Assembly: GCA_016871775.1 (NCBI GenBank)
Contig: VHCI01000015.1
Coordinates: 1 to 45,320, forward strand
DNA: 45,320 nucleotides
Direction: 5' to 3'
Source of the DNA: Verrucomicrobiota bacterium
Lineage (GTDB): Bacteria > Verrucomicrobiota > Verrucomicrobiia > Opitutales > Opitutaceae
Part shown: one piece after another, positions 1 through 45,320 of the stretch
Layout: every line of letters starts with the position of its first letter
Numbering within the stretch: the first letter of the stretch is position 1
The notes under the pieces: model-generated
Seen by the model: the letters and a program-made list of their open reading frames with translations, nothing else
What the model was told of the DNA's origin: nothing
Database searches by the model: none
Position numbers and translations under genes: made by a program

Positions 1-279
1 GGCGGTCTGGCGCTGCCGCTCACGCTCCGCCTCGCTGGCACGCCGGCCGGACGAGCCGGAACCGGAACCGGGCGGGCGCGGGACGTCCTTCGCCCCGGGC
101 GCGGTTGAGGCCGAGTTCGCTGCCGGAGCGGCCGCGCGGGCGGGGGCGGTGGATGCAGCAGACGCCTTGGGAGCCGCGGGAGCAGGCGGGGGCGGCGGCC
201 GACTGCACGCCGCCAGCCCCAGCGCGAGCAGCGGCGCGGTCAGGCGGAGGCAGGGACGAACGACGAAGGAGCGGGACAC
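1..279 (-). CDS. Putative lipoprotein, N-terminal 93 residues (runs off left edge)
   Basis: The minus-strand frame opening at a GTG (277-279) reads a charged N-terminus, a hydrophobic stretch (LTAPLLALGLAAC) and then a long Ala/Pro/Ser linker ending in a basic, Glu/Arg-rich stretch at the window edge. LAAC is a good lipobox, so Cys26 would be lipidated after signal peptidase II cleavage and the linker would carry a domain that is not visible here. There is no Shine-Dalgarno; the leader before the GTG is C/T-rich, as for many genes in this window. It lies 220 bases downstream of the TonB receptor, same strand, with a perfect palindrome between them, so it may have its own promoter. The function cannot be told from the visible part. 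The start is chosen because it places the lipobox correctly. Confidence 0.55.
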   Translation of the reverse strand, partial: MSRSFVVRPCLRLTAPLLALGLAACSRPPPPPAPAAPKASAASTAPARAAAPAANSASTAPGAKDVPRPPGSGSGSSGRRASEAERERQRQTA

Positions 280-331
280 GGAGGGAGGGAGCGAACCGGC
301 TCGGGAGCCGGGCGCTCCGGCAGAGAATTGG

Positions 332-360
332 AGCTTACGCCACGGCCCGGCCGCGCGCAA
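332..360 (-). promoter_or_regulatory. Possible sigma-70-like promoter for the lipoprotein gene
   Basis: Reading the minus strand, TTGCGC (360-355) is followed after exactly 17 bases by TAAGCT (337-332). Each hexamer matches consensus at only about three of six positions. The site is supported mainly by its place: it directly abuts the palindrome at 361-380 and lies about 50 bases upstream of the GTG start. This is a weak call. Confidence 0.2.
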
Positions 361-380
361 GATTTCGTCGTGACGAAATC
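361..380. promoter_or_regulatory. Perfect 9-2-9 palindrome, candidate operator
   Basis: GATTTCGTC and GACGAAATC are perfect reverse complements separated by GT. The element is markedly AT-richer than its surroundings and sits in the 220-base gap between the TonB receptor stop and the lipoprotein start, about 80 bases upstream of the latter. Size and symmetry fit a dimeric repressor or activator site. No T-tract follows, so a terminator is less likely. No regulator gene is adjacent. Confidence 0.45.
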
Positions 381-499
381 GGCAGGTCGAACCCAAGGAC
401 GGGAGACGGCAGCGGTTGGAAGGACGGAAGAACGGAACAAGCATCGCGCCGGGCGAGCCGATCCCGGCGCGCCGGTGCTACCGCGCCGCCACCGCGGCG

Positions 500-2752
500 T
501 CAAAAAGTCAACCGGTACGAGGCGCCGAACTCGCGCTGAGCGCCGAGCCGGTCGTGCGACGCGAGCAGGTCGCGGTCGAGGGCGTTGCGGACGGTGAGGA
601 TGAAGGAGTGGGTGCGGTTGGCAGCGCGGAGGCTGTAGCCGGCGCCGAGGTGGACGAGCCCGTAGCCGGGATATTCGAGCGCAAACCGCTGCCGGTCGGC
701 GTAATACGCGGTGAAGTCCGAGAGGTAGGCCCAGCTGCCGCTGAGGCTGAGCCCGCGCCAGCGACCTTCGGGAAACGCGTACGAGGCGGAGAGGGCAGCG
801 TTGTACGGCGGGAAGCGCGACAGCCGGCGGCCGACCTCCTCCGGCAAGTCGGGCGAGGCGGTGGTCACCGCGCGCACGTGGGAGCCGACGAGGGACAGCG
901 ACACCGCCGGGGTGACCCGCCAACGGCCCTCGAGCTTGCCGCCGGCGAAACGCTCCTCCCCCGCCGCGACGAGCTGCGGCTGGGTGTGGTTCGCGTCCTG
1001 GAGGGGATCGCCGTAGAGCGGGTTGCGGCGCGAGATGTCGCGGTTGATGAAGGTGAAGACCGCCGCGGTCGCGTCGAGCCGGCCCTCGGCCAGCCGCGCC
1101 TTGCCGCCCGCCTCGTAGCCGAAGGTGGTCTCGTTCCCTTGGATGTGCCCAGTGCGGGCGTCGACGCGGGTCGACGGGTTGAACGCGGTGCTCACGGTGG
1201 CGAACAACAGGAGGCGGCTGGGCACCGCCTGGTGGTTGACGCCGAGGTGCCAGGTGAGCTCGTCGACGCCGTCCCGCACCCGCGCGAGGTTGGCGGCGAC
1301 CCCGGGGCGGCGGTCCGTGACGCGGAGGCCGACGAGATCCTGACGGAGGCCGCCGGTGAGGACGGTGCGGCCGCGGGCGAGGCTCATCCGGTCGCTGAGC
1401 TCGAGGGCGGTGAAGCGGGTGCGCTCCCCGCGGTCGGCGAGCACGCGGCCGAAGCCGACACGGTCGTAGGGTACGGACGGGTAATCCGGGGCGAAGGGGT
1501 TGAAGGCGCGGAAGCTGGCGGGCAGGGCGTTGCGGGCGGCGACCGGCAGCGCGCGCTCGGCCCGATGGTTGTCGGCCGCGGTGTGGCTGAGCGCGAGGAG
1601 CAGCTTATGCTCCGTGCCCGCGAAGGAGAAGCGCACCGTGGCGTCCGCGCGGGCGACGCGGGCCCGCTGGGGCTGCTCGCTGTGGATCGGTTCCCGGATC
1701 CCCTCGAAGCGACCGGTCGCGAGGTTGAGCAGACCGGTGGTGAAACGGTCCTGCTCGATCCGCCGCCACCAAGCCTCGGCGCCGGCGCGCAGGATCACCT
1801 GTGGGTGGACCCGCGCCTCGAGAATCGCCCCTGCCACCACGCTCCGGCGGCGCACGCCCGCGTAGGGACCCTGCGCGTTGAAGCCGGCCAGCGGCCGGTA
1901 GGGTCCGACGATCCGCGCGCCCGGCGCCAGGCGGTACTCGGGGATGCCCGCGCCGGGCGTCGCATGGAGCTGCGAGAAATCCACCGCCACCAGCGTGCTC
2001 GCGTCCGGCCCGTGCCGCCACGAAACGGCCCCGCTGACCGCCCGCGTCTCGGACGACGCGTGCTGCTCGGGTCCGCCCTTGCGGCTCCAGTCGGCCGCGA
2101 CGCGGTGCCACGCCTTCTGCGGGGCGGTCAACCCGTGCCATTCCAAGGAAGCCGACTGCCGGTCGAGCGAGCCAAGGGCGACGGAGAACGTGCGGCTCGG
2201 TGTGGTCCGCGGGCGGTTGGTCCAGTAGTCCTGGATGCCACCCGGCGCGCCACGGCCAAGGACGGGGACGAGCGCGCCCTGGATGACGAACGTGCGACTG
2301 GTGTTGAGGAGGTCGATGCCGCCCTGGCGCACGAAGCCGTTGCTGAGCAGCGGGGTCGGAAATCCGCGCAGGCCCACGCGGCGGTCCCCAGTCGCGAGCT
2401 CCACCGGCGAGGGGTTGGCGATCAGGCCCATTTCGGCGAGCAACTCCGCGCCGGCGGGGTCATCCTCGAGCGTCTCCGGCGAGAGCAGGTCGCTCGCGAA
2501 CAGCGGATCGCGTAACTGGGACTCGGGCGAGCCGAGGGCGGCGGGTTCCACCCCGCGCTCCGGCAGGCGCTCCTGGACGCCCACCGGGGCCAGGATCACG
2601 GGCGGTTCCGCGGCCGCGACGACCGCCTTGCCCGCCGCGGTCGCCGGGCGCGCGGGAGCCACCTGCGCGCGGCCGAGGGCGGCGCCGGCGCACGCAAGAA
2701 CGATCCCGGCAGCGGGGATGAGGCGGGGGGCGCTCAGGCGGCGCGGCGACAT
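500..2752 (-). CDS. TonB-dependent receptor (outer membrane)
   Basis: A 750-residue protein with an N-terminal signal peptide (hydrophobic core IPAAGIVLACAGAALG), a plug region at about residues 90-200 and a long beta-barrel ending in aromatic Phe (YRLTF). The plug is recognisable from LLNTSRTFVIQGALVP followed by GRGAPGG, which corresponds to the usual 'ErIEVlrGP..vLyGr.apGG' motif of siderophore-type receptors, but it is divergent. No carboxypeptidase-like N-terminal domain is present, unlike the receptor at 34948-37875. The start MSPRRLSAPRL is chosen over an in-frame start 39 residues upstream because that one would overlap the DUF1080 gene. The gap to DUF1080 is 26 bases, so the two are probably co-transcribed. 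The substrate is unknown; the neighbour suggests a glycan or glycoside-derived ligand (inference). Confidence 0.85.
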   Translation of the reverse strand: MSPRRLSAPRLIPAAGIVLACAGAALGRAQVAPARPATAAGKAVVAAAEPPVILAPVGVQERLPERGVEPAALGSPESQLRDPLFASDLLSPETLEDDPAGAELLAEMGLIANPSPVELATGDRRVGLRGFPTPLLSNGFVRQGGIDLLNTSRTFVIQGALVPVLGRGAPGGIQDYWTNRPRTTPSRTFSVALGSLDRQSASLEWHGLTAPQKAWHRVAADWSRKGGPEQHASSETRAVSGAVSWRHGPDASTLVAVDFSQLHATPGAGIPEYRLAPGARIVGPYRPLAGFNAQGPYAGVRRRSVVAGAILEARVHPQVILRAGAEAWWRRIEQDRFTTGLLNLATGRFEGIREPIHSEQPQRARVARADATVRFSFAGTEHKLLLALSHTAADNHRAERALPVAARNALPASFRAFNPFAPDYPSVPYDRVGFGRVLADRGERTRFTALELSDRMSLARGRTVLTGGLRQDLVGLRVTDRRPGVAANLARVRDGVDELTWHLGVNHQAVPSRLLLFATVSTAFNPSTRVDARTGHIQGNETTFGYEAGGKARLAEGRLDATAAVFTFINRDISRRNPLYGDPLQDANHTQPQLVAAGEERFAGGKLEGRWRVTPAVSLSLVGSHVRAVTTASPDLPEEVGRRLSRFPPYNAALSASYAFPEGRWRGLSLSGSWAYLSDFTAYYADRQRFALEYPGYGLVHLGAGYSLRAANRTHSFILTVRNALDRDLLASHDRLGAQREFGASYRLTF

Positions 2753-2778
2753 CGGCGAAGGGTTTCCGTCCGGGCGGC

Positions 2779-3609
2779 TCAGTTGTCGCGACTGAACTGG
2801 GTATTGGGCCGTGGCAGATCCAGTTCCTTGATCCAAATGTTCCGGTAGCGGACGTCGTGGCCCTCGCATTGCAGCTTCAGGCCGCCGGGCGTGTCGGTGA
2901 TCCCCCTGCCGCCGTCGTTGCCGCCATCAATTCCCGAATTCGCGCCGCCCCAGACCTGATTGATCTCCTGGTTAGCGTGAACCTTCACCCCGTTGAAGTA
3001 GACCGTGACCCGCGCCTTCTCAACCAGCTTGCCGTCACGGAAACGGGCCGCGCGGAACTGGATGTCGTACGCGTTCCACTGGCGCAGGCCGCGGTAGAGG
3101 AAATAGGGGGACTCGGTCTCATTGATCACCGAGCCCATCCCGTGCTTGGTCGCGTCACCGTCCTGGATCTGGATCTCGTAGCGGTTCTGGAGGTAAACAC
3201 CGCTGTTGCCGCCTTCGTTCATCACGCAGAACTCCACGTGGAGGCGGAAGTCGCGGTAGGCCTTCCTCGTCACGATGTCCGCCGCGCCGAAACGGCCGCG
3301 CGGAACGTTCGGGTCGTCCGTCTGCACCACGGAGCCGCGGTCCACCGGATCGGGCACGACCTTCCACTTGATCGGCAGCGCGGAGGCGAAGCGGGGCCCC
3401 TCCCAGTAGGTCCACTTCGCGTCCAGCATCTCGCGGCTGCCGTCGAGGATGACCTCGGCGTCCGGGAGGGGCTTGGCGCCGACGCCGACCGCACCGTGCG
3501 CCGTGGCCACGAGGAAAAAGGGCAGCAGGCGGAGGAGGTCGGAAGGGGCGGGGATTTTCACGCGCACAGCGAATCGCGGCGCGCGGGACCTCCGCAAGGG
3601 CGAAGTCAC
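2779..3609 (-). CDS. DUF1080 (3-keto-disaccharide hydrolase-like) secreted protein
   Basis: A 276-residue protein with a signal peptide (LLRLLPFFLVATAHG) followed by one DUF1080 domain covering about residues 45-270. Family hallmarks visible are the GNSGVYLQNRYEIQI block, the QWNAYDIQFRAARF block and VTVYFNGVKVH with the closing IWIKEL strand. The fold is a concanavalin-like jelly roll; some members hydrolyse 3-keto-glycosides produced by Gfo/Idh/MocA dehydrogenases, and two such dehydrogenase-family genes lie in this window. The GTG start overlaps the upstream stop by four bases (GTGA), which fits translational coupling. A second GTG 16 codons in (VKIPAPSDL) would give a shorter, more typical signal peptide and is a real alternative. 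The TonB receptor follows after 26 bases. Confidence 0.9.
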   Translation of the reverse strand: MTSPLRRSRAPRFAVRVKIPAPSDLLRLLPFFLVATAHGAVGVGAKPLPDAEVILDGSREMLDAKWTYWEGPRFASALPIKWKVVPDPVDRGSVVQTDDPNVPRGRFGAADIVTRKAYRDFRLHVEFCVMNEGGNSGVYLQNRYEIQIQDGDATKHGMGSVINETESPYFLYRGLRQWNAYDIQFRAARFRDGKLVEKARVTVYFNGVKVHANQEINQVWGGANSGIDGGNDGGRGITDTPGGLKLQCEGHDVRYRNIWIKELDLPRPNTQFSRDN

Positions 3610-4607
3610 TGACCCGCGATCTCACGCCACATGCCGCCGAGGTCGATCCGCCGCTCGCGGGAGCGGTTGATCCACTCGACCTCGGCGGGCGCCCCGGGCG
3701 GCGTGTAACGGATGCCCCAGATCGGATCGAACGCCTCCGCGGAGAGGGAGTAGCGCATATCCGCCAGTACAGTCGGGTCCGCGGGGCTGCGCGCCACCCA
3801 TTGCTCTGAAAACCAGGCGAACCGCGCGAACGAGCCCCGTGTGTCGCGCGCGCGCTCGGCGGCCGTCAGGTCGCCCGGCCCCGCGAGCGGCAGCGACCAG
3901 CCCTCGCGGAGTGTGACCGCGCCGCCCCAGCCCACGCGCACCCGGTCACTGTGGATCCGGCCGCCGTGCTCGTAGAGGGTCCGCCAGACCAGCTGGTTGG
4001 CGAGAGTGGGCATCACCTCGAGGCGCACCGGGGCGTGCCCGCGGCGTGCGGCAAGGTCGCGCAACGCCGCCTCGGCGCGGCCGTGCTGGACGGCGCCAAG
4101 CCCGAGGTAGGCGAACGCTAGGGCCAGCCCCGCGATCGCCGGCGCGGCGGACCGCCGCCCGAGCGCCCAAGCAAGACCCGCGGCGAGCGGCAGGGTGAAG
4201 GCGGGATCCACCACCGCGATCCAGTCCCATCCAGCGCGGTGGTCGGAGAACGGCCAGAGCAGTTGCGTGCCGTAGCTGGTGGCGGCGTCGAGCAGAAGGT
4301 GGCTGAGGTAGGCGAGGGCGGCAACGAGCCACAAGGTCCAGCCGCGGCCGCCGGAGCGGGCGGCGGGCCGGAGCAGCCAGGGCAGGACGGCAACCAGCGC
4401 GCCCACCGGGATGAAGGCGAACGCGTGGGTGAAGCCGCGGTGCGCCGCCACGGCGACGAGCGGATCCACCGCGCTGCGGATGAACACGTCGGCATCCGGC
4501 AGCACCCCCGCGACGAGGCCGGCAATCGCGGCCGTGCCGCCGAGGCGCCGCCCGCCGGCGACATGGGCGATGCTGGCACCAAGCACGGCGTGAGAGACGG
4601 GATCCAT
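3606..4607 (-). CDS. YdjM/YbcI-type membrane-bound metal-dependent hydrolase
   Basis: A 333-residue inner-membrane protein. The N-terminus MDPVSHAVLGASIAHVAG, then LPDADVFIR, HRGFTHAFAF and LSHLLLDAATSYGTQ give the His/Asp pattern of the family formerly called DUF457 (LexA-binding, inner membrane-bound putative hydrolase). About four to five hydrophobic segments fill residues 30-190; the C-terminal 150 residues are soluble. The biochemical role of the family is poorly defined, but relatives are described as metal-dependent hydrolases. The start MDPVSHAV is chosen because the family begins there; an upstream in-frame ATG would add 12 unconserved residues. It is divergent from the nitric oxide synthase gene, with 89 bases between the starts, and its stop overlaps the DUF1080 start. 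Confidence 0.85.
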   Translation of the reverse strand: MDPVSHAVLGASIAHVAGGRRLGGTAAIAGLVAGVLPDADVFIRSAVDPLVAVAAHRGFTHAFAFIPVGALVAVLPWLLRPAARSGGRGWTLWLVAALAYLSHLLLDAATSYGTQLLWPFSDHRAGWDWIAVVDPAFTLPLAAGLAWALGRRSAAPAIAGLALAFAYLGLGAVQHGRAEAALRDLAARRGHAPVRLEVMPTLANQLVWRTLYEHGGRIHSDRVRVGWGGAVTLREGWSLPLAGPGDLTAAERARDTRGSFARFAWFSEQWVARSPADPTVLADMRYSLSAEAFDPIWGIRYTPPGAPAEVEWINRSRERRIDLGGMWREIAGQ

Positions 4608-4696
4608 TGGCGGGGAGGAAACGCGGGGGCGGCCGCTTGGCAACCCGCCCCGCCCCCGGCCTTGCGCCGGGCCGGGAAGCGGGTTCCTTGCCTTCG

Positions 4697-5833
4697 ATGT
4701 CGTCCTGCCCGTTCCACGCCGCCGCGCCGGCCCCCGCCCCCGCGGCTGCCCCGGCGGATCCGGACGCCGAGCTCGCCTTCCTCGCGGAGGCCCATCCGGC
4801 CGGCGTGAAACCGGAGTGGCGCGCCCGCCTCGCCGCCGCGCTCGCCGCGGGCGAGCCCGCGCCCCTCACGGCTGCGGAGCTGACTTGGGCCGGCCGCATT
4901 GCTTGGCGCAACCACGCGCGCTGCATCGGTCGCCTCTATTGGCGGCAGCTGGAGGTGCGCGACCGCCGCGGGCTCGAGCACCCCGACGACCTCGCCACCA
5001 GCCTGCGCGAGCACCTTGAGTTGGCACAGGGGGCCGGCACGGTGCGGTCCTACCTGACCGTGTTCGCGCCCCCGGATGGTCCGGGCGGGCCCGCGCCGCG
5101 GATTTGGAACGCCCAGCTGTGCGGTTACGCGGGCCACCCGCGTCCCGGCGGCGGCATCCTCGGCGATCCCGCGAACGCCGCCTTCACCCGCCTCGCCGGG
5201 CGTCTCGGCTGGGCGCCGCCCGGCGAGCCCACCGCGTTCGACCTGCTGCCGTGGATCCTCTCCGGGCGCGACGGGAAACCGCGGCTCTACCCGCTCCCCG
5301 CCGGCCTGATCCGCGAGGTCCCGCTCGCCCACCCCGAATTCCCGGGCTTCGCCCGCCTCGGCCTCCGCTGGTACGCCGTGCCGGTGGTCAGCGGGATGCG
5401 CTTCCACGCCGCCGGGACGGACTTCCCCGCCGCCCCATTCAACGGCTGGTACATGGGCACCGAAATCGGCGCGCGGAATCTGGCCGATACCGGCCGTTAC
5501 AACCTACTGCCGGCCGTGGCCGACCTCCTCGGCCTCGACCGCCGCCATCCCCGCACCCTCTGGCAGGACCGCGCCCTGCTAGAGCTGAACGCCGCCGTGC
5601 TGCACTCCTATGCCGCGGCCGGGGTCACGCTCGTCGACCACCACAGCGCATCCGAGGAATTCCTGCGCTTCTGCAGCCGCGAGGAGGCGGCCGGGCGGGC
5701 GGTGTCGGCGCGTTGGGACTGGATCGTGCCCCCGATCTCGGCGAGCGCGACGCGCGTCTTCCACACGCCGATGCGCGAATTCCCCACCACGCCGGATTTC
5801 CATTCCCAGCCACCGCCCGAGGGGCTCGCGTGA
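4697..5833 (+). CDS. nos: Bacterial nitric oxide synthase, oxygenase domain only
   Basis: A 378-residue protein covering a complete NOS oxygenase domain. The heme-ligand motif is AWRNHARCIGR with Cys76; the substrate-arginine region is FNGWYMGTEIGARN with Glu256; the pterin/heme-edge region is WDWIVPPISASATRVFH near the C-terminus. The family converts L-arginine to citrulline and NO using heme and a reduced pterin or folate. The protein is cytoplasmic, with no signal peptide, and has the usual bacterial length; it lacks the eukaryotic calmodulin and reductase parts. No flavodoxin or flavodoxin reductase lies in the window, so electrons must come from unrelated reductases. The start MSSCPFHAAAP is chosen over an in-frame ATG 30 codons upstream in the divergent promoter region. 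No Shine-Dalgarno is seen. A Gfo/Idh/MocA gene follows after 53 bases. Confidence 0.93.
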   Translation: MSSCPFHAAAPAPAPAAAPADPDAELAFLAEAHPAGVKPEWRARLAAALAAGEPAPLTAAELTWAGRIAWRNHARCIGRLYWRQLEVRDRRGLEHPDDLATSLREHLELAQGAGTVRSYLTVFAPPDGPGGPAPRIWNAQLCGYAGHPRPGGGILGDPANAAFTRLAGRLGWAPPGEPTAFDLLPWILSGRDGKPRLYPLPAGLIREVPLAHPEFPGFARLGLRWYAVPVVSGMRFHAAGTDFPAAPFNGWYMGTEIGARNLADTGRYNLLPAVADLLGLDRRHPRTLWQDRALLELNAAVLHSYAAAGVTLVDHHSASEEFLRFCSREEAAGRAVSARWDWIVPPISASATRVFHTPMREFPTTPDFHSQPPPEGLA

Positions 5834-5886
5834 CGGTTTTCCGCTCGCCCCGCCCTCGCGCCGGGCAAAATGTCTGCGCACCCCTG

Positions 5887-7272
5887 ATGCCTCCAACGTC
5901 GCCTTCCCTCCCCCGCAAGGAATTCCTCGGTCTCGCCGCCCTCGGCGCCCTCGGTTTTGCCGCCGGCTGCGCCACCACTGGACGCCGCCCGGTGCCGCGC
6001 GACGGCGTCCTCCGCCACGCCGCAATCGGCGCCGGCGGGATAGGCAGTACCGACCTCGACCAGCTCCGCACCCACCCGCGCCTGCGCGTCACCGCGCTGT
6101 GCGACACCGACGCGACCCTGCTGGCCGCCGCCCAGCGCAAGTTTCCGGACGCGCGCGCCTACACCGACTGGCGCGAGCTCTTCGCGAGGGAGGGCGAAGC
6201 CCTCGAGACCTGCAATGTCTCAATCCCGGACCATATGCACGCCGTGGTCGCGCTGGCCGCGATCCGCCGCGGGATCTCCGTCTACTGCCAGAAGCCGATG
6301 GCGCACGACGTCACCGAGTGCCGCGCGCTCACCCTCGCCGCGGCCGCCACGGGCGTCACCACCCAGCTGGGCACGCAGCACGCGGCAGGGCCGGGCGACC
6401 GGCTCGCCGTCCACCTCCTTCGCAGCGGGGTGATCGGCAAGGCGCGTCGCGCCTACCTGTGCTCCAATCGCTCGACCGCCGCCCGCTACCGCCTCGCGGG
6501 GCCACGCCCGGCGGGGGGCGTCCCGCCCCCGGAGTCGCTCGCTTGGGACCTCTGGCTCGGCAACGCGCCCGCCCGGCCCTACGCGCCCGGCCTCTACCAC
6601 AGCACCACCTGGCGCTCGTGGCAGGACTTCGGCACCGGCTGGTCAGGGGACATCGGCTGCCACATCTTCGACGCGGTCTGGAAGGGCCTTGGCCTCACCG
6701 CCCCGCGCACCGTCACCGCCGAGGTGCAGGCCTCCTGGCGCACCACCCCGGCCCGCCGCGGCGACACCTGGCCGCAGGGCAATCACCTCACGTGGAAATT
6801 CCCTGGCAACGCCGCCACCGAGGGACCGGACTTCACCGCGGAGTGGTTCGACGGCGAGTTCTTCCCGCCGGCGGAGGCACAGGCGATCGCCCGCGATCTC
6901 GGCTTCGTCAAGTACCCCGAGGAGGCCTCCCTTGTGATCGGCACCGAGGGCGCGCTACTCCTCCCGCACACCTCGGGCCCGCGCCTCCACCCCGCCCCGA
7001 AGTTCGCGGACCTCACCCGCCCGAACCTCACCGGCCCCAGCCATTACCACGGCTTCATCGACGCGTGCCTCAACCGCACGCCGGCCGACTCCGACTTCGC
7101 CCGCTCCGGCCCGATGGCCGAGGCCGTCATCCTCGGCACCGTCGCGATCCGCCAGCCCGGCGACGTCCTCCAGTGGGACTCCGGCCGCCTCCGGGTCCTC
7201 AACTCCGCCGCCGCCAACCGCCTCCTCCGCCGCACCTACCGGTCCGGCTGGGAACTCGATCTCAAGGTCTGA
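5887..7272 (+). CDS. Gfo/Idh/MocA family oxidoreductase, exported lipoprotein
   Basis: A 461-residue protein. The N-terminus has a basic RKEF motif, a hydrophobic stretch and FAAGC, a lipobox, so it is probably exported (Tat-like) and lipidated. The NAD(P)-binding fold begins with AAIGAGGIGSTDLDQL, the acidic end of beta-2 is ALCDTDA, and the family's substrate-site motif appears as CQKPMAHD in place of the usual EKP. The C-terminal half contains the conserved SGDIGCHIFDAVWKGLGL block seen in verrucomicrobial and planctomycete exported members. Such enzymes oxidise or epimerise sugars and inositols; the substrate is unknown here. The FG-GAP gene starts 12 bases downstream, so the two form a pair. 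The Glu-to-Gln change in EKP is also seen in some relatives and need not mean inactivity. Confidence 0.88.
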   Translation: MPPTSPSLPRKEFLGLAALGALGFAAGCATTGRRPVPRDGVLRHAAIGAGGIGSTDLDQLRTHPRLRVTALCDTDATLLAAAQRKFPDARAYTDWRELFAREGEALETCNVSIPDHMHAVVALAAIRRGISVYCQKPMAHDVTECRALTLAAAATGVTTQLGTQHAAGPGDRLAVHLLRSGVIGKARRAYLCSNRSTAARYRLAGPRPAGGVPPPESLAWDLWLGNAPARPYAPGLYHSTTWRSWQDFGTGWSGDIGCHIFDAVWKGLGLTAPRTVTAEVQASWRTTPARRGDTWPQGNHLTWKFPGNAATEGPDFTAEWFDGEFFPPAEAQAIARDLGFVKYPEEASLVIGTEGALLLPHTSGPRLHPAPKFADLTRPNLTGPSHYHGFIDACLNRTPADSDFARSGPMAEAVILGTVAIRQPGDVLQWDSGRLRVLNSAAANRLLRRTYRSGWELDLKV

Positions 7273-7284
7273 CCCTTACCCCCG

Positions 7285-8481
7285 ATGCGCCTCCCCGCCC
7301 TGCTCACCCTCCTCGCCCTCGCGCTACCGCTGCCCGCCGCCGCGCCCATGAAGGGCGGCCCCGGTGGCCCGCTGCTGAAGATCCGGGTGCAGCAGCTCCA
7401 CGTGGACAACAACGAGGGCTGCGCCATCGCGGACTTCAACCGCGACGGCCGCCCGGACATCAGCGCCGGCGAGTACTGGTACGAGGGCCCCGCCTTCACC
7501 GCCAAACGCAAACTCCGCCAGCTCGAACCCTTCGGGAAGGACTACGTCACCAACTGCGGCGAGCACGCGCACGACGTGAACGGCGACGGCTACCCGGACA
7601 TCGTCACGGGCGCCTTTATGGACTCGAAGGTGTACTGGTACGAGAACCCCGGTCCGGCCGGGCTCACCGGCACCGCGCCGTGGCGCCAGCACGTGCTGGT
7701 TGAGACCAAGCTGATGCAGAACGAGTGGACCGCCCTGAGCGACCTCGACGGCGATGGCGTGCCCGAGTACGTGGTCAACTCCTACGGCCACGCCAACGCG
7801 CTGATGGCGTACCGCTTCGCCAAGGGCCCAGCGGGCGAGCCCATCCTCGCCCCCTGGGTGATCCAGCCCGGCGCGCCGTTCGTCAACGGCCACGGGATCG
7901 GCTTCGGGGACCTCAATGGCGACGGCCGCGAGGACATCCTCTACGGCAACGGCTGGTACGAGCGCCCCGCCGGGAGCATCACCGCCGGCCCGTGGCGCCG
8001 CCACGCCGACTGGACCTGGCCGCACGCCAGCACCCCGATGATCGTGGTCGACCTCACTGGCGATGGGCGCGCGGACATCATTCGCGGCCACGGCCATAAC
8101 TACGGCCTCTACTGGGAGGAGCAGCGCGACCCCAACCGGGACGGCAGCACCAACTGGCGCCACTTCGTCATCGACGACAAAATTTCGCAGACCCACTGCC
8201 TCGTCTGGGAGGACCTCGACCGCGACGGCAAGCCGGACCTCATCACCGGGCGCCGCGTGCGCGCCCACAGCGGCAACGATCCGGGCGACAACGAGCCGGG
8301 CTGCGTGGCCCTCTACAAGTGGAACGCCGCTGAGCGCCGCTTCGCCAAGCATATGCTGGCCGACGGCGGACCCGGCACCGGCCTCCAGATCCGCGTGGCG
8401 GACCTCGACGGCAACGCCTGGAAGGACATCGTCGTTGCCGGCAAGAGCGGTACCCACATCCTCTGGAACGACGGCCGCTGA
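7285..8481 (+). CDS. Secreted FG-GAP/VCBS repeat protein
   Basis: A 398-residue protein with a short signal peptide (LLTLLALALPLPAAA) and about seven calcium-binding-type motifs of the form DxNxDGxxD: DFNRDGRPDI, DVNGDGYPDI, DLDGDGVPEY, DLNGDGREDI, DLTGDGRADI, DLDRDGKPDL and a degenerate DLDGNAWKDI. These mark blades of a seven-bladed beta-propeller of the integrin-alpha type, with YWYEGP/YWYENP motifs in several blades. It is periplasmic or extracellular. Its place 12 bases after a Gfo/Idh/MocA lipoprotein suggests a shared task in carbohydrate processing or binding (inference). No enzymatic motif is visible. Inverted repeats begin at its stop codon. Confidence 0.88.
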   Translation: MRLPALLTLLALALPLPAAAPMKGGPGGPLLKIRVQQLHVDNNEGCAIADFNRDGRPDISAGEYWYEGPAFTAKRKLRQLEPFGKDYVTNCGEHAHDVNGDGYPDIVTGAFMDSKVYWYENPGPAGLTGTAPWRQHVLVETKLMQNEWTALSDLDGDGVPEYVVNSYGHANALMAYRFAKGPAGEPILAPWVIQPGAPFVNGHGIGFGDLNGDGREDILYGNGWYERPAGSITAGPWRRHADWTWPHASTPMIVVDLTGDGRADIIRGHGHNYGLYWEEQRDPNRDGSTNWRHFVIDDKISQTHCLVWEDLDRDGKPDLITGRRVRAHSGNDPGDNEPGCVALYKWNAAERRFAKHMLADGGPGTGLQIRVADLDGNAWKDIVVAGKSGTHILWNDGR

Positions 8482-8550
8482 GCTGCACCTCCCAGCTCCG
8501 GGCGTGGCCCGGTGTGGGTGCCGCCCGCGCGCGTGGCCGGAGCCGGGCGG
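8480..8550 (+). terminator. Three consecutive hairpins after the FG-GAP gene
   Basis: Perfect stems are GAGCTG/CAGCTC (8480-8498, overlapping the stop codon), CCGGGC/GCCCGG with a GTG loop (8498-8512) and CCGCCCG/CGGGCGG (8521-8550). No T-tract follows, so intrinsic termination is uncertain; 3'-end protection or assisted termination is possible. The bases from 8551 to 8634 hold no recognisable gene. Confidence 0.4.
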
Positions 8551-8634
8551 GGAACCTTCCAGCCGAGGTCGCCCTCGGGGCTTGCGCCGCCGCTCCGCCT
8601 CGCGCGTCATCTCGCGCCGCCCCCTTTTTCCCCG

Positions 8635-9072
8635 ATGCGCCTCCGCCTCCCGCTGCTGTCCCTGTTCCTGCTCCCGCTCGCCGCCGCCGAGGCCAGCCCC
8701 GAGCCCTTCGCGCTGCGCGAGGGCGACCGCGTCGCCTTCCTCAACGACGGCCTGATCGAGGGCGAGCAACACCACGGGTGGATCGAGCTGATGCTCACGA
8801 CGCGGGCGGCCGACCGGAACCTCACCTTCCTCAACCTCGGGTGGAACGGCGACACGCCGGCGGGCGACTCCCGCTTCGGCCTGAGCCTGCTGCAGGCGGG
8901 CCGCGCTCCGGCTCGCCGTGCCCGAGGTGGCCTTCCGCGTCGAATGAACGATCGCGATCCCGCCCTCATGAGGCGGGAACTAAGCAGTAAGAGACGTTTT
9001 TTACTTAAATCTTTTCCCACCCACGAACTGGGATTATCTGAAGGGCGACTTGCAGTCATCGAACCGCAGTGA
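8635..9072 (+). pseudogene. Decayed N-terminal fragment of a PVC-type SGNH-hydrolase family gene
   Basis: The first 90 codons read as a normal secreted protein: signal peptide LLSLFLLPLAAAEA, then GDRVAFLNDGLIEGEQ, IELMLTTR and NLGWNGDTPAGDSRFG, the opening of the GDSL-like family common in planctomycetes and verrucomicrobia. Members usually run several hundred residues. From about 8904 the frame turns into low-quality Arg-rich sequence and continues without homology to 9072. In the +1 frame, 8906-8947 reads LRLAVPEVAFRVE and stop, which looks like a genuine protein tail. The simplest reading is an internal deletion plus frameshift. The family's catalytic GDS serine is absent (NDG here), although some PVC relatives also lack it. 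The stop overlaps the uppP start. Confidence 0.65.
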
Positions 9073-10061
9073 AACTGCGCCTCCTCGCCCTCCTCCTTAC
9101 TGCGGCCGCGCTCGGTCGCGCCGCGGCACCGGCGCCCGCCGCCCCCGGGGCACCCGCGGCGGAGTTGAGCGCCCGCGACGCGATCATTCTGGGGGTGATC
9201 GAGGGGGTGACCGAGTTCCTGCCCATTTCGTCGACCGGCCATCTGATCATCGGGACGCGCCTCCTGGGGCTCGATGACACCAAGCCCCTGACCGGACCGG
9301 ACGGCCAGCCGCGCTGGCACCGGAAGCCGAAGGAGGGCAAGCCGGGCGAGCCGCTCACGGTGAAGAACGCGGCGGACACGTTCATCGTGGTGATCCAGTT
9401 CGGGGCGATCGCGGCGGTGGCGTTGCTGTACTGGGGTCCCCTGATGTCGATGGCGCGGGGCCTGGTCGGCCAGAATCCAGCCGGCCGCCGGCTGCTGATC
9501 AACGTGCTCATCGCCTTTGTCCCGGCCGCCGGGATCGGCTTCCTCGCCAGCAAATGGATCGAGGAGAACCTGTTCTCGATCGGCGCAGTGATCATCGCCC
9601 TAGTCGCCGGCGCCCTGCTGATGTTCGCGGCCGAGGCCTGGCACCGCCGCCGCGTCGCGTCGGGCACGTGGGTCGGACGGGACGAGTTGACCCCGCGGGG
9701 CGCCGCCACCGTGGGCCTGCTGCAGTGCCTCGCGATGTGGCCGGGCACGAGCCGGTCGATGATGACCATCGTGGGCGGCTACTTCGCGGGCCTCGATCCG
9801 CGGCGCGCGGCCGAGTTCAGCTTCATCCTCGGCTTCGTCACGCTCACCGCCGCCTCGATCTACAAGAGCCTCCGCGGCGGCGCGGTGATGATCGAGGTCT
9901 TCGGCTGGCCCAAGGTGATCCTCGGCGGCGTGGTCGCGGCGGTCACCGCGGCGATCTGCGTGCGCTTCCTCGTCAACTGGCTGACTCGCCACGGGCTCGC
10001 CGTGTTCGCCTGGTACCGGATCGCCCTCGCGGCGGTCCTCGCGCTCTACTTCTACCGCTGA
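9069..10061 (+). CDS. uppP: Undecaprenyl-diphosphate phosphatase
   Basis: A 330-residue polytopic membrane protein that dephosphorylates undecaprenyl diphosphate to recycle the lipid carrier of cell-wall synthesis. The catalytic motif EGVTEFLPISSTGH carries the two Glu, Ser and His residues, and PGTSRSMMT carries the catalytic Arg. At 330 residues it is longer than the usual 260-280: there is a cleavable-looking hydrophobic N-terminal extension of about 35 residues (LLALLLTAAALGRAAAP) and a hydrophilic insertion of about 30 residues after the first motif (TGPDGQPRWHRKPKEGKP). The GTG start overlaps the preceding degenerate frame by four bases. The AT-richer stretch 8945-9068 probably holds its promoter. 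Confidence 0.93.
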   Translation: MKLRLLALLLTAAALGRAAAPAPAAPGAPAAELSARDAIILGVIEGVTEFLPISSTGHLIIGTRLLGLDDTKPLTGPDGQPRWHRKPKEGKPGEPLTVKNAADTFIVVIQFGAIAAVALLYWGPLMSMARGLVGQNPAGRRLLINVLIAFVPAAGIGFLASKWIEENLFSIGAVIIALVAGALLMFAAEAWHRRRVASGTWVGRDELTPRGAATVGLLQCLAMWPGTSRSMMTIVGGYFAGLDPRRAAEFSFILGFVTLTAASIYKSLRGGAVMIEVFGWPKVILGGVVAAVTAAICVRFLVNWLTRHGLAVFAWYRIALAAVLALYFYR

Positions 10062-10066
10062 CCAAG

Positions 10067-10086
10067 GCGGGCGGTAACTCCCGCCG
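10067..10086 (+). terminator. Hairpin just after uppP
   Basis: GGCGGG (10067-10072) and CCCGCC (10081-10086) pair perfectly around an eight-base loop, five bases after the uppP stop. No T-tract follows, so termination is only suggested. Confidence 0.35.
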
Positions 10087-10114
10087 GGCGGCCCGCGTCT
10101 TCCCGCCACCCGTT

Positions 10115-10660
10115 ATGCGCCACTCGCCGCCTCCTCCCCTCGCCCGCCGGGCCTTCGCCCCCGTCCTGGCCTTGTTGGTCGCGGGAGTGTCCGCCCAGGA
10201 GAAGACTCCCAAGCCTGGCAAACCCGAGCGCGAGGACAAGGCGGAGCTCCGCGAAATGAAAGGGACGGGGGGCGACAAGCCCGGCCGCGATGCGGGGGCG
10301 GAGTCCGCCCGGGGGTTGACGCGCCTCCGGGAGACAATGCGGGTCGCAGACGACGCTGAATGGGCGGTGATCGCCGAGCGGATCGTAGCGGTGCAGGCGG
10401 CCGGCGGCGTGGCGGGGGCCAAAGACAAGGATAGGACTAGGCCGGCGGAGGCGGAGCGGAGGGCGCAGGAGGCCCTGCGGTCCGCGGTGCGGGGGGGGCT
10501 GCCGGAAGCGGAGTTGCGCCTGCGCTTGGCACGCGCGCACGAGTTGCATCGGGAACGAGAGGCGCGGCTGGCGCGGGCGCGGGCCGAATTGCGCGCCGTG
10601 CTCACCGTGCGCCAAGAGGCCGTGGCCGTCCTTGCCGGCCTCCTGGACCCCTTACCTTAA
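10115..10660 (+). CDS. Small secreted coiled-coil protein, function unknown
   Basis: A 181-residue protein that I do not recognise. It begins with a signal peptide (hydrophobic core FAPVLALLVAGVSAQ), then a Lys/Glu-rich linker, then two helical, strongly charged stretches rich in Ala, Arg, Glu and Leu (about residues 65-100 and 115-170) with heptad-like spacing, such as the repeated RLRLARAHELHREREARLARARAEL pattern. It is probably periplasmic. The ATG is chosen because the signal peptide starts there; a frame opening much further upstream overlaps uppP and is not coding in its first part. It could be co-transcribed with uppP (53-base gap), despite the hairpin between them. The end is convergent with cinA. 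Confidence 0.7.
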   Translation: MRHSPPPPLARRAFAPVLALLVAGVSAQEKTPKPGKPEREDKAELREMKGTGGDKPGRDAGAESARGLTRLRETMRVADDAEWAVIAERIVAVQAAGGVAGAKDKDRTRPAEAERRAQEALRSAVRGGLPEAELRLRLARAHELHREREARLARARAELRAVLTVRQEAVAVLAGLLDPLP

Positions 10661-10683
10661 AGTTACCTGAGCGCAGATCCGGG

Positions 10684-10721
10684 CCTGCCGAGGTTCCGAA
10701 CCCAAGTCCAACCCCGGCAGG
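10684..10721. terminator. Inverted repeat between convergent genes
   Basis: CCTGCCG (10684-10690) and CGGCAGG (10715-10721) are perfect complements with a 24-base loop, placed between the stops of the coiled-coil gene (10660) and cinA (10731). It could act as a bidirectional terminator; there is no T-tract. Confidence 0.35.
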
Positions 10722-10730
10722 AGCCCGAAC

Positions 10731-12065
10731 CTACATAGTTGCCGCGCGGCGCACCGGCGTGACCTCGCCGCGGGCCACCCGCAGCAGTTCGCGCCGGAGC
10801 CAGTCGAGGGCGGCATTCACGGCGCGCGCCTTGATCGTGCCGCGCGGCCCCGGGTAGCTGAGTTTTTTCGCCCAGACGCCGCCGGGGGTGAGGAGGCCGA
10901 CGTAGATCGTGCCCACCGGGCTGCCGCCGCGGCCGGTCTCCGCCGCGCCGGCAAAGCCCGTGATGGCAAGGGCGTAGTCCGCACCCAGCGTGTCGGAGGC
11001 GCCGGTAGCCATCGCGACCGCGGCCTCCTCGCTGGCCGCGCCGTGCTGGAGGAGCAGGCACTCGGGGATGTCGAGCAGCTGGGATTGCGTGTCGTTCGTG
11101 CAGGCGACGACGCCGCCGGCGAAGAACTTGCAGGCGCCGCAGGACTCGGTGAACGCCTGGGCAAGGAGACCGCCGGTGGCGGTCTCCGCCACGGCGAGGC
11201 GCTTCTCCTGGGCGCGGAGCAGGTCGGCGCAGACCTTGGCGAGCGTGTCATGGCCGCGGGAGACCACGTCGTCGCCGAGCAGGCCGGCGCACTCCGCCGC
11301 CACGGCCTCGACCGCCGCCTCGTCGAGGGAGCCGACCGGCGAGCTGAGGCGAAGGTCGACGGCGCCCTGGTGGGCGCAGAAGGCGACACTAAGGCCGGGG
11401 CCGGCGCGGTCAAAAATGGGCTGGAGGCGGGTCTCGAGGGCGGACTCGCCGATGCCGGCGGTGCGCAGCTGGACGTAGGCCTCGCGGTCGCGGAGGAGTC
11501 CGCGCGCGGCGAGGCGGGGCACGACCTGGCCGAGGAACATCGGCTGCAGTTCGTTGGGCGGGCCGGGGAGCATCACCAGCACGCGGCCGCCCTGCTCCAC
11601 CCAGAGGCCCGGGGCGGTGCCGTTGGCGTTGGCGAGGACCTCGCCCCCCTCAAAGACCTGGGCCTGCTTAAGGTTATTGGGCGTCATCTTCCGGCCAATC
11701 CGGGAAAAGCGCTCCTCGATGGCGGCCTCCACCGCGGGATCGTGCACCAGCCGGCGGCCGAGGACGGCCGCGACGGCGTCGCGGGTACGGTCATCGCAGG
11801 TCGGCCCGAGGCCGCCTGTGGTGATCACGACATCCGCCCGCGCCCAGCTTTCCCGGAACTGCGCCGCGATGGCGTCGGCCTCGTCGGTGAGGGTGACGTT
11901 GCGCTGGAGGAGCGCGCCGCGCCGGCCGAGCTGGGAGCCGATGAAGGTGAGGTGCCCGTTCGCCGTGAGCCCGAGGAGGAGCTCGTCGCCCAGCGTGAGC
12001 AATTCGTAGCGCACCGCGGCGACGGCGCGGGGGGCGGGGGGGACGGCGGACGGGGAAGGTTGCAT
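10731..12065 (-). CDS. cinA: CinA family protein (pyrophosphatase / nicotinamide-nucleotide amidase)
   Basis: A 444-residue two-domain protein. The N-terminal MoCF-like domain (about residues 15-180) shows LTLGDELLLGLTANGH, VVITTGGLGPTCDDRT and MLPGPPNEL; the C-terminal amidase-like domain (about residues 280-440) shows RTAGIGESALE before it and ITGFAGAAE near its end. The family hydrolyses ADP-ribose-type pyrophosphates and deamidates nicotinamide mononucleotide. The usual amidase motif AESCTGG reads AETATGG here, with Thr295 at the Ser position and Ala for Cys, so amidase activity is uncertain. The start MQPSPSAVPP is chosen because upstream in-frame codons overlap the divergent uvrC leader. 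It is cytoplasmic, and divergent from uvrC with 73 bases between the starts. Confidence 0.92.
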   Translation of the reverse strand: MQPSPSAVPPAPRAVAAVRYELLTLGDELLLGLTANGHLTFIGSQLGRRGALLQRNVTLTDEADAIAAQFRESWARADVVITTGGLGPTCDDRTRDAVAAVLGRRLVHDPAVEAAIEERFSRIGRKMTPNNLKQAQVFEGGEVLANANGTAPGLWVEQGGRVLVMLPGPPNELQPMFLGQVVPRLAARGLLRDREAYVQLRTAGIGESALETRLQPIFDRAGPGLSVAFCAHQGAVDLRLSSPVGSLDEAAVEAVAAECAGLLGDDVVSRGHDTLAKVCADLLRAQEKRLAVAETATGGLLAQAFTESCGACKFFAGGVVACTNDTQSQLLDIPECLLLQHGAASEEAAVAMATGASDTLGADYALAITGFAGAAETGRGGSPVGTIYVGLLTPGGVWAKKLSYPGPRGTIKARAVNAALDWLRRELLRVARGEVTPVRRAATM

Positions 12066-12138
12066 TTTGCGCGTCCGGATCCTAGGCGAATTCTCCCGAA
12101 ATGCCAGCGGCCGTTCCGTCCGGGCCGCGCAGGGAACG

Positions 12139-13650
12139 ATGCGTGAACACAAGCCGACGACTTTGAAGGAGAAGGTGCGCCGCCTACCGGAGCGCCCCGG
12201 CGTGTACCTGATGAAGGACCGTCTGGGGAGGATCCTCTATGTGGGGAAGGCCCGCAGCCTCCGGCACCGCGTCTCCTCGTATTTCCAGCGCAGCCGCGCA
12301 TTCCGCACCTCGCAGCCCAAGATCCGCGCGCTGCTCGAGCTGATCGCCGACTTCGAGGTGATCGAGGTGCGCTCCGAGCCCGAGGCGCTGCTGCTGGAGG
12401 GTCGCCTGATCAAGCAGTGGCGACCACGGTACAACACCGACTTCACCGACGACAAGCGCTTCCTGCTCGTGCGGGTGGACCTTGGCGAGGCGCTGCCGCG
12501 CTTCCGGCTCACCCGCCTGCGGAAGGAGGACCGCGCGCGTTACTTCGGGCCCTTCGCCCACAGCGGCCTGCTCCGGCGCACGCTCGCCCAGATGCGGCGC
12601 CAATTCGGCGTGCTGCTCGCCGACGGCACCCCCACGCGGCTGGAGGACGGCAGCTGGCGCCTGTATGACGACGTCCGGGCCGAGCTCTACGGGGGCGACC
12701 ACGTGGTGACCACGGCCGCCTACCGCGAGCGCATCGAGGCCGCGTGCGCCTTCCTCGAGGGGAAATCCCGCGAGTGGGTCGACTCGCTGCGGACGGAGAT
12801 GGCGGCGGCCGCGGAGCGACGCGACTTCGAGCGAGCGGCGGAATTGCGGGACATCGTCTTCGCGCTCGAGCAGACGCTGCGCCGGACCCGCCGCTTCGAG
12901 CGAGCCGATCCAGTGCGGCCCGCCGGGGGCGCGGCCGCGCTGGAGGCCCTGCGGGAGGTCCTCGCCCTACCCGCACCGCCCGCGGCGATGGAGTGCTTCG
13001 ACATCTCGCACATCTCGGGCACGTTCGTCGTCGCCGCGATGGTGCGCTTCACCGACGGCAAGCCCGACAAGGACCAGTACCGCCGTTTCCAAATCCGCAG
13101 CTTCGTGGGCAACGACGACTACCGCGCGATGGAGGAGGTGGTGGGCCGCCGCTACCGGCGCCTCGCCGCCGAGGGGAAGCCGCTGCCGGACCTCGTGGTG
13201 ATCGATGGCGGCCGGGGCCAGATCGGCGCCGCACTGCGCGCCTTCGTTGCGCTGGACCTCGAGCCGCCGGCCGTCATCGGCCTCGCCAAGCGCCACGAGA
13301 CGATCCTCTTCGCTGACGGCCGCGCGCCGCTCAACCTGTCCCTCAACCACCCCGGCCTGAACCTGCTGCAGCGCCTGCGCGACGAGGCCCACCGGTTCGC
13401 GAACACCTACAACGCGGACCTCCGCTCGCAACGCCTGCGCGAGAGCGTGCTGGACGAGTTCCCCGGCCTTGGCCCCGTCCGGCGCGCCGCCCTGCTTGCC
13501 GCCTTCGGCGACATCCAGCGCCTCCGCGCCGCCCCGGTGGAGGCGATCGCGGAGGTGGACGGCTTCGGCCCGCGCCTCGCCGCCGAGCTGCATGCCTTCC
13601 TGCAGCCCCCTGCCGCCCCCGAATCCGCGCCGCCCGACCTGGATCCCTGA
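12139..13650 (+). CDS. uvrC: Excinuclease ABC subunit C, lacking the cysteine cluster
   Basis: A 503-residue protein of nucleotide excision repair, which makes the 3' and 5' incisions with UvrB. The N-terminal GIY-YIG nuclease (about residues 15-95) shows PGVYLMKD and ILYVGKA; a UVR-type helical pair lies at about residues 205-250; the RNase H-like nuclease shows ECFDISH, DGGRGQIG and RDEAHRFA with the expected Asp and His residues; a helix-hairpin-helix pair ends the protein (FPGLGPVRRAALL, VDGFGPRLA). Between YFGPF (residue 135) and the AFLEGK motif, the four cysteines that bind an iron-sulfur cluster in other UvrC proteins are all replaced. It is somewhat shorter than the usual 600 residues. 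The ATG is preceded by AGGGA, one of the few weak Shine-Dalgarno-like sites here. Confidence 0.93.
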   Translation: MREHKPTTLKEKVRRLPERPGVYLMKDRLGRILYVGKARSLRHRVSSYFQRSRAFRTSQPKIRALLELIADFEVIEVRSEPEALLLEGRLIKQWRPRYNTDFTDDKRFLLVRVDLGEALPRFRLTRLRKEDRARYFGPFAHSGLLRRTLAQMRRQFGVLLADGTPTRLEDGSWRLYDDVRAELYGGDHVVTTAAYRERIEAACAFLEGKSREWVDSLRTEMAAAAERRDFERAAELRDIVFALEQTLRRTRRFERADPVRPAGGAAALEALREVLALPAPPAAMECFDISHISGTFVVAAMVRFTDGKPDKDQYRRFQIRSFVGNDDYRAMEEVVGRRYRRLAAEGKPLPDLVVIDGGRGQIGAALRAFVALDLEPPAVIGLAKRHETILFADGRAPLNLSLNHPGLNLLQRLRDEAHRFANTYNADLRSQRLRESVLDEFPGLGPVRRAALLAAFGDIQRLRAAPVEAIAEVDGFGPRLAAELHAFLQPPAAPESAPPDLDP

Positions 13651-13665
13651 GGGCCGGCCCTTCAG
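13647..13665 (+). terminator. Hairpin spanning the uvrC stop codon
   Basis: CTGA-GGGC pairs with GCCC-T-TCAG around a two-base CG centre, with one bulged T. The stop codon is inside the left arm. There is no T-tract, so termination is doubtful. Confidence 0.25.
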
Positions 13666-13708
13666 TACTTGGCACGCTGAGCCACGCGGCTTTGCTCGGG
13701 GAACCCCG

Positions 13709-15109
13709 ATGAAACCGCTTCGCCGCCCCGCCCCCGCCCGCCTGCCCTTCGCGGCGGCCTTTGCCGCGCTCCTCCCGCTCCTGCCCGCCGCGCCGGCGCC
13801 CGCCGCTGGTCCGGCGGACCCCATGCGACCCAATATCATCTTCCTGATGGCCGATGACCTCGGCTGGGGCGACGTTGGCGCCTACGGCCAGCGGCACATC
13901 CGCACGCCGCACGCGGACCAGCTCGCGCGCGAAGGCCTGCGCTTCACCGACGTCTACGCGGGCGGATCCGTTTGCGCCCCGTCGCGCAGCGTGCTGATGA
14001 CCGGCCAGCACCTTGGCCATACGCGCGTGCGCGGCAACAGCGGGATGACCGGCGGCGTAGGCGAGCAGCGACGCGTGCCGCTGGAGCCGGGCGACGTCAC
14101 CGTTGCGATGCTCCTGCGCCAGGCCGGCTACGCCACCGGCATCACCGGCAAGTGGGGCCTCGGCGAGCCGGGCACCACGGGCATCCCCAACCGCAAGGGC
14201 TTCGACGAGTGGTACGGTTACCTGAACCAGGCCCACGCCCACACCTACTACACGGACCACCTGTGGCGGAACGAGGAGCGCGTCACCCTGCAGGGCAACC
14301 TCAACGGTCAGACGAAGGAGTACTCCCACGACCTGTTCGCGGAGTTCACCCTCGACTACGTGCGCCGCCACCGGGACCGCCGCTTCTTCCTCTACCTCGC
14401 TTGGACCCTCCCGCACGGCAAGTACGTCGTCCCCAGCCTCGAGACCTACGGCGACCGGGACTGGCCGCAGGACTACAAGGTGCACGCCGCGATGGTGACC
14501 CGCCTCGACCGCGACCTCGGCCGCCTGATGGCGCTGCTGCGCGAGCTGGGCCTCGACGACCGCACCATTGTATTCTTCTGCTCCGACAACGGCGGCGTGG
14601 ACCGGCGTGAGAACGTCCTCGACAGCGTCGGCCCGTTCCGCGGCAAGAAGGGCGTACAATACGAGGGCGGACTACGAGTGCCGATGATCGTGCGCTGGCC
14701 CGGCCGCGTGCGGGGGGGCGCCGTGAGCTCCGCGCCGTGGTACTACGCTGACGTGCTGCCCACGCTGGCGGAACTGGGTGGCGCCCAGGTGCCTGGGGGC
14801 GTGGACGGGGTGAGCGTGGTGCCGACCCTCCTCGGCCGCGAGCAGCCTGAGCTGCGGACCCGGAAGCTTTACTGGGAACAGTACAGCGGCGGCGGCTTCC
14901 AGCAGTCCGCGCGCTGGGGCCGCTGGAAGGGCCACCTCCAAGCGGGCCGAGACCAATTCGAGCTCTACGACCTAGAGCAGGACCAGTTGGAGGCGCGCAA
15001 CGTCGCCGCCGCCCATCCTGAGGTGGTGCGCGAACTGCGGGCCTTCTTCACGCAGGCCCACGTCCCCTCCGCGAACTGGCACGTGCGCCCGCCGGCGGAG
15101 AAGCACTGA
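13709..15109 (+). CDS. Secreted sulfatase (arylsulfatase family, FGly type)
   Basis: A 466-residue sulfatase with a signal peptide (FAAAFAALLPLLPAAPAPA). The metal-binding start is PNIIFLMADDLGWGDVG, and the active-site CxPSR motif is VCAPSRSVLMTG with Cys89 to be converted to formylglycine. GKWGLGE, FFCSDNGG and the C-terminal substrate block complete the fold. The enzyme would remove sulfate esters from glycans in the periplasm or outside the cell. No sulfatase-maturing enzyme is encoded in the window, so maturation must come from elsewhere in the genome. It is close to A-type (S1_16-like) sulfatases by motif style, but the subfamily cannot be fixed by eye. It ends 12 bases before a convergent oxidoreductase gene. 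Confidence 0.93.
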   Translation: MKPLRRPAPARLPFAAAFAALLPLLPAAPAPAAGPADPMRPNIIFLMADDLGWGDVGAYGQRHIRTPHADQLAREGLRFTDVYAGGSVCAPSRSVLMTGQHLGHTRVRGNSGMTGGVGEQRRVPLEPGDVTVAMLLRQAGYATGITGKWGLGEPGTTGIPNRKGFDEWYGYLNQAHAHTYYTDHLWRNEERVTLQGNLNGQTKEYSHDLFAEFTLDYVRRHRDRRFFLYLAWTLPHGKYVVPSLETYGDRDWPQDYKVHAAMVTRLDRDLGRLMALLRELGLDDRTIVFFCSDNGGVDRRENVLDSVGPFRGKKGVQYEGGLRVPMIVRWPGRVRGGAVSSAPWYYADVLPTLAELGGAQVPGGVDGVSVVPTLLGREQPELRTRKLYWEQYSGGGFQQSARWGRWKGHLQAGRDQFELYDLEQDQLEARNVAAAHPEVVRELRAFFTQAHVPSANWHVRPPAEKH

Positions 15110-15121
15110 ACGCCACCGCGC

Positions 15122-16090
15122 TCAGCCCAGGAGCAGGACCTTGCCGGTGGTCGCCCGGGCCTCGAGCGCGCGGTGGGCGTCGGCCGTGCAGGCGAGCGGG
15201 AAGGTCGCGCCGATCCGCACCCGCAGCGAGCCGTCGGCCAGCCACGCGAAAAGGTCGGTCGCCCGCGCGCGCAACTCGGCCGGGGTCGCGACGTAGTGCG
15301 CGAGAGTCGGCCGGGTCAGGAAGAGGGAACCGCGCTGCGACAGCACGAGCGGCGCGACGGGCGGCACGGGACCGCTCGCATTGCCAAAGGAGGCCAGCAG
15401 GCCGCGCGGGCGCAGGCTCGCGAGCGAGCCCTCCCAAGTCGCCCGCCCGACCCCATCGTACACCACGTCGACGCCACGCCCCTCCGTGAACGCCCGCGCC
15501 GCCGCCGCAAAATCCTCCCGCGCGTACACGCACACAGCGTCCGCGCCCGCCTCCCGCGCCAGCATCGCCTTCGCGTCGTCCCCCACGGTCGCGAGCACCC
15601 GCGCGCCGCGCCGCTTCGCCAGTTGCACCAGCAGCAGCCCCACCCCGCCCGCCGCCGCGTGCACCAGCGCCGTCTCGCCGGCCCGCAACGGCCAGGTGTC
15701 CGTCGTGAGGTAATGCGCCGTCAACCCCTGCAGCATCACGGCGGCCGCCTGCGCGGCGGTCACGTCCGCGGGCACGGGCACGACCTGCGCCACCGGCACG
15801 AGGGCCTCGTCCGCGCAAGCCCCCGCCACGGCCGCGCTCGCCACCCGGTCACCCGGCTGGAAACCGGTCACCCCGGGCCCGACCGCGGTCACCACGCCCG
15901 CGGCCTCCTGGCCCAGCGTGTGCGGCAGAGGGACCGCGTAGAGGCCGGAGCGCTTGTAGGTGTCGATGAAGTTGAGTCCGGCCGCCCCGACGCGGAGGCG
16001 CAGCTCGCCGGCGCCCGGGACCGGGAGCGGAAGCTCGTCGAGGACCAGTTTCTCCGGGCCACCGTGCTCGTGGATGCGGATCGCGCGCAT
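15122..16090 (-). CDS. qor: NADPH:quinone oxidoreductase (zinc-free MDR family)
   Basis: A 322-residue cytoplasmic protein of the medium-chain dehydrogenase family. It shows GLNFIDTYKRSGLY, the GQEAAGVVTAVGPGV block, the QGLTAHYLTTDTW block and the nucleotide-binding AAAGGVGLLLVQLAKRRGA. Zinc-ligand cysteines are not present, as expected for the quinone reductase branch. The reaction is one-electron or two-electron reduction of quinones or enones with NADPH. The start MRAIRIHEHGGPE is where the family begins; an in-frame ATG 16 codons upstream is rejected. Unusually for this window there is a purine-rich run (AGGGG, then GCGGGG) before the ATG. It stands alone on its strand between the sulfatase and the PSD1 gene. 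Confidence 0.9.
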   Translation of the reverse strand: MRAIRIHEHGGPEKLVLDELPLPVPGAGELRLRVGAAGLNFIDTYKRSGLYAVPLPHTLGQEAAGVVTAVGPGVTGFQPGDRVASAAVAGACADEALVPVAQVVPVPADVTAAQAAAVMLQGLTAHYLTTDTWPLRAGETALVHAAAGGVGLLLVQLAKRRGARVLATVGDDAKAMLAREAGADAVCVYAREDFAAAARAFTEGRGVDVVYDGVGRATWEGSLASLRPRGLLASFGNASGPVPPVAPLVLSQRGSLFLTRPTLAHYVATPAELRARATDLFAWLADGSLRVRIGATFPLACTADAHRALEARATTGKVLLLG

Positions 16091-16194
16091 CCCCGCACCC
16101 CTGGCCGCGCCCGCCGCGGGCCGCCAGCCCAAACCCACGCGCGCGCTCGACTCGCCCCCGCGACTCCGCCAGCCTTACTCGCAGCCCGCCTCGG

Positions 16195-19143
16195 ATGTCC
16201 CCTCGCCCCTCCAGTCCCGCTCTGCCCGCCGCCGCCCTCGCCGCGCTGCTGGCCGCCGCCCCCGCCGCTTCCGGTGCGCCGGTGGACTACGACCGCGACA
16301 TCCGGCCGATCCTCTCCAGCCACTGCTTCCATTGCCACGGGCCCGATGACGCCTCGCGCAAGGGTGGTCTCCGCCTCGACCTCGCGGAGGGGGCCCGCGG
16401 CCCCACCAAGAGCGGCGCCCTCGCGGTCGTCCCCGGTGATCCCGCCCGCAGCGAGCTGCTGCAGCGCATCGTGTCCCCGCACGCCGACGAGGTGATGCCG
16501 CCGCCGGAGGCCAAGAAGCCGCTCGCTCCCGCCCAAGCGGACCTGCTCCGCCGCTGGATCGCCGAGGGCGCGCCGCAACCCACGCACTGGTCCTTCCAGG
16601 CGCCCGTCCGCCCCGCCCTGCCGGAGGTCGCGGGCGCCACCCACCCCGTGGACCGCCTGGTCCGCGCCCGCCTCGCGCGCGAAGGCCTCGCGCCGGCGCC
16701 CGCGGCCGACGCGCGCACGCTCGTCCGCCGCCTCCACCTCGATCTGCTCGGTCTGCCGCCCGCGCCCGCGGACGTGGAGGCGTTCGCCGCGGACCGCGCC
16801 CCCGGCGCCCTCGAGCGGCTCGTCGACCGGCTCCTCGCCTCGCCGCACTTTGGGGAACGCTGGGGCCGCCACTGGCTGGACCAAGCGCGCTTCGCCGACA
16901 GCGCGGGTTACCTCAACGACACCCTGCGGCCGAACGCCTACCTGTTCCGTGACTGGGTGATCGACGCGGTCAACCGCGACCTGCCATTCGACCGGTTCAC
17001 GGTGGAGCAACTGGCCGGCGACCTCCTGCCGGAGCCGACCCTCGAGCAGCGGATCGCGACCGGCTTCCACCGCAATTCGCTCAAAAACGACGAGGCCGGG
17101 GCGGACCTCGAGCTCGACCGGGTGAAGAACGCCGTCGACCGCGCGGCGACCACCGGCGCGGTGTGGCTCGGGCTCACCGTCGGCTGCGCCGAGTGCCACA
17201 CGCACAAGTACGATCCGGTCTCGATTCGCGAGTTCTACCAGCTTTACGCGTTCTTCAACCGCACCGCCGAACGCGACCTCCCCGCGCCGCGCCCGGATGA
17301 GCTCGCGGCCTACGAACGGAAGCTGACCGAGTGGGAGGCCGGGCGGGCGCGCCTCGAGGCGCCCGTCGCGGCGCACGTGGCCACGCTCGCTGCCACCCGG
17401 GTGCCAGCCTGGGAGCGCGCCCTCACCCTGCCCGCCGCCCGCTGGACCGTGCTCCGCCCGGAGGAGATCCACTTCATCACCGAGGACGAGGAACGCCTCC
17501 TCGCGTCCAACCCCGACCACTCGGTCACCACCGGGGAGCGCGACCCCGTCCGCACACGCTACGTGGTGCGCGCGCCGTTCGCGCGGCGGGGCGTCACCGG
17601 CTTCCGCCTCGAGGCGCTCGCGGGCCTCGGCGAGAAGCCGGGCCGCAGTCGCGGTGGCGACTTCCACCTCGCGGAAGTCTCGGTCACCGCCCGCGTGCCC
17701 GGGGGCGCCCAGGAACGGCTGGCGTTCGCCGCCGCCCGCGCGGACTTCGCCGCCACGGCCACCCCGGCGGCCCACGCCCTCGACGGTGACAACACCACGG
17801 GCTGGGGCGTGGCCGGCCAGACCGACCGCGCGCACGCCATTATCTTCGAGTTGAAGGAGCCGCGGGACTTCGCGCCCGGCACGGAGCTCTTCATCGAGCT
17901 CGAGCACCGCATCACGGGCGTCCTGACGCGGTTCCGCCTCGCCGCCACCACCGCCCCCGGACCCCTCGAGCCCAGCCCGCTCCCCGACGAGATCCTGGCC
18001 GTGCTCGACACCCCGGAGGACCGGCGCACGCTGGACGACCGGCTTGCTCTGGCGCGCCACCTGGCCCGCTTCGACGACGAGCGCGGCCGGGAACTGCACC
18101 GGCCCCTCGCGGCGCACTTCGCCAAGCGGCCCGAGTTCCCGCGGACCGCAGCGGCGGTGCTGGTGGCGCACGAGCGGAAGACGCGCGTGCACCTGCGCGG
18201 CGATTACCAGCGACCGGGCGAGGAGGTCCTGCCGGGCACGCCGGTCGTCCTCCCGCCGTTACGGAGCCGCGGCGCCGTCGCGGACCGACTCGACCTCGCG
18301 CGTTGGGTCACCGACCCCGCCCACCCGCTGACCGCGCGCGTGGCGGTCAACCAGGTCTGGCTCCAACTCTTCGGCCGCGGGCTCGTCGCGACGCCAGACA
18401 ACTTTGGCGCACTCGGCGAGCGGCCGTCGCATCCGGAGCTGCTGGACTGGCTGGCGACCGAGTTCGTGCGCTTGGGCTGGAGTCGGAAGGCGCTGATCCG
18501 CCTGCTCGTGACCTCGGAGACCTACCGGCAGGCTTCGCGGCGCCGCGCGGACTTGGAGGAGCGGGACCCGTTGAACGTGCTGCTGGCGCGCCAGAGCCGG
18601 CACCGGCTCGAGGCGGAAATCGTGCGCGATGTGGCGCTGGCGAGCAGCGGCCTGCTGAACCCGCGGATCGGCGGTCCGAGCATCCACCCGCCGCTGCCGG
18701 AGTTCGTGCTGGCGTTCGGCCGCAACCGCGCGTGGCCCGAGACGAAGGGGCTGGAGGCGAATCGGCGCGGGATGTACATCCACCTCCGGCGCAACGTCCC
18801 CTACCCGATGCTCACGGCCTTCAACGCGCCCGACGCGAGCGTGGCCTGCCTGCAGCGGGAGCGCTCCAATTCGCCCCTGCAGGCGCTCACCCTCCTGAAC
18901 GACCCCGTGTTCGTGGCCGCGGCGGAGGCCCTTGCGGGCCGATTGGCGGGGGCATCCGGTGACCTCGACGCACGGCTGCGCCACGGGTTCGCGCTCTGCC
19001 TCGGCCGCCCACCCGCCGCGGTGGAGCTCGCCGCGCTGCGGCGCCACCACGACGACCAGCTCGCCCTCGGCGACGCGCGCTCCGCCCTCCTCGCCACCGC
19101 CCGCCTGCTCCTCAACCTCGACGAGTTCATCACCCGCGAATGA
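16195..19143 (+). CDS. PSD1/PSCyt1/DUF1549-DUF1553 secreted cytochrome-like protein
   Basis: A 982-residue exported protein. In order: signal peptide (1-27), planctomycete cytochrome C domain PSCyt1 with CFHCH (Cys44, Cys47, His48), DUF1549/PSCyt2 (about 150-355) containing a second CAECH (Cys331-His335), a discoidin-like insert (about 450-595) with ALDGDNTTGWG, and DUF1553/PSD1 (about 690-975) with NQVWLQLFGRGLV and NSPLQALTLLND. The family is abundant in Planctomycetota and Verrucomicrobiota and almost always next to DUF1501, as here. Its activity is not established; heme binding and a link to sulfated or complex polysaccharides are the usual proposals. Its stop overlaps the DUF1501 start by four bases (ATGA), a sign of coupled translation. 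Confidence 0.93.
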   Translation: MSPRPSSPALPAAALAALLAAAPAASGAPVDYDRDIRPILSSHCFHCHGPDDASRKGGLRLDLAEGARGPTKSGALAVVPGDPARSELLQRIVSPHADEVMPPPEAKKPLAPAQADLLRRWIAEGAPQPTHWSFQAPVRPALPEVAGATHPVDRLVRARLAREGLAPAPAADARTLVRRLHLDLLGLPPAPADVEAFAADRAPGALERLVDRLLASPHFGERWGRHWLDQARFADSAGYLNDTLRPNAYLFRDWVIDAVNRDLPFDRFTVEQLAGDLLPEPTLEQRIATGFHRNSLKNDEAGADLELDRVKNAVDRAATTGAVWLGLTVGCAECHTHKYDPVSIREFYQLYAFFNRTAERDLPAPRPDELAAYERKLTEWEAGRARLEAPVAAHVATLAATRVPAWERALTLPAARWTVLRPEEIHFITEDEERLLASNPDHSVTTGERDPVRTRYVVRAPFARRGVTGFRLEALAGLGEKPGRSRGGDFHLAEVSVTARVPGGAQERLAFAAARADFAATATPAAHALDGDNTTGWGVAGQTDRAHAIIFELKEPRDFAPGTELFIELEHRITGVLTRFRLAATTAPGPLEPSPLPDEILAVLDTPEDRRTLDDRLALARHLARFDDERGRELHRPLAAHFAKRPEFPRTAAAVLVAHERKTRVHLRGDYQRPGEEVLPGTPVVLPPLRSRGAVADRLDLARWVTDPAHPLTARVAVNQVWLQLFGRGLVATPDNFGALGERPSHPELLDWLATEFVRLGWSRKALIRLLVTSETYRQASRRRADLEERDPLNVLLARQSRHRLEAEIVRDVALASSGLLNPRIGGPSIHPPLPEFVLAFGRNRAWPETKGLEANRRGMYIHLRRNVPYPMLTAFNAPDASVACLQRERSNSPLQALTLLNDPVFVAAAEALAGRLAGASGDLDARLRHGFALCLGRPPAAVELAALRRHHDDQLALGDARSALLATARLLLNLDEFITRE

Positions 19144-20603
19144 TCCCGCCCGCGCTCGACCGGAGACAGTTCCTCACCCGGGCCGGCGGCGGCCTCGGCG
19201 CCCTCGCCCTCTCCCACCTCCTCGGTGCCGACGGCCTGCTCGCGAACACCGCAACGGGCCCCGGCCGCGTGCCCACCCACCACGCACCGCGGGCGAAGAA
19301 CTGCATCTACATCTACCTCGAGGGCGGGCCCAGCCAGATGGACCTGTACGACCCGAAGCCGAAGCTTAACGCGCTGGACGGCCAGCCGCTGCCGGAGTCG
19401 ATGCTGGCCAATATGCGCTTCGCCTTCCTCGCAAAGGAGTCTGCGCGCCTGATGGGCTCGCCGCGGAAGTTCCGGCCGCACGGCCAGTGCGGGATGGAAC
19501 TCTCGGACCTGCTGCCCCACATCGGCTCGATCGCGGACGACATCTGCCTGATCCGGTCGATGCACACCGACCAGTTCAACCACGTTCCCGGCCAGCTGCT
19601 GATGAACACGGGCTCGGCCATCTCCGGGCGGCCCAGCCTCGGCTCGTGGCTCTCGTACGGCCTCGGCAGCGTCAACCGCAACCTGCCCGAGTTCGTCGTG
19701 CTCGTGTGCGTCGGCCGCGGCGTGCCCGGCGGCTCCGCCAGCTGGTCCAGCGGCTTCCTCCCTTCGCACCACTCGGGGGTGATGTTCCGCAACGAGGGCA
19801 CCCCCGTGCTCAACCTCGACCTCCCCGCCGGCGTGACCCCCGGGATGCAGCGCCGCACAATCAGCGGCGTCAACGAGCTCAACGCCCTCCGCCAGGCCGA
19901 GGCGGCCGACCCGGAGATCGAGAGCCGCATCGCCGCCTACGAGCTCGCCTTCCGGATGCAGACCGCCTCGCCCGAGCTGATGGACCTGTCCGGCGAGAGC
20001 CAGGAGACACTCGACCTCTACGGGGTGAACCGATCCGAGCCCAAAGCCCCCGGCGGCAACCCGCTCGGCGGGACCGGGCTCTTCGGCACCTTCGCCCGCA
20101 ACTGCCTGATGGCCCGCCGCCTCGTGGAGCGGGGCGTCCGCGTAGTGCAGGTGATCCATGCCTCGTGGGACCACCACAGCAACCTCGACCGCGACCTCCC
20201 GCACAACTGCCTGATGGCCGACCAGCCGATCGCCGCGCTGGTCACAGACCTCAAGCGCCGCGGGCTCCTCAAGGACACGCTGGTGGTGTGCGGCTCCGAG
20301 TTCGGCCGCACCGCCCTCGGCGAGAACCGCCCCGGCTCCCGCTCCATTACCGGCCGCGACCACCACCCCAACGCCTTCAGCCTCTGGCTCGCCGGCGGCG
20401 GGGTGAGAGGCGGGCAGGTGATTGGTGAAACGGACGACATCGCGTGGAACGTCGCCCGCGACCCGGTGCACGTCCACGACCTTCACGCCACCCTGCTTCA
20501 CCTCTTCGGCTACGACCACGCACGCCTCACCTACCGGTTCCAAGGGCGCGACTACCGGCTGACGGACGTCCACGGCCACCTCGTCCCGCGGATCCTCAGC
20601 TGA
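19140..20603 (+). CDS. DUF1501 protein, Tat-exported
   Basis: A 487-residue protein. It starts with a twin-arginine signal (DRRQFLTRAGGGLGALAL), consistent with export after folding and cofactor loading. DUF1501 covers nearly all the rest: IYIYLEGGPSQMDLYDPKP, GMELSDLLPHIGSIADDICL, CGSEFGRTALGEN and the closing RFQGRDYRLTDVHG. The fold is related to alkaline phosphatase/sulfatase enzymes (inference from family annotation). It is the constant partner of the PSD1 protein upstream, and the two are probably a secreted pair acting on the same substrate. The start is fixed by the ATGA overlap. It is convergent with the CE15 esterase, leaving 22 bases between the stops. Confidence 0.93.
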   Translation: MIPPALDRRQFLTRAGGGLGALALSHLLGADGLLANTATGPGRVPTHHAPRAKNCIYIYLEGGPSQMDLYDPKPKLNALDGQPLPESMLANMRFAFLAKESARLMGSPRKFRPHGQCGMELSDLLPHIGSIADDICLIRSMHTDQFNHVPGQLLMNTGSAISGRPSLGSWLSYGLGSVNRNLPEFVVLVCVGRGVPGGSASWSSGFLPSHHSGVMFRNEGTPVLNLDLPAGVTPGMQRRTISGVNELNALRQAEAADPEIESRIAAYELAFRMQTASPELMDLSGESQETLDLYGVNRSEPKAPGGNPLGGTGLFGTFARNCLMARRLVERGVRVVQVIHASWDHHSNLDRDLPHNCLMADQPIAALVTDLKRRGLLKDTLVVCGSEFGRTALGENRPGSRSITGRDHHPNAFSLWLAGGGVRGGQVIGETDDIAWNVARDPVHVHDLHATLLHLFGYDHARLTYRFQGRDYRLTDVHGHLVPRILS

Positions 20604-20625
20604 GCGGGCCCGCGGCGGCGCGCGG

Positions 20626-21912
20626 TCAGCGGCGCAGGACGCGGTCGGCGTGCTCGAGGTACCGCGCCCAGTCGCGCGGCGTGATGTCGTGCTTGCCCGT
20701 GCGCAGGTGGTACGTCAGCCCATCGCCGAGCACCGCCTCGTCGGGTCCGGGCATCGCCGCGCCCCGCAGACCGGCGCGGCCGAACAGGGCATACCCGGGG
20801 GTCGCGTGTACGACGGAGAGATACTCGCCCTTGGGGTCCGCCCACGCGTCCTCGGTGGCGCTGGCGACGTGCACCGGCCGCGGGGCCACCAACGCCACCA
20901 GCTGGTGCTGGTCCACCGGGAGCGCCGCCTCGCGGCCGTTGTACGCCCGGAAGTTGCGCGCGAACCAGAAGGGGAAGGACGTGTTGATCCGCGCCACGTT
21001 CTCGCCGAAGTCGCGCTTGCTCAGCGCCGCCCCGCCCGCGCCCGAGTTGTTGGCGATCACGAGCGCAAACCGCTCATCCTGCGCGCCCGCCCACAGCGCC
21101 GCCTTGCCCAGCCGCGAGTGGCCGTGCACCGCCACGCGGCGCGCGTCGACGTCCGCGTCGGCCTCGAGGTAGTCGAGCGCGCGGCTCAGGCCCCACGCCC
21201 ACATCCCGATCGCCCCCCACTCGTCGGGCCGGCGCGCCTCCATCGCGGAGGTGCCGAACACCGCCCCCGCCCCGCCGGTCAGGCCCTCCGGCCGGTCCTC
21301 GCACACGTCCCCGTAGTAGGCCGTAACGGTTCCGTAGCCGCGGGCGACGACGGTCTCGACGTCCCAGCGCGCCGCGTGGACGCCGCGGGTGCGCTCGGTC
21401 GCCCGGCCGGCCACGATGCCGAAGTCCGCGTTCGCGCGCATCCACGCGGTGGAAAGGGAGATGCCCGGGTCCGGGTGCACGCAGGCGTTGCCGTAGTAAT
21501 TGTAGCCGAGGAAGGCCGGCACTGGACCGCGCGCGCCAGCGGGGAGGTACATCAGCAGGTGCATCCGCGGGCCGTCGCGCCGGTCTGTGAACCAGAGTGT
21601 GATCTCCTTGCGCACCGCCTTGCCGCTGAGCGCCGCGCGGCCGACGCAGGTTACCTCCCAGTGCATCCCAGCCGGCCGGCCCCCGGGGGTACGACCGTAG
21701 ACCTCGCGAGCGAAGAGCTCGAGCAGCTCTGGCCGCCGGCGCGCGCGCCAGTCGGCGCCGTCGCGGACGGCCGTGCCGTCGGCGGCCAAGAGCGGGTCGG
21801 GCAGAGTGTAGGGCGGGACCTTGGCCTCGTCGTAATTGATGGGGATGGCGGGCGCGGCGGCGTGGAGGCCGGGGGCGAACAGGAGGCAGGCGAGCCGGGA
21901 GAGGCGGGGCAT
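20626..21912 (-). CDS. CE15 glucuronoyl esterase-like alpha/beta hydrolase, secreted
   Basis: A 428-residue exported esterase. After a signal peptide (LACLLFAPGLHAAAP) come the family blocks YNYYGNACV, MEARRPDEWGAIGMWAWGLSRALDYLE, the nucleophile motif GHSRLGKAALWAG (Ser266) and NNSGAGGAALSKRDFGE. The C-terminal catalytic His is His408 in TGKHDITPRDW. CE15 enzymes cleave ester bonds between lignin and 4-O-methyl-glucuronic acid on xylan; bacterial members may act on other uronate esters. The start MPRLSRLACLLF is chosen because the signal peptide begins there, discarding a 45-codon upstream extension. It is on the minus strand, alone between DUF1501 and a HEAT-like gene; it suggests plant-cell-wall or algal uronic acid targets. 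Confidence 0.85.
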   Translation of the reverse strand: MPRLSRLACLLFAPGLHAAAPAIPINYDEAKVPPYTLPDPLLAADGTAVRDGADWRARRRPELLELFAREVYGRTPGGRPAGMHWEVTCVGRAALSGKAVRKEITLWFTDRRDGPRMHLLMYLPAGARGPVPAFLGYNYYGNACVHPDPGISLSTAWMRANADFGIVAGRATERTRGVHAARWDVETVVARGYGTVTAYYGDVCEDRPEGLTGGAGAVFGTSAMEARRPDEWGAIGMWAWGLSRALDYLEADADVDARRVAVHGHSRLGKAALWAGAQDERFALVIANNSGAGGAALSKRDFGENVARINTSFPFWFARNFRAYNGREAALPVDQHQLVALVAPRPVHVASATEDAWADPKGEYLSVVHATPGYALFGRAGLRGAAMPGPDEAVLGDGLTYHLRTGKHDITPRDWARYLEHADRVLRR

Positions 21913-22021
21913 CCCCGAGCGTTGCCCGCCCGCGGGCGCGGGGGCAAGCGGGACGCCACGCTGGGAATGCCCTTGCGGGCGCCGTGGTTCGGGTCTTCCG
22001 TCCGGATCAAACGCCCACCCT

Positions 22022-22585
22022 ATGAGCGAACGGAAGCAAACCGCCACCGACGCGGGTCAGGCCGCCTTGAGCGCCGACCGCAAATCCAATTTCGGCAGCA
22101 CGCCCGACCCCTGGGAGGCCTGCACCCGACTCGAGCACGGCGGCGACCGCAGCTTCGCCTGGAGCGTGCGCGAGCAGGTGATCGACGCCCTCCCCGAGGA
22201 CCGCGAACGCATCGAGGGCCGCCTGCTCGACGCCCTCCGCCGTGCCGGCCTCTCCGAGGCCGGCCGCGCCTTCGTCTGCCAGATGCTCGCCCTCGTCGCC
22301 GGCCCGCGCAGCGTCCCCGTACTCGCCGCCCTCCTCAAGGACCCCAAGTCCGCCGACGACGCGCGCTACGCGCTCCAGCCGGTCCCCGGCCCCGAGGCGG
22401 ACGCCGCCCTGCGCGACGCGCTCGGCTCCCTCTCCGGCCCGGCCAAGGCCGGCCTGATCGGGACGATCGCGCTGCGTGGGGACACCACCGTGCGCGCCGT
22501 CCTCGCCGGCATCCGCGCCAACCCCTCCGAGGCCCCCGTGGTCCGCGACGCCGCGGCCCGCGCCCTCGACCACCTCAAAGCCTGA
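22022..22585 (+). CDS. HEAT-like repeat protein, cytoplasmic
   Basis: A 187-residue protein with no signal peptide. After an N-terminal stretch of about 35 disordered residues it shows paired helices: FVCQMLALVAGPRSVPVLAALLKD, then SADDARYALQPVPGPEADAALRDAL, then AKAGLIGTIALRGDTTVRAVLAG and a closing ARALDHLKA. This is the HEAT/PBS-lyase-like solenoid pattern, about four units. No enzyme motif is seen, so a protein-protein scaffold role is likely. It ends five bases before the Gfo/Idh/MocA gene, so the two are co-transcribed, and the partner could be that gene's product before export. The start MSERKQTATDAG is chosen; upstream in-frame codons lie in the promoter gap shared with the CE15 gene. 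Confidence 0.7.
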   Translation: MSERKQTATDAGQAALSADRKSNFGSTPDPWEACTRLEHGGDRSFAWSVREQVIDALPEDRERIEGRLLDALRRAGLSEAGRAFVCQMLALVAGPRSVPVLAALLKDPKSADDARYALQPVPGPEADAALRDALGSLSGPAKAGLIGTIALRGDTTVRAVLAGIRANPSEAPVVRDAAARALDHLKA

Positions 22586-22590
22586 CCCGT

Positions 22591-23892
22591 ATGACGCCCC
22601 CGCTTCCCCTAGCCCGCCGCGCGTTCCTCAAGCAGTCCGGACTCGCCGCCGCGACCGCCGCCGCGACCCTCATCCTCCCCTCCGGCCTCCGCGGGGCCAA
22701 CGCCCCGAGCCGCAAGATCACCGTCGGCATCGTCGGCTCCGGCAACATCGCCCACAGCCACTACGGCAAACTTCTGGGGGAGCAGGAGAGCGTGCGCATT
22801 CTGGCCGTGTGCGACGTGGACCGCGAGCGCCGGGACGAGGGCGCCGCGCGCGTGAACCGCTCGTACGGCACCGCTGACTGCAAGGCGTACGCCGACTTCC
22901 GGGAGCTGAATCGCAGGTCGGACATCGACGCGGTCTTCATCTGCACGCCCGACCACTGGCACGCGCTGGTCGCGATCGACGCGATGCGCAACGGCAAGGA
23001 CGTGTACATCGAGAAGCCGATGACCCTCACCATCGAGGAGGGCCGGGCCGTGGTCGCCGCTGCGCGCAAGCATCACCGCGTCGCCCAGCACGGCACCCAA
23101 CACCGCTCGATGAAGCGGTTCCACGACGTCGCTGAGTACGTGCGCAACCAAGGCCTCGGGAAACTCGAGCGCATCGAGTGCTTCATCCCGCCCAACAACC
23201 GTCACGTCGGCGCCACTTGGAAAGCCGAGCCGGTGCCCGCGGGCCTCGACTGGGAGATGTGGCTCGGGCCCAGCCCGTGGCGCCCGTACTCGTCGCTGGG
23301 CTGCCACTACAACTTCCGCTTCATCTCCGACAGCGCCTACGGCCAGGTCACCAACTGGGGCGCGCACTACCTCGACATTGGCCAGTGGGCGATGGACGCG
23401 GACGCCGGCGGCCCGGTCGCGGTGGAGGGGCACGGGGAGTTCCCGAGCAGCGGCCTGTTCTCGAATGCGACCAAGGTGAACTTCACCGTGCGCTACGCCA
23501 ACGGCGTGCCGATGACCTGCCGCACCCGCCACGAGGGCGGCGGCACCTCGCGGTTCATCGGCGAGCGCGGCTGGCTGGACATCTCGCGCAACCGGATGAC
23601 CGCCTCGAACCCGGACCTGCTCCGCGAGATGCAGGCCTCCGGGAAGAAGATCCAGCTGGAGCTGAGCAACGACCACCACGAGAACTTCCTTGCCTGCGTG
23701 CGCTCGCGGAAGAAGCCGATCGCGGACGTCGAGATCGGCCACCGCACGACCACCGTTTGCAACCTCGGCCAGATCGCGATGGTGCTCGGCCGCTCCCTGA
23801 AGTGGGACCCGGCGAAGGAGGAGTTCGTCGGCGACGCGATGGCCAACCGCCTGCGCGGTCGCGCGATGCGCTCCCCCTGGTCGCTCGTCTGA
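22591..23892 (+). CDS. Gfo/Idh/MocA family oxidoreductase, Tat-exported
   Basis: A 433-residue periplasmic dehydrogenase. The N-terminus carries a full twin-arginine motif (ARRAFLKQSGLAAATAAA). The NAD(P)-binding start is VGIVGSGNIAHSHY, with CDVDRER at the end of beta-2; the substrate-side motif EKPMTLT is intact, unlike the relative at 5887-7272. The C-terminal domain shows GQVTNWGAHYLDIGQWAMD and FIGERGWLDISRNR, the signature of the large planctomycete/verrucomicrobial exported subgroup. The likely role is oxidation of a sugar or glycoside with a tightly bound cofactor; the substrate is unknown. It follows the HEAT-like gene after five bases and ends at a strong hairpin. Confidence 0.92.
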   Translation: MTPPLPLARRAFLKQSGLAAATAAATLILPSGLRGANAPSRKITVGIVGSGNIAHSHYGKLLGEQESVRILAVCDVDRERRDEGAARVNRSYGTADCKAYADFRELNRRSDIDAVFICTPDHWHALVAIDAMRNGKDVYIEKPMTLTIEEGRAVVAAARKHHRVAQHGTQHRSMKRFHDVAEYVRNQGLGKLERIECFIPPNNRHVGATWKAEPVPAGLDWEMWLGPSPWRPYSSLGCHYNFRFISDSAYGQVTNWGAHYLDIGQWAMDADAGGPVAVEGHGEFPSSGLFSNATKVNFTVRYANGVPMTCRTRHEGGGTSRFIGERGWLDISRNRMTASNPDLLREMQASGKKIQLELSNDHHENFLACVRSRKKPIADVEIGHRTTTVCNLGQIAMVLGRSLKWDPAKEEFVGDAMANRLRGRAMRSPWSLV

Positions 23893-23896
23893 ACCC

Positions 23897-23940
23897 GGCT
23901 GGGCCCGCGGCCCCGCTCAGGCGGGGACCGGGGCCCAGCC
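23897..23940. terminator. Strong two-part hairpin between convergent genes
   Basis: The outer stem GGCTGGGCCC/GGGCCCAGCC (10 bp, perfect) and inner stem CCCCGC/GCGGGG (6 bp, perfect) are separated by four-base internal loops and capped by TCAG. It starts four bases after the Gfo/Idh/MocA stop, and the stop codon of the minus-strand gene lies in the cap. It would work in both directions; no T-tract on either side. Confidence 0.6.
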
Positions 23941-24243
23941 GCCGACGGCGACGACTTTTTCTACCTCGGCCTTCTCGTCCGGCAGCTCGTTGAGCGGCGC
24001 GAAGCGCTCCGAGCTGAAGCCGAGCTCCTGCTCGCCCTGGTGGAAAGGATCCTTGGGATTCACCAGCTCCTCGAGGAGCAGGCCGACCGTCGCGCTGTCG
24101 CCGCCCTTGACGATCTTCTCCCGCCCGAGAAACACCTCGCGCACGGTGTAGATCGTGTCTTTCACGGGGAGCTGCTTGTAGAGGGAGCGCACTGTGGGGG
24201 AGAACACGTCGTTTACGCAGATGACCCTCTGACCTTTGACCAT
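23917..24243 (-). CDS. Small conserved-looking protein of unknown function
   Basis: A 108-residue cytoplasmic protein that I cannot assign. It begins MVKGQRVICVNDVF, has an alternating strand-rich pattern (TIYTVREVFLG, VGLLLEELVNP) and a charged tail with FSSERFAPLNELPDE. The layout suggests a small beta-barrel or SH3-like fold with a helix; the sequence GLLLEELVNPKDPF and LGFSSERFAPL look like conserved blocks, though this is an impression. No Cys/His metal site (one Cys, Cys9). It stands alone on the minus strand, divergent from the M1 peptidase by 107 bases. The last six codons and the stop are inside a strong hairpin. No Shine-Dalgarno. Confidence 0.65.
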   Translation of the reverse strand: MVKGQRVICVNDVFSPTVRSLYKQLPVKDTIYTVREVFLGREKIVKGGDSATVGLLLEELVNPKDPFHQGEQELGFSSERFAPLNELPDEKAEVEKVVAVGGWAPVPA

Positions 24244-24350
24244 TTGCGCACGCTATGCCCGCCGCCCGCGCCGGCAACGGCAGAATCACGCCCGCCCTGC
24301 ACCCGAACTCCGCGCTGGCGACGGCGGGCCCGGCCCGGTACACCCCCCCT

Positions 24351-26666
24351 ATGCCGTCGTCCCGCGCTCTCGCCTTGCTGCTCGCGCTCTCCCCGCTGGC
24401 CGCCGCCGCCAACCCGGCCGCCCGCTTCCAGCAGCTAGAGCAGCTGCTCCCTACCCCCAACGCCCAGCGGAACGCCGCCGGCGCCCCCGGGCCCGCCTAC
24501 TGGCAGAACCGGGCCGACCACGTGATCGAGGCCACCCTCGACGAGGCCACCCACCGCCTCACCGGCCAGGCCCGCATCACCTACCACAACGCCTCCCCCG
24601 ACGCGCTTGACTACCTCTGGCTCCAGCTCGACCCGAACTTTTTCGCCCGCGGCGCCGCCGCCCGCGAGTTGCCCCGCACTCCTTTGGAAAGCGGCCGGAT
24701 GTCCTACCGCACCCTCCAAGAGCTGCTGGTCGCCGAGACGTACCACAGCGACCTGCGCCTGCGCGACTTGCGCGGCGGCGAGGGGCGACCCCTCGCGCAT
24801 GTCATCCACGGCACGATGCTGCGCGTCGACCTCCCGGCCCCGCTCCCGCCGGGCGGCCGATTCACCCTCACCATCGGCTGGGACTACCAGCTCAACCCCG
24901 CGACCGGCTCCGCCTCCCGCACCTGCTACGAGGTATTCCCCGACGGCAACGCGCTCTACGCCGTCGCCCAGTGGTTCCCCCGGCTCGCGGCCTACACCGA
25001 CTACGCCGGCTGGCAGCACCAGCAGTACCTCGGCGGCGGGGAATTCACCCTCGAGTTCGGCGACTACGACGTGCGCCTCACCGTGCCCGCCGATCACGTC
25101 GTCACCGCCACCGGCGAGCTGCGGAACCCCGCGGCCGTCCTCTCGCCTGCGCAACGCGAGCGGCTGCGCGCCGCCGAGACCGCCTCGCGGCCCGTGTTCA
25201 TCGTCACCCCGGAGGAGGCGGAGGCCGCCGCCGCCGGCCGCGCCGTCGGCACCCGCACCTGGCACTACACCGCGCGCAACGTGCGCGACTTCGCCTTCGC
25301 CAGCTCCCGCCGCTTCGTCTGGGACGCCCAGGGCGCACCCGGCCACCGCCACGAGGGCCGCCCCGTGCTCGCGATGTCTCTCTACCCGCGGGAGGCGATG
25401 CCCCTCTGGGATCGCTACTCGACCGCCGCGATCGTCCACACCCTCGACGTCTACGGGCGCCTCGCCTTCCCCTACCCCTACCCGGTCGCCATCTCCGTGA
25501 ACGCCCCCGTCGGCGGCGGGATGGAGTACCCGATGATTTGCTTCAACCGCCCCCGCCCGGAGGCCGACGGCACCTACCCCAAACGCACCAAGTACGCCCT
25601 GATTGGCGTCGTGATCCACGAGGTGGGCCACAACTGGTTCCCGATGATCGTCAATTCCGACGAGCGCCAGTGGACCTGGATGGACGAGGGTCTGAACTCG
25701 TTCCTCCAGCTGGTCGCGCAGGAGGAATGGGCGCCGGACTACCCCCAGCGGCGCGACGCCCGGCTGCTGCGCGACTACCTGCGCCGCCCGGGCCGCGTGC
25801 CGGTGATGACCCAGTCCGACTCCATCGCGGACCTCAGCAACAACGCCTACCACCAGCCCGCCGTGGCCCTGAACGTCCTCCGCGACGTCGTGCTCGGTCG
25901 CGAGCGCTTCGACCACGCGTTCCGCACCTTCAGCCGGCGCTGGCAGTTCAAGCGCCCCACCCCGGCCGACTTCTTCCGCACGATGGAGGACGCGAGCGGC
26001 ACGGACCTCGACTGGTTCTGGCGTGGCTGGTTCTACAGCACCGACCACGTGGACCTCGCGATCGAGCAGGTGCGCTGGCTGCAGCTCGACAGCCGCGACC
26101 CGGCGGTCGAGAAGCCGCGGGCGGAGGCGGAGCGCCGCGCGCGTCCCGTCACCACCACGCGCGAGCTCAACGCGAGCCTGCCGAAGCGGGTCGACCGCCA
26201 CCCGGAGCTGCGGGACTTCTACGACGGCCACGACGACGCCACCGTGCTGCCGAGCGAGCGCGCGAGGCACGAGGCGCTGGTGAAGGAGCTCGCGGCGGAG
26301 AGGATCGACCCGGCGCTGCTCCGCACCCCGCGCAACTTCTACCTGCTGGAGTTCACCAACCGCGGCGGGATCGTAATGCCGCTGCCGCTGCGTCTCGAAT
26401 ACACCGACAGCACGGTCGAGGAGCGCCTGCTCGGCGCGGAGATCTGGCGCCACGACACCACCCGCTGCAGCAAGCTGATCCTCACGACCAAGGAGCTGCG
26501 CGCGGTAACCCTCGACCCGCGGGACGAGCTGGCGGACGGCGACCTGGAGAACAACTTCTGGCCGCGCCGGCTGGTGCGGACGCCCTTCCAGCTCTTCAAG
26601 GAGGACGCGGAGCGGAACCCGATGCGCGAGCTCCGGGCGCCTCCCGCCCCGACCACCGTGCCGTGA
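24351..26666 (+). CDS. M1 family metallopeptidase, secreted
   Basis: A 771-residue exported zinc peptidase. A signal peptide (ALALLLALSPLAAAA) is followed by a beta-rich N-terminal domain (about 50-340), the exopeptidase-type substrate motif GGGMEYP (equivalent of GAMEN) and the zinc site HEVGHNW with His423, Glu424, His427 and distal Glu446 in WMDEGLNSF, spaced as the family requires. The C-terminal 200 residues beyond the peptidase are Arg/Glu-rich and less typical. It would remove amino acids from peptides in the periplasm or outside. The start is the second in-frame ATG, since the first adds 32 residues before the signal peptide. Its stop overlaps the DUF6702 start. Confidence 0.92.
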   Translation: MPSSRALALLLALSPLAAAANPAARFQQLEQLLPTPNAQRNAAGAPGPAYWQNRADHVIEATLDEATHRLTGQARITYHNASPDALDYLWLQLDPNFFARGAAARELPRTPLESGRMSYRTLQELLVAETYHSDLRLRDLRGGEGRPLAHVIHGTMLRVDLPAPLPPGGRFTLTIGWDYQLNPATGSASRTCYEVFPDGNALYAVAQWFPRLAAYTDYAGWQHQQYLGGGEFTLEFGDYDVRLTVPADHVVTATGELRNPAAVLSPAQRERLRAAETASRPVFIVTPEEAEAAAAGRAVGTRTWHYTARNVRDFAFASSRRFVWDAQGAPGHRHEGRPVLAMSLYPREAMPLWDRYSTAAIVHTLDVYGRLAFPYPYPVAISVNAPVGGGMEYPMICFNRPRPEADGTYPKRTKYALIGVVIHEVGHNWFPMIVNSDERQWTWMDEGLNSFLQLVAQEEWAPDYPQRRDARLLRDYLRRPGRVPVMTQSDSIADLSNNAYHQPAVALNVLRDVVLGRERFDHAFRTFSRRWQFKRPTPADFFRTMEDASGTDLDWFWRGWFYSTDHVDLAIEQVRWLQLDSRDPAVEKPRAEAERRARPVTTTRELNASLPKRVDRHPELRDFYDGHDDATVLPSERARHEALVKELAAERIDPALLRTPRNFYLLEFTNRGGIVMPLPLRLEYTDSTVEERLLGAEIWRHDTTRCSKLILTTKELRAVTLDPRDELADGDLENNFWPRRLVRTPFQLFKEDAERNPMRELRAPPAPTTVP

Positions 26667-27178
26667 TCCTCTGGCTGCGCGCGACGTTGCTCGCGGGGTT
26701 CCTGGCGGTGGCCCCGCGGCTCGCCGCCCACGCGATCCACACCTCCGTGGCAGAGGCCGACTTCAATGCCGCCACCCGCCGCCTCGAGGTCTCCCTGCGC
26801 GTCTTCATCGACGATTTTGAGGCCGCCCTCAGCGTCCCCGCGCGCCGCCGCCTCGCCCTCGCCACCACCCCGCCGGCCGAGTTCGACGCGGCCGCCCGCG
26901 CCTACCTCGCGGCGACCTTCACCGTGCGCACCCCCGACGGCCAGCTCGCCCCCCTCGTCTGGGTCGGGCGGGAGGTGCGCGACGCCGAGAACGAGCTCTG
27001 GTTCCACTTCGAGGTCTCGCTCCCCGGCGGGATCGAGGGCTGCCGCCTGCACCACCGGGCCCTAGGCGAGCAGTTCCCGACCCAGATCAACTCCGTGCGC
27101 GTGCGCGACGGCGAGCGGCGCGTGACCCTGGTTTTCCTCGCTCGCCAAACCGAGAAGACCGTGCGCTTCCGCCCCTAG
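26663..27178 (+). CDS. DUF6702-like secreted protein coupled to the M1 peptidase
   Basis: A 171-residue exported protein: hydrophobic N-terminus (ILWLRATLLAGFLAVAPRLAAH), then HAIHTSVAEADFN, LEVSLRVFIDDFEAAL, and a C-terminal pair of strands (RRVTLVFLARQTEKTVRF). This matches DUF6702, whose members begin just after the signal peptide with a His and a '.S..ei.fn....lev..rvF.dDfe..L' block. The role is unknown. The GTG start overlaps the peptidase stop by four bases (GTGA), so the two products are made together; the protein may assist, anchor or inhibit the peptidase (inference). The family call is from memory of its pattern, so moderate. Confidence 0.75.
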   Translation: MILWLRATLLAGFLAVAPRLAAHAIHTSVAEADFNAATRRLEVSLRVFIDDFEAALSVPARRRLALATTPPAEFDAAARAYLAATFTVRTPDGQLAPLVWVGREVRDAENELWFHFEVSLPGGIEGCRLHHRALGEQFPTQINSVRVRDGERRVTLVFLARQTEKTVRFRP

Positions 27179-27190
27179 CAAAAGTGGTCT

Positions 27191-27225
27191 TCCCCTCCGC
27201 TTCGCCGCTCCGCCGGGGAAATTTG
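27191..27225 (+). terminator. Possible terminator after the M1-DUF6702 pair
   Basis: TTCCCC (27191-27196) and GGGGAA (27216-27221) pair perfectly around a 19-base loop and are followed by ATTT. This is 12 bases past the stop. It is weak as a terminator, and the same region may hold the pfp promoter. Confidence 0.35.
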
Positions 27226-27300
27226 AGTTTGCCAGCGTCGGACGGCACGGGCTTGCTGTTCCTTTGATCGGCTTCGCAACCTCCTCCCTCCACCTTCGTC

Positions 27301-28557
27301 ATGGCTGAACTCGTAGGAAATGTCTTGGTAGGCCAGTCCGGCGGCCCCACCTCCGTCATCAACGCCAGCGTCGCCGGCATCGTCAACGAGGCCCTCAACC
27401 ACGAGTGCATCGAGGAGATTTACGGCGCCCTCAACGGCGTTCTCGGCATCCTGCAGGAGGATCTGATCGACCTTGCCTCCGAGTCCCAGCAGCAAATCCG
27501 GGCCCTCCGCCACACGCCCGGCGCCGCGCTCGGCACCTGCCGCTACAAGCTCAAGTCTCAGGCCGACTTCGACCGCGTGCTCGAGGTTTTTAAGGTCCAC
27601 AACATCCGCTACTTCTTCTACATCGGCGGCAACGACTCCCAAGACACCGCGGACAAAATCTCCAAGCTCGCTCAGCAGCAGGGCTACGAGCTCCGCGTGA
27701 TTGGCGTGCCCAAGACGATCGACAACGACCTGCCGATCACCGACCACACCCCGGGCTACGCCAGCGCCGCGAAGTACATCGCCACCAGTGTCCGCGAGGT
27801 CGCCTGTGACAACGAGGCGATGGGCCAGGGCGATCTGGTCTCGATCATCGAGGTAATGGGCCGCAGCGCCGGCTGGCTCGCCGCCGGGGCCGCTCTCGCC
27901 AAGCGCAAGGACCACCCGCACGACCCACCCCACCTCATCCTCCTCCCCGAGATCGCCTTCAACCAAGAGAAGGTCCTCGAGGACGTCCGCCGCGTGCTTA
28001 AGCGCGAGCGGTACTGCCTGATCGTCGTCGCCGAGGGCCTCATCGACCAAGATGGCAACTACCTCGCCGCCAACGCCCAGACGGACGCCTTCGGCCACGC
28101 CCAGCTCGGCGGCGCCGGTGACGCCCTCGCCGAGATCCTTGGCCAGAACCTCCCCGGCGTGAAGGTCCGCGTGGCCAAACCCGGCATCCTCCAGCGCTGC
28201 GCCGCCCACGCCGGCTCCAAGACTGACGCCGACGAGGCCTTTCTCGCCGGCGAGGCCGCGGTCGAAGCCGCCGTCCGTGGCGAGACCGACAAGATGGTCA
28301 CGCTCCTCCGCGGCGACGGCGAGCAGTACACCACCGAGACCGGGCTGGCCCCGCTCTCCGAGGTCGCGAACTCGGTCAAGAAGCTCCCCCGTGAGTGGAT
28401 CAACGACGACGGCGTCTCGATGAACTTCCAGTTCCTACGGTACGCCCAGCCCCTCATCCAAGGCGAGACCGTGGTGCCGCACGACAGCGGCGTGCCGGTC
28501 TTCGCCCGCCTCGAGAAGGTCCGCGTCGAGAAGCTGCTCCCTGCCCGCGAGGGCTGA
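27301..28557 (+). CDS. pfp: Diphosphate-dependent 6-phosphofructokinase
   Basis: A 418-residue glycolytic enzyme converting fructose 6-phosphate and PPi to fructose 1,6-bisphosphate and phosphate, reversibly. The N-terminal VLVGQSGGPTSVINAS, the YIGGNDSQDTA motif (Asn111, Asp112) and the catalytic PKTIDNDLP (Lys138, Asp141, Asp143) are clear; the Asp in GGND and the Lys before TIDND are the residues that favour PPi over ATP. EVMGRSAGWLAAGAAL and the VVAEGL block close the substrate site. Length and motifs fit the group III enzymes common in verrucomicrobia. The 122 bases upstream are less GC-rich than average and should contain the promoter; no convincing -10/-35 pair is seen. The leader is C/T-rich with no Shine-Dalgarno. 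Confidence 0.93.
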   Translation: MAELVGNVLVGQSGGPTSVINASVAGIVNEALNHECIEEIYGALNGVLGILQEDLIDLASESQQQIRALRHTPGAALGTCRYKLKSQADFDRVLEVFKVHNIRYFFYIGGNDSQDTADKISKLAQQQGYELRVIGVPKTIDNDLPITDHTPGYASAAKYIATSVREVACDNEAMGQGDLVSIIEVMGRSAGWLAAGAALAKRKDHPHDPPHLILLPEIAFNQEKVLEDVRRVLKRERYCLIVVAEGLIDQDGNYLAANAQTDAFGHAQLGGAGDALAEILGQNLPGVKVRVAKPGILQRCAAHAGSKTDADEAFLAGEAAVEAAVRGETDKMVTLLRGDGEQYTTETGLAPLSEVANSVKKLPREWINDDGVSMNFQFLRYAQPLIQGETVVPHDSGVPVFARLEKVRVEKLLPAREG

Positions 28558-28584
28558 GCCCCGCCGGACCTCCCGGTCCCCCCG

Positions 28585-28612
28585 AAGGCGCCGCCCCCCG
28601 CGGCGCCTTTTT
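28585..28612 (+). terminator. Intrinsic terminator of pfp
   Basis: AAGGCGCCGC (28585-28594) and GCGGCGCCTT (28600-28609) form a perfect 10-bp stem with a CCCCC loop, followed by a T-tract (28608-28612). It lies 27 bases after the pfp stop and ends exactly at the eboF stop codon on the other strand. This is the most classical terminator in the window. Confidence 0.85.
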
Positions 28613-29985
28613 CACGCCCCGCAGGCGGCCAGCAGGCGCGGATGGACCTCCGTCGCCGCCAGCGGCGGATCGCCCGCGCCGCCCCCGGTGCCGATAAGCA
28701 CCGGCCAGTCGGCGGAATCCGCCGGGCAAGCCCCGTGCGAGCCGCCCACCAGCGACGCGTCCAACGAGATCACGTCCAACAGGCCGCGGAAACCAAGCTT
28801 CCGCCGCAGGAGCTTGGCCGCCACGGTTAGGCGCGGCGCGCGCAGCGCAGGATCGAGGAACAGCTCGACGGGGTCATAACCGTACTTGCGGTGGATATCG
28901 ACGCAGCGCGCAAAATCCGGAGCGCGGCGGTCATCCTCCCAGTAGTAATAAGAGAACCACGCCTCCTCGTCCGAGAACGCCACGAGGTCGCCGGAGCGGG
29001 GATGGTCGAGGCCCGCCGCCCGCAATTCCTCGCCGCCGAGCACCCGCGCCACGCCGGACGTCGCCTCCAGCCGCGCGCGCACCGCAGGGCGCAGGGCGGG
29101 CTCGCGGACGTACACGTGGGCCACCTGGTGGTCGGTGAGCGCGAAGGCGCGGCTCGCCCCACAATCGAGCAGTTCCCGGCCCAGCTCGTCCTTGAGCGTC
29201 AGCCACCCCTCGCCGCGCAGCACCCGGTTCAACGGGATGGCGCGCCGCACGCGGGTGATGCCGTACTCCGAGAGCAACAGCACCCGGACGCCGCGGGCGG
29301 CAAAGAAGTCGAGCAGCCTCCCGACCACGGCGTCGATCTGCCCGGCAGCGGCCGCCGCGCGCGAGTCATCCGGGCCGAAGCGCTGGAGGTCGTAGTCGAG
29401 GTGCGGCAGGTAGACCAGCGACAGGTCGGGCCGGTGGCGCTCCTCGATCCACTCGGCGCTGCGCGCGATCCACACCGAGGAGGCGATGCCAGCGGCGGGC
29501 CCCCAGAAGGCGGGGAACGGGAAGGGCCCGAGGTCGCCGCGGATGGCGTCGCGGATCGAAAGGGGGTGGCTGGTGACGTCGAAGACCTTCCCCCCGTCCG
29601 CCAAGTACATCGGGCGCGGCGTGATCGACCGGTCCGCCGACGAGTACATATTGTACCACCAGAAGAGCTTCGCGCAGGTAAACCCAGGGCGGGCGCGCCG
29701 CGCGGTCTCCCAGAGCTTCTCCCCGCCCACGAGGTGGTTGGACTGCCTCCAGAAGTGGTGCTCGGCGAGGGTGCGGTCGAACCAGCCGTTGGCCACCGCG
29801 CCGTGGCCCGCGGGGGGCAGCCCGGTGAGGTAGGTGGACTGCACGGTGCAAGTGACCGCGGGCAGGACCGGGCGCACGCGGCGCAACCCACCCTCCACGG
29901 CGGCGCGCGCGAGGCGGGGGGTGGCGTCCCCGAGGAGCCGTGGGGTGAGGCCGACGACGTTGAGAATCGCGAGGCGGTCAGCCAT
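28612..29985 (-). CDS. eboF: EboF-like alkaline phosphatase/NPP superfamily protein
   Basis: A 457-residue cytoplasmic protein of the alkaline phosphatase superfamily. The nucleophile region is LPAVTCTVQSTYLTGLPPAGHG (Thr45 at the expected place), with HLDYDLQRFGPDD supplying metal ligands and DHQVAHVY a later His. The usual first metal Asp is Asn9 in ILNVVGLT, and the usual DHG is EYG (LLSEYGIT). It is annotated as EboF because it directly follows and overlaps eboD by eight bases and has the superfamily type expected of the last gene of ebo clusters. In such clusters the genes act in moving or processing a precursor between compartments; the activity of EboF is unproven. It is the last gene of an htrA-eboD-eboF run. 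Confidence 0.82.
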   Translation of the reverse strand: MADRLAILNVVGLTPRLLGDATPRLARAAVEGGLRRVRPVLPAVTCTVQSTYLTGLPPAGHGAVANGWFDRTLAEHHFWRQSNHLVGGEKLWETARRARPGFTCAKLFWWYNMYSSADRSITPRPMYLADGGKVFDVTSHPLSIRDAIRGDLGPFPFPAFWGPAAGIASSVWIARSAEWIEERHRPDLSLVYLPHLDYDLQRFGPDDSRAAAAAGQIDAVVGRLLDFFAARGVRVLLLSEYGITRVRRAIPLNRVLRGEGWLTLKDELGRELLDCGASRAFALTDHQVAHVYVREPALRPAVRARLEATSGVARVLGGEELRAAGLDHPRSGDLVAFSDEEAWFSYYYWEDDRRAPDFARCVDIHRKYGYDPVELFLDPALRAPRLTVAAKLLRRKLGFRGLLDVISLDASLVGGSHGACPADSADWPVLIGTGGGAGDPPLAATEVHPRLLAACGA

Positions 29986-31150
29986 AACGCGCCCGCAGTT
30001 CGTCGAAGGCCGCCTTCACCACGGCGCCGTCCATCGCGTGGATCTCAAGGCGCTCGCCCGGGGCGCGGATCATCGGAATCGTGAGCCGGCCGCCGAGGTG
30101 TTCCCGGAATTCCTCGAGGCCCGCGAGGAAGTCCTGCCGGCCGTGATCGCCGCGGATCTCCCGCACGGGCGCGAAAAGCTCGAACCCGAGGCCCTGGATC
30201 ACGGCGAGGATCTGCTCGGCCGTCGCCTCCGGGAGCAGCCCGGAGCGGCGCGCGTAGATCAGGTCCATCGCCATCCCGACGGCGACCGCCTCGCCGTGGC
30301 TGACGCGGAACTCGGACAGCTGCTCAAGCTTGTGCGCGGCCCAGTGTCCGAAATCGAGCGGGCGGGCGGAGCCCGCCTCAAACGGGTCGCCAGCGGTGGC
30401 GATGTGCCGGAGGTGCTGGCGCGCGCTCTCACAGATCACGGCCTCGAACGGTGCCGGCTCGAGCGCGCGGAGCGCCGCGACCTGCCCGGCGATGACGCGG
30501 AAGAATCCGGCATCCCGGATGAGGGCGACCTTCACCGCCTCGATCAGCCCGCAGCGACGCTCGCGCGGCGGCAGCCCCGCAAGGAAATCGAGGTCATTGA
30601 CGATCGCGTGCGGCACGCTGAACGCGCCCAGCCAGTTCTTCTTCCCGAAGAAGTTGATCCCGTTTTTGACCCCGACGCCGCCGTCGCCCTGGCTCAGGCT
30701 GGTGGTGGGCAGGCGGACCAGCGGGATCCCGCGGTGCGCGGTGGAAGCGGCGAACCCGACGAGGTCTAACACCGCCCCGCCGCCGACCGCAACCACGTAA
30801 GAATGCCGGCACAGCCCGGCCTGATTGATCGCCGCCCAGACCGTCTCGAGGTGGCGCCGGTCGTTCTTCGCGGCCTCGCCCCCGGGCAGCCGGACCGGCG
30901 GGGTGGCGAGGCGTACCCGGTCCGCGTGCGCGGCGAACCACGCCTCGATCCGTCCCGCGAAACCGGGGAACGCGTTCTCCAGCCCGGCGTCCCAGCAGAC
31001 CAGCGCGCGAGGCGTGAGGCCGGGATCGCGGGGGGCGAGGGCAGAGGCAAGCAGCGGATTGCCCGGCGCGAAGACCCTGCGGGTGAAGCACAGCCGGTGC
31101 TCGTGCTGCAGCTCGAGCGAGTGGGAGACGGCTTCGGGGAGTTCGGCCAT
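29978..31150 (-). CDS. eboD: EboD-like 3-dehydroquinate synthase homologue
   Basis: A 390-residue cytoplasmic protein of the sugar-phosphate cyclase superfamily. The NAD-binding block is VAVGGGAVLDLVGFAAST, followed by TAHRGIPLVRLPTTSLSQGD and the EboD-typical GVGVKNGINFFGKKNWLGAF. The metal ligands of dehydroquinate synthase are retained: Glu in LIEAVKVALI, His in DFGHWAAHKLE and His in VSHGEAVAVGM. It is called EboD and not AroB because of the KNGINFFGKKNWLG block and because eboF follows. The start MAELPEAVSHSLEL is chosen; upstream in-frame codons are not conserved and reach into htrA. htrA ends 52 bases upstream on the same strand. Confidence 0.85.
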   Translation of the reverse strand: MAELPEAVSHSLELQHEHRLCFTRRVFAPGNPLLASALAPRDPGLTPRALVCWDAGLENAFPGFAGRIEAWFAAHADRVRLATPPVRLPGGEAAKNDRRHLETVWAAINQAGLCRHSYVVAVGGGAVLDLVGFAASTAHRGIPLVRLPTTSLSQGDGGVGVKNGINFFGKKNWLGAFSVPHAIVNDLDFLAGLPPRERRCGLIEAVKVALIRDAGFFRVIAGQVAALRALEPAPFEAVICESARQHLRHIATAGDPFEAGSARPLDFGHWAAHKLEQLSEFRVSHGEAVAVGMAMDLIYARRSGLLPEATAEQILAVIQGLGFELFAPVREIRGDHGRQDFLAGLEEFREHLGGRLTIPMIRAPGERLEIHAMDGAVVKAAFDELRARYG

Positions 31151-31202
31151 AACCACGACGATGTCGGGCGGGGCGGCGGCCGCCGGCGAGCCTAAATCGG
31201 GC

Positions 31203-32810
31203 TCACTTCGACTCGTCGATCGCGAGGTAACGCGTCCGGCCGTTGCGGTAGACCAGCACAAGCACCTTGGGGCCCTTGATCTCCTCGCTGAGCTTCACGG
31301 CCTCGTCGGCGTTGGAGCAGGGGCGACGGTCAAGCTCCAGAATGAGGTCGCCCTCGCGCAGGCCCTGCCGGGCGCCGGGGCTCTCGGGGTCGATGCTGGT
31401 GATCAGGGCGCCCTTGATGCGGGCGGGGATCTGCAGGCGGCTGCGGGTCTCAGGGGTTATGTCTCCCACCCCGACGCCATTGAGCACCCCCTCGTCCTTC
31501 TTGCCGGGGCTCCCGCCCTCGCGCTCCGGGGCATCGTCCTCCCGGCGGGTGAGCTTCGCGCGGAGCGTCTCGCGCGCGTTGCCGCGGAGAATCTGTACCT
31601 CCACCTCGGTACCGGGCGCGATCTTGCTGATCGTCAGCAGCAAGTGACGGGCGTCACGGATCTCCGTGCGCTCGATGCGGAGGATGACGTCCCCGGACTT
31701 GATCCCGGCCTTTTCCGCCGGGCTGCCCTCGGTGACCTCGCTGATCAGAGCGCCCTTCTCGGTGCCGAAGGAGGCAGTGAGCTCGTCGGTGAGCTCTTGC
31801 GGGCGAACGCCGAGGAAGCCGCGCTCAACCTTGCCGTTGTTGTTGACCAACTGCTCCACCACGAAGCGGGTGAGGTTGGCGGGGATGGCGAAGCCGATAC
31901 CCGCCGAGCTGCCGCTACGGGTCAGGATCGCGCTGTTGATGCCCACCACGCGGCCGTCGGTGTCGATCAGGGCACCGCCGGAGTTGCCAGGGTTGATTGC
32001 AGCATCGGTCTGGATGAAGTCCTCGAAGACCCCCATCCCCATCCCGCGGCTCAGGGCGCTGACGATGCCACGGCTGACTGACTGGCCGACCCCGAAGGGA
32101 TTACCGATGGCGAGCACCATATCGCCCACCTCGACCAAGTCGCTCTCGGCGAAGGTCGCAGGGGAGAGGTTCTCCGCCTCGATCTTCAGCACCGCGAGAT
32201 CGGTGCCCGGGTCGCGCCCGACGACCTTCGCGGCGTAGCGGCGATTGGACTCGCCGAGGGAGACACTGACACCGTCCGCCCCGTCGACCACATGATGGTT
32301 GGTGACGATGTAGCCATCCGCGGTGATGACGACCCCGGACCCGAGGCCCTGCTGGGTCTGGTCGGAGCCGCGGTTGCGGGGCGATCGATTATTGTTGCGG
32401 GGGGCGCGGTTGCCGGGCGCATCGTCCTCATCGCCGCCGCGGGGCTGCATCTCCTCGAAGAAGCGGCGCAGGCGCGGATCGTTCAGATAGGGGGGTAACT
32501 CAGGGGTGCGGGTGACCTTGCTGGAATAGACGTAGACCACGCTGCCGGCGGTGCGGCGAACCACCGCGGAGTAGCTGACCCGCTCCGTCGCGTCGCGGTT
32601 GATGGGCTTCGCGTCCACCTTGAGGCTCAGCTTGCCGGAGGCGGGCGCGGGTGCCACCGGCTGGGCCTTCGCCTTGGGGGCGGACTTCTCGGCCTTGCGG
32701 CCCGACTTGCCCTCGGCGGCCCAGAGGGTGAGGCCCGAGGTGCCGGCGAGGCCGAGGGCGAAGGCGAGCAGCGGGGCGAGCACGAGGCGGGAGCAGAGGG
32801 CGGAGGGCAT
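31203..32810 (-). CDS. htrA: HtrA/DegP-type periplasmic serine protease, two PDZ domains
   Basis: A 535-residue exported protease-chaperone of envelope quality control. A signal peptide (LVLAPLLAFALGLAG) is followed by a Lys/Ala/Pro linker and a trypsin-like domain with the triad His173 (TNHHVV), Asp204 (GTDLAVLKI) and Ser277 (NPGNSGGAL). Two PDZ domains follow (about 325-415 and 445-530: FLGVRPQELTDEL with GSPAEKAGIKSGDVIL, then GARQGLREGDLILELD). Between linker and catalytic core is an Asn/Arg/Gln-rich low-complexity loop (about 125-155, for example NRAPRNNNRSPRNRG), where DegP has its LA loop. eboD and eboF follow on the same strand. A C/T-rich leader precedes the ATG. Confidence 0.93.
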   Translation of the reverse strand: MPSALCSRLVLAPLLAFALGLAGTSGLTLWAAEGKSGRKAEKSAPKAKAQPVAPAPASGKLSLKVDAKPINRDATERVSYSAVVRRTAGSVVYVYSSKVTRTPELPPYLNDPRLRRFFEEMQPRGGDEDDAPGNRAPRNNNRSPRNRGSDQTQQGLGSGVVITADGYIVTNHHVVDGADGVSVSLGESNRRYAAKVVGRDPGTDLAVLKIEAENLSPATFAESDLVEVGDMVLAIGNPFGVGQSVSRGIVSALSRGMGMGVFEDFIQTDAAINPGNSGGALIDTDGRVVGINSAILTRSGSSAGIGFAIPANLTRFVVEQLVNNNGKVERGFLGVRPQELTDELTASFGTEKGALISEVTEGSPAEKAGIKSGDVILRIERTEIRDARHLLLTISKIAPGTEVEVQILRGNARETLRAKLTRREDDAPEREGGSPGKKDEGVLNGVGVGDITPETRSRLQIPARIKGALITSIDPESPGARQGLREGDLILELDRRPCSNADEAVKLSEEIKGPKVLVLVYRNGRTRYLAIDESK

Positions 32811-32887
32811 GCGGGAGAGGTTTCGGGCGGGAATAAAACGCTGCTAACGTTGGGAGAGTCTCGCCGCCGCCGCAAGCGACCGCACGC

Positions 32888-32926
32888 AAAAGCGACGCCG
32901 GCGGGGGCCAAGGCCCGCCGCCGGCG
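32888..32926 (-). terminator. Terminator of the GDSL autotransporter gene
   Basis: On the minus strand a 14-15 bp GC-rich stem (arms 32912-32926 and 32896-32909, one bulged base) with a two-base loop is followed four bases later by TTTT (32891-32888). It lies 43 bases past the autotransporter stop and upstream of htrA, separating the two transcripts. Confidence 0.7.
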
Positions 32927-32968
32927 AAAGGGTGGACCCCGGCCGCGGCCGAGACCGGCGGATACGGC

Positions 32969-34834
32969 TTAGAAGCCGGCTTGGATCGCGAAGGCGGCCC
33001 GGCTGGCGAGGCGCTCGCCGGGGCGAATGTCGCCGTTAAAGCTGAGTGAGGCGCTCCAGCGCTGGCTCAGGGCGAGGGTAGCCGCGGCGCCGAACTCCAG
33101 CCCGCCTCCGTCGCCGGCGGTGGTGTAGACCGTTGCCGGACGGGCGAAGTTGTCTGCCAGGCGGCCTGTGACTGAGCGCTTGCCGGGGCTGATCTCCTCG
33201 TGCCAGGCCCCGCGGAGGTCGAAGCGGAAGCCGCGGCCTTCAAGCTTGGTGGACCAGCTGGCGTCGAGGCCGACGGAGCCGGCGGTGCTGTTCGCCTCCT
33301 GGGCCTCGTAGGCCATCGGGAGGGCGGGAAGGTCCTTCTCCTGGTGGGCCTCAAGCGTCACGCGCTGCGCGCGCAGCCCGAGCCAGGGGCGGAGTTCGGT
33401 GCCGCTGGCCGCGAGGGCCAAGGAACCGCGGAGCCCAGCGCCCCAGCGGTCCCCGGCGGTGCGGGCGCGAGTGGCGAGGCCGCCGAAGGCGGTGGTGCGG
33501 CGGATGTCCTCCACCGCGAGCACCCCGTAATCGACGTCCGCCGTGAGCGTGACGCCGGCGAGCAGCCAGGCGCCGTAGGCGCGGGCGCTAGTGTCCTCGA
33601 CCCGGTAGTTGCCACCGGCGTCATCCACGCGGGCGGAGAGGCGACCGGCAGAGAGAGCGCCGCCGAGGGTCAGGCCGGGGTTGAGGCGCTTGTCGGCGCC
33701 CGCGAGCACGACCTGACCGCGGTAGCCGAAGCCGGGGCGCCAGGCGTCGCGCGCGCGCTCGCCAGCGGCGTACTGGACCGCGGCGTAGGCTCCGCCGTTA
33801 CTTTGCGGGCGGGCGAGGTGGGCGGTGCGGGCCTCGAAGGCGGCGCTGCCAAGGCCGGCGAGCGCGAGGGCCGCGCTGCCCTCGGTGGCGGTGAACCCGA
33901 GCGCCCGCTCGGGGTTCAGCTGCTCGTTGACCATCCCGGCAAGGATGGCGTGGGTGCGGGCGGTGGGGTGGATGTCATCCCAGAAGACGTAGCCGTTCGG
34001 ATTGCCCTGCCCGCCTCCCTGGGCGGCCGGCGCGAGGAAGAACGAGGTCGTGTTGGTGAAGCCGAAGGCGGCGCCGGACTCGGCAATGCGGTCGACGATC
34101 CCCTGCAGGTCGACGAAGACCAAATTCAGGTCGGGGGCGGACGCGGCGACGAGGGAGAGGCGGGCGCGGAGTTCCTGATTGAAGGCGGTGGTGGCGCGGT
34201 TGCCGAAGGTGAACCCGGCGCCGGCCACCCCGCCGGCGGCAAGGGCGCGCGGAGTGCGGCCGAGGTTGGGCAGGCCGCCGACCACGAGGTTGCGGGCGCC
34301 CTGGGCGACGAGCGCCTGGACCTGCCCGGCGACCGCTCGGGCGGTCGCGATCCCAGCGGTGTCGAGCGAAGCCGGGTTGGTCGCGGTGGCCGGGGAGCCA
34401 AGGGCCGGGATCAGGTCATTCGCCCCGGCGAGGACGGTGAAAAGGTCCGTCGGGGCGGGCGTGATGCCGCGCTGGACGAACTGGGCAACCTGCACGCCGA
34501 GCGAGGGCGGCAACTGGGAGGAGCCGGCGGCGGTGGCGCCCCCGACCGCGAAGTTCAGGCTCGTGCGCGCGGAAGGCGGCGCGGTGGCCGCGAGCGCGGG
34601 CGCCGCGCCGAGGAGTTCCGTCCACACCGGCCCGTTGGCGAAACGGCCCTGAAAGTAAGGCGCGGGCGGATTCGGCGCGCCGAGGGCGCTGGTCGCGGCG
34701 AAGAGGTTGCCGGTGTCGCTGAGGCTATCACCGAACGAGTACTGGGCGGTGAAGGTCCGGTTGGCGGTCTGGGACCAGAGCACGGGAGCGGCCAAGAGGG
34801 TGAGCGCGGCCGCACGGAGCAGGGTAATGTTCAT
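32969..34834 (-). CDS. GDSL-esterase autotransporter (type Va, EstA-like)
   Basis: A 621-residue outer-membrane protein. After the signal peptide (AAALTLLAAPVLWSQ) comes a GDSL hydrolase passenger: FGDSLSDTGN with nucleophile Ser37, the GANDL block, and the C-terminal catalytic pair Asp286-x-x-His289 in WDDIHPTA. From about residue 345 to the end the sequence alternates polar and aromatic residues and ends in Phe, as in an autotransporter beta-barrel. The passenger would be displayed on the surface and cleave lipid or glycan esters. Divergent from the TonB receptor with 113 bases between the starts; a TTGACG is placed for a promoter. The leader is strongly C/T-rich. Length agrees with EstA-type proteins. 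Confidence 0.9.
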   Translation of the reverse strand: MNITLLRAAALTLLAAPVLWSQTANRTFTAQYSFGDSLSDTGNLFAATSALGAPNPPAPYFQGRFANGPVWTELLGAAPALAATAPPSARTSLNFAVGGATAAGSSQLPPSLGVQVAQFVQRGITPAPTDLFTVLAGANDLIPALGSPATATNPASLDTAGIATARAVAGQVQALVAQGARNLVVGGLPNLGRTPRALAAGGVAGAGFTFGNRATTAFNQELRARLSLVAASAPDLNLVFVDLQGIVDRIAESGAAFGFTNTTSFFLAPAAQGGGQGNPNGYVFWDDIHPTARTHAILAGMVNEQLNPERALGFTATEGSAALALAGLGSAAFEARTAHLARPQSNGGAYAAVQYAAGERARDAWRPGFGYRGQVVLAGADKRLNPGLTLGGALSAGRLSARVDDAGGNYRVEDTSARAYGAWLLAGVTLTADVDYGVLAVEDIRRTTAFGGLATRARTAGDRWGAGLRGSLALAASGTELRPWLGLRAQRVTLEAHQEKDLPALPMAYEAQEANSTAGSVGLDASWSTKLEGRGFRFDLRGAWHEEISPGKRSVTGRLADNFARPATVYTTAGDGGGLEFGAAATLALSQRWSASLSFNGDIRPGERLASRAAFAIQAGF

Positions 34835-34849
34835 ACAGGGAGGGGGAAG

Positions 34850-34877
34850 ATGCTCCCGAAGAACGCGCCAGCGTCAA
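34850..34877 (-). promoter_or_regulatory. Candidate promoter for the GDSL autotransporter
   Basis: On the minus strand TTGACG (34877-34872) matches five of six -35 bases; GAGCAT (34855-34850) follows after 16 bases as a poor -10. The 5' leader would be very short. No matching pair is clear for the divergent TonB receptor. Confidence 0.3.
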
Positions 34878-34947
34878 ACCCAACCGCGAGGGATGGGCTT
34901 GCCGGCGACGGGCCCCGCGGGGAGAAACCCCCAGGCCCCCACCCCGA

Positions 34948-37875
34948 ATGCCCCGATTCCTCGGCGCCCGTGCGGCCACCCTCCTTGCCCTGCTTACCCT
35001 CGTATCGGCCTTGGCCGCCGCCGCGGATCCCGCCGGCAGCCTGGCCGGCAACGTGAGCAACGCCGCCACCGGCGACCGGCTGGAGGGCGTGCGCGTGACC
35101 CTCCCCGCCCTCGGCCGCGCGACCCTCACCGACCAGGCGGGGCGCTACGAGTTCACCGGCCTGCCCGCGGGCAGCCTCGAGGTCGCCGCGGCCTACACCG
35201 GCCTCGACGCCCAGCGGCGCACGCTCACCGTGCCGGCCGGCGGCCGCGCCACCCTCGACTTCGCGCTCACCTCGGGCGCCTACCGGCTCGACGCCTTCAC
35301 CGTGGCGGGCGAGCGCGAGGGCGGCGCGGCGGCCATCACCGCCCAGCGGAATGCCGCCAACGTCAAGAACGTGGTCGCGATGGATTCCTACGGAAACCTG
35401 CCGAATGTGAGCGCGAGCGAGCTGGCGATCCTCCTCCCCGGCGTCACCGGCGCCCTCAACCTCGAGAACGGCATCGACGGCTTCACCGTGCGCGGGATGG
35501 GCGCGAACCTGAACAACATCACCCTCGACGGCGGGATGCTCTCGACCCAGGGCGCGATGGCGCGCCAGGGCCGCATCAACAACCTCACCGGCGCGATGTT
35601 CGAGGGCCTCGAGCTGATCAAGGGCCACACCCCGGACCGCGGCGCCGACTCCCTCGGCGGCACGATCAACCTCCGCAGCCGCTCCCCGCTCGCGATGCAG
35701 GAACGGCGGCGCGTGACGTACAACTTCGCCGTCCGCTGGGCCCCGCCCTTCACCGACCAGATCCCGCTCCGCGAGGGCCACCGCTCGCACCCCCTGCTCA
35801 ACGTCGGCTGGTGGGAGGTCCTCGATGTCGGCGGCGGCACGCGCAACCTCGGCCTCACGCTGAACACGTTCTACAGCGAGAACGTCGGCGCCTCCCACAG
35901 CACCACCCGCGATTTCCAGAATACCCTCACGGGGCCCGCCTTCCTCTGGGACTACAACACCTTCGACCAGTACAACAACCGCAAGCAGGCCAGCGTGAAC
36001 CTCAAGACCGAGTACCGGCCGTCGCCCCGCACCAAGCTCACGTTCAACGCGATCTACAACGACGCGATCGAGATGGGGAAACTCCGCTTCACCACCCGCG
36101 CCTTCACCAACCAGGTCGTCGGCACCACCGGCACCGCCGGCATCCTCCCGGGCTACACCGACCGCATCACCCAGGTCCGCCCCTCCACCGCCTCCAACTT
36201 CGACGTCCTCACGCAGGGCCCCAACAATTTCTTCCTGCGCACGCGCACCGGCGACCTCGGCTGGGAGCACCGCGCCGGCCCCCTGCAGCTCGAGGCCGGG
36301 GTGATGTTCAGCGCCACCCACATCAACAACGGCTTCGGCAACGACGGCGGCCAGTTCACGATGCGCGTCAACGGCGCCGGCTGGATCCTCGACCGCACCC
36401 GCTCCGACCTCTACCCGCAGTTCCTCCAGAACGCCGGGCCCGACCTCACCCGGCCGGAGAACTACCGCCTCAACGGCTTCTTCCAGAACAACAACGTCGA
36501 CAACGACCACGAGGTCCGCGAGGCCCGCGCCCACGCCCGCTACGAGCTGCCGACGCTCCGCACCTTCCTCAAGGCCGGCGTCCACTGGCGCGAGCAGTTC
36601 GTCCACGACTTCAACCGCCACCGGCGCTGGAGCTACCTCGGCACCACCCTGCCCGCCGACCCCTCGATCCGCACCGTCAACCGCCGCGAGACCGGCTTCG
36701 CCGTCCCCTTCTGGTACACGTCCCAGTTCTTCCGCGACCGCCAGCCGATCGAGCCCGCCCTCTGGCGCGAGGACCTCTACTGGGGCCAGATGCAGCGCTT
36801 CACCGGCACGCGGCGCGTCACCGAGACCGTCACCGCCGGCTACGGGATGGCCCAGGGTCGCGTGGGTAACACCGGGTTCCTCGCCGGCGTGCGCGTCGAG
36901 GAGACGGCGACCAACAGCTGGGGCTGGGTGCGCGCCCGCGTCCCGAGCACCGCGGCGCAGCAGGCGGCCGATCCGGTGGGCTCCGCGCTGCGGGACTACG
37001 CCGGGACGCGGCGCGAGCTCCGCGGCGGGTACACGCAGGCGTTCCCGAGCATCCACCTCACCCGCGACCTCGCCCCGAGCTGGAAGGCGCGCCTGAGCTG
37101 GTCGACCAGCTTCGGCCGGCCGCCGCTCAGCAGCCTCCTGCCCAACGAGACCATCAACGAGGCCGCCCAGACCCTCACGGTGAACAACCCCTCGCTGCTG
37201 CCCCAGACCGCGCGCAACTGGGACGCCACCCTCGAGTACTACTTCGAGCCGGTGGGCAACCTGACGATCGGCTGGTTCCACAAGACGATCCGCGACTTCA
37301 TCGTCAGCGGCATCGCCTCCGGCACGATCGGCACGGGCACCGACAACGGGTACGCGGGGGAATTCGGGGGCTTCACGCGGCTCAGCAGCGCCAACGCCGG
37401 CACCGCCTACGTGCAGGGCTGGGAGCTGAGCTACCAGCAGCAGTTCACCTTTCTGCCCGGCCTCCTGCGCGGGCTCGGCGCCTCGCTCAACCTCACCGCG
37501 CTCGCCGCCCACGGCGACTACGGCGGCCGCGGGCGCCGCGAGGGCCGGGACGTCGAGGGCTTCGTCCCCCGCACCGGCAACGCCAGCCTGTTCTGGCGCC
37601 ACCGCGGCTTCACCTCCCGCCTGATCGTGAACCACACCGGCGAGGCGATCACCGACTTCACCGAGGGCCAGCCCGGCCGCAGCCGCTACCTCGCCGCGCG
37701 CACCGTGCTCAGCGCCGGCGTCGGCTACCAGGTGCGCCCGTCGCTCAGTCTCTCCCTGGACGTCAACAACCTGACCAACGCCCCCCAATCGGCGTACCGC
37801 GGCCTCCCGGACCGGATGCAGTTCAAGCTCTTCGCCGGCACGTCCGTAACCGCCGGCCTCAACGGCCGGTTCTAG
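34948..37875 (+). CDS. TonB-dependent receptor with carboxypeptidase-like N-terminal domain
   Basis: A 975-residue outer-membrane receptor. Signal peptide (ATLLALLTLVSALAAAA), then a carboxypeptidase-regulatory-like domain (about 30-110: GSLAGNVSNAATGDRLEGV, GRYEFTGLPAGSLEV), a plug (about 130-250: ELAILLPGVTG, FTVRGMGANLNNITLDGG, RGADSLGGTINLRSRSPL) and a long barrel ending in Phe (GLNGRF). This SusC-like architecture is typical of glycan uptake in Bacteroidota and is expanded in Opitutaceae; no SusD partner is next to it. The start is the ATG giving the signal peptide. The divergent GDSL autotransporter gene may share regulation. An imperfect hairpin follows the stop. Confidence 0.93.
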   Translation: MPRFLGARAATLLALLTLVSALAAAADPAGSLAGNVSNAATGDRLEGVRVTLPALGRATLTDQAGRYEFTGLPAGSLEVAAAYTGLDAQRRTLTVPAGGRATLDFALTSGAYRLDAFTVAGEREGGAAAITAQRNAANVKNVVAMDSYGNLPNVSASELAILLPGVTGALNLENGIDGFTVRGMGANLNNITLDGGMLSTQGAMARQGRINNLTGAMFEGLELIKGHTPDRGADSLGGTINLRSRSPLAMQERRRVTYNFAVRWAPPFTDQIPLREGHRSHPLLNVGWWEVLDVGGGTRNLGLTLNTFYSENVGASHSTTRDFQNTLTGPAFLWDYNTFDQYNNRKQASVNLKTEYRPSPRTKLTFNAIYNDAIEMGKLRFTTRAFTNQVVGTTGTAGILPGYTDRITQVRPSTASNFDVLTQGPNNFFLRTRTGDLGWEHRAGPLQLEAGVMFSATHINNGFGNDGGQFTMRVNGAGWILDRTRSDLYPQFLQNAGPDLTRPENYRLNGFFQNNNVDNDHEVREARAHARYELPTLRTFLKAGVHWREQFVHDFNRHRRWSYLGTTLPADPSIRTVNRRETGFAVPFWYTSQFFRDRQPIEPALWREDLYWGQMQRFTGTRRVTETVTAGYGMAQGRVGNTGFLAGVRVEETATNSWGWVRARVPSTAAQQAADPVGSALRDYAGTRRELRGGYTQAFPSIHLTRDLAPSWKARLSWSTSFGRPPLSSLLPNETINEAAQTLTVNNPSLLPQTARNWDATLEYYFEPVGNLTIGWFHKTIRDFIVSGIASGTIGTGTDNGYAGEFGGFTRLSSANAGTAYVQGWELSYQQQFTFLPGLLRGLGASLNLTALAAHGDYGGRGRREGRDVEGFVPRTGNASLFWRHRGFTSRLIVNHTGEAITDFTEGQPGRSRYLAARTVLSAGVGYQVRPSLSLSLDVNNLTNAPQSAYRGLPDRMQFKLFAGTSVTAGLNGRF

Positions 37876-37882
37876 GCCGCGA

Positions 37883-37925
37883 GGGGCTTCCTCGCCCGAC
37901 GGCTGCTCGCGGACGAGGAGGCCCC
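37883..37925 (+). terminator. Hairpin after the large TonB receptor
   Basis: GGGGCTTCCTCG (37883-37894) pairs with CGAGGAGGCCCC (37914-37925) over 12 positions with one G-U pair and a 19-base loop, eight bases after the stop. There is no T-tract. It separates the receptor from the AbrB-like gene. Confidence 0.4.
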
Positions 37926-37979
37926 CGCCCGCTGAATCCCGCGGTTTACGCCAACAAACTTGTCGCCCATCTTCCCGCC

Positions 37980-38252
37980 GTGGTCCGCCAACTGAAACTC
38001 CGAAGGATCGGTCGCTCCCTGGGGGTAGTCCTGCCCCAAGCAGCGCTAGCCCGCCTCGTCGCGACGGAGGGAGACTTCCTCACCCTGACCGTGGCTCCGG
38101 ACGGCGTCCGCCTGACCCGCGCGAACCGGGAATTCACCCCGTCGATGGCGACTTTCGCCGCCTTGGACCGCCGCTATCGCAACGCCTTGCGGGCCTTGGA
38201 CCAGAAAACCCGGCAAGCCCGCGCCTGCCTCCCCGCCCGCCCCGACCCTTGA
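37980..38252 (+). CDS. Orphan AbrB/MazE-type antitoxin-like DNA-binding protein
   Basis: A 90-residue cytoplasmic protein. Residues 5-55 fit the SpoVT/AbrB swapped-hairpin fold of MazE-type antitoxins: [19 protein letters not shown], then [17 protein letters not shown]. The C-terminal tail ([21 protein letters not shown]) matches the helix that binds a toxin of the Doc/Fic type in relatives. No toxin gene follows: glycyl-tRNA synthetase starts 35 bases downstream on the same strand. It may be a solitary regulator, or have lost its partner. The start is a GTG that gives the expected family N-terminus. No Shine-Dalgarno. Confidence 0.7.
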
Positions 38253-38286
38253 CCCGCCTCGTGGCCGGCGGCTTACTGCCCCCTTT

Positions 38287-39813
38287 ATGTCCGCCGCTCC
38301 CGCCTCCCCCGCCGTCTCGATGGACGCCATCGCCGCCCTCGCCAAACGGCGCGGCTTCATCTTCCAGTCGTCCGAGATCTACGGCGGCCTCAACGGCTTC
38401 TTCGACTACGGCCCCCTCGGCGTTGAACTGAAGAAAAACATCCGCGACTGCTGGTGGGCCGATATGGTCCGCCGCCGCGACGACGTCGTGGGCGTCGAGA
38501 CGTCCATCATCATGCACCCCAAGGTCTGGGAGGCCTCCGGCCACGTCGCCGGCTTCACCGACCCGCTGGTCGACTGCAAGGTGAGCAAGCAGCGCTACCG
38601 CGCCGACCAGCTGTTCTTCTCCCCCGTGATCGTCGAGGGCGCGGTGATCGGGTACGTGAGCGCGCTGGAGAGCGAGCGCACCACCGAGGACCTGCAGGCG
38701 GCGGCCGAGACCCTCAAGCGCAAGAAGGCCGTGCAGGGCAAGCTGGAGCCGGTGGCGCCCCGCGACTTCACCGAGGCCAAGCCCGAGGAGGTCCCGCTCG
38801 TCCCCTCCCCCGCGACCGGCGAACCCGGCAGCCTGACGCCCCCGCGCGCGTTCAATATGATGTTCGAGACCTACGTCGGGGCGCTGCGCGACGCCTCCGC
38901 CGTGGCCTACCTGCGGCCCGAGACGGCGCAGGGGATGTTCGTCGACTTCCGCAACGTGGTCGACACCGGCCGCGTGAAGCTCCCCTTCGGCATCGCCCAG
39001 ATCGGCAGGTCGTTCCGCAACGAGATCACCCCGCGCAACTTCATCTTCCGCTCCCGCGAGTTCGAGCAGATGGAGATGGAATACTTCATCCACCCCGACG
39101 CCGATTGGCTCGCCTGCCACGAGGGATGGCTCCGCTGGTGCCAGGACTGGCTCCAGAGCATCGGGCTCCCCGCCTCCCACCTCTCGCTCCACGAGCACCC
39201 CAAGGAGAAGCTCGCGTTCTACTCCCGCCGCACCGTCGACATCATGTTCCGCTACCCGTTCGGGGTGCAGGAACTCTGGGGCATCGCCGCCCGCAGCGAC
39301 TACGACCTCAAGCAGCACCAGCAGCACAGCGGCGTCCCGCAGGTCTACTTCGACGAGGCCACCAAGCAGAAGGTCGTCCCGCACGTCATCGAGCCCGCCG
39401 TGGGCGTCGACCGCATTTTGCTCGCCGTGCTCTGCGCCGGTTACGCCGAGGAGGACGTCACCGACGACAAGGGCAACGTCGAGAAGCGCACCGTCCTCCG
39501 GCTCTCGCCCCGCATCGCGCCAGTGAAGGTCGCCGTGCTCCCGCTGCTCAAGAACAAGGAGGCCCTCGTCGCCCGCGCCCGTGAGCTGCACGCCAAGCTC
39601 AAGCGCAACTACGCGGTGTTCTACGACGAGGGCGGCGCCATCGGCCGCCGCTACCGCCGGCAGGACGAAATCGGCACGCCCTGGTGCGTGACCATCGACT
39701 TCGAGACGATCGAGAAGGACGGCACCTTCACGCTGCGCGAGCGCGACTCGATGCAGCAGCGGCGCATCACCGAGGCGGAGCTGTTCCAGCTGCTCGCCGA
39801 GCAGGTGTACTGA
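38287..39813 (+). CDS. glyQS: Glycyl-tRNA synthetase, single-chain (class IIa)
   Basis: A 508-residue dimeric-type glycyl-tRNA synthetase that charges tRNA-Gly. It begins with [17 protein letters not shown] and [13 protein letters not shown], has class II motif 2 in [26 protein letters not shown] and motif 3 in the [13 protein letters not shown] block, and a C-terminal anticodon-binding domain from [14 protein letters not shown] on. This is the eukaryote/archaea-like alpha2 form, not the alpha-beta GlyQ/GlyS form. The start [18 protein letters not shown] is used; a second ATG 14 codons in ([11 protein letters not shown]) would also fit the family. No T-box leader is visible in the 35 bases upstream. 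It converges on the giant repeat gene. Confidence 0.95.
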
Positions 39814-39859
39814 TACCCGCCGCGCCCCGCCCCCGCTGCCGGGGACCGGGGAGACAGCC

Positions 39860-39877
39860 GTCCGCTTAGTAGCGGAC
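39860..39877. terminator. Hairpin spanning the stop codon of the delta-60 gene
   Basis: GTCCGCT (39860-39866) and AGCGGAC (39871-39877) pair perfectly around TAGT. The minus-strand stop (39866-39868) lies in the hairpin. No T-tract follows in either direction. Confidence 0.35.
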
Positions 39878-42800
39878 CTCGTAGACCTCGAGCAGCGCGG
39901 GGCCGCCGCCGGCCGCGCTGACCTGCACCGTGTACACCCCGGCGGGGAGCGTCGCTAGGACGGCGGCGTCGCGGCTGCCCGGGACCAGCGCGAAGGCGCC
40001 TGACCGCACGGCCGCTTCGGCGACCTCCGGCACGCTCGCCACCCAATTGTCATTCGCGCCCAGCGCCACGCCGGCGCCGTCGTAGAGCGCGAGCGCGGGA
40101 TCCTCCGCGGCCACGAGGCCACCGAGGCGCGTCAAGCCCGGGCCGACACCGCGCAGGAGCAGGCGCGCCGCCGCGCCACCCTCGAGCACGAAGCCGCTGA
40201 TCAGAGCATCGAAACCGGTGCCGGCCCGCCCAAGGCTGGAGACGTTGACCAATCGGGAGCGCTCGCCCGCACCCGCGTCGTAGATTTCCGCGAGCGCGAC
40301 CCCGCCCGCGCCGCGCGCGTCGGAGATCTGGATCGTGTAGGTGCCCGGCGCGAGCAAGACGACCGCGGCGCTGTCCGCGCTACCCGCCCGGAACGGGAAG
40401 GCGCCGGTCTCACCGGCCACGCGGGCGATGTCCGCCGCGGAGCCCCAGCCCTCGTTGCCCGTCACCCGCTGGCCGTCGGTGCGTTGCAGTTCGAGGCGAG
40501 GCGCCTGCAGGGCGCCGTTGACGCCGAAAGCCTCCAGCGCGGGACCGGCCCCGCGCACCAGTACGCGGCGGGGCTCGTCGCCGGCGATGGCGAAGCCGAG
40601 CACCAGCGGGAACCCGGGTTCCACGCGTCCGCGGGTCGAAAGGTTCGCCAGCCGGGCCGGACCTGCGCCGGCGGCGGCGGTGTCACCCTGGACGCGGATC
40701 TCCACGGTGCCCTCTCCGGGCACCAGGCTGACCACGGAACGGGGGAGGATGCCCGTGGCGCCGTCGATCACGGCCTGCGCCGCCGCGGAGGAAGGCGCGG
40801 TGGTGATGCTGCCGGGGATGGCGAGGCCCGGGACCGGGCTGGCATAGTTGAATTCGCGGACACTTTCCTGGATGCCACCCGAGATGCCGGCCGAACCGGC
40901 CACGATCGCGCGGGCCCGCACGTAGAAGCTGCCGTTCGCGGGCAGGTTCAGCCCGGCAAGTTGCCAAGCGGCCGCACCCGCGGCGCGCACGCCGCTGCCT
41001 AGCACCGACCAGGTGACCAGGTCCACGGACTGCTCGAACACCACCGCCGAGGCCTCGCCGACCGGGCCGGTGCGGCTGAGCGTGACAGAGCCGCGGTTCG
41101 CGGCGACCCCGAGGGTCTGGCCGCCGACGCCGATGCTGGAGAGCCGGGCGAGCGCCGGACGGCCCACGCCGCCGATCACCCGGAAGCGGCCCGCGGCCAT
41201 CAGGCGGCCATCGGCCTGTGCCGCGAGGGCGGTGACGGCGGCGTCGGGCGCCGGGTTGAACGCGGTCACGAGCTCCCCGCCAGGGGCGAGGAGGAGCAGG
41301 TGGGAGCGGGCGGCGCCGGTGGCGGGGGTGATCGCGCCGGCGCCGGCCACCACGATGCCGCCGTCAGCGAGGAGCGTGAAGGCGCGGAGGTCGCCAGTCG
41401 CGAGCGTGGCGCCGGCGGAGGCCCCAGCCGCGGTCAGGCGGACCAGCGTGCGACCCTGCAGCGCGAGGATGCGGCCGTCCGGCTGCACCGCGAGGCCCGT
41501 CACCGGGCCGGTCACCGCGGCGGAGAACGAGGCGTCGGCGGAGCCGTTGGCGTTGAGGCGCAGGAGCCCGGAGGCGTGGCCGGCGAGGATCCGGCCGTCG
41601 GGCTGGAGCGCGAGGGCGAAGACGGCCTGCGGAACCGCGGGGTCGAAGGCGGCGTCGAGGCCGCCGTCCGCGTTGAGGCGCACCAGGTTGGCGCGCGCGG
41701 CGCCGCCAATACTAGTGAAGGCGCCGCCCGCGAGGACGCGGCCGTCCGGGAGCGCGAGGAGCGCGCGCACCGGCGCATTGGGCCGGGGCTGGAACGAGGT
41801 GGCGACCGAGCCGTTGTCGTTGAGCATCGCGAGGTGGCGTGCGCCGACGCCGCCGATCACCGAGAAGTCGCCCCCGACGATCACGGATCCGCTGAGCTGC
41901 AGGTCGCTGAAGTTGCCGCCGACCAGGAGCGTGCCGTCGACGAGGGCCGAGACCACGTTGATCGAGCCGCGGATGTCGGGATTGAAATCGAGGTCCAGCG
42001 AGCCGTCGCGGGCGACGCGGGCGAGCCGGTTGCGGGTGACCGAGGCGCCGCCGCCCGGGCGCAGGGCGCTGAAGCTCCCGCCGAGGACGACCGCCCCGTC
42101 TGCCTGCACCGCGACCGCACGCACGCCTCCATTGGGCGAGGGGTTGAAGGCGCCGTCGACCGTGCCGTCGGCGTTCAGCCGCGCCAGGCCGGAGCGCTCG
42201 ACCGTCGCACCGGCCGCGCCGGGCTGGAGGGACGAGAAGGCCCCGCCGACCACCAACTGGCTGCCGGCGGCGCCGAGGGCGTCGACCTGCGCGTTCGGGT
42301 TCGGGTTGTAGCCGGTGTCGAGCGAGCCGTCCGCGTTGAACCGGGCGAGGTGGTTGCGGGTGACCGGCGTGCCGGTCGCGTTGGGGATGACGCTCGTGAA
42401 GAGGCCGCCGGCCACGACCTTGCCGTCGGCCTGGAGGACGAGGGCGTTGACGTTAGAGTTGGGCGACGGGTTGTAGTTCGTGTCGATCGTCCCGTTCTCG
42501 TTCACGCGGGCCAGGTAGCTGCGGGGCACCGCGGTCGAGGTGAGGTTGGGCGTGAAGCTGGTGAACGCGCCGCCGACCACGGCCTTGCCGTCCGGCTGGA
42601 GCACGAGGGACGAGATCGCGGCGTTGGCGCTCGGGTCGTAGGTGACGTCGAGGGAGCCGTTGTCGTCGATGCGGGCGATGCGGTTGCGCGCGGTGTCGGA
42701 CACCGTGGTGAAGCTGCCGACCACGAGGATACGGGTGTCGGGCTGGACGACGATGGCGGCGACGGCGCCGTTGGGGCGCGGGTTGAAGGAGGCATCGATC

Positions 42801-45320
42801 GTGCCGTTGGGCAGGAAGCGGACGAGGTTGCCGCCGGTGGTTCCGGAGAGGTTGGCGAACGTGCCGCCGAGGAGCAGGCGGCCGCGGGCGTCGACGGCGA
42901 CGGCGGTGATCTCGCCGGAGAGACGAGTGGCGGTGGCGGCGGCGGCGAAGGCGGAGCGCAGCGTGCCATTGGCGGCGAGCCAGGCGAAGCCGCCGAGCTG
43001 GGTCGGGACCGGGGCGCCGGTGGTGCGCACGGCGACCGCGTGGACGGGGCCGTCGGTGGCGAGGGCGGGCGAGAAGTCGGGGTCGGGCGTGCCCTCGGCG
43101 CGGAAGCGGGCGAGGTTCGTGCCGCGCGAGCCGCCGAGATCGGAGAACTGCCCCACCGCGAGCACGCGGCCGTCGGGCTGCAGCGCGAGGGCGTTGACCA
43201 CGGCGGTCGGCACGCCGCCGGCGGCCGCGTCGAAGGCGAGGTCCACGGCGCCGGTGGCGAGGAGGCGGGCGAAGTTGCGGCGGGCCACGGGGGCGGCCGT
43301 GCCCGCCGGCCGCAGCGAGGTGAAGGCGCCGCCGATGAAGAGCCGGCCGTCGGCCTGCAGGCGCAGGGAGTCGACCCGGTTGCCCGGGGACTCGCTCAGG
43401 TCGAGGTCGAAGGAGGCGTCCACCGTGCCGTCGGCGTTCAGGCGGGCGGCGTACTTGCGGAGCGTGAAGGTGGCGGCCCCGTTGGGCTGCAGCGTGGTGA
43501 AGGCGCCGCCGATCACGACCTTGCCGTCCGCTTGGCGCGCGGAGACCAGCACGTTGCCGTTCGCATTCGGGTTGTAAGTGGCGTCGAGGTTGCCGTTCGC
43601 CTCGAGGCGGGCGATCCGGTTGCGGACCGGCGCGGCGTCGACCGTCGAGTCGCCGTCGCGCTTCACCTTGTCGAGCTTGCCGTCGGAGCCGATCACGGTG
43701 GTGAACGCGCCGCCGATCACGACCTTGCCGTCCGCTTGAAGGGCAAGGGTGCTGACCTGCCCGTTGAGGGTGGGCTGGAAGGTGGTGTCGAGCGCGCCGG
43801 AGGACTCGAGGCGGGCGAGATAGCCACGGCTCACGAACGAGGCGTTGGTGTTGCTGCTGGCGCCCGGCCGCACCGCGCTGAACAGGCCGGCGATCAGCAG
43901 CTTGCCATCGGGCTGGAGCGCGACCGCGGAGACGGTGGAGTTCGGGTTCGGGTCGAAGGTCGTGTCGAGGGTGCCGTTGGCATTGAGGCGCACCAAGTTC
44001 GAGCGGAAGCCGGACTCGGTGGCGCCGTGGGGGGTGACCGAGTTAAAGGTGCCGCCGACCAGAATGCGACCGTCGGAGAGAACCAGCAGCGTGCCGACGG
44101 GGCCGTCGAACACGGGGAAGAAGTCGGGGTCGACCGCGCCGTTGGGGTTGATCCGCACCAGGCGCTCGCGGCGGGCGCCGGCCGCGGTGGTGAAGGCGCC
44201 GGCGGCTAGGATCTTGCCGTCCGCCTGCAGGGCCAGGGCGAACACGCGGTCGTTGAGCTCGGGCTTGAAATCGGGATCTAGCGCGCCGTCTGCGTTCAGC
44301 CGCGCGAGGTAGGTGCGGGCCGAACCCGCCACGCTGGTGAAGGAACCTCCGATCACGACCTTTCCGTCAGGCTGCGTCACCGAGGCGAGCGTCCGGCCGC
44401 CCGCGTCCAGCGCGAAGGTCGCGTCGAGCGAGCCGTTGCCGTTGACGCGCGCGACCCGGTTGCGCACCAGCGCGGTGGTCGCCCCCTCGGGCGTGGCGCG
44501 GGTGAAGACGCCGCCGAGGACTGCCTTGCCGTCCGCCTGCACCGCGACCGCGTTAACCGTCCCGTTGAGGCTGGGGGCGAAGGCGGTGTCGACGGAGCCA
44601 TCGGGGAGGAAGCGCGCGACGAAGGCCCGGACCACGGAGGCCGCACCCTTGCCCCAAACCGAGGTAAAGGCGCCGGCGACCACGATCATCCCGTCGCCCT
44701 GCACGGTGACGAAGCCGGCCGGGCCGTTCACCCGCGGGTAGAAGTCACCGTCCACGGAGCCATCGACCTTAAGCCGAGCGAAGCGCTGGAGCGGCAGCGG
44801 GGATTCGGCCCCCGAGGGCTGCAAGGCGGTAAAGCCGCCCACCAGGAGCACCTTGCCGTCGCGCTGCACGGCCACGCCGTTGACCACGTTATTGGCATTA
44901 GGATTGAAGCCGCCGTCGAGGGAGCCGTCCGCGTTGAGGCGGGCGAGCCGGTTGCGGGTGACCGCGGCGCCGGCACCCCCGGGCGCAAAGGTGGTGAAGC
45001 CGCCGGCAACGACCAGGCGGTTGTCCACGTGCAGGGCCAGCCCGAGCACGATACCGTTGGGCGAGGGGTTGAAGGCGGCGTCGAGGGAGCCGTCCGCGTT
45101 GAAGCGGGCGAGGTAATTGCGGGTCACCGCGGCGGCCGCGCCGGGCGCCTGGACGGTGGTGAAGGTGCCGCCGGCGACGATCCGGCCATCCGGCTGCACG
45201 AGCACGGTGTGGACCTGGGGCTGGAGGGGGCCGGCAAGGCTGGGGGCGAAGCCCACGTCGGGGGTGCCGTCCGCGTTGAGGCGGGCGAGGCGGTTGCGTG
45301 TGACCGCGGCGCCCGTGACG
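39866..45320 (-). CDS. Giant delta-60 repeat protein, 5'-truncated by the window edge
   Basis: More than 1810 residues are visible and the open frame continues past the right edge, so the start is not seen; GTG and internal starts in the window are not the true start. Most of it (41130-45320) is about 26 delta-60-type repeats of 55-75 residues with the core VLQPDGKVVVGGAFT and the alternating ARLNADGSLDxxFNP, a beta-propeller-like secreted fold. A linker (about 40660-41130) with EQSVDLVTWSVLG follows, then two copies of a 130-residue module (40256-40654 and 39869-40255) that share RLxNxSxxGR, RxLxRGxGPxL and PGxYTxQxS. It is probably surface-exposed or released. No catalytic site is visible. 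It stands alone on its strand. Confidence 0.9.
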   Translation of the reverse strand, partial: VTGAAVTRNRLARLNADGTPDVGFAPSLAGPLQPQVHTVLVQPDGRIVAGGTFTTVQAPGAAAAVTRNYLARFNADGSLDAAFNPSPNGIVLGLALHVDNRLVVAGGFTTFAPGGAGAAVTRNRLARLNADGSLDGGFNPNANNVVNGVAVQRDGKVLLVGGFTALQPSGAESPLPLQRFARLKVDGSVDGDFYPRVNGPAGFVTVQGDGMIVVAGAFTSVWGKGAASVVRAFVARFLPDGSVDTAFAPSLNGTVNAVAVQADGKAVLGGVFTRATPEGATTALVRNRVARVNGNGSLDATFALDAGGRTLASVTQPDGKVVIGGSFTSVAGSARTYLARLNADGALDPDFKPELNDRVFALALQADGKILAAGAFTTAAGARRERLVRINPNGAVDPDFFPVFDGPVGTLLVLSDGRILVGGTFNSVTPHGATESGFRSNLVRLNANGTLDTTFDPNPNSTVSAVALQPDGKLLIAGLFSAVRPGASSNTNASFVSRGYLARLESSGALDTTFQPTLNGQVSTLALQADGKVVIGGAFTTVIGSDGKLDKVKRDGDSTVDAAPVRNRIARLEANGNLDATYNPNANGNVLVSARQADGKVVIGGAFTTLQPNGAATFTLRKYAARLNADGTVDASFDLDLSESPGNRVDSLRLQADGRLFIGGAFTSLRPAGTAAPVARRNFARLLATGAVDLAFDAAAGGVPTAVVNALALQPDGRVLAVGQFSDLGGSRGTNLARFRAEGTPDPDFSPALATDGPVHAVAVRTTGAPVPTQLGGFAWLAANGTLRSAFAAAATATRLSGEITAVAVDARGRLLLGGTFANLSGTTGGNLVRFLPNGTIDASFNPRPNGAVAAIVVQPDTRILVVGSFTTVSDTARNRIARIDDNGSLDVTYDPSANAAISSLVLQPDGKAVVGGAFTSFTPNLTSTAVPRSYLARVNENGTIDTNYNPSPNSNVNALVLQADGKVVAGGLFTSVIPNATGTPVTRNHLARFNADGSLDTGYNPNPNAQVDALGAAGSQLVVGGAFSSLQPGAAGATVERSGLARLNADGTVDGAFNPSPNGGVRAVAVQADGAVVLGGSFSALRPGGGASVTRNRLARVARDGSLDLDFNPDIRGSINVVSALVDGTLLVGGNFSDLQLSGSVIVGGDFSVIGGVGARHLAMLNDNGSVATSFQPRPNAPVRALLALPDGRVLAGGAFTSIGGAARANLVRLNADGGLDAAFDPAVPQAVFALALQPDGRILAGHASGLLRLNANGSADASFSAAVTGPVTGLAVQPDGRILALQGRTLVRLTAAGASAGATLATGDLRAFTLLADGGIVVAGAGAITPATGAARSHLLLLAPGGELVTAFNPAPDAAVTALAAQADGRLMAAGRFRVIGGVGRPALARLSSIGVGGQTLGVAANRGSVTLSRTGPVGEASAVVFEQSVDLVTWSVLGSGVRAAGAAAWQLAGLNLPANGSFYVRARAIVAGSAGISGGIQESVREFNYASPVPGLAIPGSITTAPSSAAAQAVIDGATGILPRSVVSLVPGEGTVEIRVQGDTAAAGAGPARLANLSTRGRVEPGFPLVLGFAIAGDEPRRVLVRGAGPALEAFGVNGALQAPRLELQRTDGQRVTGNEGWGSAADIARVAGETGAFPFRAGSADSAAVVLLAPGTYTIQISDARGAGGVALAEIYDAGAGERSRLVNVSSLGRAGTGFDALISGFVLEGGAAARLLLRGVGPGLTRLGGLVAAEDPALALYDGAGVALGANDNWVASVPEVAEAAVRSGAFALVPGSRDAAVLATLPAGVYTVQVSAAGGGPALLEVYEVRY
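41130..45320 (-). repeat. Coding array of about 26 delta-60 repeats
   Basis: The protein-level repeat is visible also in DNA as recurring blocks coding for LQADGKVVIGGAFTT and RLNADGTVD, spaced roughly 165-225 bases. Copies differ by many substitutions, so this is an old expansion; the most alike neighbours are the units near 43500 and 43710, both reading DGKVVIGGAFTT. The array is not CRISPR-like: there are no constant short repeats with unique spacers. Confidence 0.85.

Follow-up and report, generated by a model that had tools for sequence, protein, structure and literature searches.

UvrC of an Opitutales bacterium with a conserved sequence module in place of the four-cysteine iron-sulfur segment

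UvrC proteins with and without the cysteine segment

The iron-sulfur knuckle of UvrC is thought to hold the two halves of the protein in place or to contact DNA. DNA binding, structure and redox signalling along DNA are candidate roles of its [4Fe4S] cluster. In the annotated E. coli protein, the four cysteines C154, C166, C174 and C178 lie between the GIY-YIG and UVR parts. The [4Fe4S] cofactor of canonical UvrC, the subject of a study of 2020 by Silva, Grodick and Barton, is described in PMC8837605 and PMC9426483, and the latter also describes participation of the cofactor-bound motif in complexes of UvrC with dsDNA. The UvrC of Mycoplasma resembles the protein reported below in that the cysteine segment is missing and the remaining domains are kept; however, the Cys-rich domain is reported as deleted there, whereas a conserved replacement is present here. 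A parallel in an enzyme unrelated to UvrC is provided by 'clusterless' MutY, a DNA-repair enzyme that does without the 4Fe4S cluster in some lineages (PMC11078426). Short UvrC proteins of other Verrucomicrobiota, Anaerovibrio and other Selenomonadaceae have the same architecture without PF22920 as the protein studied here, but keep the four cysteines. In the open-licence papers searched, we found no report of a replaced UvrC iron-sulfur segment or of Verrucomicrobia.

The window, i.e. the whole stretch of DNA analysed (45,320 nucleotides, contig VHCI01000015.1 of the Opitutaceae assembly GCA_016871775.1), contains a uvrC gene whose features are compiled in Table 1. The gene product passes the NCBI equivalog cut-off of TIGR00194 (373.3 bits, cut-off 285.45), stays below that of a second UvrC model (NF001824, 360.2 bits, cut-off 451) and is not Cho (NF007833, 38.9 bits, cut-off 367). 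GIY-YIG, UVR, RNase H and HhH domains follow each other in the order of canonical E. coli UvrC; the differences are the lack of the four-cysteine segment and of PF22920 and a length shorter by about 100 residues. Residues Y23, Y34, R44, E80 and E87 of the GIY-YIG domain as well as D288, D356 and H418 of the RNase H domain are invariant across 48 aligned UvrCs. We take most of them to be catalytic, with D288-D356-H418 presumably forming the D-D-H triad known from work on Thermotoga UvrC. When an AlphaFold2 model of the protein was compared with solved UvrC domains, TMt values of 0.92 (2nrr, RNase H domain) and 0.90-0.93 (1yd6, GIY-YIG domain) were obtained, while the arrangement of the domains in the models of this protein and of Anaerovibrio UvrC is unreliable because of pTM values of 0.44-0.45. 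An earlier note on this DNA had described both nuclease domains and the HhH region as intact, and the Pfam matches and invariant residues agree with this, the HhH match clearing its cut-off by a small margin. The gene is flanked by a divergent ORF on the minus strand (10731-12152), presumably resembling CinA, and by a downstream ORF on the plus strand (13469-15109) that we take to resemble a sulfatase.

Table 1. The uvrC gene of the window and the features of its product
Feature	Position	Strand	Remarks
uvrC gene	12139..13650	+	503 aa plus stop; translation; NCBIfam TIGR00194 uvrC equivalog
GIY-YIG domain	12196..12435	+	residues 20-99; PF01541, E 3e-7
YFGPF flanking motif	12541..12555	+	residues 135-139
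Type A replacement module	12607..12711	+	residues 157-191; occupies the place of the four-cysteine segment
FLEGK flanking motif	12751..12765	+	residues 205-209
UVR (UvrB-binding) motif	12781..12870	+	residues 215-244; PF02151, E 4e-6, 26.8 bits, cut-off 21.5
Short linker, site of PF22920 in canonical UvrC	12871..12954	+	residues 245-272
UvrC RNase H endonuclease domain	12955..13401	+	residues 273-421; PF08459, E 7.9e-52
Helix-hairpin-helix region	13450..13602	+	residues 438-488; PF14520, 27.6 bits, cut-off 27

Replacement modules and the absence of PF22920

The stretch from YFGPF to C203 does not contain a single cysteine, and the four cysteines of a [4Fe4S] UvrC (orthodox C4 type of PMC1564403) are absent from the protein, which has C203 and C286 as its only cysteines. 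The claim of the earlier note that the cluster site is devoid of cysteines is thus borne out. Its alignment of the segment by flanking motifs holds insofar as YFGPF and FLEGK do bound the segment, but a residue-by-residue match of the four cysteine positions is unreliable because the replacement aligns poorly with the cysteine segment. C203 (window positions 12745-12747) is located outside the cluster segment, two residues before FLEGK; it is 98% conserved in the type A proteins introduced below, and a cysteine is also found at this place in many four-cysteine relatives.

As judged from the sequences compared, the cysteine segment is replaced by conserved sequence and not decayed. Three types of replacement were distinguished: type A, to which the protein from the window belongs (consensus about FG[IV]LL.D..P...G.W.LYDD.R.E.Y), type B (about GVLTFGRG.PTERELKSSTYQVP..LS; families f12, f82, f103 and f105) and type C (about GVL[VI]QG.G.P...DLKYS.YLVPVPL; family f83). 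Identity between modules of types B and C is about 0.47-0.49, that of type A to either of them 0.11-0.14. Across 90 non-redundant type A sequences, four residues (G157, P165, Y176 and R180) never vary, and L175 and D178 (99% each), L159, L160 and D162 (97% each) and E182 (94%) are nearly invariant. Mean conservation in the same set amounts to 0.71 for the module and 0.72 for UVR, compared with 0.55 for the free linker and 0.81-0.82 for the nuclease domains. AlphaFold2 predicts an ordered type A module (block means 72-88) containing strands of two residues and one short helix; for the cysteine segment of Anaerovibrio UvrC, it predicts mostly coil with short helices (72-86). PDB matches to UvrC cover the GIY-YIG and C-terminal parts only, with no solved iron-sulfur segment among them.

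In canonical UvrC, the RNase H-like middle domain PF22920 sits between UVR and the 5' nuclease domain. This domain is absent from the protein encoded in the window, while a comparison UvrC (L105) scores 150 bits, and it was matched in 9 of the 48 members of alignment A1. A profile of our own for this region, built from ten canonical UvrC sequences, was run against 290 UvrCs and matched 11, namely the ten from which it had been made and another canonical protein; no verrucomicrobial UvrC in this set was matched, the cysteine-bearing ones included. Many short UvrCs have four cysteines (Anaerovibrio, other Selenomonadaceae, a Phycisphaerales MAG and cysteine-bearing Verrucomicrobiota), and a coupling of cysteine loss with PF22920 loss was therefore rejected: the two absences are separable, and a UvrC may lack PF22920 whether or not it has the cysteines. 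If E. coli UvrC were used for comparison, two differences would be confounded; better controls are those verrucomicrobial UvrCs that share the short architecture and have four cysteines. The earlier note had proposed the protein as a natural test of what the cluster does. The repeated replacements within the class (see below) speak for this idea and, together with cysteine-bearing relatives of the same architecture, constitute matched pairs for testing the role of the cluster. The designation as a cluster-free UvrC applies as far as the sequence goes but proved too narrow, as the segment is replaced, other families are concerned too and PF22920 is also missing.

Distribution and origins of the cysteine-free form

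Matches were found in 191 of 200 genomes searched in the family, in 374 of 387 in the phylum (with PF08459), in 56 of 61 in one other family and in 141 of 150 in the class, the draws overlapping one another. The state of the segment is known for the fetched loci only; those from 209 genomes are taken first, those on contigs of the nearest relatives after them. Within the Opitutales, the loss is clade-wide in the sample: all 45 genomes read, from six families and including the genome of the window, are cysteine-free in the segment. The type A pattern labelled 34 of these, and the 11 that it missed are visibly type A. Elsewhere in the class, four cysteines were found in 70 genomes, none in 49 (41 type B, 8 type C) and a truncated form in one, in a sample that is uneven since family f12 was targeted deliberately and supplies 31 of these 49. 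Outside the class, all 44 genomes read from the phylum have four cysteines. In the genomes read, cysteine-free UvrC therefore extends beyond the Opitutales, with three replacement types within one class. Among the contigs of the nearest relatives, 62 of 79 are verrucomicrobial (61 according to their titles and L044 by 76% identity), and all 59 readable segments are cysteine-free, a count that gives no estimate of frequency because the contigs represent the nearest relatives. The distribution is all-or-none: in an alignment of 267 UvrCs, which contains some duplicates across collections, 124 have a cysteine in all four columns, 143 have none and not one is intermediate.

Two side observations concern other families. 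An insertion of about 25 residues in the RNase H domain splits the PF08459 match in L144-L154 and L165-L194 (families f10, f12 and others), so that matches bearing it span 525-531 bases versus about 450. Two genomes of family f13 of the class (G233 and G253; 0.9 Mb, 99% complete) match neither PF08459 nor the UvrC from the window, and UvrC seems to have been lost there.

A phylogenetic tree was inferred for 74 UvrCs with the replacement or cysteine segment masked. Five changes between four cysteines and none are needed on this tree, and branches with good support call for at least four of them. Types A and C each make up one side of a well-supported branch, and type B appears in three places as drawn and in at least two by support. 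A single clade of all 28 cysteine-free rows was rejected on the masked tree (p-AU 7.7e-5) and so was a single clade of type B (p-AU 0.0002); the grouping was made with the sequences already in view, so that these p values serve as guides. On this tree, the cysteine-free state seems to have arisen more than once in the class.

The occurrence of type B in two lineages with dissimilar flanks suggests an exchange of the segment, which is the simplest reading of the type B pattern. Type B proteins of f82 and f12 are 73% identical in the module, 45% in the RNase H domain and 61% in the N-terminal part, and four-cysteine pairs with a flank identity of 0.50-0.55 have a mean module identity of 47% (sd 8, maximum 71, 189 pairs). 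A sliding comparison shows that, in windows 85-125 and 135-215, f82 resembles the other type B proteins more closely than it does either comparison group. Against an exchange speak the slow evolution of the type B module within the main lineage too (0.78-0.88), the lack of clean break points in the sliding comparison, the greater closeness of f82 residues 125-145 to type C than to other type B, and windows 305-335 and 415-445 outside the segment, where f82 is closer to other type B than to its cysteine-bearing sisters; the weak resolution of the tree for the N-terminal half weakens this reading further. Alternatively, the module may be ancestral and slow-evolving, with cysteines regained elsewhere. 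We tentatively offer, at somewhat less than even odds, the wider reading that the iron-sulfur knuckle of UvrC is an exchangeable module in this class of Verrucomicrobiota, that cysteine-free replacements emerged or were transferred on several occasions, with at least type B moving between lineages by recombination of roughly 70-100 codons, and that the cluster would be a structural option open to replacement, not something that UvrC requires for catalysis or charge transport.

Genomic context and weighing of explanations

The genome of the window (274 contigs, 96% complete) contains one PF08459 match, and searches with the PF08459 and GIY-YIG profiles found no second UvrC, cysteine-bearing or other, and no Cho. 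A second GIY-YIG match (16.8 bits) is below the cut-off and lies in a frame opposite another ORF that presumably encodes ribosomal protein S4. UvrB was matched once and UvrA-type proteins twice. One UvrA match corresponds to a 968-aa frame on contig C24, the other (L332, UvrA_inter, 58.3 bits, contig C2:43269-43535) is situated inside an 1889-aa open frame, perhaps a long or fused UvrA. EndIII_4Fe-2S gave no match in this genome at E <= 0.001; at E <= 0.1, the MutY frame scored 20.3 bits, above the cut-off only jointly with its neighbours in the frame. The cysteines of this MutY are spaced C-x6-C-x2-C-x5-C, the usual spacing of the Fe-S loop. A general retreat of iron-sulfur clusters from the repair enzymes of this genome is therefore unsupported; with the 4Fe-4S loop of MutY kept, iron-sulfur assembly for repair enzymes should still be present. 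Since the nucleotide excision repair genes and at least one iron-sulfur repair enzyme are retained, the change is located in UvrC.

With a probability of roughly 0.78, we favour the view that this UvrC is active and that its iron-sulfur knuckle is replaced by a conserved fold free of metal; activity and the absence of a cluster or metal are what we infer. On this view, the gene encodes the UvrC of this genome, the nuclease that makes both incisions in nucleotide excision repair, and the type A fold has taken the place of the four-cysteine [4Fe-4S] knuckle that would otherwise link the 3' nuclease (GIY-YIG) to the UvrB-binding motif. This fold may hold the two halves of UvrC in place or contact DNA, and if the module takes over such a structural or DNA-binding role, the cluster would be dispensable for incision. 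Repeated replacement would likewise be an argument that incision is possible without the cluster. The equivalog score, the invariant residues of catalytic type, the constrained and ordered module, the all-or-none cysteines, the presence of UvrA and UvrB and the Fe-S loop kept in MutY support a UvrC with a replaced knuckle. Against this reading count the narrow HhH match, the low pTM and, for a metal-free fold, the acidic residues D162, D178 and E182 of the module, which could bind metal. Their near-invariance in type A is what would be expected if the module bound another metal or cofactor, e.g. a divalent metal, and was free of Fe-S but not of metal; we consider this unlikely, as types B and C occupy the same place without these acidic residues, which could equally form salt bridges with the invariant R180.

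That the segment has been freed from its old role in an impaired or specialised UvrC, e.g. one that has lost 3' incision or damage-specific binding, would fit the participation of the cofactor-bound canonical segment in DNA binding, as given in PMC9426483. It is distinctly improbable, however, in view of the invariant residues retained in both nuclease domains, the constraint on the module and the single UvrC found in the genome. We give very little credence to a cluster held by the remaining cysteines, e.g. by C203 between two subunits: the conservation of C203 in type A would favour it, but the protein has two cysteines left and C203 is not specific to the cysteine-free form because many four-cysteine relatives possess it. 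A sequencing or assembly error, conceivable for a draft genome of this many contigs, is refuted by the same-genus genome L005 (95% identity), by the other Opitutales and by the readable verrucomicrobial contigs (59 of 62 fetched), which agree without exception.

A further peculiarity of a repair enzyme was noticed in the Nth-like glycosylase of the same genome (L276:1399-2052, contig C137), whose four C-terminal cysteines are unusually spaced. L333-L362 encode the same kind of glycosylase, and the spacing C-x4-C-x4-C-x2-C was found in 29 of 30 loci read. Besides the Opitutales, families f10, f14 and f88 of the class have this Nth. A linkage with cysteine-free UvrC was rejected: the two are not coupled because the f10, f14 and f88 UvrCs read keep four cysteines despite having the same Nth as the Opitutales, and those families whose UvrC is of type B or C give only distant matches to it, as judged by search scores.
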